From: Myxococcota bacterium
GTDB taxonomy: Bacteria; Myxococcota_A; Bradymonadia; UBA7976; UBA1532
NCBI GenBank assembly: GCA_963169045.1
Contig: CAUJDF010000094.1
Coordinates: 1 to 64,000 of the forward strand
Direction: 5' to 3'
Length of the DNA: 64,000 nucleotides
Shown: in pieces, positions 1-64,000 of the stretch
Position numbering within the stretch: the first letter of the stretch is position 1
How the letters are laid out: each line of letters opens with the position of its first letter
The notes under the pieces: generated by a model
Told to the model about the DNA's origin: nothing
Databases searched by the model: none
The model's input: only the letters and a program-made list of their open reading frames with translations
Position numbers and translations under genes: made by a program

Positions 1-19
1 CGCCGCTCGGCGCGCTCAG

Positions 20-195
20 GTCGGCTCCACGTCCGCGACCGACGAAGCGCACGGTCGACCGTGGTCGGCTCCACGTCCGCGACCGACGAAGCGCACGGTC
101 GACCGTGGTCGGCTCCACGTCCGCGACCGACGAAGCGCACGGCCGACCGTGGTCGGCGCCGGTCCGCGACCGACGGAGACCACGGTCGACCGGGA
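20..195. repeat. 44-bp tandem repeat array with palindromes
   Basis: A 44-bp unit is repeated head to tail at 20-63, 64-107 and 108-151, followed by a decayed fourth copy to about 195. Units one and two each end in the perfect 14-bp palindrome CACGGTCGACCGTG (50-63, 94-107); unit three has one substitution in it. There are no spacers between units, so this is not a CRISPR array. It lies just beyond the stop codon of the minus-strand export gate gene. I see no convincing reading frame in 1-248. Confidence 0.9.
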
Positions 196-248
196 TCGGC
201 GTGACCACCGCGTGCACGGCCCCTCGGTTCGAGCCGGGCGCGCGGCGC

Positions 249-2057
249 CTACTCGCCGACGACCGCCAGCGGCGTCACCCGCGTCCCCGGCAGCAGCTCG
301 TCGGCGCCGACGATCGGCACGTCCGGCAGCAGGTCGCCGAGCGCCGCCCACGCCCGCTCGCGCACGTCCGGCGCCACGAGCAGCGCAGCCCGCGGCCGCT
401 GCGCCCGCAGCGCGCGCACCGCGGCGACCACGTCCTCCACGTGCGCGGGCGCCGGCCCGGCCTCGCGCCGCAGCGCCTCCTCGAAGCTCGCCGCCGCCAC
501 GACGACGTCGGCCCGCCCGTCCGGCGCCAGGCGGTGCGTGATCAGCGGGCCGAGCGCGCGCCGGACCGCGCGATACTGCTCGGCCTCCCGCGCGTCGAGC
601 GGGAGCGGGGCCAGGGCCTCGAGCACCGCGGCGAGGTCGCGCACGGGCACGTCCTCGGCGAGCAGGCGCTGCAACAGGCGCGCGAGCCGCGGGACGTCGA
701 TCCGCCGCGGCACGACGGCGCGTAGGAGCGCGGGATGGGTGGTCTCGAGGCGCGACAGGCGATCGCTGACGGCCTGCACGCCGAGCAGGGGGCCGGCGTG
801 CCGCCGCCAGGCGGCCGCGCAGTCGAGCGCGAGGCGCTCGTCGGGCGGCAGGCCGGGACCGGGGACGAGGACGCCGCGCGCGACGGGCGCCTCGCCGACC
901 TCGACGCGCCAGCCGGCCGGGGGGAGCTCGGCGGCGCTGAGGGTGACGGCGGGCGGCGGCACGTCGAGGCCGTACTCGCGCTGCAGCCGCAGGCGCGCGC
1001 GCTCCGCGACCTCCTCCGGTGGGACCGGGCCCAGGGCCCGGAGCGCGTCCGGATGGAGGCGCAGGCCCAGAGGCGCCGGATCGACGGGCAGCGGCGGCGC
1101 CTCGCGCTCCCGGCGGGACCGCCACAGGCCGCCGAACGCGAGCGCGCCCCCGACCGGCACGAACGCCAGCCCCGGGAGGCCGGGCAGCGCCCCGAGGGCC
1201 GCCAGCAGGCCGCCCGCCGTCACGAGCGCCCGCCCGCGCCCCGCCACCTGGCGCGCGAGCAGCGTGCCGAGCGCCGGCGCCTCGGGATCGGCGACCCGCG
1301 TCACCACCAGGCCGGCGGCGATGGCGTTGAGCAGCGCCGGGATCTGCGCCAGCAGGCCGTCGCCCACGGTCAGCACGAGGTAGGTCCGCGTCGCCTGCTC
1401 GAGCGAGAGCCCGCGCTGCACGAGGCCCACCGCGAGGCCGCCGACCAGGTTCACCCCCACGATGCACAGCCCGGCGATCGCGTCCCCGCGGACGAACTTC
1501 ATCGCGCCGTCCATGGCGCCGTAGAAGGAGGAATCGGAAGCGAGCGAGGCGCGTCGGCTCCGCGCCGCCTCCGGGTCGAGCAGCCCGGAGCGGACGTCGG
1601 CGTCGATGGCCAGCTGTCGGCCCGGCAGCCCGTCGAGGGCGAAGCGGGCACCGACCTGGGCCACGCGCTCCGCCCCGCGGGCGATGACGAGGTACTGGGC
1701 GATGGTGAGGACCGCGAACACGACCGCGCCGGCGAGCGGGTTGCCGGCGACGACGGCGTCGCCGAAGGCGGCCACCACCGTCCCCGCGTCGCCGCGGGCG
1801 AGCACGAGGCGGGTGGTGGAGATGTTCAGGCCGAGCCGCAGCAGCGTGGCCAGCAGCAGGATGGACGGCAGCGCCGAGAGGTCCTGCGGGCGGCGCGCGC
1901 CGAGGGCGGCCACGAGCACCGCCGCCGACGCCCCGAGCTGGAGCGGCAGCAGCACGTCCAGCAGCGCCGACGGCACCGGAAACACCAGAAGCGCTATGAT
2001 GCCGGCGACGACCGTCGCCAGCACCGTATCGGGCATTCGTCCGATGCGTCCGTTCAC
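249..2057 (-). CDS. FHIPEP-family type III export gate protein (FlhA/SctV-like)
   Basis: A 602-aa protein of the FHIPEP family, the export gate of flagellar (FlhA) or non-flagellar (SctV) type III secretion. About 300 N-terminal residues are hydrophobic membrane segments with family signatures: LLRLGLNISTTRLVL, ARFALDGLPGRQLAIDAD and SFYGAMDGAMKFVRGDAIAGL-like blocks. The C-terminal half is the cytoplasmic substrate-docking domain, with the typical region around LLGVQAVSDRL and VVPRRIDVPRLARLLQ. It is shorter than usual for the family (roughly 680-700 aa), mainly in the cytoplasmic half. The GTG start at 2057 has GGGAG just upstream; an ATG lies seven codons inside. No other flagellar or secretion gene is in the window on its upstream side; genes beyond position 1 cannot be seen. 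Family sure; flagellar versus injectisome undecided. Confidence 0.9.
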   Translation of the reverse strand: MNGRIGRMPDTVLATVVAGIIALLVFPVPSALLDVLLPLQLGASAAVLVAALGARRPQDLSALPSILLLATLLRLGLNISTTRLVLARGDAGTVVAAFGDAVVAGNPLAGAVVFAVLTIAQYLVIARGAERVAQVGARFALDGLPGRQLAIDADVRSGLLDPEAARSRRASLASDSSFYGAMDGAMKFVRGDAIAGLCIVGVNLVGGLAVGLVQRGLSLEQATRTYLVLTVGDGLLAQIPALLNAIAAGLVVTRVADPEAPALGTLLARQVAGRGRALVTAGGLLAALGALPGLPGLAFVPVGGALAFGGLWRSRREREAPPLPVDPAPLGLRLHPDALRALGPVPPEEVAERARLRLQREYGLDVPPPAVTLSAAELPPAGWRVEVGEAPVARGVLVPGPGLPPDERLALDCAAAWRRHAGPLLGVQAVSDRLSRLETTHPALLRAVVPRRIDVPRLARLLQRLLAEDVPVRDLAAVLEALAPLPLDAREAEQYRAVRRALGPLITHRLAPDGRADVVVAAASFEEALRREAGPAPAHVEDVVAAVRALRAQRPRAALLVAPDVRERAWAALGDLLPDVPIVGADELLPGTRVTPLAVVGE

Positions 2058-2074
2058 CGCGTGCTCCCGCCCGT

Positions 2075-2100
2075 CCGGCGCGCTTTCTTGCGCGCGCCGG
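2075..2100. promoter_or_regulatory. Inverted repeat between divergent genes
   Basis: Nine-base arms CCGGCGCGC (2075-2083) and GCGCGCCGG (2092-2100) flank 8 nt. The right arm overlaps the putative -35 of the downstream HD-GYP gene, so an operator role is possible. In such GC-rich DNA a chance hairpin is also possible. Confidence 0.35.
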
Positions 2101-2115
2101 CCTCGGTGGTACGCT
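2088..2115 (+). promoter_or_regulatory. Promoter for the HD-GYP response regulator
   Basis: TTGCGC (2088-2093), 16-nt spacer, TACGCT (2110-2115). A transcript would begin near 2122, leaving about 36 nt of leader with the GGAGG ribosome site ahead of the ATG at 2159. A GTG at 2123 lies exactly 7 nt after the -10 and could be an alternative leaderless start. Confidence 0.5.
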
Positions 2116-2158
2116 GATGTAGGTGCTTACGCTCCAAGGCCCTCTGGAGGTCCGTGAG

Positions 2159-3700
2159 ATGAAGCAGGTCGCTCTCGAGGATCCATCGGCGGGAGGGCAC
2201 CGCGAGGCCGAGCCGGCGGGTCGCGACCGCCCCGTCGAGGGCAGCGTGGGGCCCGCGCGCATCCTGGTGGTGGACGACGAGCAGGTGATCCGCGAGATCC
2301 TCGCCGACTTCCTGCTGATGGAGGGCTTCCAGGTCGGCACGGCCGGCGACGCCGAGGGCGCGCTCGTCGAGCTCGGCAAGCGCCCCTACAACCTCGTCAT
2401 CACCGACCTCAAGATGCCGGGCATGGGCGGCCTCGAGCTGCTCGGCGCCGTGCGCGAGGCGCACCCCGACGTGGTCACGCTGATCATGACCGGCTACGGC
2501 ACGGTCGAGACGGCGATCGAGGCCATGAAGCGCGGCGCGTACGACTACGTCCTCAAGCCGTTCAAGGTCGAGGAGGTCGTCCACACGGTGAAGCGCGGCC
2601 TCGAGCAGCAGCGGCTGCGCGCCGAGAACATCGAGCTGCGCTCCGCCCTCTCGCTCTACCGCCTCGCCGCGCGCCTCGGCGACGAGATCGAGCTCGCCGC
2701 CGTCCTGCGCCTCATCGTCGACACCGTGCGCGAGCAGACCGGCGCCGACCGCGTCAGCGTCATCCTGTTGCCCCACGACGACGTGCGCTGGGAGGGCGCC
2801 CACTCCGGCACCGGCGAGCCGCTCACCGAGCACGACCTCACCGAAGAGGCCATCGCCGCCCGCGACCCGGTCCTCGCGGTGAACGGCCGCAGCTTTCGGT
2901 ACCTGCGCGCGTCGGAGCGCACGCAGTCGGTGTCGTCGTTGCTCCTGCTGCCGCTCGTCAGCCGCGGCCGCCTGCTCGGCATGCTCGTCGCGGCGCGCGA
3001 CGGCGCGCGCCCGTTCGTCGAGGGGCAGCGCAAGCTGCTGACCATCCTCGCCGACCGCGCCGCCGCCGCCGTGCACAACGCCCAGCTCTTCGAGGAGCAG
3101 GAGCGCACCTTCCGCGAGACGATCGAGGCGTTCGTCGCCGCCCTCGAGGACAAGGACCGCTACACCCGCGGCCACTCCGAGCGCGTCGCCGAGTTCGCGA
3201 TGATCACCGCGCAGCAGCTCGGCCAGCCGGAGCACGACGTCGAGCTCGTCTACCAGGGCGGCCGCCTGCACGACATCGGCAAGCTCACGCTGAAGGCCGA
3301 GGAGCTCAACAAGCCCGGCGCGCTCACCCGCGAGGAGTTCGAGCGCTTCAAGGCGCACCCGGTCTACGGCGAGCAGCTCATGCGGCGCATCCCGTGCTTC
3401 CGCAAGATCCTCGCCGCCATCGGCGGGCACCACGAGAAATACGACGGCACCGGCTACCCGCGCGGCCTGCGCGGCGACGACATCCCGTTCATCGCGCGCA
3501 TCATGGCCGTCGCCGACACCTACGACGCCATGACGAGCCATCGCGCCTACCGCAGCGCGCTCACCCACGCCTTCGCGGTCGACGAGATGCGGCGCTGCGC
3601 CGGCAGCCAGTTCGACCCGGCCGTCGTCGAGGCCTTCCTCGTCGCCATCGAGGGCTGGCGCGAGCGGCGCCGCGCCGAAGGCCGCGAATTCCCGCGCTGA
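2159..3700 (+). CDS. Response regulator with GAF and HD-GYP c-di-GMP phosphodiesterase domains
   Basis: 513 aa. Residues ~33-150 form a receiver domain (ARILVVDDEQ, phosphoacceptor Asp in VITDLKMPG, Lys in VLKPF). A GAF-like sensor follows (~165-310), then an HD-GYP domain (~325-500) with HD in RLHDIGKL, HHEKYDGTGYP and ADTYDAMTSHRAYR. HD-GYP enzymes hydrolyse the second messenger c-di-GMP, so this should be a phosphorylation- and ligand-controlled switch for surface or motility traits. The ATG at 2159 is chosen because GGAGG (2146-2150) sits 8 nt before it; the frame can also open at GTG 2123. It is divergent from the export gate gene. No cognate kinase is adjacent. Confidence 0.93.
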   Translation: MKQVALEDPSAGGHREAEPAGRDRPVEGSVGPARILVVDDEQVIREILADFLLMEGFQVGTAGDAEGALVELGKRPYNLVITDLKMPGMGGLELLGAVREAHPDVVTLIMTGYGTVETAIEAMKRGAYDYVLKPFKVEEVVHTVKRGLEQQRLRAENIELRSALSLYRLAARLGDEIELAAVLRLIVDTVREQTGADRVSVILLPHDDVRWEGAHSGTGEPLTEHDLTEEAIAARDPVLAVNGRSFRYLRASERTQSVSSLLLLPLVSRGRLLGMLVAARDGARPFVEGQRKLLTILADRAAAAVHNAQLFEEQERTFRETIEAFVAALEDKDRYTRGHSERVAEFAMITAQQLGQPEHDVELVYQGGRLHDIGKLTLKAEELNKPGALTREEFERFKAHPVYGEQLMRRIPCFRKILAAIGGHHEKYDGTGYPRGLRGDDIPFIARIMAVADTYDAMTSHRAYRSALTHAFAVDEMRRCAGSQFDPAVVEAFLVAIEGWRERRRAEGREFPR

Positions 3701-3725
3701 GGCTGCATCGCCGAGCGCCCGGACG

Positions 3726-3731
3726 TACTCT
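3726..3731 (+). promoter_or_regulatory. Leaderless-type -10 element for the CotH lipoprotein gene
   Basis: TACTCT (3726-3731) followed by 7 nt and then the GTG start codon at 3739, so transcription should begin at or next to the start codon. There is no Shine-Dalgarno sequence. A weak -35 candidate, CTGCAT, lies 17 nt upstream. The same spacing is seen at 10889, 34094 and 45079. Confidence 0.45.
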
Positions 3732-3738
3732 CCCCCGC

Positions 3739-6700
3739 GTGCGCACTCCCATCCTCCTGGTCGCTCTGGGTCTGGCCGCCTGTGAAGGCGGCGCCTCGTC
3801 GTCGGGCGCCGACGATGCCTTCGCGCCGCCGGCGCCCGACGCCGGGCGCGACGCGGACGTCCCGCCGGCCGACGACGCGGCCCTCGCCGACGCCGCCCGG
3901 CCCGACGCCGCCGCGCCCGACGCCGCGGCGCCCGACGCGGGGCCGCCGCCGATCCCGCCGGTCCTGACCGAGGTCATGGCGCGCAACGACGCCACGCTGC
4001 GCGACGCCGACGGCGACTTCTCCGACTGGATCGAGGTGTTCAACCCGACGGCGGCGCCGCTCCCGCTCGCCGGCTGGTGCCTGACCGACGACCTCGAGGC
4101 GCCGTGCAAGTGGCCGTTCCCCGCCGGCGCGACGCTGGCGCCGGGCGAGCACCGCGTGGTCTTCGCCTCCGACAAGGACCGCGCCGGCCCGGAGCTCCAC
4201 ACGAACTTCAAGCTGGACGCCGCCGGCGAGGACGTCGCGATCGGCTCGGCGGCGGGCATCGTCCAGGCCTTCGAGGGCCTGCCGCCGCAGGTGGCCGACC
4301 GCGCTTGGGGCCTGCCCGCCACGGTGGAGCGCGCGGTCCTCGTCGAAGAGGACACGCCCGCCCGCGCGGCGGCGCTCGAGGGGCTCGCCGGCGACTGGCG
4401 CGCGCCCGACTACGACGACGCGTCCTGGACGGCGGGGCCGGCCGCGCTCGGCGACGCGCCGTCCGCCGCGCCGGCCGCCCCGACGGTGCTCGCCGACGCG
4501 CGCGCCGACTTCGACGGCGGCGCCTTCACGCACGGCGTCGTCGACCTGCTCGGCGACGGCGTCTTCACGCCGCTCGAGGACTTCGACGGCTACACCTGGC
4601 GCTCCCCCGGCGGCAGCTACGTCACCGCCGGCGTGCTGTACCCCGCCGGCGTGGAGAGCGGCGTGCTCGAGGCCGCGGTGCGCCGCTGGGTCGCGCCGGC
4701 GGCGGGCCGCGTGCGCCTCACCGGCGTCGTGGGCCCGACCTCCCACGTCGGCGACGGGGTCGTGGCGCGCATCCTCGTCGACGGCCGGCCGGTCTACGAG
4801 AACGCGCTGAAGGCCGACCTGAAGCGCTACGTCGTCGAGCTCGACCTCGTGGCGGGTGCCGTCGTCGACTTCGTGGTGGACCCGGGGCCCGACGGGGCCT
4901 CGTACGGCGACGAGACCCGGTTCACGGCGCGCATCGAGGCCGCCGGGGCCGAGAGCGCCCTGCCCGGGCCGGCGCTGGCCGACTCCGCGGCCCACTGGTC
5001 GCTCGACGGCGTGCAGGGCGGGCGCGGCTTCACCTACGGCACCTACGGCCCCGGCGGCGCGTTCACCGCCTTCCCGCGCAGCGAGCGGCCGCACGGCGAC
5101 GACGATTGGTGGGACGGCCGCCGCTACCTCCCGCCGGGCGCGGGCAGCGACGGCCTGCTGCTCGACGCGCTGGAGGCGCGCCCCGCGGCCGACCGCTGGC
5201 CCGCGCGCCGCTACGTGCTGCCCGAGGCCGGGCGCTACGTCGTGCGCTGGCACGTCGCGAAGGTCGAGCCCTGGGGCGACGGCGTGACCGCCCGCCTGCT
5301 GCACGACGGGCAGGCGGTCGACGGGGCGCCGCTGGCCGCCGACGACGTGCGCGGGGTGGAGCGGGTCGTCCTCGTCGAGGGCCGCGCCGGCCAGGCCGTC
5401 GACCTCGTCCTCGCGCCCGGCGGCGACCCCGACGGCGACCTCGCCACCACCGAGCTGCGCGTCTTCGCGCTGCCGGCGATCGGCGCCGCCGCCGTCCCCC
5501 CGGGCGACGGCGCCTTTGCGGTGCGCGTGCCGTTCACGTCGCCCGCGGGCTTCACGACGCTGCACCTGCGCGCCCACCACGTCGGCGCGTTCGACGCGAC
5601 GCTCGACGGCGCGCCGTTCGCCGCGGGCGAGGGGACGGGCCGGCGGGCCATCGAGGCGCCCGGCCCGGCGCCGGGCCGGCACCTGCTCGCCGCGGGCGTG
5701 CGGCTCGCCGGCACGGACCGCCTGTTCGCGCCCGTCCTCGAGGCCCGCCGCGCCACCTACCCTGCGCCGCGGGCCGGCTTCCTGCCGCCCACGCCCGGCG
5801 CCGCCAACGTGCCCGTCGAGCTCGACGGCCCGCCCGCCGTGCGCGTCGACGCGCGCCACCCCGCGGTCTCCGCCGGCGATCCGATCCGGGTGTCGGCGAC
5901 CGTGCTGCCCGGCGCCGCCCCGATCGCCCGCGTCGAGGCCGTCTACCGCGTCGGCTTCGGCCCGGAGGCCGTCGTCCCGCTCGCCGGCGACGGCGAGACG
6001 TTCACCGGCACGCTGCCCGACGCCGGCGCCGGCGAGCTCGTGCGCTTCCTCGTCCGCGCCACCGACGCCGAGGGCCGCGTCGCCACCGCCCCCGCGTTCG
6101 ACGATCCCGAGGACGACGAGCGCTGGTACGGCACCGTGGTCGCCCCCGCCGTCGACAGCCCGCTCGAGGTGCTGCACGTCTTCCTCGGCCGGCCCGACGA
6201 CGCCGGCACCGGCGAGGGCACCCGCGGCGCCGTCTTCTGGCGCGGCGAGCTCTACGACAACGTCCGCTTCGACGTGCACGGGCAGTCGAGCTACGACTTC
6301 CCGAAGCGGAGCTACAACGTCGACTTCCACGACGAGCACCGGTTCCGGATGGACGACCGGGCGCGCCCACAGAACGACGTCGACCTGCTCACCAACTACG
6401 GCGACAAGTCCAAGCTGCGGAATTCGCTCGCGTATCGCGTGTACGGCGAGGCGGGCGCCGGCGCGCACCTCGTCGTCCCGACGCGCGTGCACCTGAACGG
6501 CGCCTTCTTCGCGCTGTACGACATGCTCGACGACGGCGACGGGCGCTACCTCGAGCGCCTCGGCCTCGATCCCGACGGCGAGCTGTACAAGATGGACGAC
6601 GGCTTCGCCTCGATCCGCGGCGCCGAGAAGCGCACGCGGCGCGACGAGGACAAGCAGGCGCTGGCGGACATCGAGGCGCTCCTCGACGGCCCCGAGCCCG

Positions 6701-7551
6701 CGCGCGCGGCCATGGACCACGTGAACCTGTTCGCGATGGTCAACTTCCTGGCCGCGCACTTCGTCGTGGGCAACCTCGACTGCTGCCACAAGAACTACTA
6801 CGCCTACTACGACCGCGAGGGCACCGGCGAGTGGTGGTTCCTGCCGTGGGACGTGGACCTCTCGTTCGGCCGCGTCTGGACCGACGCGAACGCCTACTTC
6901 GATGACCGCCTCTTCCTGGCGCTGGACCTGCAGACGGGCGCCGGCAACCGGCTCGTGGACGCGTGCTTCGCGGTGCCGGGCTTCGGCGAGATGTACCGGC
7001 GCCGCGTGCGCACGCTGCTGGACCGCTTCGTCCAGCCGCCGGGCACGCCTTCGCCGTACCTCGAGGCGCGCATCGACGAGCTCGTGGCGCTCGTGCAGGC
7101 CGACGCCGCGCTCGACGACGCGGCCTGGGAGACGTGGGGCGCCCGCGAAGGCGTCGCGCGGGCCGTGCAGCGCCTGCGCGACGAGTGGCTCCCGGAGCGC
7201 CGCGCCTTCGTCTACGGGCGCATGACACCCGATCTCGGCGACGGGGACGCCTTGCCCGCCGCGCAGGGGTCGGTGCGCGTGCGCGTGGAGGCCGTCGCCG
7301 AGCCCCCGCACCTGCGCCTCGTGAACGAGGCCGGCGAGGCCGTCGACCTCTCCGACTACACGGTGCGCGGGGCGGGCGTGTCGCGACGCCTGTCGCCGGG
7401 CACGGTGATCCCCGCGGGCAGCACGCTGCGCGTGGTCGGCGACCGGCGCGCGTGGCGCGCGGCGCGCGGCGGGCGCATGGAACTGGTGCAGGGCAACTGG
7501 ACGGGCACGTTCGACGCCCGCGGCGAAGCGCCGGCGCTCGCGCCGCCCTGA
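3739..7551 (+). CDS. CotH-kinase lipoprotein with lamin-tail domains
   Basis: 1,270 aa. The GTG start gives a lipoprotein signal with lipobox LGLAAC (Cys15), then an Asp/Ala/Pro linker typical of myxobacterial surface lipoproteins. A lamin-tail-like domain follows (~75-190, starting LTEVMARNDATLRDADGDFS). Several beta-rich segments come next, and a CotH domain spans ~810-1075 with FDVHGQSSYDFPKRSYN, GNLDCCHKNYYAYYD and FLPWDVDLSFG, whose Asp residues match the CotH catalytic positions. The C-terminus (~1190-1255) resembles a second lamin-tail domain. CotH proteins are atypical protein kinases, first known from Bacillus spores; lamin-tail domains are common on secreted bacterial proteins. Predicted outer-surface or periplasmic. 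Substrate unknown. It stands alone in its unit. Confidence 0.88.
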   Translation: MRTPILLVALGLAACEGGASSSGADDAFAPPAPDAGRDADVPPADDAALADAARPDAAAPDAAAPDAGPPPIPPVLTEVMARNDATLRDADGDFSDWIEVFNPTAAPLPLAGWCLTDDLEAPCKWPFPAGATLAPGEHRVVFASDKDRAGPELHTNFKLDAAGEDVAIGSAAGIVQAFEGLPPQVADRAWGLPATVERAVLVEEDTPARAAALEGLAGDWRAPDYDDASWTAGPAALGDAPSAAPAAPTVLADARADFDGGAFTHGVVDLLGDGVFTPLEDFDGYTWRSPGGSYVTAGVLYPAGVESGVLEAAVRRWVAPAAGRVRLTGVVGPTSHVGDGVVARILVDGRPVYENALKADLKRYVVELDLVAGAVVDFVVDPGPDGASYGDETRFTARIEAAGAESALPGPALADSAAHWSLDGVQGGRGFTYGTYGPGGAFTAFPRSERPHGDDDWWDGRRYLPPGAGSDGLLLDALEARPAADRWPARRYVLPEAGRYVVRWHVAKVEPWGDGVTARLLHDGQAVDGAPLAADDVRGVERVVLVEGRAGQAVDLVLAPGGDPDGDLATTELRVFALPAIGAAAVPPGDGAFAVRVPFTSPAGFTTLHLRAHHVGAFDATLDGAPFAAGEGTGRRAIEAPGPAPGRHLLAAGVRLAGTDRLFAPVLEARRATYPAPRAGFLPPTPGAANVPVELDGPPAVRVDARHPAVSAGDPIRVSATVLPGAAPIARVEAVYRVGFGPEAVVPLAGDGETFTGTLPDAGAGELVRFLVRATDAEGRVATAPAFDDPEDDERWYGTVVAPAVDSPLEVLHVFLGRPDDAGTGEGTRGAVFWRGELYDNVRFDVHGQSSYDFPKRSYNVDFHDEHRFRMDDRARPQNDVDLLTNYGDKSKLRNSLAYRVYGEAGAGAHLVVPTRVHLNGAFFALYDMLDDGDGRYLERLGLDPDGELYKMDDGFASIRGAEKRTRRDEDKQALADIEALLDGPEPARAAMDHVNLFAMVNFLAAHFVVGNLDCCHKNYYAYYDREGTGEWWFLPWDVDLSFGRVWTDANAYFDDRLFLALDLQTGAGNRLVDACFAVPGFGEMYRRRVRTLLDRFVQPPGTPSPYLEARIDELVALVQADAALDDAAWETWGAREGVARAVQRLRDEWLPERRAFVYGRMTPDLGDGDALPAAQGSVRVRVEAVAEPPHLRLVNEAGEAVDLSDYTVRGAGVSRRLSPGTVIPAGSTLRVVGDRRAWRAARGGRMELVQGNWTGTFDARGEAPALAPP

Positions 7552-7711
7552 CGCGGCGGATGCAGGCGTCCGGCGGCGTCGTCGGACCGCTCGCGCGCGA
7601 AGCGGGTCAGGCGACGCTCGCGAACCAGAAGGACTCGACCTTGCCGGCCCTCCGGGTGACGACGTGTCCGGGCCGCGATCCGAGGCGCGGTCGCGGCGCG
7701 TCGAACACCCC

Positions 7712-7962
7712 CCGGGACGCCGCCCCGCCGGCCCTTCCACCCCTGAAACACCCCCCGGGACGACGTCACCGTCGCACCGCGACGCCGAGCACACCCGCCG
7801 GGACGCCGTCACCGTCGCACTGCGACACCGCACACATCGGCCGGGACGGCGTCACCGCCGCACTGCGACGCGTCGCACACCGGCCGGGACGGCGTCACCG
7901 TCCCACTGCGACGCGTCACCCTGCCACCCGCGCGCCGTCCCGGTCGCGCTGCGACGCTTCAC
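7712..7962. repeat. 43-bp tandem repeat array
   Basis: Four head-to-tail copies of a 43-bp unit begin with GGGAC at 7757, 7800, 7843 and 7886. A partial copy at 7712 (45 bp earlier) and a decayed copy from about 7929 flank them. Units carry small inverted repeats such as GTCGCA-C-TGCGAC and GACGG-CGTCA-CCGTC. The array fills the 508-bp gap between the CotH gene and the convergent gene at 8060. Open frames through it are repeat-driven and have no protein-like composition; outside the array I see nothing else in the gap. Confidence 0.85.
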
Positions 7963-8059
7963 GGCAGCGCCTCCGGCAGCATCCCCGCCGGCACCCAGCG
8001 CACGCGCGTCGCGCCGACCTGCGCCGAGCGCGCCTCCAACGAGGAGGGTTCATCCAAAC

Positions 8060-8752
8060 TCAGGCGGTCGGCACGTCGGGCGCGTCGGGCGCCTCCGGCT
8101 CGTCGGCGGCGCGGTCGCGGGTCTCGCCGAGGAAGAACGCATCGGCCCAGGCGCGGCCGCGTCGCTCGCGCGCGGCGAGCGCGAGGAGCTGGCTGTAGGT
8201 GGCGAGGCAGAGGGCGTTGGCCTCCTCCTTCCACGCCTGCACGTCGAGGCGGGCCTCGGTCCGCGCGAGCTCGGCCTTGCGGCGCGCCTCGAGGGCGGCG
8301 CGGCCCGCCTCGATGGCGGCCTGCAGCGCGGGGACGTGGGCGGCGCGGAAGGCGTCGTCGAAGTGGCGCAGCGAGAGCTTCTCGACGACGTCGGCGGCGA
8401 TCACGAGCTGACGGGCGAGCGCGTGGCGGATGCGCTCCGCCAGCCCGTCGGGGAACAGCGCGCGGAAGCCGGGCGCGTCGCGGTCCTGCCGGGCCGCGTG
8501 GAGCGCGTCGGCGTGGAGCGTCCGCAGCCGGTCGTCGACGCCGCCGTCGGCGATGCGCCCGCGCGCATAGGCCTGCAGCAGGCCCCGGCGCGCCCCCAGG
8601 TCCTGCTCGAGCAACGGCCCGAACGTCGCGAGGTGCGCCGTCAGGACGTCGGCGAACGGTGCGGTCTCCGGCGTCGCCAGCAGCGCCGCCTCCGCATAGA
8701 CGAGGTTGTCCCAGAACACGAAGACAGAACGATTCAGAGGCAGCGATCGCAT
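8060..8752 (-). CDS. Hypothetical helical protein
   Basis: 230 aa, no signal peptide, no recognised family. The sequence is mostly amphipathic helix with a charged coiled-coil-like stretch (~140-190, rich in Ala, Glu and Arg) and an acidic, proline-containing tail (EPEAPDAPDV). The ATG at 8752 is preceded by GGAGGGAGGG about 7 nt away, an unusually strong ribosome site. This sets the start, although the frame is open far upstream. Monocistronic on the minus strand with its own promoter candidate. Function unknown. Confidence 0.7.
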   Translation of the reverse strand: MRSLPLNRSVFVFWDNLVYAEAALLATPETAPFADVLTAHLATFGPLLEQDLGARRGLLQAYARGRIADGGVDDRLRTLHADALHAARQDRDAPGFRALFPDGLAERIRHALARQLVIAADVVEKLSLRHFDDAFRAAHVPALQAAIEAGRAALEARRKAELARTEARLDVQAWKEEANALCLATYSQLLALAARERRGRAWADAFFLGETRDRAADEPEAPDAPDVPTA

Positions 8753-8797
8753 GCGTTTGCCCTCCCTCCATCGCCGAAGCCACCCGGCGGTCCGGCG

Positions 8798-8827
8798 AGC
8801 ATCGCCCCGGCGCCTCGCGGGAGTCAA
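8798..8827 (-). promoter_or_regulatory. Promoter candidate for the 8060-8752 gene
   Basis: On the minus strand, TTGACT (8827-8822), 18-nt spacer, GATGCT (8803-8798). It places a start site about 40 nt before the ATG at 8752. Confidence 0.4.
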
Positions 8828-8862
8828 CGGTGAGACACGACGCGGGACGCGACGCAGATCCC

Positions 8863-8876
8863 GGCACGCCCCTTGC
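8863..8876 (+). promoter_or_regulatory. Sigma-54 type -24/-12 promoter
   Basis: GGCACG-CCCC-TTGC with the invariant GG (8863-8864) and GC (8875-8876) separated by exactly 10 nt. It matches the sigma-54 consensus TGGCACR-N4-TTGC except for the leading T and the base after TTGC. It lies 39 nt before the ATG at 8915, with the ribosome site between. Sigma-54 promoters need an enhancer-binding activator; none is in the window. Confidence 0.5.
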
Positions 8877-8914
8877 GCGAGAAGACAGGGAGCCGCCGCC
8901 CGGGAGTCACGATC

Positions 8915-9349
8915 ATGCACCACCCCCATGCGGGCGTGCCCGCCGGCTACGACCGCGTACGCGCCCACACCGCCCCCGTTGTCAACGACCGCCTCGACGA
9001 ACGCGTCGCGCAGCGCCTGCGCGGCCTCGACGACCCGCCCGCCGTCGCCGGGCGCCTCGCGCGCCTCGACCGCGAGTGGGACATCGACCGCGCGCTGATG
9101 CTGAACTTCGTGCTCGTCGGCGGCGCCGCGCTGACGGCCGGCCTCGTGAAGGACCGCCGCTGGCTCTACCTCTTCGGCGCCCAGATGGGCTTCCTGCTGC
9201 TGCACGCGCTCAACGGCTGGTGCCCGCCGGTCTCGCTCTTCCGGCGCCTCGGCGTGCGCACCCGCGCCGAGATCGAGGCGGAACGCTACGCGCTGCTCGA
9301 CCGGCTGGGGCGCGAGGCCGCCGGCGAAGGCGCCTACGTCCCGTCCTGA
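8915..9349 (+). CDS. YgaP-like (DUF2892) two-helix membrane protein
   Basis: 144 aa. The middle holds two hydrophobic helices (ALMLNFVLVGGAALTAGLV and RWLYLFGAQMGFLLLHALNG) followed by GWCPPVSLFRRLGVRTRAEI. This matches the DUF2892 membrane segment found alone or fused to rhodanese in YgaP. The tail continues as a charged helix. The family has no firmly assigned function; YgaP itself is linked to sulfur transfer. The ATG at 8915 is chosen for GGGAG (8902-8906), 8 nt upstream; the frame extends 14 codons further. The sigma-54-like promoter suggests conditional expression. Confidence 0.75.
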   Translation: MHHPHAGVPAGYDRVRAHTAPVVNDRLDERVAQRLRGLDDPPAVAGRLARLDREWDIDRALMLNFVLVGGAALTAGLVKDRRWLYLFGAQMGFLLLHALNGWCPPVSLFRRLGVRTRAEIEAERYALLDRLGREAAGEGAYVPS

Positions 9350-9468
9350 CGGCCCGCAGGCGTCGCCCATCCGCCGAACGGCCGTTGGCGCCCGCCGCGG
9401 GCCCGCGCAGGATGGTCCGCGAGCCAGGGGAAGCCGCCGAACGGGACCGGTGGCATCGCGAGGCGACG

Positions 9469-10791
9469 ATGGCGCGACGGGCACTCTCCGGGCTGGCGAC
9501 CGAGACTGCGGGGGCGAGGCGCGGCGCTGCGCCCGTCGCGCTGGCCGCGCTCGCGCTCTGTCTCATGGCGGTTCAGGCATCGCTCGCCTTCGGCGGCGTC
9601 GCGGACGCGTGGCTGCACGCCGCCGCGTTCGTCCTCGCGCTGCTGCTCGTGGTCTCGTGCCTGGCGATGGAGCGCCTGCAGCTGCGCTCGATGGGATGGC
9701 AGAACGCGCTGCTGCGGCGGGCCGTCGACCAGAGCTCGGCGATGGTCGTGATCACCGACACCGACGCCCACATCCAGTATGTGAACCCGCACTTCACCGA
9801 GGTGACCGGCTACACGCTCGACGACGTCCGGGGTCGCAACCCGAGCCTCCTCGCCGCGGGGAGCACGCTACGCAGCGTGTATCGCGAGCTGTGGCGGGCC
9901 ATCGGGGCGGGCGGGCGTTGGCGGGGCGAGCTGTGCAACCGGAACCGGGACGGTGAGACATACTGGGTGGCGGCGTCGATCTCGGCCGTGCGCGATCCCG
10001 AGGGTCACACGACGCACTACCTGGCGGTCGAGGAGGACGTCACCGCCCGCAAGGACGCCGAGCAGGCCCTGCGCGAGCTGACGCAGGCGCTCGAGCAGCG
10101 GGTGGCGGAGCGCACCGAGGCCCTCGAGCGCGCCAACGGGGAGCTCGAGGCGTTCAACTCCACGCTGTCCCACGACCTGCGCCGCCCCCTGCAGACCATC
10201 GGGGGCTTCGCCGAGCTGCTGCGCGAGGACTGCGACGAGGCGCTCGGCGAGCCGGGCCGCGACTATGTGCAGCGCATCCAGCGCGCCGTCGACCGCATGC
10301 GGGTGCTCATCGACGAGATGCTGGCGCTCGCCCGCGTCCAGCAGGCGCCCGTCGTCCGGCGCGACTGCGACCTGACGTCGATGGCGCGCGAGATCGTCGA
10401 GGACCTGCGCCGCGCCGAGCCGGAGCGGCGCGTCGAGGTGCGCATCGCCGAGGGCCTGCGCGCGAAGGGCGATCCCGATCTGTGCCGGGTCGCGCTCGAG
10501 AACCTGCTGCACAACGCGTGGAAGTACACGCGCCCGCGGCCGCACGCGCGCATCGAGGTCGGCGTCGCGGGGGCGCCCTTCTACGTCCGCGACAACGGCA
10601 TCGGCCTCGACGTCGAGGCGAGCGCCGCCCGTCTGTTCCAGCCGTTCCAGCGGTTCCACGGCGAGCCCGGGATCGAGGGCAACGGCGTCGGGCTCGCCAC
10701 CGTGCGGCGCGTCGCCGAGCGCCACGGCGGACGCGTCTGGGTGGAGTCGTCGCCCGGCGCCGGCGCCACCTTCTACTTCACGTTCGGCTGA
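9469..10791 (+). CDS. PAS-domain sensor histidine kinase
   Basis: 440 aa. Two membrane helices near the N-terminus (~20-65) precede a PAS domain with PAC (~85-190: ITDTDAHIQYVNPHFTEVTG, YLAVEEDVTARKDAEQ). A coiled coil and HisKA follow, with the phosphorylated His in STLSHDLRRPLQTIGGFAE (~235). The HATPase_c domain has NLLHNAWKYT, DNGIGL and GNGVGLATV. The organisation resembles phytochrome-type light/redox kinases, but no GAF or PHY domain is present. ATG 9469 has a weak GAGG upstream; ATG 9412 in the same frame would add 19 residues. It is an orphan, with no response regulator beside it. Confidence 0.9.
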   Translation: MARRALSGLATETAGARRGAAPVALAALALCLMAVQASLAFGGVADAWLHAAAFVLALLLVVSCLAMERLQLRSMGWQNALLRRAVDQSSAMVVITDTDAHIQYVNPHFTEVTGYTLDDVRGRNPSLLAAGSTLRSVYRELWRAIGAGGRWRGELCNRNRDGETYWVAASISAVRDPEGHTTHYLAVEEDVTARKDAEQALRELTQALEQRVAERTEALERANGELEAFNSTLSHDLRRPLQTIGGFAELLREDCDEALGEPGRDYVQRIQRAVDRMRVLIDEMLALARVQQAPVVRRDCDLTSMAREIVEDLRRAEPERRVEVRIAEGLRAKGDPDLCRVALENLLHNAWKYTRPRPHARIEVGVAGAPFYVRDNGIGLDVEASAARLFQPFQRFHGEPGIEGNGVGLATVRRVAERHGGRVWVESSPGAGATFYFTFG

Positions 10792-10875
10792 CGCGGCCCA
10801 TCGGCCCTCCCCGCACCGGCGCGGGCATGCCTTCCCTTCGGTCCGCGGACCCATGCGCGGCCGCGATGGGACGGC

Positions 10876-10881
10876 TACCGT
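10876..10881 (+). promoter_or_regulatory. Leaderless-type -10 element for the pentaheme cytochrome gene
   Basis: TACCGT followed by 7 nt and the ATG at 10889, with no Shine-Dalgarno sequence. Same geometry as at 3726, 34081 and 45087. No good -35 hexamer is visible. Confidence 0.4.
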
Positions 10882-10888
10882 TCGCGAC

Positions 10889-13252
10889 ATGAGCACCTCG
10901 ACGCCTCGAAGTGTCGGTCTCGCCCTCTCCCTCTTCGCCACCGGCGCCGCCGCCCTCCCGCTCCCCGCCACGCCCGAGGACTTCCGCCTGCCCGGCGCGC
11001 AGCTCGGCGACGTCGCGCCGGGGGTCATCGTCCTGAGCGGCGAGTGCACGCGCTGCCACCACCTCGGCGAGGGCCCCGATCCCGGCGCCTCGTGGTCCGG
11101 CAGCCTCATGGCCCAGGGGGGGCGCGACCCGCTGTTCTTCGCGCAGATGACGCTCGCCAATCAAGACGTGGCCGGCGCCGGCACGTTCTGCATGCGATGT
11201 CATGTTCCGCTGGCATACGTCACCGGCGCGGCGATGGCACCCGACGGCAGCGCGCTCGATGGCACCGAGCAGGACGGCGTGGGGTGCCACCTCTGCCATG
11301 CGCTCGTCGACCCGGTCCACGACCCGGCGACCAGCCCCGCCCGGGACGCGGACGTCATCGCCGCCCTGCCGGAGGCGCCCCGGCACCACGGCAACGCGAT
11401 GTTCGTCCTCGACGGAGAGGGGCCGGTCCGCGGCGGGCGGGCGGATCCGGCGCCGGCGCACCAGACCACGCGGGCGCCGTTCCTGCGCAGCAGCGCCCTG
11501 TGCGGCACCTGCCACGACGTCGGCAACCCGGCCATCGTCCGCCGGGCGGACGGGACGTGGCGCTACGATCCGCTCGGCGCCGCGCCGCCGGACGCCGATC
11601 CCGTCGGCATGTTCCCGCTCGAGCGCACGTACACCGAGTGGCGCCTGAGCGCCTTCGCGCGCGGCGGGGTGGACCTGGGCGGCCGGTTCGGCGGCAACGG
11701 CGCGGCGCGCGTCGCCACGTGCCAGGACTGCCACATGCCGCGCGCGACCGGCCGGTCGGCCACCGAGGCCTTCATCCGCCCCGATCTCGCCCGCCACGAC
11801 TTCGCCGGCGCCGCGGCCCAGGCGCTCGACCTCGTGCTCGCCGCGGGCGGACCGGGCGTCGACCCGGTCGCGATCGCGCGCGGCCGGCGGGCGGCGGTCT
11901 CGATGCTCGAGCGCGCCGCGTCGCTCGCTTTGCGCCAGGACGGCCGGCGGCTGGTGGTGCGCGTCACCAACGAGACCGGCCACAAGCTGCCGACGGGGCA
12001 CATCGAGGGGCGCCGCGTCTGGGTCGGCGTGCGCTTCCTCGCGGCGGACGACGCGGTCGTGGCCGAGCATGGCCGCTACGACGCGGCGGGGGCGACCCTC
12101 CACGGCGACGACACCGCGGTCTACGAGATGCACGTCGGCCTCAGCGCCGAGGCGGCCGCCGCCACCGGCCTTCGCGCCGGGCGGACGGGGCACATGGTGC
12201 TCGCCGACACGATCGTCGAGGACGACCGCATCCCGCCGCGCGGCTTCCGGAACGCCGCGTTCGAGGCCGCCGGCGCGCCGGCGGTCGGCCGCGCCTACGC
12301 CGACGGACAGCACTGGGACGAGCCGGCGTACGCCATCCCGCCGGGCGCCGTCCGGGCGGAGGTGACGCTCTACTACCAGAGCACGCCGCGCGAATACATC
12401 GAGGCGCTGCGCGACGGGAACCGCACCGACGACCGCGGCGCCGTGCTGTACGCGCTGTGGGAGGCGAGCGGGCGCGGCGCCCCCATCGCGATGGCCGCCG
12501 CGGCGCTCGAGCTGGTCGCCTGTGACCCGTCCGACTGCGACGGCGACGGCGTGCCGGTCGAGGCCGACTGCGATGACGATCGCGCCCTGGCCCACCCCGG
12601 GGCGGAGGAGCGCTGCGACGGCGTCGACGACGACTGCGACGGCCTCGTCGACGAGGAGGACGCGGAGGCCGGGGCGCCGTGCGAGACCGGGCTCGAGGGC
12701 GTCTGCGCGGCGGGCGCGTGGCGCTGCGCGGGGGGCGCGCTGCGCTGCGACCCGGCGCCCGGCTGCGGCGGCGCGCCGGACGCGGGCGGCGGGGGCGCGG
12801 GGGGCGGCGGGGGGGCGGGGCCGGACGCGGGGGACGGGGGCGCGCGGGACGCGGGCGGCGACGCCGGCGGGGCCGGCGGCGGGGCGCCCGATGCGGGGGG
12901 CGCCGGCGGGGCGCCCGATGCGGGGGCCGCCGGCGGGGCGTCCGGCGCGGGGGGCGCCGGCGGGGCGCCCGATGCGGGGGGCGCCGGCGGGGCGCCCGAT
13001 GCGGGGGGCGCCGGCGGGGCGCCCGGCGCGGGGGGCGCCGGCGGGGCGCCCGGCGCGGGGGGCGATGCCGCGGCGCCGTCGGACGCCGGGCGTCCCGACG
13101 CGGCGGCGCGGACCGGCGACGCGCCGCCGGCCGACGATGGGTGCGCCTGCCGGACGGCGTCCGCCGGGCGGCCGAGCGTGGGGTGGCTGCTCGCGCTGCT
13201 CGGCACGGCGGCCGGTCGCCGCCGCCGCGTCGTGCGCGGGGCCGGATCGTAG
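10889..13252 (+). CDS. Surface pentaheme c-type cytochrome with MopE repeat and MYXO-CTERM-like tail
   Basis: 787 aa with a signal peptide ([19 protein letters not shown]...). Five CXXCH heme sites occur in the first ~290 residues: CTRCH, CMRCH, CHLCH, CGTCH and CQDCH. A beta-rich domain with [19 protein letters not shown] follows, a motif seen in c554-like multiheme proteins. A MopE-type Asp/Cys repeat ([23 protein letters not shown]) lies at ~547-600, then a Gly/Ala/Pro repeat linker. The tail CACRTASAG...VGWLLALLG...RRRR fits a MYXO-CTERM anchor: short Cys motif, helix, basic end. Predicted to be held on the cell surface after sorting. An oxidase or reductase role is inferred only from the hemes. 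Confidence 0.85.
12880..13070 (+). repeat. 27-bp in-frame repeats in the cytochrome linker
   Basis: About seven head-to-tail copies of a 27-bp unit encode the nonapeptide GGAPDAGGA and variants ([18 protein letters not shown]). They form a flexible Gly/Ala/Pro spacer between the MopE domain and the C-terminal anchor. Copy number is likely to vary by slippage in steps of nine residues. Confidence 0.85.
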
Positions 13253-13278
13253 GGACCGCGCGCGCGCCCGTACGCGCG

Positions 13279-13307
13279 TTGACTCCGGGCGCCCCGGAGG
13301 GTACAAG
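13279..13307 (+). promoter_or_regulatory. gyrA promoter
   Basis: TTGACT (13279-13284), 17-nt spacer, TACAAG (13302-13307), about 50 nt before the gyrA ATG. The -10 is identical to that proposed for rpsB. Confidence 0.6.
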
Positions 13308-13357
13308 GCCCCGGCGTCGACCCCCCCAGCAGGCCGAGCGCTCGACGCAGGAGCGTG

Positions 13358-15889
13358 ATGGACGACAGCAGCTACCGCACGTCGCAGCCTCGAAACGTCG
13401 AAGACGAGATGCGCGAGTCCTACATGGCCTACGCCATGTCGGTCATCGTCGGGCGCGCGCTGCCCGACGTGCGCGACGGCCTCAAGCCCGTCCACCGCCG
13501 CGCGCTCTACACGATGCACGAGCTGAAGAACAACTGGAACTCGGCCTACAAGAAGTCGGCCCGCATCGTCGGCGACTGCATCGGCAAGTACCACCCGCAC
13601 GGCGACCAGTCGGTCTACGACACGGTGGTGCGCATGGCGCAGGACTTCTCCATGCGCTACATGCTCGTCGACGGCCAGGGCAACTTCGGCTCCGTCGACG
13701 GCGACCCGCCGGCGGCCATGCGCTACACCGAGGTCCGGCTCGCGCGCATCACGCACGAGGTGATGGCCGATCTCGACAAGGAGACGGTCGACTTCGGGCC
13801 GAACTACGACGAGACGCTCGAAGAGCCGCTCGTCATGCCCACCAAGGTGCCGAATCTGCTGGTCAACGGCAGCTCGGGCATCGCCGTCGGCATGGCCACC
13901 AACATCCCGCCCCACAACCTGCGGGAGACGATCGACGGCGCCATCGCCGTGATGCGCACGCCGACCATCACGCTCGACGAGCTGATGCGCATCATCCCCG
14001 GGCCCGACTTCCCCACGGGCGGCGGCATCCACGGCCTCGAGGGCGTGCGCGAGGCGTACGCCACCGGCCGCGGCCTCATCAAGATCCGCGCGCGCGTGCA
14101 GATCGAGGAGATGGAGAGCGGCGATCGCGAGCGCATCGTGGTCGACGAGCTGCCGTACCAGGTCAACAAGGCGCGCCTGCTCGAGAAGATCGCCGAGCTC
14201 GTCAAAGAGAAGAAGATCGAGGGCATCAGCGACCTGCGCGACGAGTCGGACCGCACCGGCATGCGCATGGTCATCGAGCTGAAGCGCGACGCGCAGGCGC
14301 TCGTCGTGCTGAACCAGCTCTACAAGATGACCGCGCTCCAGACGACGTTCGGCATCAACATGCTCGCCATCGTCCACGGCGAGCCGCGCCTGCTGTCCCT
14401 CAAAGAGGCGCTGCGCCACTTCATCAACCACCGGCGCGACGTCACGATCCGCCGGACGAGGTTCGAGCTGCGCCAGCTCCTGGCCCGCGAGCACATCCTC
14501 GAGGGCCTGAAGATCGCGCTCGACCACATCGACGAGGTCATCAAGCTCATCCGGGCGAGCCAGACGACGGACGAGGCCCGCACCGGCCTCATGACCCGGT
14601 TCGGGCTCTCCGAGATCCAGGCCAACGCCATCCTCTCGATGCAGCTCCGGCGCCTGACCGGCCTCGAGCGCGAGGCCATCGAGAAGGAGCTGGCCGAGGT
14701 CCGCGCCGAGATCGCGCGCCTGAAGGCCATCCTCGCCGACGAGGGCCTGCTGCTCGACGTGATCGAGAACGAGCTCGTCGCGGTCCGCGACCAGTTCGGC
14801 GACGGCCGGCGCACGACGCTGCATCCCGGCGAGGCCGAGCTGAACCTCGAGGACCTCATCCCCGTCGAGGACATGGTCGTCACCGTCACCCACGAGGGCT
14901 ACATCAAGCGGGTGCCGGTGAGCGAGTACCGCACGCAGCGGCGCGGCGGGCGCGGCAAGGCCGGCGTCACGACGAAGGAGAGCGACTTCGTCGAGCACGT
15001 GTTCGTGGCCTCGACCCACGCGCACCTGTTGTTCTTCACGACGGCGGGGCGCGTGTTCGCCCAGCGCGTGTTCGAGGTGCCCGAGGGGTCGCGCACGAGC
15101 CGCGGCAAGCCGGTGATCAACCTGCTGCCGCTCGAGGGCGGCGAACGGCTGGCGCAGGTGCTCGCGCTCGACGAGTTCCTGCCCAACCACTTCCTCTTCT
15201 TCGCCACGGCCCAGGGCCAGGTGAAGAAGACGGAGCTGATGGCGTACTCGAACATCCGCTCGACCGGCATCATCGCCATCAACATCCTCGAGGGCGACCG
15301 CCTCATCGCCGTGCGCCTCACGACGGGCGACAGCGACGTGCTGCTCGCGACGCGCGACGGCATGTCGATCCGCTTCGAGGAGAGCGACGTCCGCCCGATG
15401 GGCCGAGATACGACCGGCGTGCGCGGCATCAACCTGCAGGAGGGCGACGAGGTCGTCGGCTGCATCACCATCGACCGCGGCGGGCGCCCCGAAGAAGAGG
15501 TGTGCCTGCTGACGGTGACGGAGCGCGGCTACGGCAAGCGCACGCCGCTCGCCGAGTACCGAACGCAGACCCGCGGCGGCAAGGGCCTGATCGACATCAA
15601 GACCGGCGACCGCAACGGCTCGGTGGTCGGGGTCATCCGTTGCGACGAGGCCGCCGACCAGTACCTGCTCGTCACCACCAGCGGCGTCATCATCCGCGCC
15701 CAGTCCGGCGACGTGCGCCAGGTCGACCGCAACACGCTCGGCGTGCGCCTCATCGCGCTCGAAGACGGCGACAAGGTCGTCAGCGTGGCGCGCTACACCT
15801 CCGGCCCCGAGGGTGAGGGCGAGGGCGACGAGGGCGCCGAGGGCGAGGAGGGCGCGGAGCCCGAGGGCGACGAGGGCGGCGAGACCTGA
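13358..15889 (+). CDS. gyrA: DNA gyrase subunit A
   Basis: 843 aa. GyrA cleaves and rejoins the DNA gate segment in the A2B2 gyrase that supercoils DNA. Visible features are the catalytic Tyr in AMRYTEVRL (residue 123, E. coli Tyr122), the quinolone region [12 protein letters not shown], and a full C-terminal wrapping domain with the GyrA-box [14 protein letters not shown] plus blade repeats ([12 protein letters not shown]). The GyrA-box separates it from ParC. The last ~30 residues are an acidic Glu/Gly tail. Position 84 is Gln where E. coli has Ser83; the Asp87 equivalent is kept. ATG 13358 is preferred over GTG 13355 because AGGAG lies at 13349-13353. Confidence 0.98.
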
Positions 15890-15899
15890 CGGTCCGTGG

Positions 15900-15928
15900 T
15901 TGTGCGCCGCGCGGGCCTGTGTTAGATA
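15900..15928 (+). promoter_or_regulatory. hemL-atp unit promoter
   Basis: TTGTGC (15900-15905), 17-nt spacer, TAGATA (15923-15928), just after the gyrA stop and 28 nt before the hemL start. Confidence 0.45.
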
Positions 15929-15956
15929 GCCGCCGCCTCATCCCACCGAGGGCCAA

Positions 15957-17243
15957 GTGAGCCGCGACACGACGCGCAGCAGGGCGCTGCTGAAGAAGGC
16001 CGAGGGGCTGATGCCCGGCGGCGTCAACAGCCCGGTGCGCGCATTCCGGGCGGTGGGCGGCGACCCGCCGTTCATCGCCCGCGCCGCGGGCGCCACGCTC
16101 TTCGACGAAGACGGCAACGAGTACGTCGACTACGTCGGCACCTGGGGTCCGGCGCTGCTGGGACACGCCCACCCCGAGGTGGTGGCGGCGGTCCAGGCCG
16201 CGGCGGCGCGCGGACTGAGCTTCGGCGCGCCGACGGCCGCCGAGATCGAGCTCGCCCTTGCCATCCGCGGTTTCTTCCCGTCGATCGAGATGATGCGCCT
16301 CGTGTCGAGCGGCACCGAGGCCACGATGTCGGCGCTGCGCCTCGCCCGCGGGGCGACGGGGCGCGACGACGTCGTCAAGTTCGAAGGCTGCTACCACGGG
16401 CACTCCGACGGCCTGCTGGTGAAGGCGGGCAGCGGCCTGGCGACGTTCGGCGAGCCCGACAGCGCCGGCGTGCCCGCCGACTTCGCCCGCCACACGATCA
16501 CGCTGCCGTACAACGACGCGCAGGCCGTCCGCGACCTGTTCGCGGCGCGTGGGGCGCAGATCGCAGCGGTGATCGTCGAGCCGGTCGCGGGGAACATGGG
16601 CACGGTGCTGCCGGCGCCCGGCTTCCTCGAGACGCTGCGCGAGGTGACGCAGGCCCACGGGGCGCTGCTGATCCTCGACGAGGTGATGACCGGCTTCCGC
16701 GTGGCGCGCGGCGGCGCGCAGCAGCTCTACGGCATCACCCCCGACCTGACCTGCCTCGGCAAGGTCGTCGGGGGCGGCATGCCGCTGGCCGTCTACGGCG
16801 GCCGCGCCGAGATCATGAAGCGCATCGCGCCCCTGGGGCCCGTCTACCAGGCGGGCACCCTCAGCGGGAACCCGGTGGCCACGGCCGCCGGTCTCGCGAC
16901 GCTGCGCTTGCTGGATGCACCCGGGCTGTACTCGACGCTCGACGCGACTGTGGCCGAGCTCTGCGCCGGCCTGCAGGCGGCCGCCGACGAGGCGGGCGTG
17001 AAGGTCACCATCCCGCGCGTCGGCGGCATGTTCACCGTGTTCTTCGGCGAGGCGCCGGTGCGCGACTTCGCCGACGCGCAACGGTGCGACCACGCCCGGT
17101 TCGGGCGGTTCCACCGCGCGATGCTCGACGGCGGGGTGTACCTGCCGCCGAGCGGCTACGAGGCGTGCTTCGTCTCGGCGAAGCACGGTCGCGACGAGAT
17201 CGAACGCACGCTGGCCGCGGCCCGCGTCGCGTTCCGGGCGTGA
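15957..17243 (+). CDS. hemL: Glutamate-1-semialdehyde 2,1-aminomutase
   Basis: 428 aa, full length. A PLP enzyme that makes 5-aminolevulinate from glutamate-1-semialdehyde in the C5 route to heme, a need shared with the many c-type cytochromes here. Recognised by [13 protein letters not shown] near the N-terminus, the [18 protein letters not shown] block, the [10 protein letters not shown] cofactor Asp region and the Schiff-base Lys (~268) in [13 protein letters not shown]. The GTG start has GAGGG 4 nt upstream. Its stop overlaps the start of the next gene as GTGA, so it leads the ATP synthase membrane genes. Confidence 0.97.
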
Positions 17244-17485
17244 AAGCGCCCGAGATCGAGAAGAAGAGCCGGCGCGTCTGGGGCGCCGCGAAGTACACCG
17301 CCGTCGGCCTCGAGTTCGGGGTGGCCGTGGCGCTCGGGTGGTTCCTGGGCGACCGGGCCGACCGCTACTTCGGGTCCGAGCCGTGGGGCATGATCGTCGG
17401 CACGTTGTTCGGGTTCGCGGCGGGGCTCCGCTCGCTGATCCGGGCGGCGCGCGAGGTGGAGAGGCAGGGTGAAGACGAGCGCTGA
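17240..17485 (+). CDS. AtpZ/AtpI-like small membrane protein
   Basis: 81 aa with two helices ([20 protein letters not shown] and [20 protein letters not shown]). This is the pattern of the AtpZ/AtpI family found at the head of F0F1 operons, which assists c-ring assembly or ion supply. GTG at 17240 overlaps the hemL stop by 4 nt; the first residues are Lys/Glu-rich ([14 protein letters not shown]). It overlaps the next gene by 17 nt. Confidence 0.8.
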
Positions 17486-17852
17486 TCCGATGCTGCGCTG
17501 GGTCGTGACGCGATCGGCGGTCGTCGCCGTCGTCGCCACGCTCGGCAGCCTCGGCTTCCGCGACCTGTCGGTGACCCTGGGCGTGGGGCTCGGCGCCGTG
17601 CTGGCGCTCGCGAACTTCTGGGCCCTGCGCTGGCTGATGGGCCGCATCGTCGACCGCGCTGCCGAGGGGCGGGCGCGGGCGGGCGGCCTCCTGGCGTTCA
17701 AGTTCGTCTTGCTGGCGGCGGCGGTCTTCCTGCTGCTGCGCACCGTATCCGTGAGCCCGATCGCGCTGGCCGTGGGCCTGTCGGTGGTGGTGCTGGTCAT
17801 CATGGCCGGCCCCGTCCTCGGCCCGCCGGTCAGCGCGACGACCGAGGAGTAG
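17469..17852 (+). CDS. atpI: ATP synthase subunit I-like protein
   Basis: 127 aa with four hydrophobic segments. Placed directly before atpB, as ATP synthase protein I usually is. The sequence itself is weakly conserved (GVGLGAVLALANFWALRWLM is the most family-like part), so the name rests partly on context. The GTG at 17469 follows GGAGAGGCAGG; an ATG seven codons in is an alternative. Confidence 0.7.
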   Translation: MKTSADPMLRWVVTRSAVVAVVATLGSLGFRDLSVTLGVGLGAVLALANFWALRWLMGRIVDRAAEGRARAGGLLAFKFVLLAAAVFLLLRTVSVSPIALAVGLSVVVLVIMAGPVLGPPVSATTEE

Positions 17853-17854
17853 AG

Positions 17855-18643
17855 ATGGCTGGTGAGTCGCCGCTCGGCGAGCACGGGACCTGGTTCCATC
17901 TGCTGCCGGGCCTGAAGAACGTCGAGGCCACGATCGCGCACAAGCTCGGGCACTCCGCGATGGGCGAAGAGCTCCACGGGCTGCCGCACGTGATCATGGG
18001 CCTCTTCGTCATCGTGCTGCTCCTCTTCGCCGCGTTCCGCTACCGCGGGCACCTGGCGGTGGCCGGAGACGGCGGGGTGGTGCCGGAGCGCAAGCTCAAC
18101 GCGCGCAGCTTCATCGAGATCGTGTCCGAGGCGGCGCTCGGCATGATGAGCGGCGTCATGGGGCGCGAGGCGGCGAAGTACTTCCTGCCGCTGATCGGCT
18201 CGCTGGCGCTCTTCATCCTGGTGGCGAACCTGCTGGGCCTCGTGCCCGGGTTCCTGCCCGCGACCGACAACCTCAACACGACGCTGGCGCTCGGCGCGGT
18301 AGTCTTCATCGTCACGCACATCTACGGCGTGAAGAAGCACGGCTTCGGCCACTACTTCGCCCACTTCCTGGGCCCGGTCTGGTGGCTGGCGCCGCTGATG
18401 CTGCCCATCGAGCTGATCTCGCACCTCGCCCGGCCGCTGAGCCTGGCGCTGCGCCTCATGGGCAACATGTTCGGCGACCACACGGTGCTGGCCATCTTCC
18501 TGGGCCTCGTGCCGTTCGTGGTGCCGATCCCGATCATGCTGCTCGGCGTGCTCGTCTGCATCGTGCAGACGCTCGTGTTCTGTCTGTTGAGCGTGGTCTA
18601 CATCGGGCTGGCGATCGAGCAGGCCGAGGAAGCCCATCACTGA
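17855..18643 (+). CDS. atpB: F0F1 ATP synthase subunit a
   Basis: 262 aa integral membrane protein forming the ion half-channels of the F0 motor. The essential Arg is in SHLARPLSLALRLMGNMFGD, and the last helices (LVCIVQTLVFCLLSVVYIGLAI) show the conserved Gln. A large basic-to-neutral N-terminal part precedes five or more helices. It starts 2 nt after the preceding stop. A 161-nt gap separates it from atpE. Confidence 0.97.
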   Translation: MAGESPLGEHGTWFHLLPGLKNVEATIAHKLGHSAMGEELHGLPHVIMGLFVIVLLLFAAFRYRGHLAVAGDGGVVPERKLNARSFIEIVSEAALGMMSGVMGREAAKYFLPLIGSLALFILVANLLGLVPGFLPATDNLNTTLALGAVVFIVTHIYGVKKHGFGHYFAHFLGPVWWLAPLMLPIELISHLARPLSLALRLMGNMFGDHTVLAIFLGLVPFVVPIPIMLLGVLVCIVQTLVFCLLSVVYIGLAIEQAEEAHH

Positions 18644-18804
18644 TCGTCCGTCCCAGATTTCACACGCGGCGCTCCCGTCGCCCGGCGTCCGAATCGGCGT
18701 TCACGCCCCGATTGGGGTCGGTGGTCGGTAGAGAGTAGAGGAGGGGACCGTGCCCGTCGTGCACGGCGCCCGGGACGCGAGGCCGCACAGCGAGGAGAGA
18801 AGAG

Positions 18805-19116
18805 ATGAAGCGTTTCGTTGGTTTCCTGATGTTCGCCGTCACCGGCCTCATCGCGCTGCCCGCCTTCGCGCAGGCCGGCGCCCAGCCCGACCGCAACGGC
18901 GCGGTGGCCATCGCGGCCGCCCTCGCCATCGGTCTCGCCGCGTTCGGCGGCGCGCTCGGCCAGGGCCGCGCCGCCACCGCCGCCCTCGAGGGCATCGCGC
19001 GCAATCCCGGCGCCCAGAACAAGATCTTCACCCCGATGATCCTCGGTCTGGCGCTCATCGAGTCGCTCGTCATCTACGCGCTCATCATCGCCTTCCTCCT
19101 CCAGGGCAAGGTCTGA
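18805..19116 (+). CDS. atpE: F0F1 ATP synthase subunit c with signal-like N-terminus
   Basis: 103 aa, longer than the usual 70-90. The first ~23 residues look like a cleavable signal (basic start, hydrophobic core, ALPAFAQA), then the two-helix hairpin with the RNPGAQNK loop follows. The ion-binding Glu is residue 86 in [12 protein letters not shown]. Gln53 ([10 protein letters not shown]), Ser87 and Tyr91 occupy the positions of Gln32, Ser66 and Tyr70 of the Na+-binding Ilyobacter c-ring; Thr67 is replaced by Leu. A strong GGAGAGAAG ribosome site precedes the ATG. The remaining ATP synthase genes are not in the window. Confidence 0.95.
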
Positions 19117-19141
19117 TCCGCGCCTGTCCCTCCGGGGGCAG

Positions 19142-19178
19142 AAAAGGCCGCGTTCTCCTTCGGGGGGCGCGGCCTTTT
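19142..19178. terminator. Bidirectional rho-independent terminator
   Basis: An 11-bp perfect stem, AAAAGGCCGCG (19142-19152) with CGCGGCCTTTT (19168-19178), around a 15-nt loop, flanked by A and T tracts on the two sides. It ends atpE and, read in the other direction, the convergent histidine kinase gene. Confidence 0.9.
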
Positions 19179-19192
19179 TCGTTTTGGGGCGG

Positions 19193-20668
19193 TCAGTTGG
19201 CGAGGCGGTCCGCCGCCGGCAGCCACACCTCGAACGTCGCGCCCGGCCCGCCGTCGACATACGACAGCCGTCCGCCCGCCTCCTCGACGATCTGCTGCGA
19301 GATGGCGAGACCGAGGCCGGTGCCGCTGCCGGCGGGCTTCGTCGTGAAGAACGGCTCGAAGAGGCGCTCTCGGATCTCGGGGGTGACACCCGGCCCGTCG
19401 TCGGTGACCGCGGCGCGCACCCCGCCGTCGGCGGCGACGACGTGGATGCGCACGTTCCCCTGGCCGTCGAGCGCGTCGGCGGCGTTGAGCAGCAGGTTCA
19501 CGAACACCTGCTTCAGGCGGCCGCGATCGACGAGCACCGCCGGCGCAGGCGCGCCCTCCACGTCGATCTGCACGTTCTTGCAGGCCCTCTGGAACCGGAC
19601 GAGCTCCGCCGCCGCCCGCGCGATCTCGGCGAGGTCCTCGCGGTGGGGATCCGGCGGCGACGGCCGGCTGAAGTCGAGCAGGCGGCGGATGCTGTCGCCC
19701 ATGCGCGAGAGCTCGCGGTCCATGCGCTCGAAGAGGCTGGCCTGTAGCTCGGGCGTGACGCCGCGCCCGTCGCGCAGGTACTCGACGTAGCCGAGCACCG
19801 CCGACAGCGGGTTGCCGATCTCGTGGGCGACGCCGGCGGCGAGGCGGCCGACGGTGGCGAGCTTCTCGCTGCGCACGAGGTCGTGGCGGGTGGCCCGCAA
19901 CTCCTCGAGGCGGCGCTCCAGCTCGTCGCGCTGGTCGCGCAGGCGCTCCACCATGGCGCGAAACGACTCGGTGAGGCGCGCCAGCTCGGCGGGGCCCTGT
20001 TCCGGCGGGACGAGCTGCGGGTCGAGGTTGCCGGCGGCCACGGCGGCAGTCGCCCGCGTGAGCGCGCGCACCGGGCGCACGAGGTAGCGGCCGCCGAGGT
20101 ACATGCCGAACAGCAGCACCGCGAGGAAGTCGAAGGCGAGGTACAGCAGCACGACGCGGGTCCGGTCGCCCACGGCGCCGTGCAGCTCGTCGAGGTCGAA
20201 GGTGAAGCGCAGGAGCAGGCGCGTCCCGTCCGCCAGGGTCACGGGAACGACGACGCGTTGGTCGACGCCCTCGCCCCGCGGATGCTCCGCGTCGCGTCCC
20301 AGGAGGCGCCAGGCCGGCAGGCCCGTCTGCAGGGCGTCGGCCAGGAGCGGATCCCGAGTGGCGCCCGGCGCCTCGGGCCTGCCCGCGATCACGGCGAAGG
20401 GGCTGCCGATCGCCAGCAACTCCACCAGATCGCCGGCGCGCGCCTGCTCCATCGTCTCGAGCAGCGCGGCGCCGCAGTCGGCGGCGCGATCGCAGGTGGC
20501 CTTCAGCTGCGTCGCCACGGCCACCGAGCGCCGGCGCTGCTGCTCGGCCACCTGGCGGTCCGCCTCGTCGGACACCAGCCGGATGATGAGCAGCGCCGCG
20601 ACCGCGCCGGCCACCGCGAGGAGCCCCGCCAGCCCGAACGCGAGCAGGCCTCGGATGCCGAGCCGCAC
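19193..20668 (-). CDS. Membrane sensor histidine kinase (HAMP, NtrB-like core)
   Basis: 491 aa. TM1 (~8-30), an extracytoplasmic domain with two Cys (CDRAADCGAAL), TM2 (~165-190), HAMP (LVRPVRALTRATAAVAAGN) and a coiled coil. The HisKA phosphorylation site is in VAHEIGNPLSAVLGYVEYL (~280); HATPase_c has NLLLNAADAL, DDGPGV and GSGTGLGLAI. The HEIGNPL H-box is typical of kinases feeding NtrC-type regulators. GTG start 3 nt after the prepilin peptidase stop, so probably cotranscribed with the pilus genes; a role in pilus control is inference. Confidence 0.92.
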   Translation of the reverse strand: MRLGIRGLLAFGLAGLLAVAGAVAALLIIRLVSDEADRQVAEQQRRRSVAVATQLKATCDRAADCGAALLETMEQARAGDLVELLAIGSPFAVIAGRPEAPGATRDPLLADALQTGLPAWRLLGRDAEHPRGEGVDQRVVVPVTLADGTRLLLRFTFDLDELHGAVGDRTRVVLLYLAFDFLAVLLFGMYLGGRYLVRPVRALTRATAAVAAGNLDPQLVPPEQGPAELARLTESFRAMVERLRDQRDELERRLEELRATRHDLVRSEKLATVGRLAAGVAHEIGNPLSAVLGYVEYLRDGRGVTPELQASLFERMDRELSRMGDSIRRLLDFSRPSPPDPHREDLAEIARAAAELVRFQRACKNVQIDVEGAPAPAVLVDRGRLKQVFVNLLLNAADALDGQGNVRIHVVAADGGVRAAVTDDGPGVTPEIRERLFEPFFTTKPAGSGTGLGLAISQQIVEEAGGRLSYVDGGPGATFEVWLPAADRLAN

Positions 20669-20670
20669 GG

Positions 20671-21585
20671 TCAGGACGTCGCCTCGAACAGCCAGCGCGC
20701 CAGGTGGTCCGCGAACCGCCAGAAGAGGTCGCCGCCGAACAGCATGCCCTCGAGCGCCGCCAGCGCAAGGAACGGCCCATACGGCAGCGCGGCCTTCTCA
20801 CGAAGGTGGTCGGGGGCTTCGTCCTCGACGCCGAACTTGTCGTCGACCTCGCCGAGCGTCATCAGCAGGCGCGGCTGGTGGCCCGTCACGCGCCGATAGA
20901 TCATCGCCGCGGCGGCGGCGAGGAGCGCCTGGATCGCGCTGGCGAAGACCACGAAGGGCAGCGCGCGCCAGCCGAGGTACGCCCCGATCATCGCCAGGAG
21001 CTTCACGTCCCCGAAGCCCATCGCCTCGCGGCGGTACAGCAGCCAGCCGATGCCGATGACCGCCAGCAGGAACCCCGCGCCGCCGACGGCGCCCCAGAGC
21101 TGCTCGAAGCCGTCGCGCCCGGGCAGCAGGAAGCCGCCCAGCAGGCCGATCGCGATCGTCGGGTAGGTGACCTCGTCGGGGATGAACGTGTGCTCGAGGT
21201 CGATGAACGTGATGGCCACGAGGGCGTAGAGGAAGACCTGGTACCAGAGCCACGCGAGCGCGCCGGCGTAGAACGTCTCGGGATCGAGCGGGAGGACGGT
21301 GGCGCGGAAGAGCACGAGCGTGAGCACGCCGCACGCGGCCTCGACGAGCATGTAGCGGGGGCTGTAGGCCGCCCGGCAGGCACGGCACCGGCCGCGCAGC
21401 ACGAAGTAGCTGACGATGGGGACGTTGTCGTACCAGCGGATCGGTGTGCCGCACGCGCCGCAGCGTGAGCCGGGGCGTACCAGCGACTCGTCCCGTGGCA
21501 ATCGGTGGATGACGACGTTGAGGAAGCTGCCCCAGACCGCGCCCCACACGAAGGCGAAGGCCTGCAGGATGGCTTCGGAGGCCAC
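20671..21585 (-). CDS. pilD: Prepilin peptidase / N-methyltransferase (A24A)
   Basis: 304 aa polytopic protein that removes the leader of type IV prepilins and pseudopilins and methylates the new N-terminus. Shows the GSFLNVVIHRLP start, the two CXXC pairs CGAC and CRAC of the methylase zinc site, and the two catalytic Asp in ITFIDLEH and MGFGDVKLLAMIGA. A hydrophilic insert (~245-270, LGEVDDKFGVEDEAPDHLRE) before the last helix is unusual. GTG start, 9 nt after the upstream glycosyltransferase stop. pilT-type ATPase lies 22 kb away. Confidence 0.95.
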   Translation of the reverse strand: MASEAILQAFAFVWGAVWGSFLNVVIHRLPRDESLVRPGSRCGACGTPIRWYDNVPIVSYFVLRGRCRACRAAYSPRYMLVEAACGVLTLVLFRATVLPLDPETFYAGALAWLWYQVFLYALVAITFIDLEHTFIPDEVTYPTIAIGLLGGFLLPGRDGFEQLWGAVGGAGFLLAVIGIGWLLYRREAMGFGDVKLLAMIGAYLGWRALPFVVFASAIQALLAAAAAMIYRRVTGHQPRLLMTLGEVDDKFGVEDEAPDHLREKAALPYGPFLALAALEGMLFGGDLFWRFADHLARWLFEATS

Positions 21586-21594
21586 GGGCCGGAC

Positions 21595-24027
21595 CTACCG
21601 GACCTGGATGTGGCCGAGGCGGGCGCGATTCTCGCCGTCTTTGTCGCCGGCGTTGATCTTCATGCGGGTGTCGCCGCGGTAGAGGCCCGCCCAGAAGGTG
21701 TAGCGGCCCGCGGCCTGCGTGTTCTTCACCGTCAGGCGGTGCTCGTCGCGGATGATGTCACCCGGCGCCCAGTTCGTGGTCGGGTACAGGCCCGCCACCG
21801 GGTCGTGGTCGCCGTGGACGCGGCTGCCCGCATCGTCGATGTGCACGAAGACCTTCCAGTTGTAGGGGGTCTTCTTCAGCACCTTCCAGTACATCGTCAG
21901 CTTCGCGTTCGTCCCGCCGCGCAGCACCGCGGGCTCGACCTCCCAGCCGACGAGCTCGAGCTGGTCCTCGAAGTTGACGCTGACCTTCTTCGCGGTCGCC
22001 GGCAGCGCCGTCACGAGCGCGCGGGTGATCGGGTTCCGGTCGGCCTCGCCGTCGCGCAGCTGGTTGGAGACGAGCAGAAAGCGCGAGCTCTCGTCGTCGA
22101 GCACCGGCAGCGTCCGGCCGGTGACCGTCCGGAACTCGGCGTTCACCGTCGCCAGCCGCGGACGCGGGACGATCGCGAAGAAGCGCTCGTCGCCCGTCGC
22201 TTTCGCCTTGAAGTCCGCAGCCGTCATCTCGTCGAGGCGCCGCGCGTAGAACGAGATCTCATTGCGGTCGACGCCGTACTTGAAGAGCTTCTCGCCGCCC
22301 TGCGCCAGCGCGGCGTAGTGCTCGATCAGGTCGCGCTGGCTGAAGTTCGTCGACAATGAGCGCGCCAGCGGCACGTTCTGGAACACGGCCCACCCGGCCA
22401 GGCAGCCGCCGACGAGGACCGGCGCCACCAGCGGGCGCCGGAGCGCCGCGGCCGCCGACTCGAGCGCGCGACCGAGCCGGCCCTCGCGCCGGCCCGCGAG
22501 CTGCGCGGCGCGCAGGTTCCACAAGAGGCGGAGGACGAACCCGACGACGACGGCCAGCCCGAGGACGATGATCGCCCGTCGCGCGCCCGGCACCATCGCG
22601 CCCCACACCTTCAGCTGGACGAGCGGGTCGAGCCACTCCGCCCGCCGCTGGGCGACGGCGCCGACGATGGCGAGGCCGGCCAGGGCGAAGACGCCGCTCA
22701 GCCACGAGGGCGCCCGGCGCCGCGGATACAGGACCTCGCGCCCGATCCACTCGGCCACCAGACGCGCGTTCGTCTGGTACAGCAGCACGAAGACCAGCGT
22801 GCCGTAGCCGAGCCAGCGGCCTCCGATCTCCCACGCCGGCAGCGTCGGCGGGAAGGAGTCGACCGAGGCGCCGACGAGCGTGTCGGCGAGGTAGTGGGTG
22901 TCGTGGCGCAGGTTGTGGTGAAGGATCAGCAGCACGATCGCCGTGGCGATGCCCAGCAGCGGCTGCGGCGGCTGGCGCAGGACGCGCGCCAGGTACGCGC
23001 CCACCGCAACCGCCACCGCCGGCGCGCCGAGGAAGAACGCCACGTGCGCCTGCGGTACGGTCAGCGCCGGCCCGAGGAACGCCAGCGCGAACCAGGCGGA
23101 AACCCCGATGTCGGCGGCCGGCGCCCCGCGCGGCTCGTCGCTCTCGGGTTCGCGCCAGAGCATCGTCGCGAACGCGAAGGGCACCAGCGCGGCGACGGGA
23201 TACAGGCCGAAGCCGACCTGGTGCACGAACTTCTCGAACGACGGCCACGACTTGCGCGCGTCGACGCCCTGCAGGGGCTCCGACCAGAGGAGGAGCGCGG
23301 CGCGATCGCCATCGGCGGGCAGCGCGTTCATGGCCACCAGCCAGCCCGCGCCGACCATCAGCAGCGCGACCACCATCGGCGCCGGCGCGAAGACCCGCCG
23401 CAGCGCGCCGTCGCCGCGCCGGACCCACGCCGCCGCGAGCCCCGCGACGAGCGGCGTCGCGAGGCCGACGACGCCGGAGAAGAGGCCCGCCAGCGCCGTC
23501 GCCAGCCACGCGCCAAAGCGCCAGCCCGCGCCCGCCTCGTCGTCGCCGGCCACCCGCAACATCGCGAGCGAGGCCAGGCCGATGACGGCCATCTCCGGCC
23601 CCGCGTCGAGCATGTGCCGCGCGTGGAAGGTGAAGAGCGGCATGCACAGCGCGGCGAGCGTGGCGAACCACGCCGCCGCCCGTCCGTACAGGGACCGCGT
23701 CACCGAGAACAGCGCAAAGAGGAGCGTCGCGCCGAAGAGCAGCCCCGGCAGCCGCAGGCCCAGCTCGTTGAGGCCGAACAGCCGCACGCTCGCCAGCGAC
23801 GGCCACCAGCCATAAGGCAGGGCGTCGACATAGGTGTCCGGCTTGCCGCCGGCGGCGGGAATGCGCCAGAGCTCGCCGCGCCCGAGCATGTCCTCGAGCA
23901 AGGCCGCGCGCTGGGCCTCCCAGGGCTCCCAGACGCCGAGCCACGCGGCCAGGCCGCAGAGGAGCAGCGTCGCCCCCGCGCCGACGGCGAGGCCCTCGAG
24001 TTCGTCCCTGGCGCTCACGCGCTGCAC
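21595..24027 (-). CDS. GT39/ArnT-like membrane glycosyltransferase
   Basis: 810 aa. About a dozen membrane helices, with an N-terminal loop (GVWEPWEAQRAALLEDML) in the position of the catalytic acidic motif of ArnT/PMT-type polyprenyl-phosphate-sugar transferases, and GWWPSLASVRLFGLNELGLR shortly after. A soluble C-terminal domain (~600-810) contains FVHIDDAGSRVHGDHDP and WAPGDIIRDEHRL, a beta-rich module. The sugar and acceptor are unknown; envelope lipid or pilin/protein glycosylation is plausible given pilD next door. GTG start at 24027; a GTG three codons inside is possible. Confidence 0.8.
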   Translation of the reverse strand: MQRVSARDELEGLAVGAGATLLLCGLAAWLGVWEPWEAQRAALLEDMLGRGELWRIPAAGGKPDTYVDALPYGWWPSLASVRLFGLNELGLRLPGLLFGATLLFALFSVTRSLYGRAAAWFATLAALCMPLFTFHARHMLDAGPEMAVIGLASLAMLRVAGDDEAGAGWRFGAWLATALAGLFSGVVGLATPLVAGLAAAWVRRGDGALRRVFAPAPMVVALLMVGAGWLVAMNALPADGDRAALLLWSEPLQGVDARKSWPSFEKFVHQVGFGLYPVAALVPFAFATMLWREPESDEPRGAPAADIGVSAWFALAFLGPALTVPQAHVAFFLGAPAVAVAVGAYLARVLRQPPQPLLGIATAIVLLILHHNLRHDTHYLADTLVGASVDSFPPTLPAWEIGGRWLGYGTLVFVLLYQTNARLVAEWIGREVLYPRRRAPSWLSGVFALAGLAIVGAVAQRRAEWLDPLVQLKVWGAMVPGARRAIIVLGLAVVVGFVLRLLWNLRAAQLAGRREGRLGRALESAAAALRRPLVAPVLVGGCLAGWAVFQNVPLARSLSTNFSQRDLIEHYAALAQGGEKLFKYGVDRNEISFYARRLDEMTAADFKAKATGDERFFAIVPRPRLATVNAEFRTVTGRTLPVLDDESSRFLLVSNQLRDGEADRNPITRALVTALPATAKKVSVNFEDQLELVGWEVEPAVLRGGTNAKLTMYWKVLKKTPYNWKVFVHIDDAGSRVHGDHDPVAGLYPTTNWAPGDIIRDEHRLTVKNTQAAGRYTFWAGLYRGDTRMKINAGDKDGENRARLGHIQVR

Positions 24028-24097
24028 TCCGCCCGGTCCCTCAGTGCGTCGAAGGCCGGCAACATACCACGCCCGCCGGGGAAGGCGAGCGGTCGGC

Positions 24098-25957
24098 TCA
24101 ATCGCGGCAGCAACGGAATCCGATGTTCGCCGAGCGAAGCTCCGCCGGCTTCAGGTCGCCGATCTGGCCGCACGCGAGGCCCTCGGGCACGTTGCTGGCG
24201 TACCCGCCGCCGCGGACGGGTCGCTGCCCGTCGATCAGGTCGTCCGTCCACTCCTTGAGGTTCCCGGAGAGGTCGAACACGCCGTCGGCGTCGCAGGTCG
24301 GCAGGGCGCCGGTCGGCAGCGGGGCGTCCTGGTCGCCGGGCGTCTGCGGATCGGTGTCGCGGGCGCCGCCGTTGCACGCGTCGGCGTCGTAGCGGGCGCC
24401 GTACGGGAAGGCGCGGCCGTCGGGCCCGCCGCAGGCCAGCGTCCACTCGTCGCGCCGGCACAGGCGCGCGCCGGCGGCGCGGCACGCGGCCTCGGCCTCG
24501 GCCCAGGTCACGTCGGACCACGGGCGGACGCCGGGACGGCTGCACGCGCGCGCCTCGATGAAGGCCTGCACGTCGTCGTCGGGCACCAGGTCGAGGCCGG
24601 CCACCTCGGCGGTCGCTCCCGGGCGGCTGGCCTCGTAGGCGTAGATCTGCACGGCCCCGACGCGGACCCAGGCGTCCTCGAAGTCGTCGTCGACCACGCC
24701 GTCGCAGTCGTCGTCGCGGCCGTTGCAGTCGGCGTCGTCGGGGCGCGGGGCGGGCAGGGCGACGGCGGAGCACTCGGTGGCGGTGCCGTCGGCCGTGCAG
24801 ACGAAGGTGCCGTCCTGCCGGCACGCGCCCTCGCCGGCGCTGCACCGCCGGGGCTGCGTGCGGCCGACCCCGTCGACGAACAGCTGCGCGACGAAGTCCT
24901 CGTCGATGCGTCCGTCGCAGTCGTTGTCGGCGCCGTCGCAGCGCCCGGCCTCGTCGCCCGCCTGCCAGCGCGGTGGGCGGACGCAGCGATAGCCGGCCGC
25001 GCCGTCGCACATCGGCTCGTGACGGCGCTCGACGCAGGCGCGCCCGTTGGCGCCGTCGGTGAGGCAGGCGAAGCCCCCGTGGACCGCCTGGCAGTCGGCG
25101 TCGGTGACGCACGCCATGCCCCCCGCGCCGCCCTCGCCGGGGACGCAGACGTGCCCGGCGTTGCAGCGCTCGCCGGCGGGGCAGTCCCCGTCGACGCCGC
25201 ACTCGAAGCCGCAGACGCCGTTCTGACCGCAGAAGTCCTCGTCGGGCGGCGCGAGGTCGCCCGCCTCGTCGGCCTGCCCGTCGCAGTCGTCGTCGAGCCC
25301 ATTGCAGAACTCGCGGATCTGCTCGGTCGAGCGCAACGTGCAGCGGTACTCGCAGCCGTTGTCGATGGCGTCGTCGAGGTCGAACCAGCCCGCCTCGCAC
25401 TGCGCGACGGCGCACTCGGCCTCGCGGCAGAAGGCCGCGCCGTGCTCGGGGACGGCGCAGGCGCGGCCGCAGGCGCCGCAGTTCGCCGGGTCGTTCTGCA
25501 GGTCGAAGTCCTCGTCGACCTCGCCGTCGCAGTCGTTGTCGAGCTCGTCACAGCGCTCGACGCCGCCGGCGCTCACGACGCAGTCCGACTCGCAGCCGGT
25601 CGCGAACTGCCCGTCGTGATTGACGAATCCCGGCTCGCAGAGCCGGACGCGGCACTGCCCGGCGAGGCACTCGGCCTCGCTGACGTGGGGCGCCGCGCAC
25701 ACGACGCCGCACGCGCCGCAGTTGTCGGGGTCAGCGAAGAGCGCGCGCGCCAGCTCCGGGTCGTCGGCGTCGACCAGCCCGTCGCAGTCGTCGTCGCGGC
25801 CGTTGCAGATCTCCTCGCGCGGCACGCAGCCTGCGTCGAGCCGCAGGGCCGCGTCGGGCGCGGGGACGGCCGCGTCGGGATCGGCCCCGCCGTCACCCGC
25901 GTCCTCCCCACCGCACGCGGCCAGCAGGCACGCGAACAGCAGCCCGAGGCGCCTCAC
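24098..25957 (-). CDS. MopE-repeat lipoprotein with formylglycine-enzyme-like domain
   Basis: 619 aa. Lipobox LLAAC (Cys15) and an Asp/Ala/Pro linker, then five MopE-type metal-binding motifs of the form C-x4-DDDCDG-x-x-D (for example [32 protein letters not shown]). These are interspersed with Cys-rich CxxCGxxC segments. The C-terminal ~180 residues form an FGE-sulfatase/SUMF1-like fold (WAEAEAACRAAGARLCRRDEW, FDLSGNLKEWTDDL, GFRCC). Such domains bind sugars or act as structural modules as often as they make formylglycine. Predicted surface protein. Its GTG start overlaps the parA stop as GTGA. Extremely Cys-rich, implying extracytoplasmic disulfides. Confidence 0.85.
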   Translation of the reverse strand: MRRLGLLFACLLAACGGEDAGDGGADPDAAVPAPDAALRLDAGCVPREEICNGRDDDCDGLVDADDPELARALFADPDNCGACGVVCAAPHVSEAECLAGQCRVRLCEPGFVNHDGQFATGCESDCVVSAGGVERCDELDNDCDGEVDEDFDLQNDPANCGACGRACAVPEHGAAFCREAECAVAQCEAGWFDLDDAIDNGCEYRCTLRSTEQIREFCNGLDDDCDGQADEAGDLAPPDEDFCGQNGVCGFECGVDGDCPAGERCNAGHVCVPGEGGAGGMACVTDADCQAVHGGFACLTDGANGRACVERRHEPMCDGAAGYRCVRPPRWQAGDEAGRCDGADNDCDGRIDEDFVAQLFVDGVGRTQPRRCSAGEGACRQDGTFVCTADGTATECSAVALPAPRPDDADCNGRDDDCDGVVDDDFEDAWVRVGAVQIYAYEASRPGATAEVAGLDLVPDDDVQAFIEARACSRPGVRPWSDVTWAEAEAACRAAGARLCRRDEWTLACGGPDGRAFPYGARYDADACNGGARDTDPQTPGDQDAPLPTGALPTCDADGVFDLSGNLKEWTDDLIDGQRPVRGGGYASNVPEGLACGQIGDLKPAELRSANIGFRCCRD

Positions 25958-26826
25958 GGCTGCGCCGCGGCGATGACCTCGCCCGCCAGCCGCGCCCGGA
26001 CCTCGTGCGCGAGCGACCGGTACGCCGCCGCGCCCGGCGACTTCGGCGCGAACCGGAACACGCTCTGCCCCGCCGCCTGCGCCTTCGCCAGCGCGCTGTT
26101 CAGCGGGATGACCGTGTCGAGCAGCATCCCCCCGTAATTGTCGTGGAGCGCCGCGCCGATGGCGTCGTTGATCTGCCTCGTGCGCGCGTCGACCCGCGTC
26201 CGCAGGATGCCCAGCACGCGCAGCTCGTGGCGCAGGCGCTCGTTCACCGTCTGCACGGTGCCGAGGAGGTCGGCGACGCCCTCGAAGGCGAGGATGCTCA
26301 GGTCGCAGGGGATGAGCACATGGTCGGCGGCGACGAGGGCGTTCAGCGTCAGGTTGCCCAGGTTCGGCGGGCAGTCGATCAGGATCGTGTCGTAGTGCGT
26401 GCGCGCGGTCTTGAGCGCCGTCTGCAGGATGAACTCGCGGCCCACGCGCGTCGCGAGCAGCGCCTCGGTCTCGGAGAGCGACTTGTCGCACGGCGTGACG
26501 TGCAGCTCGTCGATCGCCGTCGGCACGACCGCCTCGAGCACGTCGCGCGTCTTCTGGGCGAGCAGCACCTCGGAGAGGCTCACCCGCGCCGGCTTGACCG
26601 CGTCGCGCAGCGCCGAGGCCACGTGCCCCTGGGCGTCGACGTCGACGACGAGCACCCGCTGCCCCTCGCCGGCGAGCGCGCACGCGAGGTTGACGGTCGA
26701 CGTCGTCTTGCCCACGCCGCCCTTCTGGGCAGCGACGGCGACCACCCGCGCGTTGCGGGTGCCGGTCGCGACGGTGGGCTCCGACCGGCGCAGTTTCTCG
26801 AGCCCGGCCGACAGCAGCTTGCGCAT
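25954..26826 (-). CDS. ParA-family ATPase
   Basis: 290 aa. Deviant Walker A in VAAQKGGVGKTTSTVNLA (~residues 25-42), Walker A' (VLVVDVDAQGHV) and Walker B (DTILIDCPPNLG) define a ParA/Soj-type dimerising ATPase used to position plasmids, chromosomes or protein assemblies. No ParB or centromere-like site is next to it, and the partner gene is a surface lipoprotein, so it is more likely an orphan ParA that positions a structure. ATG 26826 follows GGAGGAG by about 9 nt. Confidence 0.9.
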   Translation of the reverse strand: MRKLLSAGLEKLRRSEPTVATGTRNARVVAVAAQKGGVGKTTSTVNLACALAGEGQRVLVVDVDAQGHVASALRDAVKPARVSLSEVLLAQKTRDVLEAVVPTAIDELHVTPCDKSLSETEALLATRVGREFILQTALKTARTHYDTILIDCPPNLGNLTLNALVAADHVLIPCDLSILAFEGVADLLGTVQTVNERLRHELRVLGILRTRVDARTRQINDAIGAALHDNYGGMLLDTVIPLNSALAKAQAAGQSVFRFAPKSPGAAAYRSLAHEVRARLAGEVIAAAQP

Positions 26827-26882
26827 CCCCCGACTCCTCCGGCGTTCGGCGCGGCGATAGCACTCGCCGCCGCGATTTGTCA

Positions 26883-28349
26883 ATGACGGCGGCCCTCGTG
26901 GCACCATCCCCGATAGTGCCGAACAAGTTCCGCAATCGATTCGCGCGCCTGCGGCCGCTCGAGCAGATCGAGGTGGCCGTGGTGCGTACCGCCGCGGAGC
27001 GGCCCGGCTGGCTCGACGCCGTCGAGCTGGCCTCGCTCCGCTATGCCCTCAACCTGGCGCGCATCGAGGACCTGCCGACGCCCCACGGCGACGTCCCGCT
27101 CGAGGGGGCGCTCGACGCCTTCCACGCGCGCGTCGTCGAGGCCCTCGCGCCGCTGACGACCGAGACGCCGGGCGTCGTCGAGCGCCACGAGGTGCGCTCG
27201 GTGCTGCCGTGGCTGCGCGACCTGACCCGCCGCGCGCGCGCCGCGCTGCTCGAGCAGTTCCGCGACCGCTTCGACCTGGCGACGCTCGAGCGCGAGGTAT
27301 GCCACAAGGCGCTCGTCGTGGTGGCCGGCGGCGGCGGCGGCTCGGGCTACGTGCACGCCGGCGCGTTCAAGCTGCTCGACGATCTGCGCCTCGAGCCGCG
27401 CCTGATCGTCGGCGCGTCGATGGGCTCGATCATGGGCCTCTTCCGCGCCCACAAGCGGCACTTCGACCTCGACCGCCTGCTCGCCATCGGCCAGGACCTG
27501 CGATGGCGCGACGTGTTCGAGCCGCTCCAGGTGCGCAGCAACTATGGCCTGCCGGCTTCGCTGCGCCTCTACCTGCGCCGCGGCATCGCGCGTCACTTCT
27601 GGCACGAGAAGGAAGAGCGCGTCCTGCGGATGAGCGAGCTCGAGATCCCCTTGCGGGTGGTCGTCGCGGGCATCCGCACGGGCCGGCTGCGGCACGATCT
27701 CGGCTACTACGAGCACCTCATGGACGACGTCGTGCAGTCGCAGCGCCCCTCGCTCGGCGCGCTGCGCCGGCGGCTGACCGGCATGAGCGAGACGATCACC
27801 GAGCTCGTCCGCGGCGGCGGCATGAAGGCGATCGTCATCGGCGACGACCCGCTCACCGCCGACTTCGACGTGGTCGACGCGGTGGGCTTCTCGTCGGCGG
27901 TGCCCGGCCTCATCCACTACGACGTGCTGCGTGAGGACGCCCACATGCACCAGCTGTTGCGGGCGCTCCTGCACGCCCGCGGCGTGGCGCGCCTCGTGGA
28001 CGGCGGCGTCGTGGCCAACGTGCCCTCGCGCTACGCCTGGCGCTGCGTGCAGCGCGGCGACATCGGCACGCGCAACGCCTTCGTGCTGGCGATGGACTGC
28101 TTCGCCCCGCAGCTCGTCCGCAACCTGATGATGCACCCGCTCCAGCGGCTCGTGCGCCCGCAGGTCAACACGCACACGCCCTACGCCGGCTTCACCAAGA
28201 CCTTCCTGCAGGTGCTCAGCCCGCTCGAGCTCGTGCCGACGCCCGAGAAGATCGCGGTCGCGGTGCGCAACGGCTACCAGGAGATGGCGCACGAGCGCCG
28301 ATTCCTGCGCGAGATGCTCCGCCCGTTACCGGGGCTCGACCCCGCCTGA
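26883..28349 (+). CDS. Patatin-like phospholipase
   Basis: 488 aa. An N-terminal helical region of ~140 residues precedes a patatin domain: oxyanion loop VVAGGGGGSGYVHAGAFKLL, nucleophile Ser ~179 in VGASMGSIMG and catalytic Asp ~373 in LVDGGVVANVP. Patatins cleave acyl chains from phospholipids; the domain has no signal peptide, so it acts inside the cell or is exported by another route. Long N-terminal extensions like this occur in bacterial patatins. Start uncertain: ATG 26883 chosen, TTG 26877 possible, no clear ribosome site. Divergent from parA. Confidence 0.88.
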   Translation: MTAALVAPSPIVPNKFRNRFARLRPLEQIEVAVVRTAAERPGWLDAVELASLRYALNLARIEDLPTPHGDVPLEGALDAFHARVVEALAPLTTETPGVVERHEVRSVLPWLRDLTRRARAALLEQFRDRFDLATLEREVCHKALVVVAGGGGGSGYVHAGAFKLLDDLRLEPRLIVGASMGSIMGLFRAHKRHFDLDRLLAIGQDLRWRDVFEPLQVRSNYGLPASLRLYLRRGIARHFWHEKEERVLRMSELEIPLRVVVAGIRTGRLRHDLGYYEHLMDDVVQSQRPSLGALRRRLTGMSETITELVRGGGMKAIVIGDDPLTADFDVVDAVGFSSAVPGLIHYDVLREDAHMHQLLRALLHARGVARLVDGGVVANVPSRYAWRCVQRGDIGTRNAFVLAMDCFAPQLVRNLMMHPLQRLVRPQVNTHTPYAGFTKTFLQVLSPLELVPTPEKIAVAVRNGYQEMAHERRFLREMLRPLPGLDPA

Positions 28350-28361
28350 GCGCGCGGGGGC

Positions 28362-28390
28362 TTGATCCGGGCGCGGCGGCCCACCATGCT
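28362..28390 (+). promoter_or_regulatory. Promoter candidate for the diheme-rhodanese gene
   Basis: TTGATC (28362-28367), 17-nt spacer, CATGCT (28385-28390), roughly 40 nt before the ATG at 28436. Confidence 0.35.
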
Positions 28391-28435
28391 GCTCGCCTTG
28401 GCGGGGCCCCGGCGGCCCGCCCTTGCGGAGCCCCG

Positions 28436-29605
28436 ATGCGTTTTCCGGTCGTTTTTCTGTTCGCCGCCCTGTTGGCGGCCTGCGGCGCCGCGGATCCCGA
28501 GGCGCCGCCGCCTCCGCCCGAGACGAGCGCGGCGCCCGTCAGCGCGGCGCCCGCGAGCGTCGCCGCCCCCCCGCCGTCGTCGCCCGCGGACCACGGCGCG
28601 GCGCTCTACGCGAAGCTCTGCGCCCTCTGCCACGGCACCGATCGCGAGGGCTACGCCGCCGACAACGCGCCCTCGCTCAAGTCGAGCACGTTCCTCGAGA
28701 CCGCCACCGAGGCCTTCCTGCGGGACGCCATCGTCTTCGGCCGACCCGGCACGGCGATGGCCGGCTACGGCCGTCAGGTCGGCGGTCCCCTCCGGCCGAA
28801 CGACGTGGCCGCGCTCGTCGCGTTCCTCCGCCGCGACGCGCCGCCGCCCGTGGCGCTCCCCCCGGAGTCGATGGCCGGCAACGTCGCGAACGGCAAGGTG
28901 ATCTACGACCGCGAATGCGCCTCGTGCCACGGCACGCAGACGCAGCGCGGCACGGCGGTCCACCTCGCGAACATCCAGCTCCTGGCCTCGGCGCCGCCGG
29001 GCTTCCTGCGCTACGCGCTGGTCCACGGCCGGCCCGGCACGAAGATGGAGCCCTGGGGCGGCAAGCTCGACGCGCGGGCTCAGGACGACGTGCTCGCCTA
29101 CCTGCGCTCGCTGGCGATGCCGGTGCCGACGGCGCCGTCCGGACCGCCGCCGGTCCCGCCGTGGGGTCCGATCGTCATCAACCCCAAGGGCAAGGCGCCG
29201 ACGTTCGACCTGCGCGAGGGCCGGTACGCCTCCGTGGACCAGGTGGGCAAGGCGCTGCAGGCGGGCCGCAAGATGATCATCGTCGACGCCCGCGCGCCTT
29301 CCGACTGGCTGAAGATGCACATCACCGGCTCGCTGCCGCTGCCGTACTACCAGCTCGACCTGGTCGATCGGCTGCCCAACGACGGCACCACGGTGATCGC
29401 CTACTGCGCCTGCCCGCACCACGCGTCGGGCGTCGTCGTCGACGAGCTGCGCAAGCGCGGGTTCAAGAACGCGTACGTCCTCGACGAGGGCGTGTACGCG
29501 TGGCAGCAGAAGGGCTTCCCGGTGGTCGCCGCCGAGGGCTTCGAGAAGTTCCCGTCACCGCCCCACGACCACCACGGCCACGACCACCACGGCCACAAGC
29601 ACTGA
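28436..29605 (+). CDS. Diheme cytochrome c - rhodanese fusion lipoprotein
   Basis: 389 aa. Lipobox LLAAC (Cys16), Pro/Ala linker, two monoheme cytochrome c domains (CALCHGT ~62, CASCHGT ~161) and a rhodanese domain (~265-370) with its active-site Cys in IAYCACPHHASG (~324). The protein ends in a His-rich tail (DHHGHDHHGHKH) likely to bind metal. A periplasmic or surface electron carrier joined to a sulfurtransferase fold is unusual; it could couple persulfide chemistry or metal handling to electron transfer. GGAG precedes the ATG. It sits at the edge of the 30-heme cytochrome locus. Confidence 0.9.
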   Translation: MRFPVVFLFAALLAACGAADPEAPPPPPETSAAPVSAAPASVAAPPPSSPADHGAALYAKLCALCHGTDREGYAADNAPSLKSSTFLETATEAFLRDAIVFGRPGTAMAGYGRQVGGPLRPNDVAALVAFLRRDAPPPVALPPESMAGNVANGKVIYDRECASCHGTQTQRGTAVHLANIQLLASAPPGFLRYALVHGRPGTKMEPWGGKLDARAQDDVLAYLRSLAMPVPTAPSGPPPVPPWGPIVINPKGKAPTFDLREGRYASVDQVGKALQAGRKMIIVDARAPSDWLKMHITGSLPLPYYQLDLVDRLPNDGTTVIAYCACPHHASGVVVDELRKRGFKNAYVLDEGVYAWQQKGFPVVAAEGFEKFPSPPHDHHGHDHHGHKH

Positions 29606-29627
29606 CGCGAGCGGCGGCGGCCCGGGC

Positions 29628-30230
29628 TCAGAATTTGATGGGCAGCGGGATGCGGGGCAGCGGATCGGTGATGCGCCGCACCGCCTTCTTGTGGAGCGGC
29701 CGCGCCAGCACCTCGTCGAAGTCCACGGGCTTCGCCGTCCCGTCCATCGAGATGCCCACGACGCGCGCGCCGTTCGTCGCGGGATCCACCCGGATCGACC
29801 GCGCGAGCCGCTGCGGCTCGATGCCCGGCAGGTTCAGGTCGACGAAGACCACATGCGGCCGGAAGCCGGCGATGAGGCGGCCCGCATCGAACAGGTTGTC
29901 GGTGTGCTGGACCTCGTACGCGTCGTCCTGGCTCTCGCGCTGATCGTCGAAGACCGCGTCGAGGATGGCGTCGACCACCTGCGGGTCGTCGTCGACCACC
30001 AGGATGCGTCGCGTGCCGCCGGTCTCGACGCGCTCCTCCCATTGCATGGGGATGCCGTTCGTCCGGCAGAACTGCTCGAGGTCGGCGCGCATGATGCGCC
30101 GGTGCCCACCCGGCGTCTTGTACGCCCGGATACGGCCCTCCTCGATCCAACGGATGATCGTCATGGGCGTGACGCGACAGAAGCGCGCCGCCGAGTGCGT
30201 GGAGAAGACGTCCGGAACCTTTGCCGTCAT
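29628..30230 (-). CDS. HTH - receiver hybrid transcriptional regulator
   Basis: 200 aa. Residues ~7-60 are a MerR/excisionase-type helix-turn-helix (STHSAARFCRVTPMTIIRWI, RAYKTPGGHRRI). Residues ~75-190 are a CheY-like receiver (RRILVVDDDPQVVD, phosphoacceptor Asp in VVFVDLNLPG). The usual KP motif is replaced by RP (VLARPLHKK), so signalling by phosphorylation may be altered. The DNA-binding part is N-terminal, opposite to most response regulators. It is divergent from the electron-transfer operon at 30419 and faces the diheme-rhodanese gene, so it is a good candidate for their regulator. Confidence 0.85.
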   Translation of the reverse strand: MTAKVPDVFSTHSAARFCRVTPMTIIRWIEEGRIRAYKTPGGHRRIMRADLEQFCRTNGIPMQWEERVETGGTRRILVVDDDPQVVDAILDAVFDDQRESQDDAYEVQHTDNLFDAGRLIAGFRPHVVFVDLNLPGIEPQRLARSIRVDPATNGARVVGISMDGTAKPVDFDEVLARPLHKKAVRRITDPLPRIPLPIKF

Positions 30231-30268
30231 CGTTCACCCGCTCGCATGTGCGAGGACGCTGCAGGTGT

Positions 30269-30298
30269 ACGATAACAGCGATGCTGAAAATTCGTCAA
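30269..30298 (-). promoter_or_regulatory. Promoter of the HTH-receiver gene
   Basis: Minus strand TTGACG (30298-30293), 18-nt spacer, TATCGT (30274-30269). It lies in an AT-richer patch, unusual for this window. Confidence 0.6.
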
Positions 30299-30350
30299 CG
30301 AACTGTCACAAAACCCCGATAGCTCCCGAATCCTCTTCCGGTCCGCACGT

Positions 30351-30380
30351 TTGCTCCGGGCGCGCGGCGTCTTCTATACT
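30351..30380 (+). promoter_or_regulatory. Promoter of the electron-transfer operon
   Basis: TTGCTC (30351-30356), 18-nt spacer, TATACT (30375-30380), the best -10 match in the window. It leaves about 30 nt of leader with GGAG before the ATG at 30419. Confidence 0.6.
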
Positions 30381-30418
30381 TCGGCCGCCGGGGGGCCGGC
30401 GAGACGCAGCGGAGCAAC

Positions 30419-32038
30419 ATGCGCGACTTTGTGCGACGTTTCGGTTGGGCGGCGACGTGTGCCGTCGTCCTGGGGCTGGGTGGCTGTTCGGCGGAGAAGG
30501 ACGCCGGCGGGAGCTGCGACGCGGACGGCGACTGCGCCCGCGGCGAGATCTGCGCCGACGGCTCGTGCGCCGTGGAGCAGTGCAGCAGCATCAACGACTG
30601 CCCGGGTTCCGGCCGCACCTGCCTCGCCGATCTGCGGCAGTGCTCTCCAAAGGAGTGCGGCGACGCGGCCGCCGCGTGCAGCGGCGAGCGCTCGGTGTGC
30701 GTCGACTCCGGCTCGTTCCGGTTCTCGTGCGTCGCGCCCGGCTCGCTGTCGTGCGGCGGCGACGCCGACTGCGCGAGCTACGGCCCGGGCCTGTCTTGTT
30801 GCGGCGGCACCTGCCAGACGCAGTGCCAGGGGCCGATCAACGAGGACATGGGGCCGCCGCCCGGTGACGCGGGCCCGTCCGACGACATGGGCGCCGGCGA
30901 CGACGCCGGTGGGGACGACGCGGGCCCCGACATGAACGTGTCGCCCACGGGCCGTGCCTGCAGCCCGTGCCAGCGCGACGAGGACTGCGCGTCCCTCGGC
31001 GCGGGCGCCACCTGCACGCCCTTCGGCCAGCAGAACGCCCAGTTCTGTACGCCGGCGTGCGAGCCCGGCCGGGCGGGCCAGTGCCCGTCGGGCTTCACCT
31101 GCGTCCAGGGCCTGAACCAGTGCCTGCCGGCCACCTTCCGCTGCGAGCCGGGCTGCCTGACCGACGGCTGCCCCGACGGCAGCGTGTGCGACGCCGAGAG
31201 CGGCCAGTGCTCGGCGCCGCGCGCGGCGTGCGGCGTGTGCGCCCGCGACGAGGACTGCGCCGGCGACCTGAAGTGCCGCGCGTTCGGCGGGCGCAACCAC
31301 TGCCTCGCCGACTGCGCCGGCGGCCAGTGCGGCGACGGCTTCACGTGCGCCGAGGGCACGTGCCAGCCGGTCAGTGGCCGCTGCGACGCCTGCGGCGGCC
31401 GCTGCGCCGGCGCGACGCCGTTCTGCGTGGCCGAGACGGGCTCGTGCGCCGAGTGCGGCGACCGCACGCCGTGTCCCGACAACAAGGTGTGCAACCTGCA
31501 GACGCACACCTGCGAGGAGCGGATGGGCCCCGCCGGCTGCGTGAACGACGTCGACTGCACCAACAGCCCCGACGGGCGCTTCTGCTTCAGCGGCGAGTGC
31601 GTCCAGTGCCTGCAGGACACCGACTGCGGCCCGGGCCAGGGGTGCGACCAGGCCGCATGGCGGTGCGTCCCCATGCCGTGCCGCGGCGTCGCGTGCCAGG
31701 GCGGCGGCGTCTGCGACAACGCCACCGGCCGCTGCAACCCCGGCTGCAGCAACCGCAACGACTGCGTCGATGCGGTCGCGATGGACTGCAACCCCGTCAC
31801 GGGACAGTGCTACTACGTCAACGGCACGTGCGATCCGGCCGGCCGCGACGCCGTCTGCGCCCCCGGCTCGACCTGCACCCCGAACCTCTTCGATCCGAAC
31901 GCCGCCGGCTCCTGCTCCTGCGAGAAGGAAGACCCGGCGAACCCGCTCTCGCCGGACAAGATCCCCTGCAATCCCGGCGCGATCTGCATCACGCTCTTCC
32001 CCGGTCAGCCTGGCTTCTGCGCCGGCTTCGGCATGTGA
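30419..32038 (+). CDS. Cys-rich surface lipoprotein
   Basis: 539 aa. Signal with lipobox LGLGGC, then dozens of Cys in short CxxDxDC-type repeats (SCDADGDCARGEICADG, CQRDEDCASLGAGATC, CARDEDCAGDLKC), split by an Asp/Pro/Gly linker (~140-178). The repeats resemble disulfide-knot modules common on myxobacterial surfaces; no CXXCH heme motif is present. It overlaps the next gene as GTGA, so it is translationally coupled to the iron-sulfur membrane protein, which argues for a joint role. Function unknown; a surface partner or metal-binding scaffold are possibilities. Confidence 0.85.
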   Translation: MRDFVRRFGWAATCAVVLGLGGCSAEKDAGGSCDADGDCARGEICADGSCAVEQCSSINDCPGSGRTCLADLRQCSPKECGDAAAACSGERSVCVDSGSFRFSCVAPGSLSCGGDADCASYGPGLSCCGGTCQTQCQGPINEDMGPPPGDAGPSDDMGAGDDAGGDDAGPDMNVSPTGRACSPCQRDEDCASLGAGATCTPFGQQNAQFCTPACEPGRAGQCPSGFTCVQGLNQCLPATFRCEPGCLTDGCPDGSVCDAESGQCSAPRAACGVCARDEDCAGDLKCRAFGGRNHCLADCAGGQCGDGFTCAEGTCQPVSGRCDACGGRCAGATPFCVAETGSCAECGDRTPCPDNKVCNLQTHTCEERMGPAGCVNDVDCTNSPDGRFCFSGECVQCLQDTDCGPGQGCDQAAWRCVPMPCRGVACQGGGVCDNATGRCNPGCSNRNDCVDAVAMDCNPVTGQCYYVNGTCDPAGRDAVCAPGSTCTPNLFDPNAAGSCSCEKEDPANPLSPDKIPCNPGAICITLFPGQPGFCAGFGM

Positions 32039-34041
32039 CCGAGCCGGCCCTCGAGCTCAAGAAGGCGAAGAAGGCGCCGCCCAAGAAGGGCGGCAAGGGA
32101 GGGGGCAGCGAGGGACCGACCCCCGTCACGCCCGAGAAGCTCGCCGAGGTTCCGCTCTTCGCGCGGCTCGATGAGGCGCTGCGGGCCCGCCTCGCGCCGC
32201 GCACCACCTGGATCGAGATCGCCCGCGGCGAGACGCTCTTCGACGGCGCGCCGCTGGCCGACGAGGAGTCGCCCGTCTTCGTCGTCGTGAAGGGCGACGT
32301 CGACGTCCGCCGCCAGCGCAAGGGCGCCGCGCTCGAGATCGTCAACTACCTCTCGCCGGGCGAGGCGTACTTCCAGAAGCTCTTCGTCTCGGACGAGACC
32401 GAGCGCCTCGTTCTCACGGCCATGTGCCCGGTGCAAGCGCTCCGCGTCTCGTACCGGGACGTCAACTACGTGCTCAAGAAGGCCGCCGAGTTCAGAGACG
32501 ACTTCAGCGCCGCCATCAAGCACGTCACCGAGCGCCAGACGAGCCGCTTCGACGACCAGTTCCAACGCGAGATCTCGAAGTTCTTCGTCGAGCAGCGCCT
32601 GACCTTCGCGGGACGCGTCAAGGTCAAGCGCATGGACATCTGCATCGAGTGCGACGGCTGCTACGACGCCTGCCGCGATCGTCACGGCACCGACCGGCTC
32701 GGTCCCAGCGAGGTGAAGTACGGGCTCACCGAGATCCCGCAGAACTGCCACAACTGCCTCGTCCCCGAGTGCATGGACAAGTGCAAGTTCGGGCACATCA
32801 CGATCTCCCCCGAAACGAAGGAGATCGTGATCAGCGACAACTGCGTCGGCTGCACCCAATGCTCGCGTGGGTGCAGTTTCGGCGCTATTCGCATGCACTC
32901 GCTCGCTGATCTCGATGTCGCGAAGTACTTCCCGGACCGCAAGCCCGACGCGAAGGGCAAGAGCATCGCCCAGAAGTGCGACAACTGCACCGGCTACCCC
33001 GAACAGGCGTGCATCACCGCCTGTCCCACCGGGGCGCTGTTCCAGATCGACGGCTCGCGCATCTTCGAGTACTGGCAGCAGTTCAACGTCCACCAGACGC
33101 CGGGCCACGGCGCGGTGGCCTCGCCCGAGGCCAACACGCGGCGCATCCGCAACCTGTGGATCGCGTTCACCCTGCTGAACACGCTGCTCCTCGCGTGGGA
33201 GTGCTTCGGCCGCCTGCATTGGCCGGCGCTGACGTTCGCCGAGCTGTTCCACCGCCTGGGCCTCCTGGAGTCAGGCGTCGACCCGGTGGATCCGTTCCGC
33301 GAAGGCGACGCGTTCAGCCACGCGCTCGGCTACGTCGGGTGGGCGTTGCTGGGCGCGACGCAGCTCTACCGCCTCGGCAAGCGCTGGGCGCCGCGCTTCG
33401 GCAGCGTGCCGGCGTGGATGGAGGCGCACATCTATCTCGGCGTCCTCGGCGGCGTGTACGGGTTGTTCCACACGGCGTTCAGCTTCCACGGCCTGATCTC
33501 GGTGGCCGCGTTCTTCACCATGGTCATGGCCATCGCCACCGGCGTGCTCGGGCGCTTCGTGCTCTACCTCGTGCCGCGCAGCCGGGCCGGCGCGCAGCTC
33601 GAGCTCGCCGACCTCGAGGCCCGCATCCGCCAGCTCGACCGCGACATCCAGCACTGCTTCGTCGACCCGCGCGAGGGCGCGACGGTGATGGTCAAGATGG
33701 AGGACCTCGTCGCGCCGCCGCCGGGCAGCGACGCTGATGGAGAGAGGGCGCCGCTCTGGACCGGCCTCGTCCGCCTGCTCGGCGAGGACCGCGCCGAGAA
33801 GAAGAAGCTCGAGACGCTCGCCGCCGAGCTCGACGGCGGCAGCCTCCAGGCGGACCGCGCGAAGGCCCTGCTGCGCCTCATGCGGGAGAAGGCGCGCGCC
33901 GAGCGCTCCATGCGCCGCCACGCGTTCTTCGCCCGATTGCTCAAGCGTTACCGCGTTGTCCATGTCGTCGCGTCGAACATCATGTTCGGCGCGCTGCTGT
34001 TGCACGTCGTCTACTCGCTCATTTATCAGGTGAGCAACTGA
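32035..34041 (+). CDS. Cyclic-nucleotide-binding-like, 4x[4Fe-4S] and membrane b-type redox fusion
   Basis: 668 aa. Basic, Lys/Gly-rich start, then a CRP-like sensor domain (~40-150; PGEAYFQKLFV keeps the GE of the phosphate cassette but the rest is degenerate). Four ferredoxin Cys clusters follow: CIECDGCYDAC (~203), CHNCLVPECMDKC (~238), CVGCTQCSRGC (~270) and CDNCTGYPEQACITACP (~315), the pattern of DmsB/HybA-type electron subunits. From ~374 there are several membrane helices with His in EAHIYLGVLGG, LFHTAFSFHG, VVHVVASN and LLLHVVYS, suitable for b hemes, split by a charged coiled loop (~520-640). Predicted quinone-linked inner-membrane electron hub under allosteric control. GTG start overlaps the preceding stop. 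Confidence 0.88.
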   Translation: MTEPALELKKAKKAPPKKGGKGGGSEGPTPVTPEKLAEVPLFARLDEALRARLAPRTTWIEIARGETLFDGAPLADEESPVFVVVKGDVDVRRQRKGAALEIVNYLSPGEAYFQKLFVSDETERLVLTAMCPVQALRVSYRDVNYVLKKAAEFRDDFSAAIKHVTERQTSRFDDQFQREISKFFVEQRLTFAGRVKVKRMDICIECDGCYDACRDRHGTDRLGPSEVKYGLTEIPQNCHNCLVPECMDKCKFGHITISPETKEIVISDNCVGCTQCSRGCSFGAIRMHSLADLDVAKYFPDRKPDAKGKSIAQKCDNCTGYPEQACITACPTGALFQIDGSRIFEYWQQFNVHQTPGHGAVASPEANTRRIRNLWIAFTLLNTLLLAWECFGRLHWPALTFAELFHRLGLLESGVDPVDPFREGDAFSHALGYVGWALLGATQLYRLGKRWAPRFGSVPAWMEAHIYLGVLGGVYGLFHTAFSFHGLISVAAFFTMVMAIATGVLGRFVLYLVPRSRAGAQLELADLEARIRQLDRDIQHCFVDPREGATVMVKMEDLVAPPPGSDADGERAPLWTGLVRLLGEDRAEKKKLETLAAELDGGSLQADRAKALLRLMREKARAERSMRRHAFFARLLKRYRVVHVVASNIMFGALLLHVVYSLIYQVSN

Positions 34042-34080
34042 GGCCCTCCGGAGCGGGTGGACGCGTCGGGCGACCCCTCC

Positions 34081-34086
34081 TATAGT
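34081..34086 (+). promoter_or_regulatory. Leaderless-type -10 element for the 30-heme cytochrome gene
   Basis: TATAGT followed by 7 nt and ATG 34094; no Shine-Dalgarno sequence. A weak -35 (GTGGAC, 34057-34062) is 18 nt upstream. It gives the cytochrome-porin pair its own promoter inside the larger cluster. Confidence 0.5.
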
Positions 34087-34093
34087 CGCCCGG

Positions 34094-36313
34094 ATGCGCT
34101 GGCGCTGGACGGCCGTGCTCCTGCTGTGGAGCGTGCTCGGGGGGGTGGCGTGGGCGGCGCCGCGTCCGCTGTCGCAGCCGCATGCGCACCTCGACGACTC
34201 CGATCGGTGCAACTCGTGCCACGTGGCGTTCGGCGGCGTGCCGGCGGAGCGCTGCCTGGGCTGCCACCGCGACATCGACCAGCGCCTGCAGGCCCAGCGG
34301 GGCTTCCACGGCAAGGCCGCCCTGAACCTGCGCTGCAACGATTGCCATCGCGAGCACCTCGGCCGCCAACACGAGCTCACCCCGCTCGACCGCGCCACCT
34401 TCGACCACGACCAGACCGGTTGGCCGCTCCAGGGGGGGCACCGCGGCGTCGAGTGCCGGCGCTGTCACACGGCGAAGCGGCCCGGCACCGGCCGCGACAG
34501 CTACCTGAACCCCGAGAAGACGTGCCGGGGCTGCCATGGCGAGTACCACGGCACGCCCGCCGGCAAGGTCCGGCTCAACGAGTGCGACGCCTGCCACACG
34601 ACCTTCGAGTGGACGAAGCGCCAGGACCCGATGCGCTTCGACCACGAGCGCGAGACGCGCTTTCCCCGCACCGGCAAGCACCTGAAGGTCGAGTGCGAGA
34701 AGTGCCACCTCGACAAGAAGAGCTTCGGGCCCATCCAGGTGGCCGGCTGCGTCACGTGCCACCGCGACCCGCACCCGCCCGGCGCGTTCGGCGCGCGCAT
34801 CTGCGAGGAGTGCCACGTCACGCGCGACTTCAAGGACGTGGCGCTGTTCGACCACGGGAGCACGGGCTGGCCGCTCAAGGGGAAGCACCGAGAGCAGAAG
34901 TGCGCGGACTGCCACGAGTTTCCGCGCTGGAAGCCGCGCACGAGCGAGTGCGCCGGCTGCCACGAGGACGTGCATCGCGGTCAGTTCCGCGGCGTCTCGT
35001 GCGGCCGCTGCCACGAGGAGTCCTCGTGGACGAAGCTCTCGTTCGACCACGACGCGATGAGCCGCTTCCCGCTGAAGGGCCAGCACCGTAAGGTCGACTG
35101 CGGGAAGTGCCACAAGGACGGCCACTACAAGCCCATCGACCCCGCGTGCAAGAACTGCCATGCGGGCGCCAATCCCCACGGCACCACCTTTGGCGACACG
35201 CCGTGCTCCAACTGCCACGCGCCGACCGGCTGGCTCGACACGCGCTTCGACCACGGTGTCACCGGCTTTCCGCTCGCAGGCAAGCACGTCGAGCAGCCCT
35301 GCTTCCGCTGCCATCCCAATGGCACCGAGGTCGAGGACGACACCATCGCCGAGTGCGTCTTCTGCCACCGTGACGTGCACGCCGGGCAGTTCCAGGGCGC
35401 GTCGTGCGATCGTTGCCATGCCGGCTTCGAGCGGTGGCGCATCCCGTTCTTCGACCACACGCTGAGCCGCTTCCAGCTGGTGGGCAAGCACATCGAGGTG
35501 CGCTGCGAGGCCTGCCACAAGCAGGGCCACTACCGCCCCATCGACACCGCATGCGGGAACTGCCATCTCAACTTCCACGACGGGCAGTTCGCGAAGCCAT
35601 GCGACGAGTGCCACAGCCCCCACGGCTGGACGCTGGTCCAGTTCGACCACGACCGGCAGAGCGAGTTCGCGCTGTACGGGGAGCACCGCGGGCTGGACTG
35701 CAAGAAGTGCCACGTCGACAACGACTACAAGGGCCTCCCGTTCGACTGCGCCGGCTGCCACGTGGACGAGCACAAGGGCCGGCGCGGACCCGCCTGCGAT
35801 CGCTGCCACACGGCGGCCGACTGGTCGACGAACCAGGCGCGCAACCACGACTTCGGCGCCTTCACGCTCGGCGGGGTGCACGACCTCCTGGCCTGCGAGA
35901 CCTGCCACGGCCCCGAGCGGCGCCGGGAGCTCGCCGGCACCGGGCCGGAGTGCATCAACTGCCACCGCGACCCGCACTTCGGCAGCCTCGGCCCGCTGTG
36001 CCTCGACTGCCACACGCAGCAGCATTTCCTGCCGAGCACGTTCCTGCACGTCGAGACGGGCTTCCGGCTCTCGGGCGCCCACCGCTTCGTCGAGTGCCGC
36101 GACTGCCACCCCGGACGCGTCTACGGCGGCCTGCCGAGCACCTGCGACTTCTGCCACACCGACTCGTTCCAGCAGACGGCGGCACGGCCCGACTGCGACC
36201 ATACGCAGCACTGCCCGGGCGGCCTGGCGACGTGCCACACGTGCCACACGACGCAGGCGTTCGTGCCGGCGCGTCCCGGCACCAACTGCGGGCCGTGCGA
36301 GAGCAGCCGGTGA
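34094..36313 (+). CDS. Thirty-heme periplasmic c-type cytochrome built of triheme modules
   Basis: 739 aa. Signal peptide MRWRWTAVLLLWSVLGGVAWA, then 30 CXXCH motifs by direct count. After an opening set of three, nine modules of ~65-80 residues each start with a pattern like FDHxxTxFPLxGKHxxxxCxxCH and contain exactly three hemes, with conserved FDH and GKH histidines as likely distal ligands. This is the arrangement of fused cytochrome c7 domains, as in the Geobacter 12-heme GSU1996 nanowire. The last residues, CGPCESSR, look like a lost heme site. Predicted electron wire across the periplasm. It overlaps the beta-barrel gene as GTGA. Confidence 0.93.
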   Translation: MRWRWTAVLLLWSVLGGVAWAAPRPLSQPHAHLDDSDRCNSCHVAFGGVPAERCLGCHRDIDQRLQAQRGFHGKAALNLRCNDCHREHLGRQHELTPLDRATFDHDQTGWPLQGGHRGVECRRCHTAKRPGTGRDSYLNPEKTCRGCHGEYHGTPAGKVRLNECDACHTTFEWTKRQDPMRFDHERETRFPRTGKHLKVECEKCHLDKKSFGPIQVAGCVTCHRDPHPPGAFGARICEECHVTRDFKDVALFDHGSTGWPLKGKHREQKCADCHEFPRWKPRTSECAGCHEDVHRGQFRGVSCGRCHEESSWTKLSFDHDAMSRFPLKGQHRKVDCGKCHKDGHYKPIDPACKNCHAGANPHGTTFGDTPCSNCHAPTGWLDTRFDHGVTGFPLAGKHVEQPCFRCHPNGTEVEDDTIAECVFCHRDVHAGQFQGASCDRCHAGFERWRIPFFDHTLSRFQLVGKHIEVRCEACHKQGHYRPIDTACGNCHLNFHDGQFAKPCDECHSPHGWTLVQFDHDRQSEFALYGEHRGLDCKKCHVDNDYKGLPFDCAGCHVDEHKGRRGPACDRCHTAADWSTNQARNHDFGAFTLGGVHDLLACETCHGPERRRELAGTGPECINCHRDPHFGSLGPLCLDCHTQQHFLPSTFLHVETGFRLSGAHRFVECRDCHPGRVYGGLPSTCDFCHTDSFQQTAARPDCDHTQHCPGGLATCHTCHTTQAFVPARPGTNCGPCESSR

Positions 36314-37617
36314 AGCGGGCGCTCGTCGCGCTGCTGTTGGCGCTGCCGGCCCACGCCCGCGAGGCGGAGCTGGACGGGCGCATCTCCGTGCGCGGCCTGT
36401 ACTCGCGGGACACCGCCGGGGGCCCGGCGGTCGGCATGAGCTTCCTCGAGACCGACGCCCGGGCGGAGCGCCTCACCGACGGCGGCCTTCGGCTCGTGCT
36501 CGACGCGACGTTCCTGCTCGACATCACCGAGGCGAACGAAAGGCGCTTCGGGCGCACCGAGTCGCTGGACCAGGTGCGTCAGCTCTACGCCGAGCAGCCG
36601 GACCTGCTGCACGGGCTGGACGTGAGCCTCGGACGCAAGCTCGTGCTCGAGGCGGGCCACGGCTGGGTCGACGGCGTGGATCTCGCGCTGCGTTTCGACG
36701 AGCGACGGGCGACGCTGGGCGCCTACGGGGGCCTCTCACCGGACCGATTCGACTACGCGCTCACCACGGACTACCAGGCGGCGGGGGTGTACGGGACGCT
36801 CCATCGTGAAGGCTTCGACGGGGCGCTGGCCTTCAATACGGTGCTCTTCCAGGGCGCGCTCGACCGCCAGTGGGCCTTCAACCGCCTGCACTACCGGATT
36901 GCGCCGGGTTTGTTCGTCGCCAGCTACCTCGTCGTGGACTTCATCGAGATGCCCGCGGTGACGACACTGCTTGCGAGCGTCGATTACACGCCGGTACCGC
37001 CGCTCAACATATCCCTGAACTTCAGCCGCTACGCCGTCGAGCAGTATCGCAATACCACCATCTATCATGACGTCGTCGAGCCGAATCAGGCCCTCCTCAT
37101 CGGTGATGAGGTGCTGGACCTGGTCTACAACCGGGTGCGTCTGTCTGCTTCCGTCCGCTTCTGGGGCCACTACTACCACTATCAGACCGTCGAGCTCAAA
37201 GCGCGGACCCAGGACGATCGCGAGGCCTGGCTCTACACCCTGGGTGTGCGTGATGAGGACTTCCTCGGGTTCGGGACGCTCGTGGACCTGAGCGCGTCCT
37301 TCCGCAACAACTTCCAATCGGACTCGTACCTGGTTGCGCTGAACGTGGATCACGACCTCGGCGGTGCCTTCAGCGTGGAGGGGCGGGCGATCTGGTACGA
37401 CGGTCGCACCATCGGGCGCACGACCGACCGTGGGCGCATCTTCGACGAAGCGCAGCGGATCGTGCTGGTGGGAGGGGCGCTCTACTGGCGGCCGCTGAAG
37501 GCCCACCAGTTCGACGTGGACTACGACGGGGTGCTCGAGACCGAGCTGCAGGACGTGCGGAACGAAGACAGCCTGTTCATCCACACGTTCATGGGGCGAT
37601 ACAGCCTGCTCTTCTGA
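36310..37617 (+). CDS. Outer-membrane beta-barrel protein coupled to the 30-heme cytochrome
   Basis: 435 aa. GTG start gives a short signal (VKRALVALLLALPAHA). The rest alternates hydrophobic and polar residues with many aromatic girdles (RVRLSASVRFWGHYYHYQTV, FQSDSYLVALNVDHDLGGAF) and ends in ...RYSLLF, a C-terminal Phe typical of barrel insertion. No known porin family recognised. The 4-nt overlap with the cytochrome gene implies matched synthesis, as expected for a porin-cytochrome conduit. Base composition dips towards AT in 36800-37300, compared with neighbours. It ends 3 nt before the convergent frr gene. Confidence 0.82.
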   Translation: MKRALVALLLALPAHAREAELDGRISVRGLYSRDTAGGPAVGMSFLETDARAERLTDGGLRLVLDATFLLDITEANERRFGRTESLDQVRQLYAEQPDLLHGLDVSLGRKLVLEAGHGWVDGVDLALRFDERRATLGAYGGLSPDRFDYALTTDYQAAGVYGTLHREGFDGALAFNTVLFQGALDRQWAFNRLHYRIAPGLFVASYLVVDFIEMPAVTTLLASVDYTPVPPLNISLNFSRYAVEQYRNTTIYHDVVEPNQALLIGDEVLDLVYNRVRLSASVRFWGHYYHYQTVELKARTQDDREAWLYTLGVRDEDFLGFGTLVDLSASFRNNFQSDSYLVALNVDHDLGGAFSVEGRAIWYDGRTIGRTTDRGRIFDEAQRIVLVGGALYWRPLKAHQFDVDYDGVLETELQDVRNEDSLFIHTFMGRYSLLF

Positions 37618-37620
37618 GGA

Positions 37621-38178
37621 TCAGACCTCGAGCAGCTCCTTCTCTTTCTCACCGATGATCGTGTCGACCTTGCCGATGGCCGTGTCGGTGCGCGTCTGCA
37701 CCTCCTTCAGGGCCTTGTTCAGGTCGTCCTCGGTGATGTCGCCGTCCTTCTCCGCGTCCTTCAGCATCGTGTTCGCGTCGCGGCGGTGGTTGCGGATGGC
37801 GACCTTCGTCTCCTCGCCGTAGGCGCGGACCTGCTTGACGAGATCACGGCGGCGCTCTTCGGTCAGCGGCGGGATCGACAGGCGGATCATGTTGCCGTCG
37901 TTCGCCGGGTTGAGGTTGAGATCGGACCCGAGGATGGCGCGCTCGATGTCCTTGAGCACCGAGGTGTCCCACGGCTTGATCGTGATGAGACGCGCCTCGG
38001 GCGCCTGGACGTTCGCCACCTGGTTCAGCGGCGTCGGCTGGCCGTAGTAATTGACGCGGATGCCATCGAGCAGATGGACGTTGGCGCGACCGGTGCGGAC
38101 GCGGATCAGGTCGCGCCGCAGCGATTCGAAGGCCTTGTCGAAGCTGCCGTTCAGGTCTTGAAGGATATCGTTGATCAT
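37621..38178 (-). CDS. frr: Ribosome recycling factor
   Basis: 185 aa. Splits post-termination ribosomes with EF-G. Diagnostic blocks: SLRRDLIRVRTGRANVHLLD, VNYYGQPTPLNQVANVQAPE, IKPWDTSVLKDIERAI and the C-terminal long helices (EKDGDITEDDLNKALKEVQ). ATG 38178 follows GAGAGG. Last gene of the rpsB-tsf-pyrH-frr unit. Confidence 0.98.
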   Translation of the reverse strand: MINDILQDLNGSFDKAFESLRRDLIRVRTGRANVHLLDGIRVNYYGQPTPLNQVANVQAPEARLITIKPWDTSVLKDIERAILGSDLNLNPANDGNMIRLSIPPLTEERRRDLVKQVRAYGEETKVAIRNHRRDANTMLKDAEKDGDITEDDLNKALKEVQTRTDTAIGKVDTIIGEKEKELLEV

Positions 38179-38244
38179 CGAGCGCCTCTCACCGACTGAG
38201 CGAGGCGCAAAATAGCACACCACCCGGGGCGGGCCAATCGACGA

Positions 38245-38982
38245 TCAGGCGGCGGCGCGGACGACCGATCCGATGTGCTCGCCGCGGGCGGCGCGCACGA
38301 TGTTGCCCGGCTCGAACAGATTGAAGACGAGGATGGGGAGGGCGTGCTCGCGGCAGAGGCTGATGGCCGTCGCGTCCATCACCTTGAGGTTGCGCGCGAG
38401 ACACTCGTCGTAGGTGATCGATTCGAACTTGCGCGCTTCGGGGTTCTTCTTGGGATCGGAGTCGTACAGACCGTCGACCTTGGTGGCCTTCATCAGCACG
38501 CCGGCCCCGATCTCCATCGCCCGCAGCGCCGCGGCGGTGTCGGTCGTGAAGTAGGGGTTGCCGGTGCCGGCCGCGAAGACCACGATGCGCCCCTTCTCGA
38601 GGTGCCGGATGGCCCGCCGACGGATGAACGGCTCGGCGACGCGCGGCATCTCGATGCCGCTCATCACGCGCGTCTTGAGGCCGGACTTCTCGAAGCCGTC
38701 CTGGATCGCCAGCGCGTTGATGACCGTCGCCAGCATGCCCATGTAGTCGGCGCTGGTGCGGTCCATGCCGCGGGCGGCGCCGGCGACACCGCGGAAGATG
38801 TTGCCGCCGCCGATGACGACGGCGACCTCGATGCCCATGCGGGCGCACTCGGCCACCTCACCGGCGATGCGGGTGACGACCTCGGGGTCGACCCCGTACT
38901 GGCCGTCGCCCATGAGCGCCTCGCCCGAGAGCTTCAGGACGATGCGCTGGTAGGGGAGGGCGCTCGCGGCCGGCTCGGTCAT
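38245..38982 (-). CDS. pyrH: UMP kinase
   Basis: 245 aa. Phosphorylates UMP to UDP, hexameric amino-acid-kinase fold. Shows [24 protein letters not shown], the [17 protein letters not shown] nucleotide-site block and [16 protein letters not shown]. It lies between tsf (10 nt away) and frr, the common bacterial order. Confidence 0.98.
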
Positions 38983-38992
38983 CGGTGCCGCC

Positions 38993-39646
38993 TCAGCCCT
39001 TCGCCGCCGCAGCGACCTCGGCGGCGAAGTCGCCCTTCTCCGCTTTCTCGATGCCCTCGCCCAGCTCGAACCGCGTGAAGCGGCGAACCTTGATGTTCTC
39101 TTTGATCTGGGCGGCGACCTCGGTGACGTACTGGCCGACGGTCTTGTCGGGGTCCTTCACGAAGGGCTGGTCGACGAGGCAGATCTCCTTCTTCCACTTG
39201 GCGAGCTTGCCCTCGATCATCTTTTCGACGATGTGGGCCGGCTTGCCGGAGCTCTCGCTCTGCGAGAGGAAGATGGACTTCTGCTCGTCGATCTTCGCCT
39301 GGGGGATCTGGCTCTCGTCGAGGTAGGCCGGGTTGCTCGCCGCGACGTGCATGGCCACGTCCTTCACGAGCTGCTGGAACAGCTCGCTGCGGGCCGAGAA
39401 GTCGGTCTCGCTGTTGACCTCGACGAGCACACCGATGCGGCCCATGTGGACGTAGGCGCCGATGGCACCTTCAGACGCGACGCGCGCCGCGCGCTTCGCG
39501 GTGGCGGCGAGGCCCATCTTCTGGAGGGTGACGACGGCCTTCTCCATGTCGCCGTCAGTCTCGGTGAGGGCCTTCTTGCACTCCATCATGCCGGCGCCGG
39601 TCCGCGAACGGAGCTCGGACACCATCGCAGCCGTGATAGTCGCCAT
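38993..39646 (-). CDS. tsf: Elongation factor Ts
   Basis: 217 aa, the short form of EF-Ts lacking part of the long enterobacterial version. It exchanges GDP for GTP on EF-Tu. Recognised by [20 protein letters not shown], the signature [20 protein letters not shown] and the [10 protein letters not shown] end region. GGAGAG ribosome site ahead of ATG 39646. Cotranscribed with rpsB 40 nt upstream. Confidence 0.97.
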
Positions 39647-39686
39647 CTCGTCTCTCCTCGGTTCGTGGTCGATGCCGGCGCGGGGC

Positions 39687-40550
39687 TCAGCGATCCTCGG
39701 CGGTCTCTTCGTCGGCCTCGTCGGCCGCCATGTCGGGGGAGGCGCTCGCTTCGGGCGTCGGCATCTGCATGCCGGCCGTCTTGAAGGCGACCTCGGGACC
39801 GCCCTCCTGGGTCATGCCGCCCAGATCCATCGAGGCGCGCGCGCCCTCGCCGGTGAAGCGCTCGTTGTGGCGCATCTTCCCCTCGATGACCGCGTCGGCG
39901 ATCTTCGCGGTGAAGAGCTCGATCGAGCGGATCGCGTCGTCGTTGCCCGGGATCGGAAAGTCGATGCCGTCGGGGTCGCTGTTGGTGTCGACCACAGCGA
40001 TGATCTTGATGCCGAGCTTGTGGGCCTCGGAGACGGCGATGTGCTCTTTGATGGTGTCGATGATGAAGATGGCCCCGGGCAGGTGGTCCATGTTCTTGAT
40101 GCCGCCCAGGTTGGCCTCGAGCTTCTCGCGCTCGCGGTGGAGCTTGAGCACCTCCTTCTTGGGGAGGTGATCGGCCGTGCCGTCGGTGAGCATGCGCTCG
40201 ATGGTGCGCAGGCGGTCGATCGAGCCCTTGATGGTGCGGAAGTTCGTCAGCGTGCCGCCGAGCCAGCGGTTCGAGACGTTGTACATGCCGCAGCGGGCCG
40301 ACTCGCGACGGACGACCTCCTGGGCCTGCTTCTTCGTGGCGACGAAGAGGAGCGACTCGCCGCGCGCGACCATCGACGAGACGTAGTTGTACGCCGCGTC
40401 GAACATCGGGACGGTCTTCTGCAGGTCGAGGATGTAGATGCCGTTGCGCTCGCCATAGATGTACTGGCGCATCTTGGGGTTCCAACGGCGCGTCTGGTGG
40501 CCGAAGTGAACGCCCGCCTCGAGGAGCTCGCGAATGCCGATGATGGCCAT
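39687..40550 (-). CDS. rpsB: Ribosomal protein S2
   Basis: 287 aa. Family blocks [58 protein letters not shown] and [21 protein letters not shown]. The C-terminal ~40 residues are an acidic extension ([11 protein letters not shown]) not needed for the core. ATG 40550 has AGGAGAAG upstream, which sets the start although the frame stays open for ~70 codons more. Confidence 0.98.
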
Positions 40551-40666
40551 GACTTCTCCTTGCGTTGTGGCCGCCGCGGTCGATCTGCACCCTGCACCAC
40601 CCCCGGTTCGTGCCGGAGGACGCAGGTGAGGGCTCCCGACCGCGTGTGGGATACCGGGAGCGCGGC

Positions 40667-40695
40667 CTTGTACCAGAGCCCGGGGCCCGAAGCAA
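40667..40695 (-). promoter_or_regulatory. rpsB-tsf-pyrH-frr promoter
   Basis: Minus strand TTGCTT (40695-40690), 17-nt spacer, TACAAG (40672-40667), followed by the GC-rich discriminator GCCGCGC expected for growth-rate-controlled ribosomal genes. The leader of ~110 nt could hold an S2 autoregulatory site; I cannot identify one. Confidence 0.6.
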
Positions 40696-40712
40696 GCCTC
40701 CGGTCGCGGTGA

Positions 40713-40741
40713 TTGACTCGTCCGGGACCCGCCGGTAGGCT
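40713..40741 (+). promoter_or_regulatory. gshA promoter
   Basis: TTGACT (40713-40718), 17-nt spacer, TAGGCT (40736-40741), about 40 nt before ATG 40781 and divergent from the rpsB promoter. Confidence 0.55.
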
Positions 40742-40780
40742 CCGCGGCACCCCGGTCCCTGCCCACGAGAGCGAGCGCTG

Positions 40781-42112
40781 ATGAGCTCCGTCGTTGCCGT
40801 CGACGCGACCCCGATCGAGGACGAGGCGCAGCTCGTCGCCTTCATGGCCGCCGGCGCGCGTCCGTCCGAGCGCTGGGTCGTCGGTACCGAGCATGAGAAG
40901 CTCGGCTGGTGGCCCGACCTGGCGGCGCGACCGACCTACGAGGGACCGCGGGGCATCGGCGTACTGCTCGAGCGTCTCGCGACGAGGTACGGCTGGGACG
41001 TCGTCGCGGAGGGCGACGCCATCGTCGCGCTGACCCGGCGGCAGGCCTCGGTCACGCTCGAGCCGGGCGGCCAACTCGAGCTGTCCGGCGCGCCGCTGTC
41101 TTCGCTGATCGACGCCGAGGCCGAGCTCGACGGACACCTCGCCGAGGTGGCCGACGTCAGCGCCGAGCTGGGCATCACGTGGAGCGGCCTCGGGTACTCG
41201 CCGCAGGGCACCCCCGACACGTCGCCGCGGATGCCGAAGGCGCGCTACGGCATCATGCGACGCTACCTGCCCACACGCGGGCGGCTGGCGCTGCACATGA
41301 TGCACATGACCTGCACCGTGCAGGCGAACTACGACTTCGGCAGCGCCGAAGACGCCATGGCGAAGTTCCGCACGGGCATGGTGCTCCAGCCGATCGTCGC
41401 CGCGCTCTATGCCAACTCGACGGTCGTCGAAGGCGCGCTGTCGCCGTTCCATACGTTCCGCACGGCGGTATGGGAGGAGGTCGACCCCGACCGCTGCCGT
41501 GTGCCGGCGCGACTGCTCGACCCCGACTCGACGCTGTCCGACTACGTCCGCTGGGCGCTCGACGTGCCGATGTTCTTCATCCACCGCGACGGGCGGTACG
41601 TCGACTGCGCCGGACTGCCATTCCGCCGGTTCCTCGAAGAGGGCTTCCAGGGCCATCGCGCGAACATCGGCGACTTCGCGCTGCATCTGTCGACGCTGTT
41701 TCCCGACGTGCGTCTGAAGCAGCACCTCGAGGTCCGCGGCGCCGACATGGGATCCCGGGCTTACGTGCTGGCGCTGCCGGCGCTCTTCAAGGGCCTGTTC
41801 TACGACGCGTCGTCGTTCGCCGAGTGCACGTCGCTCGTCGCGTCGATCACGTACGACCAGTACCGCGCGCTGCGGCACGACGTGGCCCGAGACGGGCTCG
41901 CCGCGAGCGTCGGCGGTCTGCCGGTGACCGAGCTGCTGCGGGAGATTCTGAGGTTGTCCCGGGCCGGCCTGTCGCGGCTGGAGCCGGCGGCGCTGCGTCA
42001 CCTCGACGTGCTCGACGCCGACCTGGCCGAACGAAAGTCCCCGGCCGACCGCACACGCGAAGGGTGGAACGGCGACGCGGCGGCGCTGCTCGCGGCGAAC
42101 CGAATCGTCTGA
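40781..42112 (+). CDS. gshA: Glutamate-cysteine ligase (GCS2 family)
   Basis: 443 aa. Joins Glu and Cys to gamma-glutamylcysteine, first step of glutathione (or ergothioneine-type) synthesis. Of the plant/alphaproteobacterial GCS2 type: [51 protein letters not shown] and [12 protein letters not shown] are visible. No gshB is adjacent. Starts 39 nt after its proposed -10. Confidence 0.93.
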
Positions 42113-42120
42113 AGTTTCCG

Positions 42121-42645
42121 CTACTTACGGAAGAGCTTCTTGACGCTGGACAGCAGGCCGCTGTCGCGGCCGGCAGTGCGATCCGTCTCGTCGACGGGCG
42201 GCGCCGCGGGCTCCTCGTCGGCGCCGAGTTCGCCCAGCTCCTCGGCGAGCGCGAGCTCGTCGGCGACGGGCGGAGCGGTCAGCGCGCCGGTGTTGACGAT
42301 GGCGATGTCCTCGAAGTCGGCGGGCGGCTCGGCGTCGGGCGCGTCCCAGGCCGTCTCGATGGGCACCTCGAGCGCGTCGCCCTCGGCGACGGCGGGCGCG
42401 GCTTCGCCCGTCCCGCCGTCAAAGGCAAGCTCGGCGACGGGGGCGTCGTGCGCCGGGAGATCGACGAATCCGCCGCCCGCGTCGTCGGAGGGCGCCGCGT
42501 CGCCACAGAGGAGCGTCTCGAGGCGGGCCTGCGCCTCGGCGAACGAGAAGGGGGCTCTCTGCAGCCGCGTCACCCGGGCCGGACCGGCTTCGGCCACCAG
42601 CATCATCAGCTTCGCATTCAGCGCCTCGGGTGACCTGCGTGTCAT
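42121..42645 (-). CDS. Hypothetical acidic protein
   Basis: 174 aa, no family recognised. A short basic N-terminus (MTRRSPEALNAKLMMLVAEA) with a possible helical domain to ~45 is followed by a long Asp/Glu/Ala/Pro-rich, probably disordered region, closing with a basic tail (SGLLSSVKKLFRK). No signal peptide. A GAGAGGCAGG site precedes the ATG. Lies 23 nt downstream of the outer-membrane protein gene on the same strand, so probably the last gene of the pilT unit. Confidence 0.6.
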   Translation of the reverse strand: MTRRSPEALNAKLMMLVAEAGPARVTRLQRAPFSFAEAQARLETLLCGDAAPSDDAGGGFVDLPAHDAPVAELAFDGGTGEAAPAVAEGDALEVPIETAWDAPDAEPPADFEDIAIVNTGALTAPPVADELALAEELGELGADEEPAAPPVDETDRTAGRDSGLLSSVKKLFRK

Positions 42646-42668
42646 CCGCCTGCCTCTCGCGCGCCGGA

Positions 42669-43976
42669 TCAGAACTGATAACCGGCGAGCACGCGCACGC
42701 CGAGGTAGCGATCCTCGGCGGACTTGCCGACTCGGCCCTCGCGGCCCTTGCCCTTGACGTCACTGTCGAGCGCCGTGAGGTCGAAGCCGGCGTGGGCCGT
42801 GAAGTCGTTGCCGATGCGCGAGACGAGGCCGCCGTAGACCCCGAAGCCGCTCGTCGATGCCTCGTCGCCGAGCTCCTCGACGGTGTCGCCGAGATCGGCG
42901 CTGGGGAAGAACTGGAAGCGCACGTCGGCGCCGATGAGCGGTGTGCCGAACGGCACGACGGCGCCCAAACCGAGCCGCCAGTATCGATAGCTCGTGCCGC
43001 GATACTCCGGGTTGCTCTCGAGCTCGAAGTCCAGCAAGCCCATCCCGGCGAAGGCCGAGATCTCGGGCGACGCGTCGCCCTCACCGAAGCGGTGGCGGTA
43101 GCGCAGGTCGAACGTGAGGTGCTGGTGCTTCGTCTCGAGGTCGTGCTCCTCGGTCGTCCCGTCGTCGAGCGTGACTTCCTGCCGGGTGGCGCCGAGGAAC
43201 GTCTTCTCGAAGCGGACGCCGATGCCGAAGTCGCGCCCCGGACCGTCGGTCGCCGTCGCGAGCGGATACAGCTCGGCCTCGATGGCCACGCCGGGCGCCA
43301 TCGACGACTCGTAGCGGATGCCGCCGTCGGTGAACTGGGGCGACTCGCCGTCGGCGGTGTACTCGAAGGAGCGGGACATGAACGAGAGACCGCCGCGGAC
43401 GCGCAGCAGCTCGGCCTTGCCGGCGGTCGTCGAAGCGCTGACGTCCTCGACAGGCACCGGCTCGACCGGCAGCACGACGGGCTCGGGCGTGACCGGCGGG
43501 GGCGGCGCGACCGCGCGCGGCGGGTAGCGGCTGCCGCGTCGCAGATCGGGCTCGAGGGTCTGGGCGACGTGGCGCCAGAAGGCCTTGCCCGGCTTGCCTG
43601 AGAAGGTGTGCTCCCCGAGTATCGCGCCGTCGCCGCCGTTGTAGACGGTGAGGCGCAGGTCACCCGGACCGCGGCGGCCGCCGCCCGCGAAGCCGCCGAA
43701 GATCACGGCGTCGATCTCGAGGTAGGCGCACAGCCGCCCCAGCGCCCGCGCGTCGTCCGGGAGGCGGTCGGCCACCCCCTCGTCGGCGGCGGCGCGTTGC
43801 AGCTCCTTCGTCGTGTGGATCCTGATGTCGCCGAGCCTCTTGAGCTCGGTCTGGAGCTCGGCGATCGCCTTCGTGCCGCCACCCTTGCCGTCGATGGCGC
43901 CCACCGCGACCTGCAGCTCGGCGGCGCTCGCAGCGCCCACCCACGACAGGACACACAAGAAGACTAGTGCCTTCAC
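42669..43976 (-). CDS. Outer-membrane protein with periplasmic domain and C-terminal beta-barrel
   Basis: 435 aa. GTG start yields signal [18 protein letters not shown]. Residues ~20-160 form an alpha/beta domain (VAVGAIDGKGGGTKAIAELQ). A Pro/Val linker follows, then from ~195 beta-strands typical of a small porin-like barrel ending ...LGVRVLAGYQF with terminal Phe. No known family. The start overlaps the pilT-type stop (GTGA), so the two are translationally coupled, an odd pairing of a cytoplasmic motor ATPase with an outer-membrane protein. Confidence 0.75.
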   Translation of the reverse strand: MKALVFLCVLSWVGAASAAELQVAVGAIDGKGGGTKAIAELQTELKRLGDIRIHTTKELQRAAADEGVADRLPDDARALGRLCAYLEIDAVIFGGFAGGGRRGPGDLRLTVYNGGDGAILGEHTFSGKPGKAFWRHVAQTLEPDLRRGSRYPPRAVAPPPPVTPEPVVLPVEPVPVEDVSASTTAGKAELLRVRGGLSFMSRSFEYTADGESPQFTDGGIRYESSMAPGVAIEAELYPLATATDGPGRDFGIGVRFEKTFLGATRQEVTLDDGTTEEHDLETKHQHLTFDLRYRHRFGEGDASPEISAFAGMGLLDFELESNPEYRGTSYRYWRLGLGAVVPFGTPLIGADVRFQFFPSADLGDTVEELGDEASTSGFGVYGGLVSRIGNDFTAHAGFDLTALDSDVKGKGREGRVGKSAEDRYLGVRVLAGYQF

Positions 43977-45079
43977 TCGAAGCTCTCCCACGTGCCGTCG
44001 CTCGTCCCCTGCACGCCCGACAGTCGCAGCATGAAATCGTCGGGGTTGGTGCAGTTGGCGAGTGCCTCGTCTCGACTGATGAGGCCGCGTTTGAGCAGCA
44101 TCATCAGCGACTGGTCGAAGGTCTGCATGCCGTAGTTGGTATGGCCCTGGGCGATGGCCTCGCGGATGTCGTGCGCGCGGCCCTCCTCGAGGATCACCTC
44201 GCGAATGCGGGCCGTGGAGATCAGGATCTCCATCGCCGCGACGCGCCCGCGGCCATCGGCGCGCTTGAGCAGACGCTGGCTGACCACCGCCTTCAGGCTC
44301 CCCGCCAGCTGGTGGCGGATCTGCTTGTGCTGGTGCGGCGGGAAGATGCTGATGACGCGGTTCATCGTCTCGGATGCGTCGACCGTGTGGAGCGTGCTGA
44401 GCACGAGGTGACCGGTCTCGGCGGCGGCCAGCGCGGTCTCGACCGTCTCCTTGTCGCGCATCTCGCCCACGAAGATGACGTCGGGATCCTGGCGCAGCGC
44501 CGCCCGCAGCGCGGTGGCGAAGGACGTGGTGTCGCCGCCCACCTCGCGCTGGTTGATGATGCTGCGCTTGTCCCGGAAGACGAACTCGACCGGGTCCTCG
44601 ATCGTCATGATGTGGCAGTTGCGCTGCGTGTTGATCTGATTGATCAGTGCCGCGAGCGTCGTGCTCTTGCCCGAGCCCGTGGCCCCGGTGACCAGCACCA
44701 GCCCGCGATGCTCGAGGGCCACCTTCTCGAGCACCGGCGGGAGCGAGAGGTCGGAGATGCTGCGCACTTCGGTGGGGATGACGCGCAGCACCATGCCCCA
44801 GACCTGTCGCTGCCGGAAGACGTTGACGCGGAACCGTCCGAGCGCCGCCGAGGTGTAGGCGAAGTCGAGATCCCGGTCGCGCGTCAGTCGCGCCAGCTGC
44901 TCGGCGTTGAGCATCTGCTGACAGAGCTGGTCGAGGTCGGTGGAGGCGAGGCGCGGACCGTTGCGAAGCGGCGCCAGGCCACCGTTGATCCGAAAGAGGG
45001 GCGGAAGCCCGCACTTCAGGTGCACGTCGGAGGCGCCGCCCTTGACGGCCACCTCGAGGATGGCATTCAGGTCGATCAC
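43973..45079 (-). CDS. pilT: PilT/PilU-type twitching retraction ATPase
   Basis: 368 aa hexameric ATPase that depolymerises type IV pili. Walker [10 protein letters not shown], Asp box ([10 protein letters not shown]), Walker B ([17 protein letters not shown]), His box ([19 protein letters not shown]) and the family end [13 protein letters not shown]. The canonical PilT AIRNLIR motif is not obvious ([14 protein letters not shown] instead), so a PilU or second PilT paralogue is likely. GTG start 7 nt after a TAAGCT -10 suggests a leaderless transcript. Confidence 0.9.
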
Positions 45080-45086
45080 GCCGGGC

Positions 45087-45114
45087 AGCTTAACACGGAT
45101 CGGCCGGCATCAAA
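45087..45114 (-). promoter_or_regulatory. Leaderless promoter of the pilT-type gene
   Basis: Minus strand TTGATG (45114-45109), 16-nt spacer, TAAGCT (45092-45087), then exactly 7 nt to the GTG at 45079. No Shine-Dalgarno sequence. Confidence 0.5.
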
Positions 45115-45158
45115 GCTCGATGCTCCGAGGCGCGCCGCAGGCGGGCAAGGAGGCGCCG

Positions 45159-46225
<1,067 letters not shown>

Positions 46226-46229
<4 letters not shown>

Positions 46230-46966
46230 GCTTCGTCTCCTGGGGTTGCTTTCGACGCCGCCGGAGCAGCCGGGGGCGTCGGCGCGGGGGACCGGGTGAT
46301 GCGCGCCGACCGGCGCTGCATTCGGTGCTCGAGCTCCGCGGCGATCGCCGCACGGTCGGACGCGGCATCGCGCCCGGCGTTCGTGCCGGCGGCGGCGCCG
46401 AGCGGGATGCGGCGGCGGGTCGAGAAGACGCGCCGCCCGTCGTCGGTCTCGGTGGCGGTCTGTACATCGAGGCGTCCGACGGCCAGCGCGCCGAGGCGCA
46501 GCCCGGACGCGGCAGCCCGCAGAGCGTCGACGGCGGGCGTCGCCGCCCGGCAGAAGACCACGCCGGCACCGTCGCTCGGCGGCACGACCTCGAAGCCGTA
46601 GGGGCCGATGGCGTCGCGCAGCGCGTCATGGAGCGCCGCCCAGCGCCCCTCCGCGTCGACGAGCGGCGCCCGCAGGAGGTGCTCGCCGTCTTCGCGCGAC
46701 TCGACCTCGATCGCCCCGAACGGGAGCGAGAAAGGCTCGGTGATGAGGGCCACCCGCTCGACGGCGAGGTCGACGGCCTCGAAGGCCTCGACGGGCGCGG
46801 TGCCCAGCGCCAGCACGGCGATGCTTCGGGCCTTGCCCTCGGTGAGGCGCGCGTCGACGCCCGCATCGCTCAGCGCGCCGCGCAGCGGCTTGAGGGCTGC
46901 CGACAGCGAAGCGGTGACGTTGCGCTCGAGCGCGACCACGACGCGACAACGCGCGAGACCGCTCAT
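46226..46966 (-). CDS. ThpR/LigT-like 2H phosphoesterase homologue lacking catalytic motifs
   Basis: 246 aa. Position between cinA and recA, size and pattern ([19 protein letters not shown] at the start; [34 protein letters not shown]) match the 2'-5' RNA ligase/cyclic phosphodiesterase ThpR found in this order in related bacteria. But the two HxT catalytic tetrapeptides are not there: the first aligns to RSIAVLALG and the second to the AGVVFCR region. A disordered Arg/Pro/Ala tail follows. Both ends overlap neighbours as ATGA. Fold assignment is from weak similarity plus context. Confidence 0.65.
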
Positions 46967-48171
46967 GGGGCGAGGCTCCGCCGGAGACCGTCGAGGGCGC
47001 GGGCCACGGAGCGCAAGCGGACGCGCTCGCGGTCGCCGCGCAGGCGGATCGTCTCGGTGCGCTCGAAGCCGGGCCCGGCGTATCCCAGGCAGACTGTGCC
47101 GACCGGCTTGTCGGCCGTGCCGCCGCCCGGACCGGCGATGCCGGTGATCGCCACCGCCACGTCGCAGCCGAGGGCGCGGCGCGCGCCGGCGACCATCGCC
47201 GCCGCGCACGCCTCGCTCACCGCGCCGTGCCGCTCGAGCAGCTCGGCGGAGACGCCGAGCGACGCCGTCTTGACGTCGTTGGCGTACGCGACGATCGAGC
47301 CGGCGAAGACGGCCGAGGCCCCCGCGACGTCGGTGCACGCGGCGCCGAAGAGCCCGCCGGTGCAGCTCTCGGCGGCGCCGAGGCGGAGTCCGCGCGCTCG
47401 ACAGCGCTCGAGCACCAGCTCGACGAGCCCGGTCGCGCCGTCGCCCAGGTAGTCGGACCGGCCGGCGGCGGCGACCCGGGCCGCTGCGTCGTCGAGGGCG
47501 CCGGTGTCCGTGCCGGTGAGCTTGACCTCGATGTAGAGCGGCCGCACGCGGTAGGCGACGCGCAACGTCTCGGGCAGCCCGAGCGGCACGATGCGCTCGG
47601 CGAGGGCCGATTCGCCGATGCCCGCGAAGAGCAGCGTGCGGACCTGCAGCGACGGGCCGCCGCGGCGCGCGCGCAGCGCCGGCAGGACGTGTCGATCGAG
47701 GTGCCAGCGCAGTTCGTGGGGGAAGCCCGGCAGGAGGAAGAAGGTGCAGCCGCCGGTGTCGAGCGCGATGCCCGGCGCGGTGCCGACCTCGGTGGCCAGG
47801 GCCCGCCCGCCGGCGGGGACGCGCGCCTGACGCAGGTTGCCGCCGGGCGGCTCCTTCGGGGCAAAGACGGCGCGGATGTGAGACCACGAAGCCTCGTCGT
47901 GCTCGAGCGCGACGCCCGCAGCGTCGGCGAGCGCCTCGACGGTGAGGTCGTCGCTGGTGGGGCCGAGGCCTCCGGAGGCGATGCAGACGTCGGACCGCGC
48001 GGCGATCGCCCGCATCTCGGCGGCGATCACCTCGCGGTCGTCGCGCAGCGTCGTGATGCGCTCGACGACGAGGCCCAGCTCGGACAGGGCGCGGCCGAGG
48101 GCGCTGGCGTTGGTGTCGACGGTGCGCCCGTCGGTCAGCTCGTCGCCGATGGTCAGAAGCTCGATGCGCAT
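46963..48171 (-). CDS. cinA: CinA-family protein (nucleotide pyrophosphatase / NMN deamidase)
   Basis: 402 aa with both domains. The N-terminal MoaB-like domain has ELLTIGDELTDGRTVDTNA and IASGGLGPTSDDLTVEALAD. The C-terminal PncC-type deamidase has LRLGAAESCTGGLFGAACTD and VAITGIAGPGGGTADKPVGT. It recycles NMN and ADP-ribose-type nucleotides and is often linked to recA. ATG 48171 has no clear ribosome site. First gene of cinA-thpR-like-recA. Confidence 0.95.
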   Translation of the reverse strand: MRIELLTIGDELTDGRTVDTNASALGRALSELGLVVERITTLRDDREVIAAEMRAIAARSDVCIASGGLGPTSDDLTVEALADAAGVALEHDEASWSHIRAVFAPKEPPGGNLRQARVPAGGRALATEVGTAPGIALDTGGCTFFLLPGFPHELRWHLDRHVLPALRARRGGPSLQVRTLLFAGIGESALAERIVPLGLPETLRVAYRVRPLYIEVKLTGTDTGALDDAAARVAAAGRSDYLGDGATGLVELVLERCRARGLRLGAAESCTGGLFGAACTDVAGASAVFAGSIVAYANDVKTASLGVSAELLERHGAVSEACAAAMVAGARRALGCDVAVAITGIAGPGGGTADKPVGTVCLGYAGPGFERTETIRLRGDRERVRLRSVARALDGLRRSLAP

Positions 48172-48202
48172 GGCCGTCTGGCACCCTGCTCGAAGTGGGC
48201 GG

Positions 48203-48231
48203 ACGATTGCAGATACCTGTACATCCGTCAA
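48203..48231 (-). promoter_or_regulatory. cinA-recA unit promoter candidate
   Basis: Minus strand TTGACG (48231-48226), 17-nt spacer, AATCGT (48208-48203). The spacer contains TGTACA. I do not see a recognised LexA box. Confidence 0.4.
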
Positions 48232-48274
48232 GTGCTCAGGCGCACAGACGGCGCCTGGACGGACGGGGATAGTT

Positions 48275-48304
48275 TTGACACTCGCGGACTTACGCTCATA
48301 GGAT
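48275..48304 (+). promoter_or_regulatory. Promoter of the PEGA Ser/Thr kinase gene
   Basis: Consensus TTGACA (48275-48280), 18-nt spacer, TAGGAT (48299-48304), about 40 nt before ATG 48346. Confidence 0.6.
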
Positions 48305-48345
48305 CCGCCCGTCTCGACCCTCCGCAGCACGCGAGGCGGCACGCC

Positions 48346-50889
<2,544 letters not shown>

Positions 50890-51142
50890 GTCCGCCGTTC
50901 GCCCACCTCGACCCCGGCCGCCCGCACGCGCCTCCGCCCGAGTCCCCGTCCCGACGTCCCCCGCACCCCTCCATGAACGATCGCCGCACGGCGTCGCGCG
51001 GGCGTGCCGGCGCGATCGCGGCGACCCTTCGTGGCCGGGGGGCTTCGCGGCGAGGCCGTCTCCCGAGACGCCGCGAAAGCGGATGCCGGCGCAGGGAGCC
51101 GGCGGACGAAGGGAGGGGGCGGGCGGACGAAGGACGGGGAAG

Positions 51143-51408
51143 CGCCGAGGGCGAGGGGACGGGCGGGCGGCTCGGGGTGCGGTCGAGGGCGAGGGGACGG
51201 GCGGGCGGCTCGGGGTGCGGTCGAGGGCGAGGGGACGGGAAGGCGGCTCGGGGGGCGGTCGAGGGCGAGTGGACGGGCGGGCGGCTCGGGGGGCGGTCGA
51301 GGGCGAGTGGACGGGCGGGCGGCTCGGGGGGCGGTCGAGGGCGAGGGGACGGGCGGGTGGCTCAGGGCGTGGTCGAGGGCGAGGGGACGGGCCGGTGGCT
51401 CAGGGCGT
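51143..51408. repeat. 38-bp tandem repeat array
   Basis: Seven contiguous 38-bp units starting at 51143, 51181, 51219, 51257, 51295, 51333 and 51371, with small substitutions grouped in pairs. The sequence is extremely G-rich on the plus strand (for example GGGCGAGGGGACGGGCGGGC). The last unit contains the stop codon (51400-51402) of the minus-strand OmpA gene, so the array trails directly from its 3' end. The rest of the 510-bp gap (50890-51142) shows no gene or clear signal. Confidence 0.9.
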
Positions 51409-52902
51409 GGTCGCGGGCGGCGCCTCCGGGGCAGGCGCGGCCGGCGCATCCGCCGCCGGCGCGGCAGGGACGGGCGCGGCCGGCGCATCCGGGGCAGGTG
51501 CGGCCGGAGCGGACGGGGCCGGGGCGGGCGCAGCCGCCTTCGGCGCGGGCGGCACGATGATCGACAGCTCGACGCGCTCAGCGCGCGCGCCCTCGGGCGC
51601 CCCTTCGGGCAGCGGCTGGTCGCCGAGGCCCTCGACCTCGAAGCGCTCGGTGGCGAGGCCCTGCTCGACGAAGAGCGCGCGCACGGCCTCGGCCCGCGCG
51701 GCGCTCAACGCCTGCGCATTCTTGCCGGCGGCCGTCGCCGCGACGCGGATGCGCACGTCGGGGTGAGCCTGGAGCGCGGTGACGACCGGACCGAGGTTCT
51801 TCTTCGCCGCGGCGCTCAGCTCCGACTTGCCCTTCGCGAAGCGCACGTTCGTGCGGATGCCGAGCGCGCCCTGCAGATCCGCGGGGACCTCGTCGGGGCA
51901 GCCGTCGGCGTCGTGGAAGCCGTTCACCGTCTCCGGCTTGTCGGCGCACTTGTCGGCCTCGTCGAGCAGGCCGTCGGCGTCGGTGTCGCGCTCGGGGCAG
52001 CCGTCCTCGTCGGCGATGCCGTCCTTGCTCTCGGCCTCGCCCGGGCACTTGTCGGCGGCATCGAGGATGCCGTCGCCGTCGTTGTCGGCGTCGGGGCAGC
52101 CGTCCTCGTCCTGGAAGGCGTCCTTGTCCTCGGCCTGGGCCGGGCACTTGTCGACCTCGTTCTGGATGCCGTCGGCGTCGTCGTCGAGGTCGGGGCAGCC
52201 GTCGTCGTCACGGTCGCCGTCGGCATCCTCGGCCTGGTCGGGACACTTGTCGGAGGCATCGGCGATCGCGTCGGCGTCGTTGTCGTCGTCGGGGCAGCCG
52301 TCGTCGTCGCGGAAGCCGTCGCGGTCCTCGGGGCGGGTGGCGCACTTGTCGGCGCGGTTCTCGACGCCGTCGTCATCGACGTCGTAGTCGCCGCCGAACT
52401 GGAGCGCCAGGCCGGCGGTGGCCTCGAAGTGCGAGTAGTTGTCGTCGGCGGGGGCGTCGGGGCTGAACCAGCCGCGGAAGTCGACGCGGGCGCCGATCAT
52501 GTCGGTGAAGTAGTAGCGGGCGCCGAGGCCGACGTTCGTGGCGAAGTCGGTCTCTTCGACGCTGACGAGGCCGGCGCCGGCGGTGAGGTAGGGGACCAGC
52601 GCGGCGTCGCTCAGGTTGAGCAACGCGTTGAGGCCGACCTGGCTGACCGTCTTGTCCTCGCTGCCGGTGCCGGTGTCGAGGGTCGAGAAGACCGCCCCGT
52701 AGGTGGCCTCGACGCCGACGACGCGGGTGATGTTGAAGCCGGCGCGGGCGCCGACGACGGCCGCGTTTTCGAGGACGGCGTCGCCCTCCCAGATGCCGCC
52801 GAAGGGCGACACCTCCACGCTCCACGGGCGCACCTGCGCGGCGGCGGGCGTGGCGAGCAGGAGGACGAACGACGAGGCGAGCCAGGCAGGTCGGCGAGGC
52901 AA
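51400..52902 (-). CDS. OmpA-family protein with thrombospondin type 3 repeats
   Basis: 500 aa. Signal peptide ending LLLATPAAA, a small beta-barrel (~20-155), seven or so thrombospondin type 3 calcium-binding repeats (~155-345, DRDDDGCPDLDDDADGIQNE), an OmpA C-terminal domain (~350-455), and a Pro/Ala tail. The peptidoglycan-contact Asp of OmpA (in GHTD) is missing (VAATAAGKNAQALSAARAEAV); the later Arg in ARAERVEL is kept. Start is an inferred TTG at 52902, 6 nt after AAGGAG; the open frame upstream lacks signal character. Confidence 0.88.
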   Translation of the reverse strand: MPRRPAWLASSFVLLLATPAAAQVRPWSVEVSPFGGIWEGDAVLENAAVVGARAGFNITRVVGVEATYGAVFSTLDTGTGSEDKTVSQVGLNALLNLSDAALVPYLTAGAGLVSVEETDFATNVGLGARYYFTDMIGARVDFRGWFSPDAPADDNYSHFEATAGLALQFGGDYDVDDDGVENRADKCATRPEDRDGFRDDDGCPDDDNDADAIADASDKCPDQAEDADGDRDDDGCPDLDDDADGIQNEVDKCPAQAEDKDAFQDEDGCPDADNDGDGILDAADKCPGEAESKDGIADEDGCPERDTDADGLLDEADKCADKPETVNGFHDADGCPDEVPADLQGALGIRTNVRFAKGKSELSAAAKKNLGPVVTALQAHPDVRIRVAATAAGKNAQALSAARAEAVRALFVEQGLATERFEVEGLGDQPLPEGAPEGARAERVELSIIVPPAPKAAAPAPAPSAPAAPAPDAPAAPVPAAPAADAPAAPAPEAPPATTP

Positions 52903-52956
52903 GGCGTGCTCCTTCGCTGGGGCTGTGCGAGCGTGGGTCCGGAAGCGCGGCGAGTG

Positions 52957-52982
52957 TTGACAGTGAGACAGCGCGGTGTCAA
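52957..52982. promoter_or_regulatory. Inverted repeat TTGACA-N14-TGTCAA between divergent genes
   Basis: TTGACA at 52957-52962 and its inverse TGTCAA at 52977-52982 are separated by 14 nt. The minus-strand copy would be a -35 for the OmpA gene, though its -10 is poor; the symmetry could also be an operator. Confidence 0.4.
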
Positions 52983-53023
52983 GGCGAACGTACCTCCGCG
53001 ACCGCCCGGGCCGGCACCGGGCG

Positions 53024-53053
53024 TTGACAGTCGTCCGACGGCGCCCGTATCGT
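53024..53053 (+). promoter_or_regulatory. Promoter of the unknown lipoprotein gene
   Basis: TTGACA (53024-53029), 18-nt spacer, TATCGT (53048-53053), the same -10 as the HTH-receiver promoter. About 40 nt of leader with GGAGG before ATG 53101. Confidence 0.6.
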
Positions 53054-53100
53054 CGCGCCCGGCCGGGCGCCTCCCGCTCGGGTCGCACGGAGGTTCGAAG

Positions 53101-54894
53101 ATGCGAACGAATCGTTCACCGAATAGGCGCCTCGGCGCGATGGCCGGCCTCGTGCTCCTGGTGGCGACCCTCGCCGCCTGCGACAAGAAGGAAGAGCAGA
53201 AGGCGACCGAGAAGCCCGCCGGCGACGGCAAGCAGTCCGCGGTCGCCGAGAAGGCATCGCCGCCGGCGCTGCTCCGCCTCGAGGCCGGCGACGACGTGAT
53301 CGCCTTCGCCGGCACGGCCCCGGTGGTGGCGGCGGTCACCGAGCTGCAGAAGCTCGCCGGGCAGGTCCTGCCGACCGTGCCGCCGCTCCCGCAGATGGTG
53401 GGTCCGGCGGTGCAGGGGGAGTGGCGCCTGAAGGACCCCGCGGCCATCTCCGCCGACAAGCCGATGCGCTTCGCGGCGTTCGATCCCAAGAAGTTCAAGG
53501 GCGATCCGTTCGCCTACGTCTACGGCATCACCAGCAAGGACGCCTTCGTCGCCGCGCTGCCCGACAACAAGCAGGCGGGCACCGACGGCAACGCTTACTC
53601 GTACGCGAAGATCGAGGGCTCGAACCGCCCGGTCTACGTGAACTTCCTGGGGGACGGTCACGTGGCGCTGACGCGCAACAAGGACGTCTTCCCGCAGAAC
53701 AAGGACTTCCTGCAGAAGCTGGCCGACGCTCCGGTCGATGAGGCGGGCGCCGGCGTGGTCGTGATGAAGAACATCACGCGCATCTTCGGCGAGGAGATGA
53801 ACCGGGGCTTCGCCGAGATGAAGAAGGCGGCCTCCCAGGCGGCGCAGCAGACGCCGGGCGGCGCCGGCCAGGTGGCGCTGATCGAGGCCACGGCAGACTG
53901 GATGGCGGAGGCGGCGCGCGACCTCGACGTGATCGAGGGCCGCATCGTGCTCGTGTCCGACGGCATCAAGGCCGACTTCTCGCTGCGTCCCAAGGCGGGT
54001 GCCGCGCTCGAGAAGGCCTTCCGCGCGCTCGAGGGGCGCGGTGACGCCACCATCCTGGCGCGCCTGCCGGCGAACGCGCCCTTCTTCATGCTCGGCTCGG
54101 CCGACCCGGCCAAGATGGACGCCGCGTTCCGGCCCGTGGTCGACACGTTCGTCACCGCGCCGATGTTCGGCGGCGACCAGGCCAAGGCGAAGCTCGTGGG
54201 CGAGCTTCTCTCGAAGTACATCGCCGGCATGACCGGCGACTTCGCTTTCGGCGCGTTCTCCACCGGTGGCCAGGGGCTCGAGCTCGCCGCGCTGATCGGC
54301 GTGAAGGACGCCGACAAGGTGCGCGAGGCGAGCCGCGCGTGGTCCGACCTCTATCAGGACCCTGCCGCGGCGGCGTACCAGAAGAGCATGGGCTTCGAGA
54401 TGTCGATCCAGAAGGACGCGTACCAGGTCGCCGGCGCGCCCGTCGACATCGTCCAGAGCAAGCTCACCCAGCTGCCGCCCGAGGCGGCGCCGATGGCGGG
54501 CATGCTGGCGGGCTTCCTCACGCAGCACGTCGCGATCGGCAAGGACATCGGGGTCGTCGCCTACGGCACCGAGGCGCGGAAGATCATCGAGGGCCTGCTC
54601 GCCGGGTCGATCAAGGGCGGTCTCGACCAGGACAAGGGCGTCAAGCGCGCGCTCGAGCACAAGGCGAAGAACGCCTGGATGCTCTTGTACTTCTCGCCGG
54701 TGGACCTCGCCCGCGAGATCAAGCTGAACGGCATGAACCCGCTGGCGCCGATGCTGGCCGGCGTCGAGGCCGAGACCGGCATCGCGATCAGCCTGGGTTC
54801 GTCCGACGGCGCGGCGCAGTTCGTCCTCGACGTGCCCGTCGAGACGATTCAGAAGGGCTATCAGGCCTTCGAGAAGGGCAAGGGCGGCTTCTAG
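53101..54894 (+). CDS. Hypothetical lipoprotein, ~600 aa
   Basis: 597 aa. Basic N-terminus and lipobox ATLAAC, then a Lys/Glu linker (DKKEEQKATEKPAGDGK) and a large soluble alpha/beta body. Repeating themes (AFDPKKFKGDPFAYVYG; DFAFGAFSTGGQGLELAALI) hint at two related halves, but I recognise no family and see no catalytic motif. No heme sites. GGAGG is 9 nt before the ATG. Its TAG stop overlaps the convergent GT51 gene stop within the shared tetranucleotide CTAG (54891-54894). Confidence 0.8.
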   Translation: MRTNRSPNRRLGAMAGLVLLVATLAACDKKEEQKATEKPAGDGKQSAVAEKASPPALLRLEAGDDVIAFAGTAPVVAAVTELQKLAGQVLPTVPPLPQMVGPAVQGEWRLKDPAAISADKPMRFAAFDPKKFKGDPFAYVYGITSKDAFVAALPDNKQAGTDGNAYSYAKIEGSNRPVYVNFLGDGHVALTRNKDVFPQNKDFLQKLADAPVDEAGAGVVVMKNITRIFGEEMNRGFAEMKKAASQAAQQTPGGAGQVALIEATADWMAEAARDLDVIEGRIVLVSDGIKADFSLRPKAGAALEKAFRALEGRGDATILARLPANAPFFMLGSADPAKMDAAFRPVVDTFVTAPMFGGDQAKAKLVGELLSKYIAGMTGDFAFGAFSTGGQGLELAALIGVKDADKVREASRAWSDLYQDPAAAAYQKSMGFEMSIQKDAYQVAGAPVDIVQSKLTQLPPEAAPMAGMLAGFLTQHVAIGKDIGVVAYGTEARKIIEGLLAGSIKGGLDQDKGVKRALEHKAKNAWMLLYFSPVDLAREIKLNGMNPLAPMLAGVEAETGIAISLGSSDGAAQFVLDVPVETIQKGYQAFEKGKGGF

Positions 54895-57020
54895 CGCGGC
54901 GTCTCTTCCGAGGTCGGCGGCGTCTGCCACAGCGCCGCCGGCTTCGCAGCGGCGTGCTCTTCGGGGGTGAGCTGGCCGTGCTCGAGCAGCAGGTCCAGCA
55001 GCGACTGCATCCACCCCTGGTAGTACCCCTCGACGCGCCGCTTCTTGAACTGGGCGTAGTAGCGGCGCGGCCCCGGCAGCAGGCGCACCAGGAAGGCGAT
55101 CTCGACCGGCGTCAGGTCGGCGGGCGCCTTGTCGAAGTAGTGTCGCGCTGCGTCGCCGATGCCGAAGATCTCCGGTCCGAACTCCACGACGTTCAGGTAG
55201 AGCGCGAGCAGGTCCCGCTTCTCGAACTCTCGCTCGAGCAGCCACGTCACCACGAACTCCTCGAGCTTGCGGGTGAGGACCTTGCGTCGGTGGAGGAAGA
55301 GGTTGCGCGCGAGCTGCATGGTCAGCGTCGACGCGCCGCGCACGAAGCGGCCCTGCTGCAGGTTCGTGATCAACGACTGCCGCAGGTGGAGCATGCTGAC
55401 GCCCCGGTGGCGGAAGAAGCCGTTGTCCTCGCTGGCCATGAGCGCGATCGGCAGCAGGGGCGGCACCTCGTCGATCGGCGTCCAGCGATCGCTGTTCGGC
55501 CCGGTGACGCGCTTGATGATCGTGCCGTCGGGCATCTCGAAGCGGGTCTCGAACGTGTCGCGCAGCTGCTTCATGCGCAGCCCGGGCGGGAGCTGCGTCA
55601 CGCGGAGCTTCGCGACGTCGAGGTCGATGTCGAGGCGTGCGTCGTCCAGCTTCCGAGCGTCGATGGCCACGTCGACGCCGAGCGACAGGGGGCCGGTGAG
55701 CCGAATGCCGCTCAGGTTGGGCATGAGGCCCGGCGGTACGGCGGCGGTGAGATCCTCGCCGTTCACGGGGCCGAGGGCGAGGCGCCCCTGAACGCGCGGT
55801 CCGCCGTCCGCGAGGGTCACGTCGGCCTCGAGCTCGGCGGTGACGTTGCCGGCACGGACGCGACCGGCGAGCAGGCGCGCCCGCCGCTCGGGCTCGAGGT
55901 CGACGAGCAGCTTGCCGGCGAGGCCGAGCTCGGCGGGGCCCACCGGTTCGTCGGCGAGCCGCGGGTGCGTCACCATGAGGCCCGCGAGCGTCAGATCGCC
56001 GTCGACCTCGCCGTGCCTGGCCGCGAAGTCCCAGCGCGCCTCGAAGTGACCGGAGGCGGTCCCGCCGAGCGTGGCATGGACGTCGGCGACGCGCAGATCG
56101 TCGAAGTCGGCGCGGACGACCAGGCGCTCGCGCGAGAGCGTCCCGGCGGCGCTCAGGCGCGCGCCGCCCGGCAAGGTGAGCGTCACCTCCACCGGCCGCT
56201 CGGGCCTCTCCTCGAGGAAGACGCGCGCGTCGAGCAGCGCGCCATCGAGCGGCGTGGGGAGCTCGTCGTCCTCGCCGCGGCCGAGGCGCGCGCCGCGGAG
56301 CTCGAGCCACCGCCCCTGCTCGCCGGTGATCATGCCCGCGCCGCCCGCTTCGACGTAGCCGAGCCCCGGCCAGGCGACCCGGTGCGGATGGTCGCAGCGC
56401 ACGTCGGCCCGGACGGGCCGCCGGCCCTCGAGGAGCGCCTCGAAACGGCAGCTCTCGAGGCGGGGCGTCACCGCGCGGAAGGCGCCGGCGATGGCGCCGC
56501 CCTCCTTGACCTCCAGGTCGACGCCGTCGAGTTCCATCGCACCGCGTCGGTCGACGAGGCGTCCGCCGGTGACGCGCACCACCGGAAGCGGCACGCCGCT
56601 CGCACCGCCGTCGCCGCTGTCGCCGCCGCCACCCGGCCTCCGCGCGCTGCGGGCGCGATCGGCGAGGACGCGCAGGCCGCCCTCGACCGAGCCGTCGCCC
56701 GCGAAGGACACCACGGGGCGCTCGACCTCGACGCGCTTCGGCATCAGCCGACCGTGCACCGCGTCGCGCCACGCGACCTCGGCGCTCACCGCGTCGATGG
56801 TGACGAGCGGGTCGTCCGCGAAGCCCACGCGAACGCCTTCGAGCCGCAGGCCCAGCAGGCCGACCGGCGCGTACCGCTCGACGGCGATGTCGAGGCCGAG
56901 GCGCGCGGACGCCTTCTCGACGGCGCGCCGGCCCGCCCACCGCACGACGGGCCCGTGCGCGAGGGCGGCGAGCCCCGCGAGGCCCACGAGCCCCAGCAGA
57001 ATCTTGATCCCTCTCCTCAC
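54891..57020 (-). CDS. AsmA-like domain fused to GT51 peptidoglycan transglycosylase
   Basis: 709 aa. One N-terminal membrane helix, then ~430 residues of AsmA/TamB-like beta-repeat sequence (LDIAVERYAPVGLLGLRLEG, LDGVDLEVKEGG, LSGIRLTGPLSL). A GT51 transglycosylase follows (~470-670) with SEDNGFFRHRGVSMLHLRQS carrying the catalytic Glu, RGASTLTMQLARNLFLHR (canonical GGSTITQQ altered) and LALYLNVVEFGPEIFGIGDAA. No transpeptidase domain, so it polymerises glycan only, like MtgA. Coupling an AsmA-type lipid-transfer or envelope fold to glycan synthesis is uncommon. GTG start. Confidence 0.88.
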   Translation of the reverse strand: MRRGIKILLGLVGLAGLAALAHGPVVRWAGRRAVEKASARLGLDIAVERYAPVGLLGLRLEGVRVGFADDPLVTIDAVSAEVAWRDAVHGRLMPKRVEVERPVVSFAGDGSVEGGLRVLADRARSARRPGGGGDSGDGGASGVPLPVVRVTGGRLVDRRGAMELDGVDLEVKEGGAIAGAFRAVTPRLESCRFEALLEGRRPVRADVRCDHPHRVAWPGLGYVEAGGAGMITGEQGRWLELRGARLGRGEDDELPTPLDGALLDARVFLEERPERPVEVTLTLPGGARLSAAGTLSRERLVVRADFDDLRVADVHATLGGTASGHFEARWDFAARHGEVDGDLTLAGLMVTHPRLADEPVGPAELGLAGKLLVDLEPERRARLLAGRVRAGNVTAELEADVTLADGGPRVQGRLALGPVNGEDLTAAVPPGLMPNLSGIRLTGPLSLGVDVAIDARKLDDARLDIDLDVAKLRVTQLPPGLRMKQLRDTFETRFEMPDGTIIKRVTGPNSDRWTPIDEVPPLLPIALMASEDNGFFRHRGVSMLHLRQSLITNLQQGRFVRGASTLTMQLARNLFLHRRKVLTRKLEEFVVTWLLEREFEKRDLLALYLNVVEFGPEIFGIGDAARHYFDKAPADLTPVEIAFLVRLLPGPRRYYAQFKKRRVEGYYQGWMQSLLDLLLEHGQLTPEEHAAAKPAALWQTPPTSEETPR

Positions 57021-57196
57021 GCGGCGTCGATTCTGCCCGAACCGGCGGCCGGATCCACTCGGCGCGCCGGAGCGGGGGCGGGCGAGGCGGCCCGGCGCTG
57101 CGAGATTGACAAGCCGCGCGCGGGCCGCCGATGCTGAGACACATCACTCTCGTCGCGTCATCGCGGTGCCGTCACCACGGGGAGGGGGAACCTTCA

Positions 57197-58408
57197 TTGC
57201 GGACCGGTTCGATCGGGAGCACCGCGCCCGCGGCCGAGCGGGCGCTCACGAGTGACGGGGTCCTGCTGGGCATGCGGCGCTACCCGCGGCCGAACGCGCC
57301 GCCGGTGCTGCTGCTGCACGGGCTGGCCCAGAACCTCCACGGCTGGGACCTGCCGGTGCCCGGCCACAGCCTGGCCCGCCACCTGTCCGCCGCCGGCTTC
57401 GACGTGTGGCTGGGCAACCTCCGCGGGCACGGACGACGTCCTCACCGCAGCGGGGCCGGCGCCCGCGCGGCGCGCATCGACGACTACGGCCTGCTCGACG
57501 TGCCGGCGCTCCTCGACCGCGTCCGCCGCGTGACCGGCCGGCCGCCGCTCGTCGTCGGCCACAGCATGGGCGGCATCGCCACGCTGATGTGCCTGCAGGG
57601 CGCGGCCTACGACGCGCAGGGGCGGGTGATCATCGATCCGGCACGGGCCGAGGCACGGCAGCGCGCGGTGGCGGGGGCGGTTTTGGTGGCGGTGCCGCCC
57701 GGGCTGCGCTGGGACGTGCGCCCGGGCCTGGCCTCGTGGCTGCGCGGCGAGAAGTGGGAGTGCAACCCGCTCTTGCAGTCGGTGTTGGCTCGGCGGCCCG
57801 TCCGGGGCCTGCTGAAGAGGCTGCCGCTCGACGTCTTCCCCACCGGCGGCGTGGCCCGCGCTGTCGACCGCGCCGCGGCGCTGCCCGGCCCCTTCGGGCT
57901 CGTCGGCGCCGGCGTGGTGCACGTCGGTGGCGCCGCCGTGAGCCGCGCCCTGGCCCACACCCTCTGGAACCCCGAAAACATGGACCGAGCGCTGGTCGAA
58001 GCCGAGACGCGCCATACCCTCGAGGACGCGTCGCGGGCGGTCCTGCACCAGTTCGTCGACTGGATCGCCCACGGCACGATGCGCGAGTACACGACCGACG
58101 ACCCCGCGCGGCCGCCGCACGTGTACGCCGACCACCTGCAGTCGGTGCAGGTGCCGGTGCTGATGGTCGCCGGCGAGCTGGATCGCGTGGTGCCGCCGTC
58201 GCAGGTCGTCCGTCACGGCCTGCGCAACGTCGGCAGCAGCGACCGCGCGCTCCTGGTCCTCCCCGGCTTCGGCCACAACGACCTCCGCGTCGGGCTGGCG
58301 GCGCCCACCGCGCTCTACCCGCGCATCGTCGAGTGGCTGCGCGACCGCGCGGCGCTCACCCTGCCGAACCGCGCCCCCGCGAGCGCCCGCGCCCACGACC
58401 TGGGCTGA
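57197..58408 (+). CDS. Alpha/beta hydrolase
   Basis: 403 aa from a proposed TTG at 57197, which has GGAGGGGG 8 nt upstream; the frame also opens at ATG 57131, which has no ribosome site. Triad candidates: Ser in VVGHSMGGIATL, Asp in AGELDRVVPP and His in LPGFGHNDLRVG. Oxyanion region VLLLHGLAQNLHGWDL. The long lid segment (~170-260) and the LRGHGRRPHRSG block recall lipases and PHA-type acyltransferases. Substrate unknown. No signal peptide. Its stop overlaps the glycerate kinase start (TGATG). Confidence 0.8.
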   Translation: MRTGSIGSTAPAAERALTSDGVLLGMRRYPRPNAPPVLLLHGLAQNLHGWDLPVPGHSLARHLSAAGFDVWLGNLRGHGRRPHRSGAGARAARIDDYGLLDVPALLDRVRRVTGRPPLVVGHSMGGIATLMCLQGAAYDAQGRVIIDPARAEARQRAVAGAVLVAVPPGLRWDVRPGLASWLRGEKWECNPLLQSVLARRPVRGLLKRLPLDVFPTGGVARAVDRAAALPGPFGLVGAGVVHVGGAAVSRALAHTLWNPENMDRALVEAETRHTLEDASRAVLHQFVDWIAHGTMREYTTDDPARPPHVYADHLQSVQVPVLMVAGELDRVVPPSQVVRHGLRNVGSSDRALLVLPGFGHNDLRVGLAAPTALYPRIVEWLRDRAALTLPNRAPASARAHDLG

Positions 58409-59493
58409 TGCGGGCCGTCCTGGCCCCCGACAGCTTCAAAGGGTGCCTCTCGAGTCCCGAGGTGGCCGCAGCGCTTGCCTCGGGCCTCCGCGACGTGTGG
58501 CCGGACGTGGAGACGCTCGCCCGTCCGCTCGCCGACGGCGGGGAGGGGACGCTGGCGGCGCTGGTGGCGGCGGTGCCGGGCACGCTCGTGCCGGCGCGGG
58601 TCCGCGGCCCCCACGGCGAGGCGGTCGACGCGGCGTGGTGGCGATCGGCGGACGGGCGGCTCGGCGTCGTCGAGATGGCGCGGGCGTCGGGGCTGTCGGT
58701 CACGACGCGGCGGGAGCCGCGGACGGCGTCGACGTTCGGCACGGGCGAGCTCGTCGCGGCGGCCGTGGCGGCGGGCGTCGACGAGGTGTGGGTGGGCGCC
58801 GGCGGCAGCGCGACGGTGGACGGCGGCGCGGGCGCGCTGGCCGCGCTCGGGTGCCGGCTCTCCGACGCGCGGGGACGGCCGACGATGGACCCGGCGCGCG
58901 TCGTTCGCGTCGAGGCGTCGCCGCTCGCCGCGACGGTGCGCGTGCTCTGCGACGTCCGCAACCCGCTGCTCGGAGCGGAGGGGGCGGCGGCGGTGTACGG
59001 GCCGCAGAAGGGCGCGTCCGCAAAGGAGATTCCGGTGCTCGAGGCCGGCCTCGCCCGGTTCGCCGCGGCGCTCGCGGTGACCTTCGGGCGCGACCCCGCG
59101 GCCGTGGCCGGCGCGGGGGCGGCGGGCGGCCTCGCGGGGGGCCTCTGGGCGGCGTTCGGCGCCGAGCTCCGGCCCGGCGTCGACGCCGTCGCGACGCTCG
59201 TCGGCCTCGACGCGGCCATCGCGCGCGCCGACCTCGTGCTCACGGGCGAAGGGCGCCTCGACGAGCAGACCGCATACGGAAAGACGGTCGCCGGCGTGCT
59301 CCGCCGGGCCGCCGGCCGCCCGGTGTGGGTGTTCGCCGGCGACGTCACCGAAGCGGGGGAACGCTGGTGCGCCGCCCACGGGGGGTGTGCCGTGCCGATC
59401 GCGCCCGGACCCCTCTCCGCCGAGGCCAGCAGCGCCGCCGCGGCGACGCTGCTCCGCCGCGCCGCCGCGCGCGCGGCCCGCCTCCGACGCTGA
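58408..59493 (+). CDS. Glycerate 2-kinase (GarK/GlxK family)
   Basis: 361 aa. Phosphorylates D-glycerate, feeding glyoxylate or sugar-acid carbon into glycolysis. Family blocks: VLAPDSFKGCLSSPEVAAAL at the N-terminus, PLADGGEGTLAALVAA, VGAGGSATVDGGAGALAALG, CDVRNPLLGAEGAAAVYGPQ, and TGEGRLDEQTAYGKTVAGVL near the end. Start overlaps the hydrolase stop by one base. Confidence 0.95.
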   Translation: MRAVLAPDSFKGCLSSPEVAAALASGLRDVWPDVETLARPLADGGEGTLAALVAAVPGTLVPARVRGPHGEAVDAAWWRSADGRLGVVEMARASGLSVTTRREPRTASTFGTGELVAAAVAAGVDEVWVGAGGSATVDGGAGALAALGCRLSDARGRPTMDPARVVRVEASPLAATVRVLCDVRNPLLGAEGAAAVYGPQKGASAKEIPVLEAGLARFAAALAVTFGRDPAAVAGAGAAGGLAGGLWAAFGAELRPGVDAVATLVGLDAAIARADLVLTGEGRLDEQTAYGKTVAGVLRRAAGRPVWVFAGDVTEAGERWCAAHGGCAVPIAPGPLSAEASSAAAATLLRRAAARAARLRR

Positions 59494-59527
59494 CGAACCG
59501 CCGCCGATGCGGTAGAAGTCGGCGTCG

Positions 59528-60637
59528 ATGTCGCACCCACCCTCCCACGCGCGCCGGCGCGCGGCGCTGGCGGCCCTGCTCCTGTCGGGCTGCGGCGGCG
59601 CGCGTCCGGCGCCCGAGACGCCCTTCGCCCTGGCCATCGCGTCGACGAGCGGCGGCGCCTATGTGGCCGGCTGCGCGGAGGGCGATCGCGTCGCGGCCGC
59701 GCGGCCCTACGCGGTGGAGCGCTGGCATCTGCCCGCCGACGGGGCGCCGGCGCTCACGGCGCGGGTGCCGGTCGGCGTGCCGGGCGTGGATCCGCCCGTC
59801 GTCTCGCTGACCTGCGACGGGGAACGCCTCGTCGTCGGCCTGGCCGAGGGGGCAGTCGGTCTCGAGGGCGGGGCCGTGGCCTGGCGCGGCGCACCGCCCG
59901 CAGGCTGGCCCGCCGCCGCGCCGCCGCCGACGAGCGACGGGCCGCACCGCTTCACGGCCACGCTGCCCGACGGACGCGTCACGGCACTCGGTGACTGGGG
60001 CCGCGGCACGCTCCGCGGCGGCGAGTTCGTCGAGTGGCGTCCCGCGGCGGGCGGCCTCGCCGAGGCGACGTTCGACGGCGAGGTCGTGTGGGCGGTGGGG
60101 CCCGGCGGCCTGTGGCGCTGGCGGCCCGGGCCGGGCGAGCCGATGGCGGTCCCGCTGCCCGCCGGACTGGCCGGGCAGCCCCTGGTCGACGTCTTCCGCG
60201 ACGGTCCGTACCTCTGGGTCCGCACGGCAGAGGGGCAGGGGTGGCCGTTCGACGTCCGCGGCGCCGTGCCGGTCGTCGCCGCCGAGCCGGGGACGCTCGC
60301 CGATCCGCCCGCCGCCCCGCTGCGCGCGCCCGCCGGCCCGTTCTCCATCGAGGCCTCCGCCGGCGCGCGCCGACTGCGGATCCTCGAGGCCGAGGCGCAG
60401 CGCCTCGTCGGCGACGTCGAGCTGCCGGGCCCGCTCCACGCGCTGCTGCCGCTCGGCGACGTGTTGCTCGTCGCTGCCGGGGACGAGGTCCGGGCGCTGC
60501 GCTTCGGTGACGACGGCGCGGCGCACGTCGCCGGACGCCTGCGCTTGTGGTCACCGACGGTCCGCCTGTTCGCCGTCGGCGACCGGATCCTGCTCGTCGG
60601 CCCGCGCTACGGCTTCGCGGTCGCCCGCCGCCCGTAG
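59528..60637 (+). CDS. Hypothetical lipoprotein with beta-propeller-like repeats
   Basis: 369 aa. Signal with lipobox ALLLSGC, then repeated short beta units with Gly-Trp/Gly-Leu turns (LAIASTSGGAYVAGC, VVSLTCDGERLVVGLAEG, ATFDGEVVWAVGPGGLWRW, LRILEAEAQRLVGDVELPG), suggesting a WD/PQQ-type propeller. No family or catalytic residue recognised. A TAGAAG box ends 9 nt before the ATG and there is no ribosome site. Stands between glycerate kinase and the convergent GH57 gene. Confidence 0.75.
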   Translation: MSHPPSHARRRAALAALLLSGCGGARPAPETPFALAIASTSGGAYVAGCAEGDRVAAARPYAVERWHLPADGAPALTARVPVGVPGVDPPVVSLTCDGERLVVGLAEGAVGLEGGAVAWRGAPPAGWPAAAPPPTSDGPHRFTATLPDGRVTALGDWGRGTLRGGEFVEWRPAAGGLAEATFDGEVVWAVGPGGLWRWRPGPGEPMAVPLPAGLAGQPLVDVFRDGPYLWVRTAEGQGWPFDVRGAVPVVAAEPGTLADPPAAPLRAPAGPFSIEASAGARRLRILEAEAQRLVGDVELPGPLHALLPLGDVLLVAAGDEVRALRFGDDGAAHVAGRLRLWSPTVRLFAVGDRILLVGPRYGFAVARRP

Positions 60638-60696
60638 CGCGCCCGGCCCCGGAGATCGATCGCGGCCCCGGGGGCGCGAACGCCGTCGTCGCGCGC

Positions 60697-62853
60697 CTAC
60701 ACGCTCCAGTTCAGCTCTTCGAAGTGCTCGTCGGGAACGACCAGGTGGATGTTGCCGCCGGCGGGGTAGCGCTCGAGCTCGACGCGGTCGCGCAGCAGGT
60801 GCACGGCGACGGTGGCCCGGTCGCCGGCGGCCAGCGCGAGGCGATGGAAGGGGATGCCGAGCTCGAGCACGCCGTGCTCGAACTTCACCTGGTCGATGGG
60901 GCGGGGATCGATGGGCCGCAGGTCGGGGCCGATGCGCCAGAGCGTGCCCTCGCGCGGCTGGTCCAGCGGGATCTCGGCATAGAAATCCTCGCCGCCGTGC
61001 AGGTGCACGCGCACCGTCGCCCCGTGCAGACCGTGCGTCGACGCGTCGTCGAGCGGCTCGAGACGCAGGTAGAAGCGGTCGGGGTCGAAGCCGTAGCGCA
61101 GCCGGCCGAAGTAGCGCACCGCGCGGTGCATGCTGCCGCGCGGCGCCGACAGCTCGACGACGCCGCCGCCGACCCAGTCGAAGTAGGTGCTCTCGCCGTC
61201 GAAGCGCGGCGTGACGAACGAGCGCGGCTGCTTGTCGAACGGCACCGCGCGCTCCGGCGCCAGCGGCTGGTGCAGCGCGCTCGGCGCCTGCGCGTCGAGC
61301 GCCTCGTAGACCGCGATCAGGTGGTGGCGGAAGAGGTGGTCGAAGTCGGGATCCTGCTCGCTGCTGAACGGCTCGCCGTACCACCAGAACCAGTCGCTGC
61401 CCTCGGCGGCCAGGATGTGGTCGTAGGCCACCGCCACCTTGGCCGGATCGGCCTTCGCCCTGCGCTGCTCGAAGAACCGGCGCGCCTCGCCGAGGAGCCG
61501 CCACGCGACGTTGTCGGTGGGATCGCCGATCCAGATGCCGAAGTCGCCGTGGATCCACGAGCCGGAGTGCAGCTTCGTCAGGGTGCGCCGCGGTGGGTGC
61601 GCGGCGAGGTGCTCGCCGAGCCGCACCGTCCGCAGCCAGGGCAACTGGGGCAACGTAGCGCAGAGGCGCTCGAGGAAGGCCATCCCGCTGTCGGTGAAGG
61701 CCTCCCACGGGTTCTCGCCGTCGAGGATCACCGCCAGCAGCGGCGGCTCGTCGTTCGCCTGGGCACCCTCGCGCACGGCGGCGAAGCGCCCCACCAGGTC
61801 GTCGACCGCCACCTCGGGCGCGTTCTTGGCGTAGGTGAAGCCGATGAGGTCGCTGATGGCCGTGTCGCGGAACACGGCGTCGATCTCGGCGCCCTCGACC
61901 TGGACGCGATACGGCCGGAAGAGATCGGATCGCCGCCGCTCGCCGCCCGGCAGGCTGCGCCAGAGCTGTTGCTCGTCGGTGGCCATCCACCGGAGGCCGT
62001 GCGCGGCGAGGAGCGGCACGATCTCCGGGCTGACGGACCCCTCGGCGGGCCACATGCCCGTCGCCTTCGAGCCGAACGCCTGCGCGTGGGCCACGACGGC
62101 GCGGCGCACATGCTCCCGCGCGTCGTCGGGCCACTGGAAGCGCGGCGGCCGCGGCGAGCTGGGCGCCGAGCGCGAGGCGACGTCGGAGTCGACCACGAGC
62201 GGCAGGATGGGATGGTAGTACGGGGTCGTCGACACCTCGATCTGGCCGCGGTCGATGAGCCGCGTATAGAGCGGCAGCAGCCGGCGCATGACCGCGATCT
62301 GCAGGTCGAGCAGGCGCTTCTTCTCGTCCTCGGTGTACCCGCGCCCCCGGGCCTCGAGCTCCGCGATGAGCGGGTACTCGCGGCGGGCCGCGAAGCCGAA
62401 CCACGCCAGGTTGAACAGGACCTGCAGGTCACGCAGCTCGTCGACGGTCATCGTCTCGGCCGCGTCGGGCCGCATCGCGTCGAGGCCGCGTTTGTTGAAG
62501 AGGCTCCAGTAGCGCGGCCGCGGGCGGATGCCGGTGTCGCGGTTGATCGAGAAGAAGTTGCGGACGACGAAGGCCCGCTCCGACGCGCTCAGCAGACGCG
62601 CCGGCTTGCGCGAGACCTCCCAGTAGAGGTCGCGCTCGCCGCGCTCCACATAGGCGGCGAGCTGCTCGAGCAGGACGGGCACGAAGTTGAACGTCGCCCG
62701 CACGTCGGGGTGCCGCTCGAACAGCCACGCCATGTCGAAGTAGGCGCGGGAGGCGTGCAGGCGCACCCAGGGGAGCATCCGCTGCCCGGTGGTCGGATCG
62801 CGGTACTCCGGCTGGTGCATGTGCCAGACGAAGGCGACGTGCAGCACGCTCAT
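60697..62853 (-). CDS. GH57 glycoside hydrolase (alpha-glucan active)
   Basis: 718 aa. N-terminal GH57 barrel with motif 1 HMHQPEYRD, the nucleophile Glu in GMWPAEGSVSPEIVPLLA and the acid/base Asp in LDGENPWEAFTDS, followed by SGSWIHGDFGIWIGD. The C-terminal ~230 residues form a beta-rich domain (FYLRLEPLDD, HLHGGEDFYAEIPLD). The HMHQPEY type is found in amylopullulanases and glucanotransferases. It starts 19 nt after glgC on the same strand, pointing to glycogen remodelling. Cytoplasmic, no signal. GGGAG precedes the ATG. Confidence 0.93.
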   Translation of the reverse strand: MSVLHVAFVWHMHQPEYRDPTTGQRMLPWVRLHASRAYFDMAWLFERHPDVRATFNFVPVLLEQLAAYVERGERDLYWEVSRKPARLLSASERAFVVRNFFSINRDTGIRPRPRYWSLFNKRGLDAMRPDAAETMTVDELRDLQVLFNLAWFGFAARREYPLIAELEARGRGYTEDEKKRLLDLQIAVMRRLLPLYTRLIDRGQIEVSTTPYYHPILPLVVDSDVASRSAPSSPRPPRFQWPDDAREHVRRAVVAHAQAFGSKATGMWPAEGSVSPEIVPLLAAHGLRWMATDEQQLWRSLPGGERRRSDLFRPYRVQVEGAEIDAVFRDTAISDLIGFTYAKNAPEVAVDDLVGRFAAVREGAQANDEPPLLAVILDGENPWEAFTDSGMAFLERLCATLPQLPWLRTVRLGEHLAAHPPRRTLTKLHSGSWIHGDFGIWIGDPTDNVAWRLLGEARRFFEQRRAKADPAKVAVAYDHILAAEGSDWFWWYGEPFSSEQDPDFDHLFRHHLIAVYEALDAQAPSALHQPLAPERAVPFDKQPRSFVTPRFDGESTYFDWVGGGVVELSAPRGSMHRAVRYFGRLRYGFDPDRFYLRLEPLDDASTHGLHGATVRVHLHGGEDFYAEIPLDQPREGTLWRIGPDLRPIDPRPIDQVKFEHGVLELGIPFHRLALAAGDRATVAVHLLRDRVELERYPAGGNIHLVVPDEHFEELNWSV

Positions 62854-62872
62854 GGTTCAGGCTCCCGCGGTC

Positions 62873-64000
62873 TCAGGCCTCGACGTGGGCGCCCTTGGGA
62901 ACGGCGACGATGCCTTCGGGGCTCACCGTGAAGCGCTCGCGGTCGCGCTCGAGGTCGTAGCCGATGCTGGCGCCGGGGTCGACGCGCACGAACTTGTCGA
63001 GGATGGCCCGGCGCACGCGCGCGTTGCGGCCGATGTCGACGCCCTCGCCGAGGACGCTGTCGCTCACCTGGGCGTAGCTGTGGACCTTCACCGAGGGCCC
63101 GAGGATGCAGCGGTGCACCCAGCCGCCGGAGATGATGCAGCCGGGGCTGACCATCGAGTCGGTGGCGTAGCCACGGCGCTCGTCCTGGGCGCCGTCGAAC
63201 ACGAACTTGGCCGCCGGCAGGTGCTGGTACGTGGTGCGGATCGGCCAGAGGCGGTTGTAGAGGTTGAACGTCGGCAACACGTCGACGAGGTCCATCGACG
63301 CCTCCCAGTACGCCTCGAGCGTGCCCACGTCGCGCCAATAGCCGCGCTCCTTGGGCTCCATGCCGGGGTGCGTGTTGCCGGAGAAGTCGTACACGAACAC
63401 GTTCCGGGTCCCGACCATCGACGTGATGATGCTCTTGCCGAAGTCGTGGGCGCTCTGTTCAAGCCCGGCGTCGTGCGTGATCTCCTCGACGAGCGTGCGC
63501 GTGCGGAACAGGTAGTTGCCCATGCTGGCGAGGCACATCTTCGGGTTGTCGGGCATCGGCGGCGGGTTCGACGGCTTCTCGACGAAGTCGGTCATGCGCC
63601 CGTTCGCGTCGACGGCGAGGATGCCGAACTGGTGCCCCTGCTCGATGGGCACCGGGATGGCAGCCATCGTCAGATCGGCGTCGCGCTCGCGGTGGAAAGC
63701 CACCATCTGCCGCGCGTCCATCTTGTAGATGTGGTCGGCGGCGAACACGGCGACGATGTCGGGCTGCGTGTCGGTGATGAGGTTCAGGTTCTGGAAGATC
63801 GCGTCGGCGCTGCCCCGGAACCAGTCGCGCCCCACCCGCATCTGCGCCGGCACCGGCTCCACGAAGTGGCCCATGATGGGCGAGAGCTGCCAGCCGCGCG
63901 TGATGTGCGAGATCAGGCTCGAGGCCTTGTACTGCGTCAGCACCTTGACGTGGTACAGGCCCGAGTTCACGAGGTTGCTCAACACGAAGTCGATCAGGCG
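62873..64000 (-). CDS. glgC: Glucose-1-phosphate adenylyltransferase (N-terminus beyond window)
   Basis: About 376 C-terminal residues are visible; the frame runs off the right edge (RLIDFVLSNLVNSG is the first readable stretch, where GlgC has RLIDFALSNCVNSG). Makes ADP-glucose, the committed step of glycogen synthesis. Visible blocks: GSADAIFQNLNLI, VAVFAADHIYKMD, FVEKPSNPPPMPDNP, GYWRDVGTLEAYWEA substrate site and the left-handed beta-helix tail (SMVSPGCIISGGWVHRCILG). Pairs with the GH57 gene downstream. Confidence 0.95.
   Translation of the reverse strand, partial: RLIDFVLSNLVNSGLYHVKVLTQYKASSLISHITRGWQLSPIMGHFVEPVPAQMRVGRDWFRGSADAIFQNLNLITDTQPDIVAVFAADHIYKMDARQMVAFHRERDADLTMAAIPVPIEQGHQFGILAVDANGRMTDFVEKPSNPPPMPDNPKMCLASMGNYLFRTRTLVEEITHDAGLEQSAHDFGKSIITSMVGTRNVFVYDFSGNTHPGMEPKERGYWRDVGTLEAYWEASMDLVDVLPTFNLYNRLWPIRTTYQHLPAAKFVFDGAQDERRGYATDSMVSPGCIISGGWVHRCILGPSVKVHSYAQVSDSVLGEGVDIGRNARVRRAILDKFVRVDPGASIGYDLERDRERFTVSPEGIVAVPKGAHVEA

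Follow-up and report, generated by a model that had tools for sequence, protein, structure and literature searches.

A probable porin-cytochrome electron conduit with a fused Fe-S/b-type inner-membrane protein in uncultured Myxococcota

Can four adjacent genes carry electrons across both membranes of a Myxococcota bacterium? The question arises from a stretch of 64,000 nucleotides (contig CAUJDF010000094.1 of assembly GCA_963169045.1, positions 1 to 64,000), hereafter the window. An earlier note, made from the sequence alone, had proposed a new electron conduit here. It described four consecutive genes; all lie in tandem on the + strand, and both coordinates and domain content agree (Table 1). 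The 4-nt GTGA overlaps that it placed between genes 1 and 2, and between genes 3 and 4, are present in the sequence. A gap of 52 bp lies between genes 2 and 3. Conservation across orthologues rules out chance open reading frames (ORFs), and identical gene order in independent metagenome-assembled genomes (MAGs) rules out an assembly artefact. Our starting points are gene content, motifs, conservation and co-inheritance, all directly observed. On this footing, the four genes probably encode a trans-envelope electron conduit, as a variant of the PCC3/PCC4 porin-cytochrome systems.

Table 1. Positions and properties of the four-gene cluster and of other features in the window.
Feature	Position	Strand	Properties
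Gene 1, Cys-rich lipoprotein	30419..32038	+	539 aa, 76 Cys, lipobox LGGC23
Gene 2, inner-membrane hub	32035..34041	+	668 aa, GTG start
Gene 3, 30-heme c-type cytochrome	34094..36313	+	739 aa, signal peptide
Gene 4, outer-membrane beta-barrel	36310..37617	+	435 aa, GTG start, signal peptide
Divergent gene	29628..30230	-	HTH_17/MerR-like and response-regulator receiver domains
Protein with CXXCH motifs	10889-13252	+	787 aa, 5 CXXCH, MopE copper-binding motif (E 3e-9), weak MtrC/F domain match
Lipoprotein two genes upstream of the cluster	28436-29605	+	two cytochrome c domains fused to a rhodanese domain

The gene 3 product contains exactly 30 CXXCH motifs, or 24.6 amino acids per heme, in FDH-type repeats of ~65 aa with three motifs each. 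Thirteen orthologues were aligned, the most distant being 44-46% identical. All 30 motifs and exactly 30 further histidines are invariant; of the 552 other positions, just 94 are. The invariance of the motifs and distal histidines strongly indicates 30-heme bis-His ligation, in line with the earlier count of 30 hemes. Judged from these residues, the product is very likely a 30-heme wire, bis-His throughout. A sequence search of the PDB found no solved relative. Since 21-27 hemes have been argued to be enough to span the periplasm (PMC10734462), 30 would be ample.

Gene 4 had been called an outer-membrane beta-barrel. Consistent with this, AlphaFold2, run with nine sequences, models 22 strands (mean pLDDT 78, pTM 0.70), and a C-terminal Phe is kept in most orthologues. 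The best matches in structure searches were generic 22-strand receptors and porins rather than a specific family. MtrB was absent among the matches listed, an absence that excludes nothing. The computed backbone radius is ~20 A. MtrB is a 26-strand barrel, and a 22-strand barrel is narrower.

Alternatively, the 30-heme protein could be a periplasmic capacitor fed by the hub, with the barrel unrelated or a nutrient porin. Such a role has been put forward for multiheme proteins of very large size (PMC11495043, PMC10734462), the barrel fold alone resembles many ordinary channels, and the cluster has no outer cytochrome. However, genes 3 and 4 share 4 nt and are paired in every family, even when apart from genes 1 and 2. 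In distant Myxococcota loci, too, a barrel-like ORF with detectable similarity follows a large cytochrome. We consider the capacitor unlikely.

A conduit across both membranes predicts that its parts are inherited together. Gene 2 has orthologues in 11 of the 13 genomes of the same family (counting the window's own), in three further genomes of the order and in f7, a different family of the class; none was found in the other families of the class that were sampled. The order 1-2-3-4 recurs in the window's family (f1), where synteny extends to the housekeeping genes frr-pyrH-tsf. Because these are also conserved there, synteny within f1 is weak evidence. The same order is found in f7 (L067) at 28-45% identity and in a different gene context. 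In a further family, f2, genes 1 and 2 sit beside other conserved genes (L054, L055, L059) and genes 3 and 4 occupy separate loci (L061-L063); three genomes retain both split pairs. Conserved synteny across Myxococcota was the earlier note's own suggested check. It is borne out by the gene order in f7 and the co-retained pairs in f2, and a conduit across both membranes is the best reading.

Across the phylum, genes 2 and 4 occur together in 15 of 379 genomes. The three singletons are G006 and G053, which end at contig breaks, and G055, which is 65% complete. As the genomes are related, Fisher's test was not used for co-occurrence. In one locus (L052), an insert of 2 kb splits gene 2 from gene 3; it encodes a glycosyltransferase-like protein and an unknown gene, occurs only there and was rejected as an extra component. 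All named relatives are uncultured MAGs, Myxococcota/Myxococcales and Deltaproteobacteria among them.

Gene 1 adjoins gene 2 even where genes 3 and 4 sit elsewhere (f2), and likewise in f7. In L053 it is inverted and two genes distant. Among 16 orthologues, the distant family included, the lipobox C23 and ~60 Cys columns are invariant. We sought CXXCH motifs in the gene 1 protein and found none, which rules it out as an outer cytochrome. Of the earlier label, surface Cys-rich lipoprotein, the cysteines and the lipobox stand; the surface position we only infer. The gene 1 product would be a disulphide-rich lipoprotein tied to the gene 2 hub. Our guess is that it serves as an outer-membrane anchor or partner-contact protein. 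In several loci of the same family, a counterpart of the divergent gene sits next to gene 1 or gene 2, which makes this gene a candidate regulator of the cluster.

The gene 2 protein carries 16 Cys in four 4Fe-4S motifs (C203-C330), all 16 being invariant in the orthologue alignment. Pfam detects Fer4_7 at E 3.8e-9. Against PF13247 the Fe-S domain, which is fused upstream of the membrane part, scores 17.9 bits (cut-off 26.2). Five transmembrane (TM) helices provide two HX13H pairs (H465/H479 and H643/H657), a TGXXG motif and a long helical loop, predicted to be cytoplasmic. The membrane histidines H429, H465, H479, H643 and H657 are all invariant. Across 13 orthologues, TM3 reads WX3HX13H, with W in 11 and L in two; TM4 has an invariant [ST]GXXG; TM5 reads YX3HX13H, with Y where PCC3 has W and HX13H invariant. 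The protein contains no CXXCH, and its Pfam match to DUF4405 is weak, rising above the cut-off in two homologues. By positive-inside charge count, the N-terminal Fe-S domain and the TM4-TM5 loop would be cytosolic and the C-terminus outside; an N-in orientation agrees. Searches of the window's own genome found neither gene 2 nor gene 3 a second time.

The hub had also been described as regulated, with a CRP-like sensor. Residues ~31-165 are modelled at high confidence as a cNMP-like beta-roll (the Fe-S region of the same model, at pLDDT < 50, was left unused). In structure searches the beta-roll matched FNR (Z 14.2, 3.2 A, 133 residues) and cAMP/cGMP-binding chains (Z 11-13). The CRP-like fold is thus upheld, at Z ~14 to FNR/CRP. 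The Pfam cNMP match is weak (15.0 bits, cut-off 27.5), and strong tandem cNMP domains occur in L076, L133, L135 and Sphingobium. Both the fold and these relatives would suit a hub that is a redox or cyclic-nucleotide sensor, signalling inward from the outer cytochrome instead of conducting a respiratory current. However, no phosphate-binding-cassette Arg is conserved at the expected place (region GEAYFQKLFVSDETERLVLTA) in the 13 orthologues, as read from sequence and not from a ligand-bound model. Furthermore, a Pfam search of the gene 2 protein found no output domain (kinase, cyclase or DNA-binding). A signalling hub is, in our judgement, quite improbable. Because the CRP-like domain has no conserved phosphate-binding Arg, cyclic-nucleotide control is unsupported and the word regulated is best dropped. 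The domain is probably a structural or non-cAMP-sensing module.

Is such a hub new, as had been proposed? The inner-membrane protein (IMP) of PCC3 and PCC4 has five helices, is free of c-heme, carries two HX13H and was likened to the b-heme domain of ferric reductase/NADPH oxidase (He et al. 2017, PMC5566968). In PCC3 its motif is WX3HX13H in TM3 and TM5 with SGXXG in TM4, and in PCC4 subgroup II an Fe-S gene (PF13247) lies upstream of the IMP gene (PMC5566968). Hence, an Fe-S/b hub is of a kind already described. PCC3 clusters, known in Sideroxydans, Leptothrix and others, have wires with 22-39 aa per heme (PMC5566968). The window locus resembles them in three respects. The barrel gene adjoins the large multiheme gene (36310 overlaps the end of gene 3), the residues per heme fall inside this range, and the five-TM hub has two HX13H and [ST]GXXG, with Y instead of W in TM5. 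The differences are equally plain. In PCC3 the IMP stands alone at ~300 aa, whereas here it is fused to Fe-S and cNMP-like domains in 668 aa. PCC3 has a separate extracellular multiheme cytochrome, but one gene of our four is multiheme. The Cys-rich lipoprotein is additional, and the predicted 22-strand barrel is smaller than many of the porins in PCC3, which reach 42 strands.

PCC4 subgroup II shares with the window locus an Fe-S protein directly tied to the IMP, a barrel and the lack of an outer cytochrome. However, PCC4 has three periplasmic cytochromes (4, 5 and 10 hemes) in place of one 30-heme protein. In the window locus, unlike subgroup II, the Fe-S and membrane parts form one chain and no further redox gene adjoins. 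Since defining features of both PCC3 and PCC4 fail, the locus is a porin-cytochrome variant belonging to neither. What is new here is the fused cNMP-like/Fe-S/b protein, the single 30-heme wire that does without a cytochrome on the outside and, as a conserved member, the Cys-rich lipoprotein. In a limited literature search, no paper combined porin-cytochrome, cyclic nucleotide-binding and multiheme.

In MtrCAB and OmbB-OmaB-OmcB a gene for a periplasmic multiheme protein also adjoins a barrel gene, but that protein has 8-14 hemes rather than 30, and the gene 3 cytochrome has no detectable sequence similarity to solved chains. A c-heme hub of the CymA/ImcH/CbcL type is absent. CbcL joins its b-heme domain to a c-heme domain, unlike gene 2 with its weak DUF4405 match and no CXXCH. 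NADPH oxidase and ferric reductase share two HX13H in two helices, two b hemes and cytosol-to-outside transfer (comparison in PMC5566968). In contrast, the window locus has an Fe-S domain for the FAD/NADPH domain, and a multiheme wire as acceptor. Within the phylum, Anaeromyxobacter was already known to have porin-cytochrome clusters, whose cytochromes carry 12-14 hemes (PMC4245776). The function of PCC3 is unproven (PMC8788666, PMC12442390), and in one test both PCC3 clusters of Sideroxydans ES-1 were down-regulated on Fe(II) (PMC8788666).

We propose the following path for the conduit. Electrons would pass to or from a presumed cytosolic partner through the four 4Fe-4S clusters of the hub. 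They would cross the inner membrane by two stacked b hemes, predicted on the HX13H pairs of TM3 and TM5, much as in NADPH oxidase/ferric reductase with an Fe-S domain replacing the flavin domain. The single 30-heme bis-His wire would then bridge the periplasm and enter the gene 4 barrel, a putative contact. The 22-strand barrel could give electrons their exit to the surface with no separate outer cytochrome. Flow may run in either direction, and Fe(III) or Mn(IV) is a putative external substrate.

Where might the current begin? The earlier note had named quinones. We turned to hub relatives, present in 76 of the 379 Myxococcota genomes, and sorted the sampled loci into flavours A-D. Flavour A is that of the window locus, with no flavoprotein. 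In flavour B a cytochrome of 18-27 hemes comes after a fused Fe-S/IMP and, in several loci, so does a candidate barrel (L073, L124, L127, L128). An Fe-S protein precedes the hub in L120, L123 and L125, also flavour B; by Pfam that of L120 combines FeS with a pyridine-nucleotide-disulphide oxidoreductase (PNDR), and L123 and L125 have a 28-heme cytochrome nearby. Flavour C (L133; Sphingobium pMSHV) comprises PNDR-cNMP-FeS, a separate IMP and a 10-heme cytochrome. Flavour D (L076, L135), reminiscent of PCC4, has a multiheme protein, cNMP(x2)-FeS-IMP, then multiheme-FeS-PNDR. Overall, distant loci keep the Fe-S/IMP and an 18-28-heme cytochrome, several with a barrel candidate.

The C-terminal half of gene 2 matches stand-alone IMPs whose genes neighbour multiheme genes, at 28% and E 5e-18 in Emticicia and at 28% and E 8e-12 in Sphingobium. 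For the Fe-S part, a match at E 5e-22 is the PNDR-cNMP-FeS protein of Sphingobium. Sphingobium herbicidovorans pMSHV and Emticicia oligotrophica pEMTOL02 resemble the window locus: each has a PNDR/cNMP/4Fe-4S or FeS-PNDR protein, a ~290-aa IMP and one or more multiheme cytochromes. Unlike in the window locus, the genes are separate and a flavoprotein is present. The Sphingobium cytochrome has 10 hemes, against 30 in the gene 3 product; pEMTOL02 encodes an IMP, FeS-PNDR, two cytochromes with 23 and 40 hemes, and a candidate barrel. Emticicia is a cultivated member of the Bacteroidota and its cluster (L082) is plasmid-borne, making it a candidate model system.

These loci bear on a rival in which the conduit is the same but strictly quinone-linked. 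The b-type helices would react with quinones, leaving the Fe-S clusters as a side branch or sensor. As this question nests within the conduit reading, our confidences in the two overlap. In its favour, the hub is similar to DUF4405, which we take to be the b-heme domain of CbcL. A quinone model has, moreover, been proposed for PCC3/PCC4 (PMC5566968). Conversely, PNDR, cNMP and FeS are fused in Sphingobium and L133, FeS-PNDR lies directly upstream of the hub in L120, and multiheme-FeS-PNDR lies directly downstream in L076 and L135. A path limited to quinones would also leave the four Fe-S clusters, predicted on the cytosolic side, hard to explain. A strict quinone link is possible, though we do not expect it; the quinone site itself finds no support, and sister loci pair the hub with a PNDR flavoprotein. 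The recurrence of this flavoprotein as a cytosolic neighbour argues for an NAD(P)H-like cytosolic carrier, as source or sink. Relatives suggest that current may start at NAD(P)H-handling enzymes, and a cytosolic donor would be at least as likely as quinone. To look for such a partner in the cytosol, two sister-locus proteins were used as queries against the window's own genome; they gave only short or partial Rossmann-type matches, with no clear candidate.

More speculatively, the conduit could be independent of quinones altogether. Electrons would move from a carrier of low potential in the cytosol, either NAD(P)H by way of a flavoprotein or ferredoxin, to the Fe-S/diheme-b protein and on to the 30-heme molecule through the barrel, the lipoprotein being the outer terminus or partner contact. 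If so, two proteins and a sleeve would connect cytosol and exterior. PCC3/PCC4 conduits have been predicted since 2017 but are functionally unproven, and a compact variant with all heme ligands assignable is a tractable target. The locus also draws an uncultured Myxococcota group into the conduit field. The fused hub and the flavoprotein-bearing sister loci suggest an electron entry point, and a 'hypothetical inner-membrane protein' becomes a testable NAD(P)H/ferredoxin-to-surface path.

Other redox loci came to light. In the window, the 787-aa protein is possibly a second surface cytochrome. Elsewhere in the same genome (L002; G000 contig 70), genes for a multiheme cytochrome, a 4Fe-4S protein and an NrfD-like membrane protein lie in tandem, probably a separate quinone-linked complex. 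A second cluster in genomes of the same family (L074, L075) has two large cytochromes (up to 23-heme) with a large ORF between; with its stand-alone inner-membrane protein, it looks like a PCC3-type locus. In L076 (10383-14462), a single 1360-aa chain combines three FHA domains, 7 CXXCH, 4Fe-4S and a pyridine-nucleotide flavoprotein domain. Its membrane topology poses a puzzle: one would expect the c hemes on one side of the membrane and the FHA/flavin domains on the other.

Follow-up and report, generated by a model that had tools for sequence, protein, structure and literature searches.

Outer-membrane electron conduits vary in the route by which electrons reach the periplasm. A known inlet of porin-cytochrome conduits is a CymA-type quinol dehydrogenase, and control of outer-membrane conduits is, to our knowledge, generally regarded as transcriptional. 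One account of porin-cytochrome conduits describes an outer-membrane barrel and a multiheme c-type cytochrome that are encoded together, with an inner-membrane carrier supplying the electrons (PMC11475568). The locus analyzed here lies in a 64,000-nucleotide stretch of DNA from a Myxococcota bacterium (the window, in what follows). It also places the gene of a predicted barrel beside a multiheme cytochrome gene; preceding them is a gene (32035-34041, + strand) for a 668-residue protein that joins a CNBD fold, four [4Fe-4S] cysteine sets and a di-heme cytochrome b-like membrane part. We think it probable that this fusion protein is the inner-membrane inlet of an electron conduit leading from the cytoplasm to the cell surface.

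The fusion protein and its modules

The fusion gene starts with GTG, and its start shares the four bases GTGA with the stop of the upstream gene. The original prediction, that a CRP-like domain, four 4Fe-4S sets and His-bearing helices lie in one chain, is confirmed, and its module coordinates were correct: the single three-module chain is kept in relatives down to 30-31% identity. Chance resemblance or a mis-called frame is ruled out by the invariance of 16 Cys and four His to ~31% identity. (The alignment principally used, A1, holds 14 sequences; the truncated L037 is excluded from A1 and included in A2.) A longer ORF of 1024 amino acids, starting at 30967, was rejected as the real gene because its course crosses the upstream Cys-rich gene in a different frame; homology begins at about residue 8.

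The Fe-S part (residues 203-330; 32641-33024, + strand) is defined by alignment and by Pfam and PDB matches. Its cysteine sets are C203/206/209/213, C238/241/246/250, C270/273/276/280 and C315/318/326/330, with each of the 16 residues invariant (14/14 in A1). A Fer4_7 match is above cut-off, the best solved matches of the 16-Cys pattern are 7qv7_A (E 3e-10) and 7z0s_B, and the 16 Cys appear to be those of a four-[4Fe-4S] ferredoxin subunit of the HycB/PsrB/DmsB type, with presumably all four clusters in place. The AlphaFold2 model has pLDDT <50 in this part. A tree of the Fe-S part groups the clades, with L022 and L066 on long branches and eight of 18 inner branches open.

In the membrane part, AlphaFold2 predicts helices at residues 364-395, 426-441, 458-482, 487-511 and 609-667. 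Together with the alignment, the model defines membrane helices 1-4 (residues 364-511; 33124-33567, + strand), of which the third bears H465 and H479, and membrane helix 5 (residues 641-667; 33955-34035, + strand), which bears H643 and H657. Between them is a basic insert, helical in the model and predicted to be cytoplasmic (residues 512-640; 33568-33954, + strand). The four His are present in 14/14 sequences of A1 and are also invariant in 19/19 diverged membrane parts with 17-55% identity to that of the window, including stand-alone ones of Sphingobium and Emticicia, whose genes have multiheme cytochrome genes as neighbors. Apart from the His, these 19 share no invariant residues but two Gly and one Pro. 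The His form two H-x13-H pairs, H465/H479 and H643/H657, at a spacing that would suit two stacked hemes, and the residue pattern is that of a bis-His di-heme cytochrome b. The window protein and the relatives that were scanned individually all score below the cut-offs of the cytochrome b families DUF4405, Ferric_reduct and Ni_hydr_CYTB, and comparison of a membrane-part profile with the PDB gave only coiled-coil matches (E 0.7-0.9). The loop at 396-425 is acidic (2 K+R, 6 D+E), while those at 445-458 (4 K+R, 0 D+E) and 510-640 (26 K+R, 21 D+E) are basic. A topology of five helices with the N-terminus inside and the C-terminus outside would fit these charges.

The N-terminal module is a CRP/FNR-type beta-roll (residues ~30-168; 32122-32538, + strand), defined by model, fold comparison and alignment. 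Structure prediction, a check that had been proposed at the outset, yields an AlphaFold2 model with pLDDT ~80-90 over residues 30-165. The predicted model has the CRP-type beta-roll fold: it aligns to CRP/FNR-family chains with a best VIA Z of 14.5 (rmsd 3.2, 136 aligned, many ties; the match lists for the fusion protein span residues 30-201 only). The PF00027 score of the window protein is 15.0 bits, below the cut-off of 27.5, but 9/14 orthologues match at E<=0.01 and one, L034, passes the cut-off with 31.5 bits. Two other readings of the N-terminus were rejected. The first is that of an encapsulin: NF041163, the Family 2B encapsulin shell protein, scores 27.4 bits over residues 30-170 against a cut-off of 400, the common ground is the CNBD-like part only, and the shell part is missing. 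The second, a transcription factor, lacks an HTH.

The Glu and Arg of the phosphate-binding cassette hold the ribose and phosphate of a cyclic nucleotide. The cassette of the window protein is degenerate (GEAYFQKLFVSDETERL), with Phe-Gln in place of Gly-Glu. Among the 14 orthologues, the Glu position is Q in 11, E in two and H in one, and the residue before it, canonically Gly, is Phe, Val, Ile or Asn; R124, the candidate for the cassette Arg, is variable (R/T/A/K/S/Q/E). A kept pair of cassette Glu and Arg, as in a cyclic-nucleotide-binding domain, is thus not found in the 14-sequence alignment. The original prediction had the cassette keeping its GE and being otherwise degenerate; the degeneracy holds, but the GE, at 109-110, aligns with the turn that precedes the cassette and not with the ligand-binding Glu. 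The replacement of Gly-Glu and the lack of a conserved Arg make gating of the window protein by cAMP or cGMP appear unlikely, and the original prediction itself had warned that the ligand may be neither of these. In the window's lineage the CNBD fold is most likely an assembly or docking part, or a binder of some other ligand.

The operon and its conservation

The putative operon, which is the strongest evidence for the role of the fusion protein, opens with a gene for a Cys-rich protein of 539 residues, a putative lipoprotein (30419-32038, + strand), with a lipobox-like N-terminus, judged by eye (..VLGLGGC-SAEK). Its sole family match, TIGR04201, is sub-threshold; a homologue lies near the Fe-S/cytochrome b gene in 13/13 loci, on the opposite strand in one (L034). 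Downstream of the fusion gene is that of a c-type cytochrome of 739 residues (34094-36313, + strand) with 30 CxxCH motifs and, by eye, an apparent signal peptide. It matches PF14522 (Cytochrome_C7) with 109.8 bits and has no PDB sequence match at E<=0.001. All 30 heme motifs are conserved in 15/15 orthologues, a count that omits L030 and L143 (contig ends), L141 (two ORFs) and L142 (divergent). Genes for cytochrome c assembly are present in the window's genome.

The cytochrome gene overlaps by 4 bases the gene of a predicted outer-membrane beta-barrel of 435 residues with C-terminal Phe (36310-37617, + strand). The barrel has no match among PDB sequences and is assigned from a structure model and fold comparison. 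The model has 22 strands by DSSP (mean pLDDT 76.6, pTM 0.68) and resembles porins, with VIA Z up to 18.6; MtrB is one barrel among many matches (Z 15.6, rmsd 6.9, 358 aligned). A barrel of 435 residues may be too narrow for the 30-heme protein to be threaded through it. The operon holds no gene for a surface c-cytochrome, and a scan for promoters and terminators turned up nothing of weight. Divergent from it lies a gene for a protein with HTH (excisionase/BldC type) and receiver domains, assigned by domain matches (29628-30230, - strand). A homologue adjoins the operon in 10/13 loci, and the protein is a candidate regulator.

The gene order Cys-rich protein, fusion protein, multiheme cytochrome, barrel is found in the window and in all eight same-family loci on a long enough contig (L028, L029, L038, L032, L039, L031, L033 and L034, the Cys-rich gene being inverted in the last). 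In family f2, the cytochrome and barrel genes are paired as in the window, but at a different locus from the fusion gene in 3/3 genomes, which is co-occurrence without linkage. Among 57 genomes of the class, 15 have both fusion and barrel, one only the fusion, two only the barrel and 39 neither (Fisher p 9e-11, shared ancestry being ignored). In the fusion-only genome (G045) the contig ends inside the cytochrome gene, and one of the barrel-only genomes (G023) has a fusion fragment at a contig edge; another genome, G050, has a divergent multiheme cytochrome without fusion or barrel. Outside the window's clade, an ORF with at least four CxxCH motifs occurs in 22/33 homologue loci as against 2/20 control stretches (p 5.6e-5, again ignoring shared ancestry). 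The remaining 11 loci have no heme-rich ORF in the stretch analyzed, and several of the 33 stretches end at contig ends. (L084, of the main clade and family f4, is in this count; most of the main-clade loci, namely L028-L040 and L090, are not, and neither are the plasmid loci L070 and L071 or the short contigs L067, L086, L087 and L107-L109.)

A proposed electron route and its rivals

In the conduit that we favor, the N-terminal half of the fusion protein, with the CNBD fold and the four clusters, would lie in the cytoplasm and take electrons from a soluble donor, either ferredoxin or NAD(P)H by way of a flavoprotein. From the four clusters they would reach two hemes, one bound by H465/H643 in the inner leaflet and the other by H479/H657 in the outer leaflet, which would carry them across the inner membrane. 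The periplasmic acceptor would be the 30-heme cytochrome, presumably in contact with the fusion protein, and the barrel would let electrons cross the outer membrane in either direction, in exchange with a partner outside the cell. Outward flow is more likely than inward. The anatomy itself is direction-symmetrical, and the barrel and cytochrome could instead collect outside electrons, from Fe(II) for example, for delivery to the cytoplasm by the fusion protein. The operon has no linked flavoprotein gene, and a donor flavoprotein of the known (clade-II) type was not found in the window's genome at E<=1e-15, as such uptake would have it. Relatives of the fusion protein are, however, joined to NAD(P)H-type flavoproteins (fused in L066 and L071, adjacent in L073, L074 and L098), which suggests entry of electrons from the cytoplasm, and we regard uptake as improbable, even though these systems might also run in reverse. 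A link to quinol, with the di-heme part oxidizing or reducing the quinone pool in the manner of FdnI or HydC and the Fe-S domain reducing a cytoplasmic partner, seems just as doubtful. A Sphingobium relative has a weak Ni_hydr_CYTB match (21.7 bits, cut-off 30.1) and 7/14 orthologues have weak DUF4405 matches, but with two Gly and one Pro as the only further invariant residues, conserved quinone-site residues are not seen in the 19 membrane parts, and the fixed partnership with the 30-heme cytochrome also argues against it.

It had been suggested that the CNBD, by binding a cyclic nucleotide or a small ligand of another kind, gates electron flow in the same chain. In the window protein, where the fold is supported by model and fold comparison but the PF00027 score and the altered cassette speak against it, this has little probability, on a par with uptake and the quinol link. 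The fold matches include FNR, NtcA and the cAMP-independent PKA regulatory subunits of kinetoplastids, all CRP-fold domains with other ligands. The suggestion fits better in certain relatives. The CNBD is retained with the Fe-S module across three clades, and in L066, L071, L025 and L027 high-scoring CNBDs (101-118 bits) sit on the same module; cassettes of canonical form, FGE[IVM]..L..R.A, occur in relatives. With canonical domains on the same module, in some proteins fused to a flavoprotein, gating is possible in the wider family, which might tentatively be seen, although we think this less likely than not to be correct, as second-messenger-gated conduits: two CNBDs would sit on a four-cluster relay leading to a di-heme cytochrome and on to multiheme c-cytochromes, and cAMP or cGMP would allosterically switch electron outflow from the cytoplasm. 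In L025, L026 and L027, however, the Fe-S-adjacent copy is degenerate and the first copy near-canonical, and it is only the Fe-S-adjacent position that the window protein retains. Were the wider family gated, the changed pocket of the window's lineage would make its member either ungated or responsive to another ligand. In the open-licence PMC literature, to which this statement is limited, "cyclic nucleotide-binding" was not found together with "multiheme"; a paper containing both "cyclic nucleotide" and "multiheme" (PMC5585712) concerns a GAF domain.

Comparison with known systems

The Fe-S part has the same 16-Cys pattern as the four-cluster ferredoxin subunits of the HycB/FHL subunit 2/PsrB type, but it is fused to a CNBD fold and to a membrane cytochrome of its own, and the operon has no molybdenum or hydrogenase partner. 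With the two-heme cytochromes b (ferric reductase/NOX, Ni-hydrogenase cytochrome b, DUF4405) the likeness lies in the two bis-His pairs, which here too sit on two helices running in the same direction; the DUF4405, Ferric_reduct and Ni_hydr_CYTB scores are weak, and all are below cut-off in the proteins scanned individually. NOX has a flavin domain, in place of which the window protein would have cytoplasmic Fe-S clusters. CRP/FNR-family domains share the beta-roll, whereas the window protein has neither their kept cassette Glu and Arg nor their DNA-binding domain, and its beta-roll belongs to a putative electron-transfer chain.

This conserved unit in uncultured Myxococcota would connect cytoplasmic Fe-S clusters with one 30-heme cytochrome and with a barrel, adding one unstudied group to the candidate bacteria for surface electron exchange. 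The placing of a CNBD on the relay raises the question of whether a small ligand can act as a direct switch on the electron traffic of a membrane wire. The locus shares with MtrAB of Shewanella and the Geobacter porin-cytochrome complexes the co-encoded barrel and multiheme cytochrome and, probably, the inner-membrane carrier. It differs from them in having 30 hemes in one protein, a barrel of lesser size, modelled with 22 strands, and an operon without a surface c-cytochrome gene, and in its probable inlet, which is the fusion of CNBD fold, four [4Fe-4S] sets and cytochrome b.

The fusion protein and its sensor-like domain

The open reading frame at 32035-34041 (+), on contig C94 of the 9.0-Mb draft genome G000, encodes 668 amino acids that do comprise the three modules placed in one chain by the original prediction: an N-terminus resembling a cyclic-nucleotide-binding domain (CNBD), four [4Fe-4S] cysteine sets and a histidine-bearing membrane part. 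In an alignment of this protein with 13 relatives (31-62% identity to it; from uncultured Myxococcales/Myxococcota or Deltaproteobacteria, where records name a group), all 16 cysteines are kept in 14 of 14 sequences, as is each of H465, H479, H643 and H657. When the comparison is widened to 19 membrane parts that share 17-55% identity with the window protein, among them the stand-alone Sphingobium (locus L071) and Emticicia (L070) proteins, nothing is invariant except these four histidines, Gly503, Gly506 and Pro514. The histidines form two H-x13-H pairs, on membrane helices 3 and 5, that are expected, judging from sequence, to ligate two stacked b-hemes; the loop charges are consistent with five helices that leave the N-terminus in the cytoplasm and the C-terminus in the periplasm.

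The N-terminal domain clearly has the CRP/FNR fold. That fold by itself reveals no function; proteins sharing it among the structure matches include FNR, NtcA and kinetoplastid PKA regulatory subunits, whose ligands are other than cyclic nucleotides. In relatives, the canonical ligand-binding cassette approximates G-x-x-(F/V/L)GE-[IVMF]..[LI]..R-x-A, and canonical or near-canonical copies are found in L066 and L071 (both copies), L025 and L026 (the first) and L067 (the second). The aligned region of the window protein reads GEAYFQKLFVSDETERLVLTA. The Gly-Glu that had been taken for a cassette remnant lies in the turn preceding it, and the aligned Gly-Glu position is Phe-Gln. Among the 14 aligned orthologues the cassette Glu is present in two (L033 and L034), with Q there in 11 and H in one, and the R124 position is variously R, T, A, K, S, Q or E. 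The second CNBD copy of L025, L026 and L027, which adjoins the Fe-S module, is also degenerate; the simplest reading of these sequences would be that the window lineage retained just one degenerate copy.

Gene order and co-retention

The fusion gene start is overlapped (GTGA) by the stop of a Cys-rich lipoprotein-like gene at 30419-32038. Downstream by 52 bases lies the gene for a 739-residue c-type cytochrome with 30 CxxCH motifs (34094-36313, +), whose end is overlapped by 4 bases by a gene (36310-37617, +) for a 435-residue protein predicted to be a 22-strand barrel (mean pLDDT 76.6), with porin matches. All 30 heme motifs occupy identical alignment columns in 15 of 15 cytochrome sequences. 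The window shares the order fusion-cytochrome-barrel with 8/8 same-family loci that have a long enough contig (that of L030 stops within the cytochrome gene). In L033 (5516-7604), ~2 kb separates the fusion gene from the cytochrome gene, compared with almost nothing in other loci of family f1, and in L034 the Cys-rich gene is on the opposite strand. All four genes are in order in L084 of family f4. In genome G022 the set is spread over two contigs, L107 (Cys-rich gene and first half of the fusion) and L108 (its second half, cytochrome and barrel), and in G023 a 107-residue ORF matching the fusion ends the cytochrome/barrel contig (L140).

Divergent from the operon, at 29628-30230 (-), is a gene whose product joins a receiver domain to an HTH domain of the excisionase/BldC type; of 13 loci, 10 have a homologue next to the operon, and this protein is a candidate regulator. 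At 28436-29605 (+), a rhodanese domain is fused to two cytochrome c domains and a His-rich tail.

Among 57 genomes of the class, the fusion occurs in 16, the cytochrome in 19 and the barrel in 17; fusion and barrel are both present in 15, the fusion only in one, the barrel only in two and neither in 39. Fisher p values on such counts presuppose an independence that these genomes lack. In family f2 the cytochrome/barrel pair and the fusion are on different contigs in 3/3 genomes, and the ORFs after the fusion gene in L036 and L040 are, as named by eye, ribose-phosphate pyrophosphokinase, ribosomal protein L25 and peptidyl-tRNA hydrolase. Because fusion and pair are kept together there without linkage, their co-retention argues for a shared function. 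The counter-cases are G050, with a divergent cytochrome but neither fusion nor barrel, and G025 (65% complete), with barrel and split cytochrome but no fusion. The G025 cytochrome (L141:2797-5201, -) appears as two ORFs of 15 CxxCH each, possibly a real split or an assembly error. Near an f2 cytochrome/barrel pair, L137:673-2142 (+) is a mechanosensitive-channel-like ORF with a canonical cyclic-nucleotide cassette (by eye).

The wider family

A search of 377 phylum genomes with the orthologue alignment gives matches in 42 (E<=1e-25), and a tree of the Fe-S modules separates the window clade from a second (L056-L058, L060, L061, L063-L065, L068; Fe-S plus cytochrome b, the N-terminus being degenerate) and from a third (L025-L027, L066, L067, L071). 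In second-clade type loci L074, L076, L079, L080, L081, L088 and L104, the neighbourhood of the gene includes cytochromes of 18-28 CxxCH; in L073 and L074, also of this type, a Pyr_redox flavoprotein that carries a Fer4 domain of its own adjoins it. ORFs with at least four CxxCH are present, within the stretch fetched, in 22/33 wider-family loci (one of them, L084, from the main clade) vs 2/20 control stretches drawn from contigs carrying such loci. On the Emticicia plasmid (L070:5836-12660), a cytochrome b homologue, a flavoprotein and two cytochromes, one of 23 CxxCH and one of at least 37, are consecutive, with a ccsA gene upstream.

In the third clade, L066:1435-3969 (-) and L071:4186-6660 (+) each join an NAD(P)H-type flavoprotein, two CNBDs (scoring 118 and 105 bits, respectively) and a four-cluster Fe-S module in one chain; in L071, a Sphingobium plasmid, a cytochrome b gene and then a multiheme cytochrome gene follow. 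A pair of CNBDs (104 and 101 bits) is combined with Fe-S and membrane parts in L025 and L027. For cyclic-nucleotide-gated electron transfer, the L066 and L071 chains are better candidates than the window protein. Of the original prediction overall, the observation of three modules is confirmed and the interpretation is supported in part.

A probable path across the envelope

Electrons would pass from a cytoplasmic donor to the four [4Fe-4S] clusters of the fusion, then to the inner and outer b-hemes, from the latter to the 30-heme cytochrome, and through the barrel to a partner outside. This whole path is the most likely one; its direction of flow, the contacts between partners and the cofactor occupancy are what we infer. 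Cytochrome c assembly genes are represented in G000 by three PF01578 matches, and the second-clade flavoprotein was not found there at E<=1e-15.

No named-family membership is claimed, since the membrane part falls below cytochrome b family cut-offs and no sequence kinship to solved porin-cytochrome conduits was found for cytochrome or barrel; the open-licence papers searched yielded none joining CNBDs with multiheme conduits. In its way of working, the fusion protein would correspond to the end of such a conduit that sits in the inner membrane.

Follow-up and report, generated by a model that had tools for sequence, protein, structure and literature searches.

There is as yet no settled account of how electrons traverse the periplasm; the outer-membrane conduits known so far fall short of its width and depend on shuttles. 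Edwards et al. estimated that about 27 hemes would be needed to cross a periplasm of 200 angstrom (PMC7096707). Putative porin-cytochrome complex 3 (PCC3) was described in 2017 (He et al., PMC5566968) and is found in iron oxidisers (PMC5566968, PMC10734462). In the Gallionellaceae its periplasmic subunits have 21, 24 or 27 hemes and are proposed to span the periplasm, and electron storage has also been suggested for PCC3 cytochromes (PMC10734462). Published ratios for these periplasmic cytochromes are 22–39 residues per heme. The inner-membrane proteins (IMPs) of PCC3 and PCC4 have five transmembrane (TM) helices, with SGXXG on TM4 and WX3HX13H on TM3 and TM5, and two b hemes are proposed for them (PMC5566968). 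PCC3 remains functionally unverified (PMC12442390). Our best reading of the locus described here is that it encodes a PCC3-like conduit variant in Myxococcota, where we found no earlier report of a PCC3-type system in the open-licence literature.

The window, that is, the whole stretch of 64,000 nucleotides that we analysed, comes from a Myxococcota bacterium (contig CAUJDF010000094.1). The genes and domains of the locus are as follows.

30419–32038, + strand: Cys-rich predicted lipoprotein with an LGLGGC lipobox, 539 aa, no heme motif
32035–34041, + strand: inner-membrane electron-transfer protein (IMP), 668 aa, with a cNMP-binding-like domain, a 16-Cys ferredoxin domain and five TM helices bearing two HX13H pairs
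32122–32544, + strand: cNMP-binding-like domain of the IMP (about residues 30–170), profile matches to 2pqq (6.4e-9) and encapsulin 2B (9bhu)
32641–33024, + strand: ferredoxin domain of the IMP, assigned by Pfam Fer4 and a HycB3 profile
33154–34014, + strand: predicted di-heme b membrane module of the IMP, WMEAH-X13-H on TM3, TGVLG on TM4, H-X13-H on TM5
34094–36313, + strand: 30-heme periplasmic cytochrome of 739 aa, with about 24 residues per heme in the mature protein
34094–34159, + strand: signal peptide MRWRWTAVLLLWSVLGGVAWAA, recognised by eye from the sequence
36310–37617, + strand: outer-membrane beta-barrel of 435 aa, modelled with 22 strands; its start overlaps the cytochrome stop (GTGA)

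The lipoprotein gene overlaps the IMP start by 4 bp, the cytochrome gene begins 52 bp past the end of the IMP gene, and the cytochrome and barrel genes share the GTGA overlap. Given this tight spacing, the four genes look like a single operon. The lipoprotein belongs to no Pfam family; its homologue beside the operon is 40–47% identical in the family genomes checked and 28% identical in L069.

The earlier note had counted 30 CXXCH motifs in 739 residues, in ten groups of exactly three. A direct recount of the frame gives the same 30 motifs in the same ten triplets, whereas 2000 shuffles of the protein yielded a mean of 0.5 and a maximum of 4. The GC content of the window is 72.8%, open frames are many, and the antisense ORF at 34019–36247 is a shadow frame opposite the cytochrome gene. 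All 30 motifs are invariant across an alignment of 16 Myxococcota sequences that are 36–72% identical to the window protein, which argues that the 30-heme ORF is a real gene and not a chance frame of high-GC DNA. The protein is exported, and removal of the signal peptide leaves about 718 residues. The strongest single argument concerning the hemes comes from the histidines outside the motifs. There are 38 of these, and 30 are conserved in the same alignment (29 in 16 of 16 sequences and H703 in 15 of 16) while the other eight vary. Thus, the conserved candidates would be exactly enough distal ligands for 30 bis-His hemes, which argues that every heme site is used and bis-His ligated; we infer the pairing of individual histidines with individual hemes. 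A CGPCE sequence had been taken in the earlier note for a decayed heme site. Its counterparts in the aligned relatives read CGICD, CGLCE, CGNPE, CGDPE or CGLSCG, or there is nothing comparable, and this lack of conservation leaves a decayed 31st heme unsupported.

The ten triplets define ten blocks.

34166–34396, + strand: triheme block 1, a distinct N-terminal type whose HMM is specific for the N-terminus of 15-, 21-, 24- and 36-heme relatives
34400–34636, + strand: triheme block 2
34637–34846, + strand: triheme block 3
34847–35041, + strand: triheme block 4, 50% identical to block 6
35042–35245, + strand: triheme block 5, 55% identical to block 7
35246–35449, + strand: triheme block 6
35450–35641, + strand: triheme block 7
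35642–35839, + strand: triheme block 8
35840–36040, + strand: triheme block 9, one of the two best-conserved blocks
36041–36253, + strand: triheme block 10, the other of these two

Blocks 2–10 share the order His, 9–12 residues, Gly-x-His, CXXCH, CXXCH, His, CXXCH, and block 1 is laid out differently. Nine groups had been said to open with FDH...GKH...CXXCH. The His, Gly-x-His, CXXCH arrangement is indeed present in all nine of blocks 2–10, but the literal FDH holds in seven only, as block 9 has RNH and block 10 has FLH. The identities between blocks 4 and 6 and between blocks 5 and 7 (38% and 44%, respectively, once Cys and His are left out) suggest that a six-heme pair was duplicated in tandem, which probably produced blocks 4–5 and 6–7. 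This module alignment agrees with the proposal that the triheme modules arose by repeated duplication.

The modules had further been described as c7-like, which is fair at the level of sequence families. Pfam Cytochrome_C7 matches the protein in seven stretches (5.6e-32, 109.8 bits against a cut-off of 24.8), and Cytochrom_c3_2 is also assigned. In c7 cytochromes of the PpcA type the ligand order is H,H,CXXCH,H,CXXCH,CXXCH, such that the third distal histidine precedes the second CXXCH. The modules here instead follow H,H,CXXCH,CXXCH,H,CXXCH, and block 1 is different again; thus, the family-level part of the description stands, but the c7 fold of the modules is putative. A phmmer search of the PDB with the single 30-heme sequence gave no match. 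A profile search of solved structures ranked 16-heme cytochromes best, with GSU1996 (3ov0) close behind. These data bear on whether the protein could be a true chain of classical c7 domains, which would make it a long periplasmic nanowire like GSU1996 that has no outer-membrane partner. The seven Pfam stretches and the presence of GSU1996 among the profile matches speak for such a chain, but the unlike histidine order, the better rank of the 16-heme cytochromes, the conservation of IMP and barrel partners and far closer homologues among PCC3-type proteins make it very improbable.

Comparison with relatives suggests how the length of these proteins evolved. An orthologue search that took in 142 related genomes showed that most genomes of the family carry the 30-heme protein, which also occurs within the order and class. 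Heme counts in relatives took in CX3CH and CX4CH besides CXXCH. On this basis four divergent Myxococcota homologues (L045, L071, L072 and L073) have exactly 30 motifs each. In L045, L071 and L073 up to five CXXCH are swapped for CX3CH or CX4CH with the total still at 30, so plain CXXCH counts are too low for such proteins. Other relatives have 15 (Planctomycetes), 21, 24 (Burkholderiales), 27 or 36 hemes, and the exceptions (20, 23, 23 and 26) each leave a remainder of two on division by three; L051 and L024 end in a block of only two hemes. Length seems to change by whole triheme modules, and the predominance of counts in threes (15, 21, 24, 27, 30 and 36) makes length adaptation by module duplication testable. 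On 24-heme proteins the block-1 HMM scores 61–67 bits, and the next block model reaches about 20. A one-to-one matching of the 24-heme blocks to blocks 2–10 failed, with a clear counterpart for block 1 only. As block 1 is so widely recognised and blocks 9 and 10 are the most conserved within the class, block 1 may face a widely shared partner, the IMP, and blocks 9–10 the lineage-specific barrel. Further ORFs of very high heme content lie next to relatives: L041 9548–14128 has 61 CXXCH in 1526 aa (Ignavibacteriales), L052 9307–12666 has 43 in 1119 aa (KSB1), and L040 9695–15277 has 48 in 1860 aa with a repeated spacing of 40-44-56-28-30-34-36 (Burkholderiales).

The IMP combines features that point to electron transfer at the inner membrane. 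Its ferredoxin domain resembles HycB3 of the hydrogen-dependent CO2 reductase (profile, 3.4e-17) and contains 16 conserved cysteines in four groups (C203/206/209/213, C238/241/246/250, C270/273/276/280 and C315/318/326/330), which we predict to hold four [4Fe-4S] clusters. In the membrane module H465, H479, H643, H657, G503 and G506 are invariant. Its motifs WMEAHx13H, TGVLG and YRVVHx13H follow the PCC3 signature, with W on TM3, Y on TM5 and T in place of S on TM4, and the module has local similarity to the IMPs beside 15-, 20- and 24-heme relatives. The IMP gene adjoins the cytochrome–barrel pair in family genomes; in three same-order genomes it is present but lies on another contig. G001 (87% complete), the only family genome of fair assembly that has no cytochrome, also has no IMP. 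Gating of the IMP by a cyclic nucleotide is speculative. Divergent from the operon and before it, 29628–30230 (− strand) encodes an HTH_17/MerR-type regulator with a receiver-like domain; relatives keep this region next to the operon, and the regulator may therefore control the operon. Shortly upstream, 28436–29605 (+ strand) encodes a lipoprotein-like protein in which two cytochrome c domains are fused to a rhodanese domain, and a search of relatives turned up no homologue of it close to the operon.

The barrel was modelled by AlphaFold with 22 strands (pLDDT 82.8, pTM 0.74). Foldseek and VIA matched it to generic outer-membrane barrels, with MtrB unlisted, which excludes nothing, and it has no sequence match among solved porins. 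It lies directly downstream of the 30-heme gene in 14 of 14 same-class relatives with contig coverage. The cluster contains no extracellular multiheme cytochrome, and no other ORF of the window has more than five CXXCH. In the 95%-complete genome we found no PCC3-type extracellular cytochrome, as a 48-heme query of the extracellular type matched only the 30-heme gene; other cytochromes of up to seven motifs exist. The ORF at 10853–13252 (+ strand) encodes 799 aa with five CXXCH, a MopE-type metal-binding motif, a sub-threshold match to an MtrC/MtrF domain and a MYXO-CTERM-like tail (Cys, hydrophobic stretch, Arg-rich end). This is a possible surface pentaheme cytochrome and conceivably an outer partner of the wire, but we do not adopt it as such, as it is far from the operon and only moderately conserved. 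The missing extracellular cytochrome would suit a periplasmic electron capacitor, in which the 30 hemes serve chiefly for electron storage, as suggested for PCC3 cytochromes (PMC10734462), while oxygen levels fluctuate, and the barrel is an unrelated porin on a co-translated message. We consider this improbable, since every same-class relative checked has the barrel gene behind the cytochrome gene, often with an overlapping or adjacent start, and since conservation peaks in the C-terminal blocks, as docking would predict.

We instead favor, with a probability of roughly 70%, an electron conduit across the cell envelope, akin to PCC3 and composed of the ferredoxin/cytochrome-b IMP, the 30-heme wire and the barrel. 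With its ferredoxin domain predicted on the cytoplasmic side and two b hemes in its five helices, the IMP would link the periplasm, for electron exchange, to a cytoplasmic partner or to quinone. The cytochrome would meet the IMP through its conserved N-terminal block 1 and form one covalent heme chain reaching the outer membrane. At about 27 hemes per 200 angstrom (PMC7096707), 30 hemes would extend roughly 220 angstrom, so the suggestion in the earlier note that the protein is long enough to span the periplasm is plausible. The C-terminal blocks would dock at the 22-strand barrel or within it, exchanging electrons with something outside. The conduit is supported by the conserved heme motifs and histidines, by the cytochrome–barrel pair kept in same-class relatives with the IMP gene adjacent in the family, by the joint absence of cytochrome and IMP from G001, by homologues in clusters of an IMP and a 24-heme protein, by the cytochrome c assembly genes of the genome, and by the WX3HX13H, [ST]GxxG and HX13H motifs of the IMP, as published for PCC3/PCC4. 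Against it count the lack of an extracellular cytochrome in the operon, or of a PCC3-type one in the genome, and a barrel that is smaller than MtoB/PioB and matches no solved porin. The low-confidence AlphaFold model of the cytochrome built from the 16-sequence alignment (pLDDT 53, pTM 0.23) also counts against it, and the continuity of the heme chain is a prediction.

The genome contains cytochrome c assembly genes and six or more heme-copper oxidase genes that score above the cut-off, and no RuBisCO was found in it. In view of these oxidases and the lack of RuBisCO, we lean toward a role in shedding surplus electrons, or in flexible exchange in both directions, over autotrophic Fe(II) oxidation. 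The directional version of the conduit, in which electrons of extracellular Fe(II) or Mn(II) pass through barrel and wire to quinone and then through the oxidases to oxygen, is possible but doubtful; its likelihood overlaps with that given above for the conduit. The occurrence of PCC3 in iron oxidisers (PMC5566968, PMC10734462) and the several oxidases are consistent with inward flow. The ferredoxin domain fused to the IMP suggests a redox partner in the cytoplasm and not quinone alone, and the uncultured carriers have no known iron-oxidation phenotype. RuBisCO was the only carbon-fixation gene sought, and its absence speaks against autotrophic Fe(II) oxidation by way of the Calvin cycle; heterotrophic use, whether inward or outward, is unaffected by this argument.

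With an exact ligand supply for 30 hemes and both likely membrane ends encoded, the conduit that we favor offers a direct test case for the one-piece-wire model, and the fused IMP supplies an explicit path by which cytoplasmic Fe-S centres could be connected to the periplasm. We tentatively suggest, while regarding it as rather unlikely, that the single-polypeptide wire joins an IMP gated by cyclic nucleotides or otherwise to the barrel without an extracellular cytochrome, which would constitute a switchable line from cytoplasm to surface in Myxococcota.

Several known systems resemble this locus in part. MtrAB and MtoAB likewise place a cytochrome and a barrel at the outer membrane but have ten hemes, too few to cross the periplasm (PMC7096707). 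MtoB and PioB have 24–32 transmembrane regions, in contrast to the smaller 22-strand barrel here. GSU1996, the Geobacter dodecaheme cytochrome, also consists of tandem triheme modules and shows weak profile similarity (6.1e-6), but it has 12 hemes and another order of distal histidines, and to our knowledge it has no barrel or IMP partner. The earlier note had named it as the precedent, but the PCC3 periplasmic cytochrome is nearer and has the same kind of neighbours (PMC5566968, PMC10734462). PCC4 (He et al. 2017) shares the motif signature of the IMP and the lack of an extracellular cytochrome, and in one PCC4 subgroup an Fe-S gene adjoins the IMP gene (in one strain the two are annotated as a single gene); however, it has three periplasmic cytochromes of 4, 5 and 10 hemes rather than one 30-heme chain.

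The closest likeness is to PCC3. The 30-heme protein is homologous to the 24-heme proteins of six betaproteobacterial MAG clusters, with about 35% identity to those of Burkholderiales and E-values down to 8e-90. IMPs of the same motif type lie beside 24-heme Burkholderiales, 15-heme Planctomycetes and 20-heme Bacteroidia homologues. One of the 24-heme clusters, L040, has the PCC3 layout of IMP, 24-heme protein, 48-heme protein and an 861-aa ORF that is a candidate barrel. The present system differs from PCC3 in its Myxococcota host, in having 30 hemes rather than 21–27, in the fusion of the IMP to a cNMP-binding-like domain and a 16-Cys ferredoxin, in a barrel (22 strands, 435 aa) smaller than most PCC3 porins, and in that no extracellular multiheme cytochrome was found. 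It has in common with PCC3 a very heme-rich periplasmic cytochrome, whose residues per heme fall within the published range, a beta-barrel gene in the cluster, a five-TM IMP with HX13H pairs on TM3 and TM5 and [ST]GxxG on TM4, and the homology of the cytochromes themselves. Thus, as these four features are shared and the extracellular cytochrome is missing, we call the system a PCC3-like variant and not PCC3.
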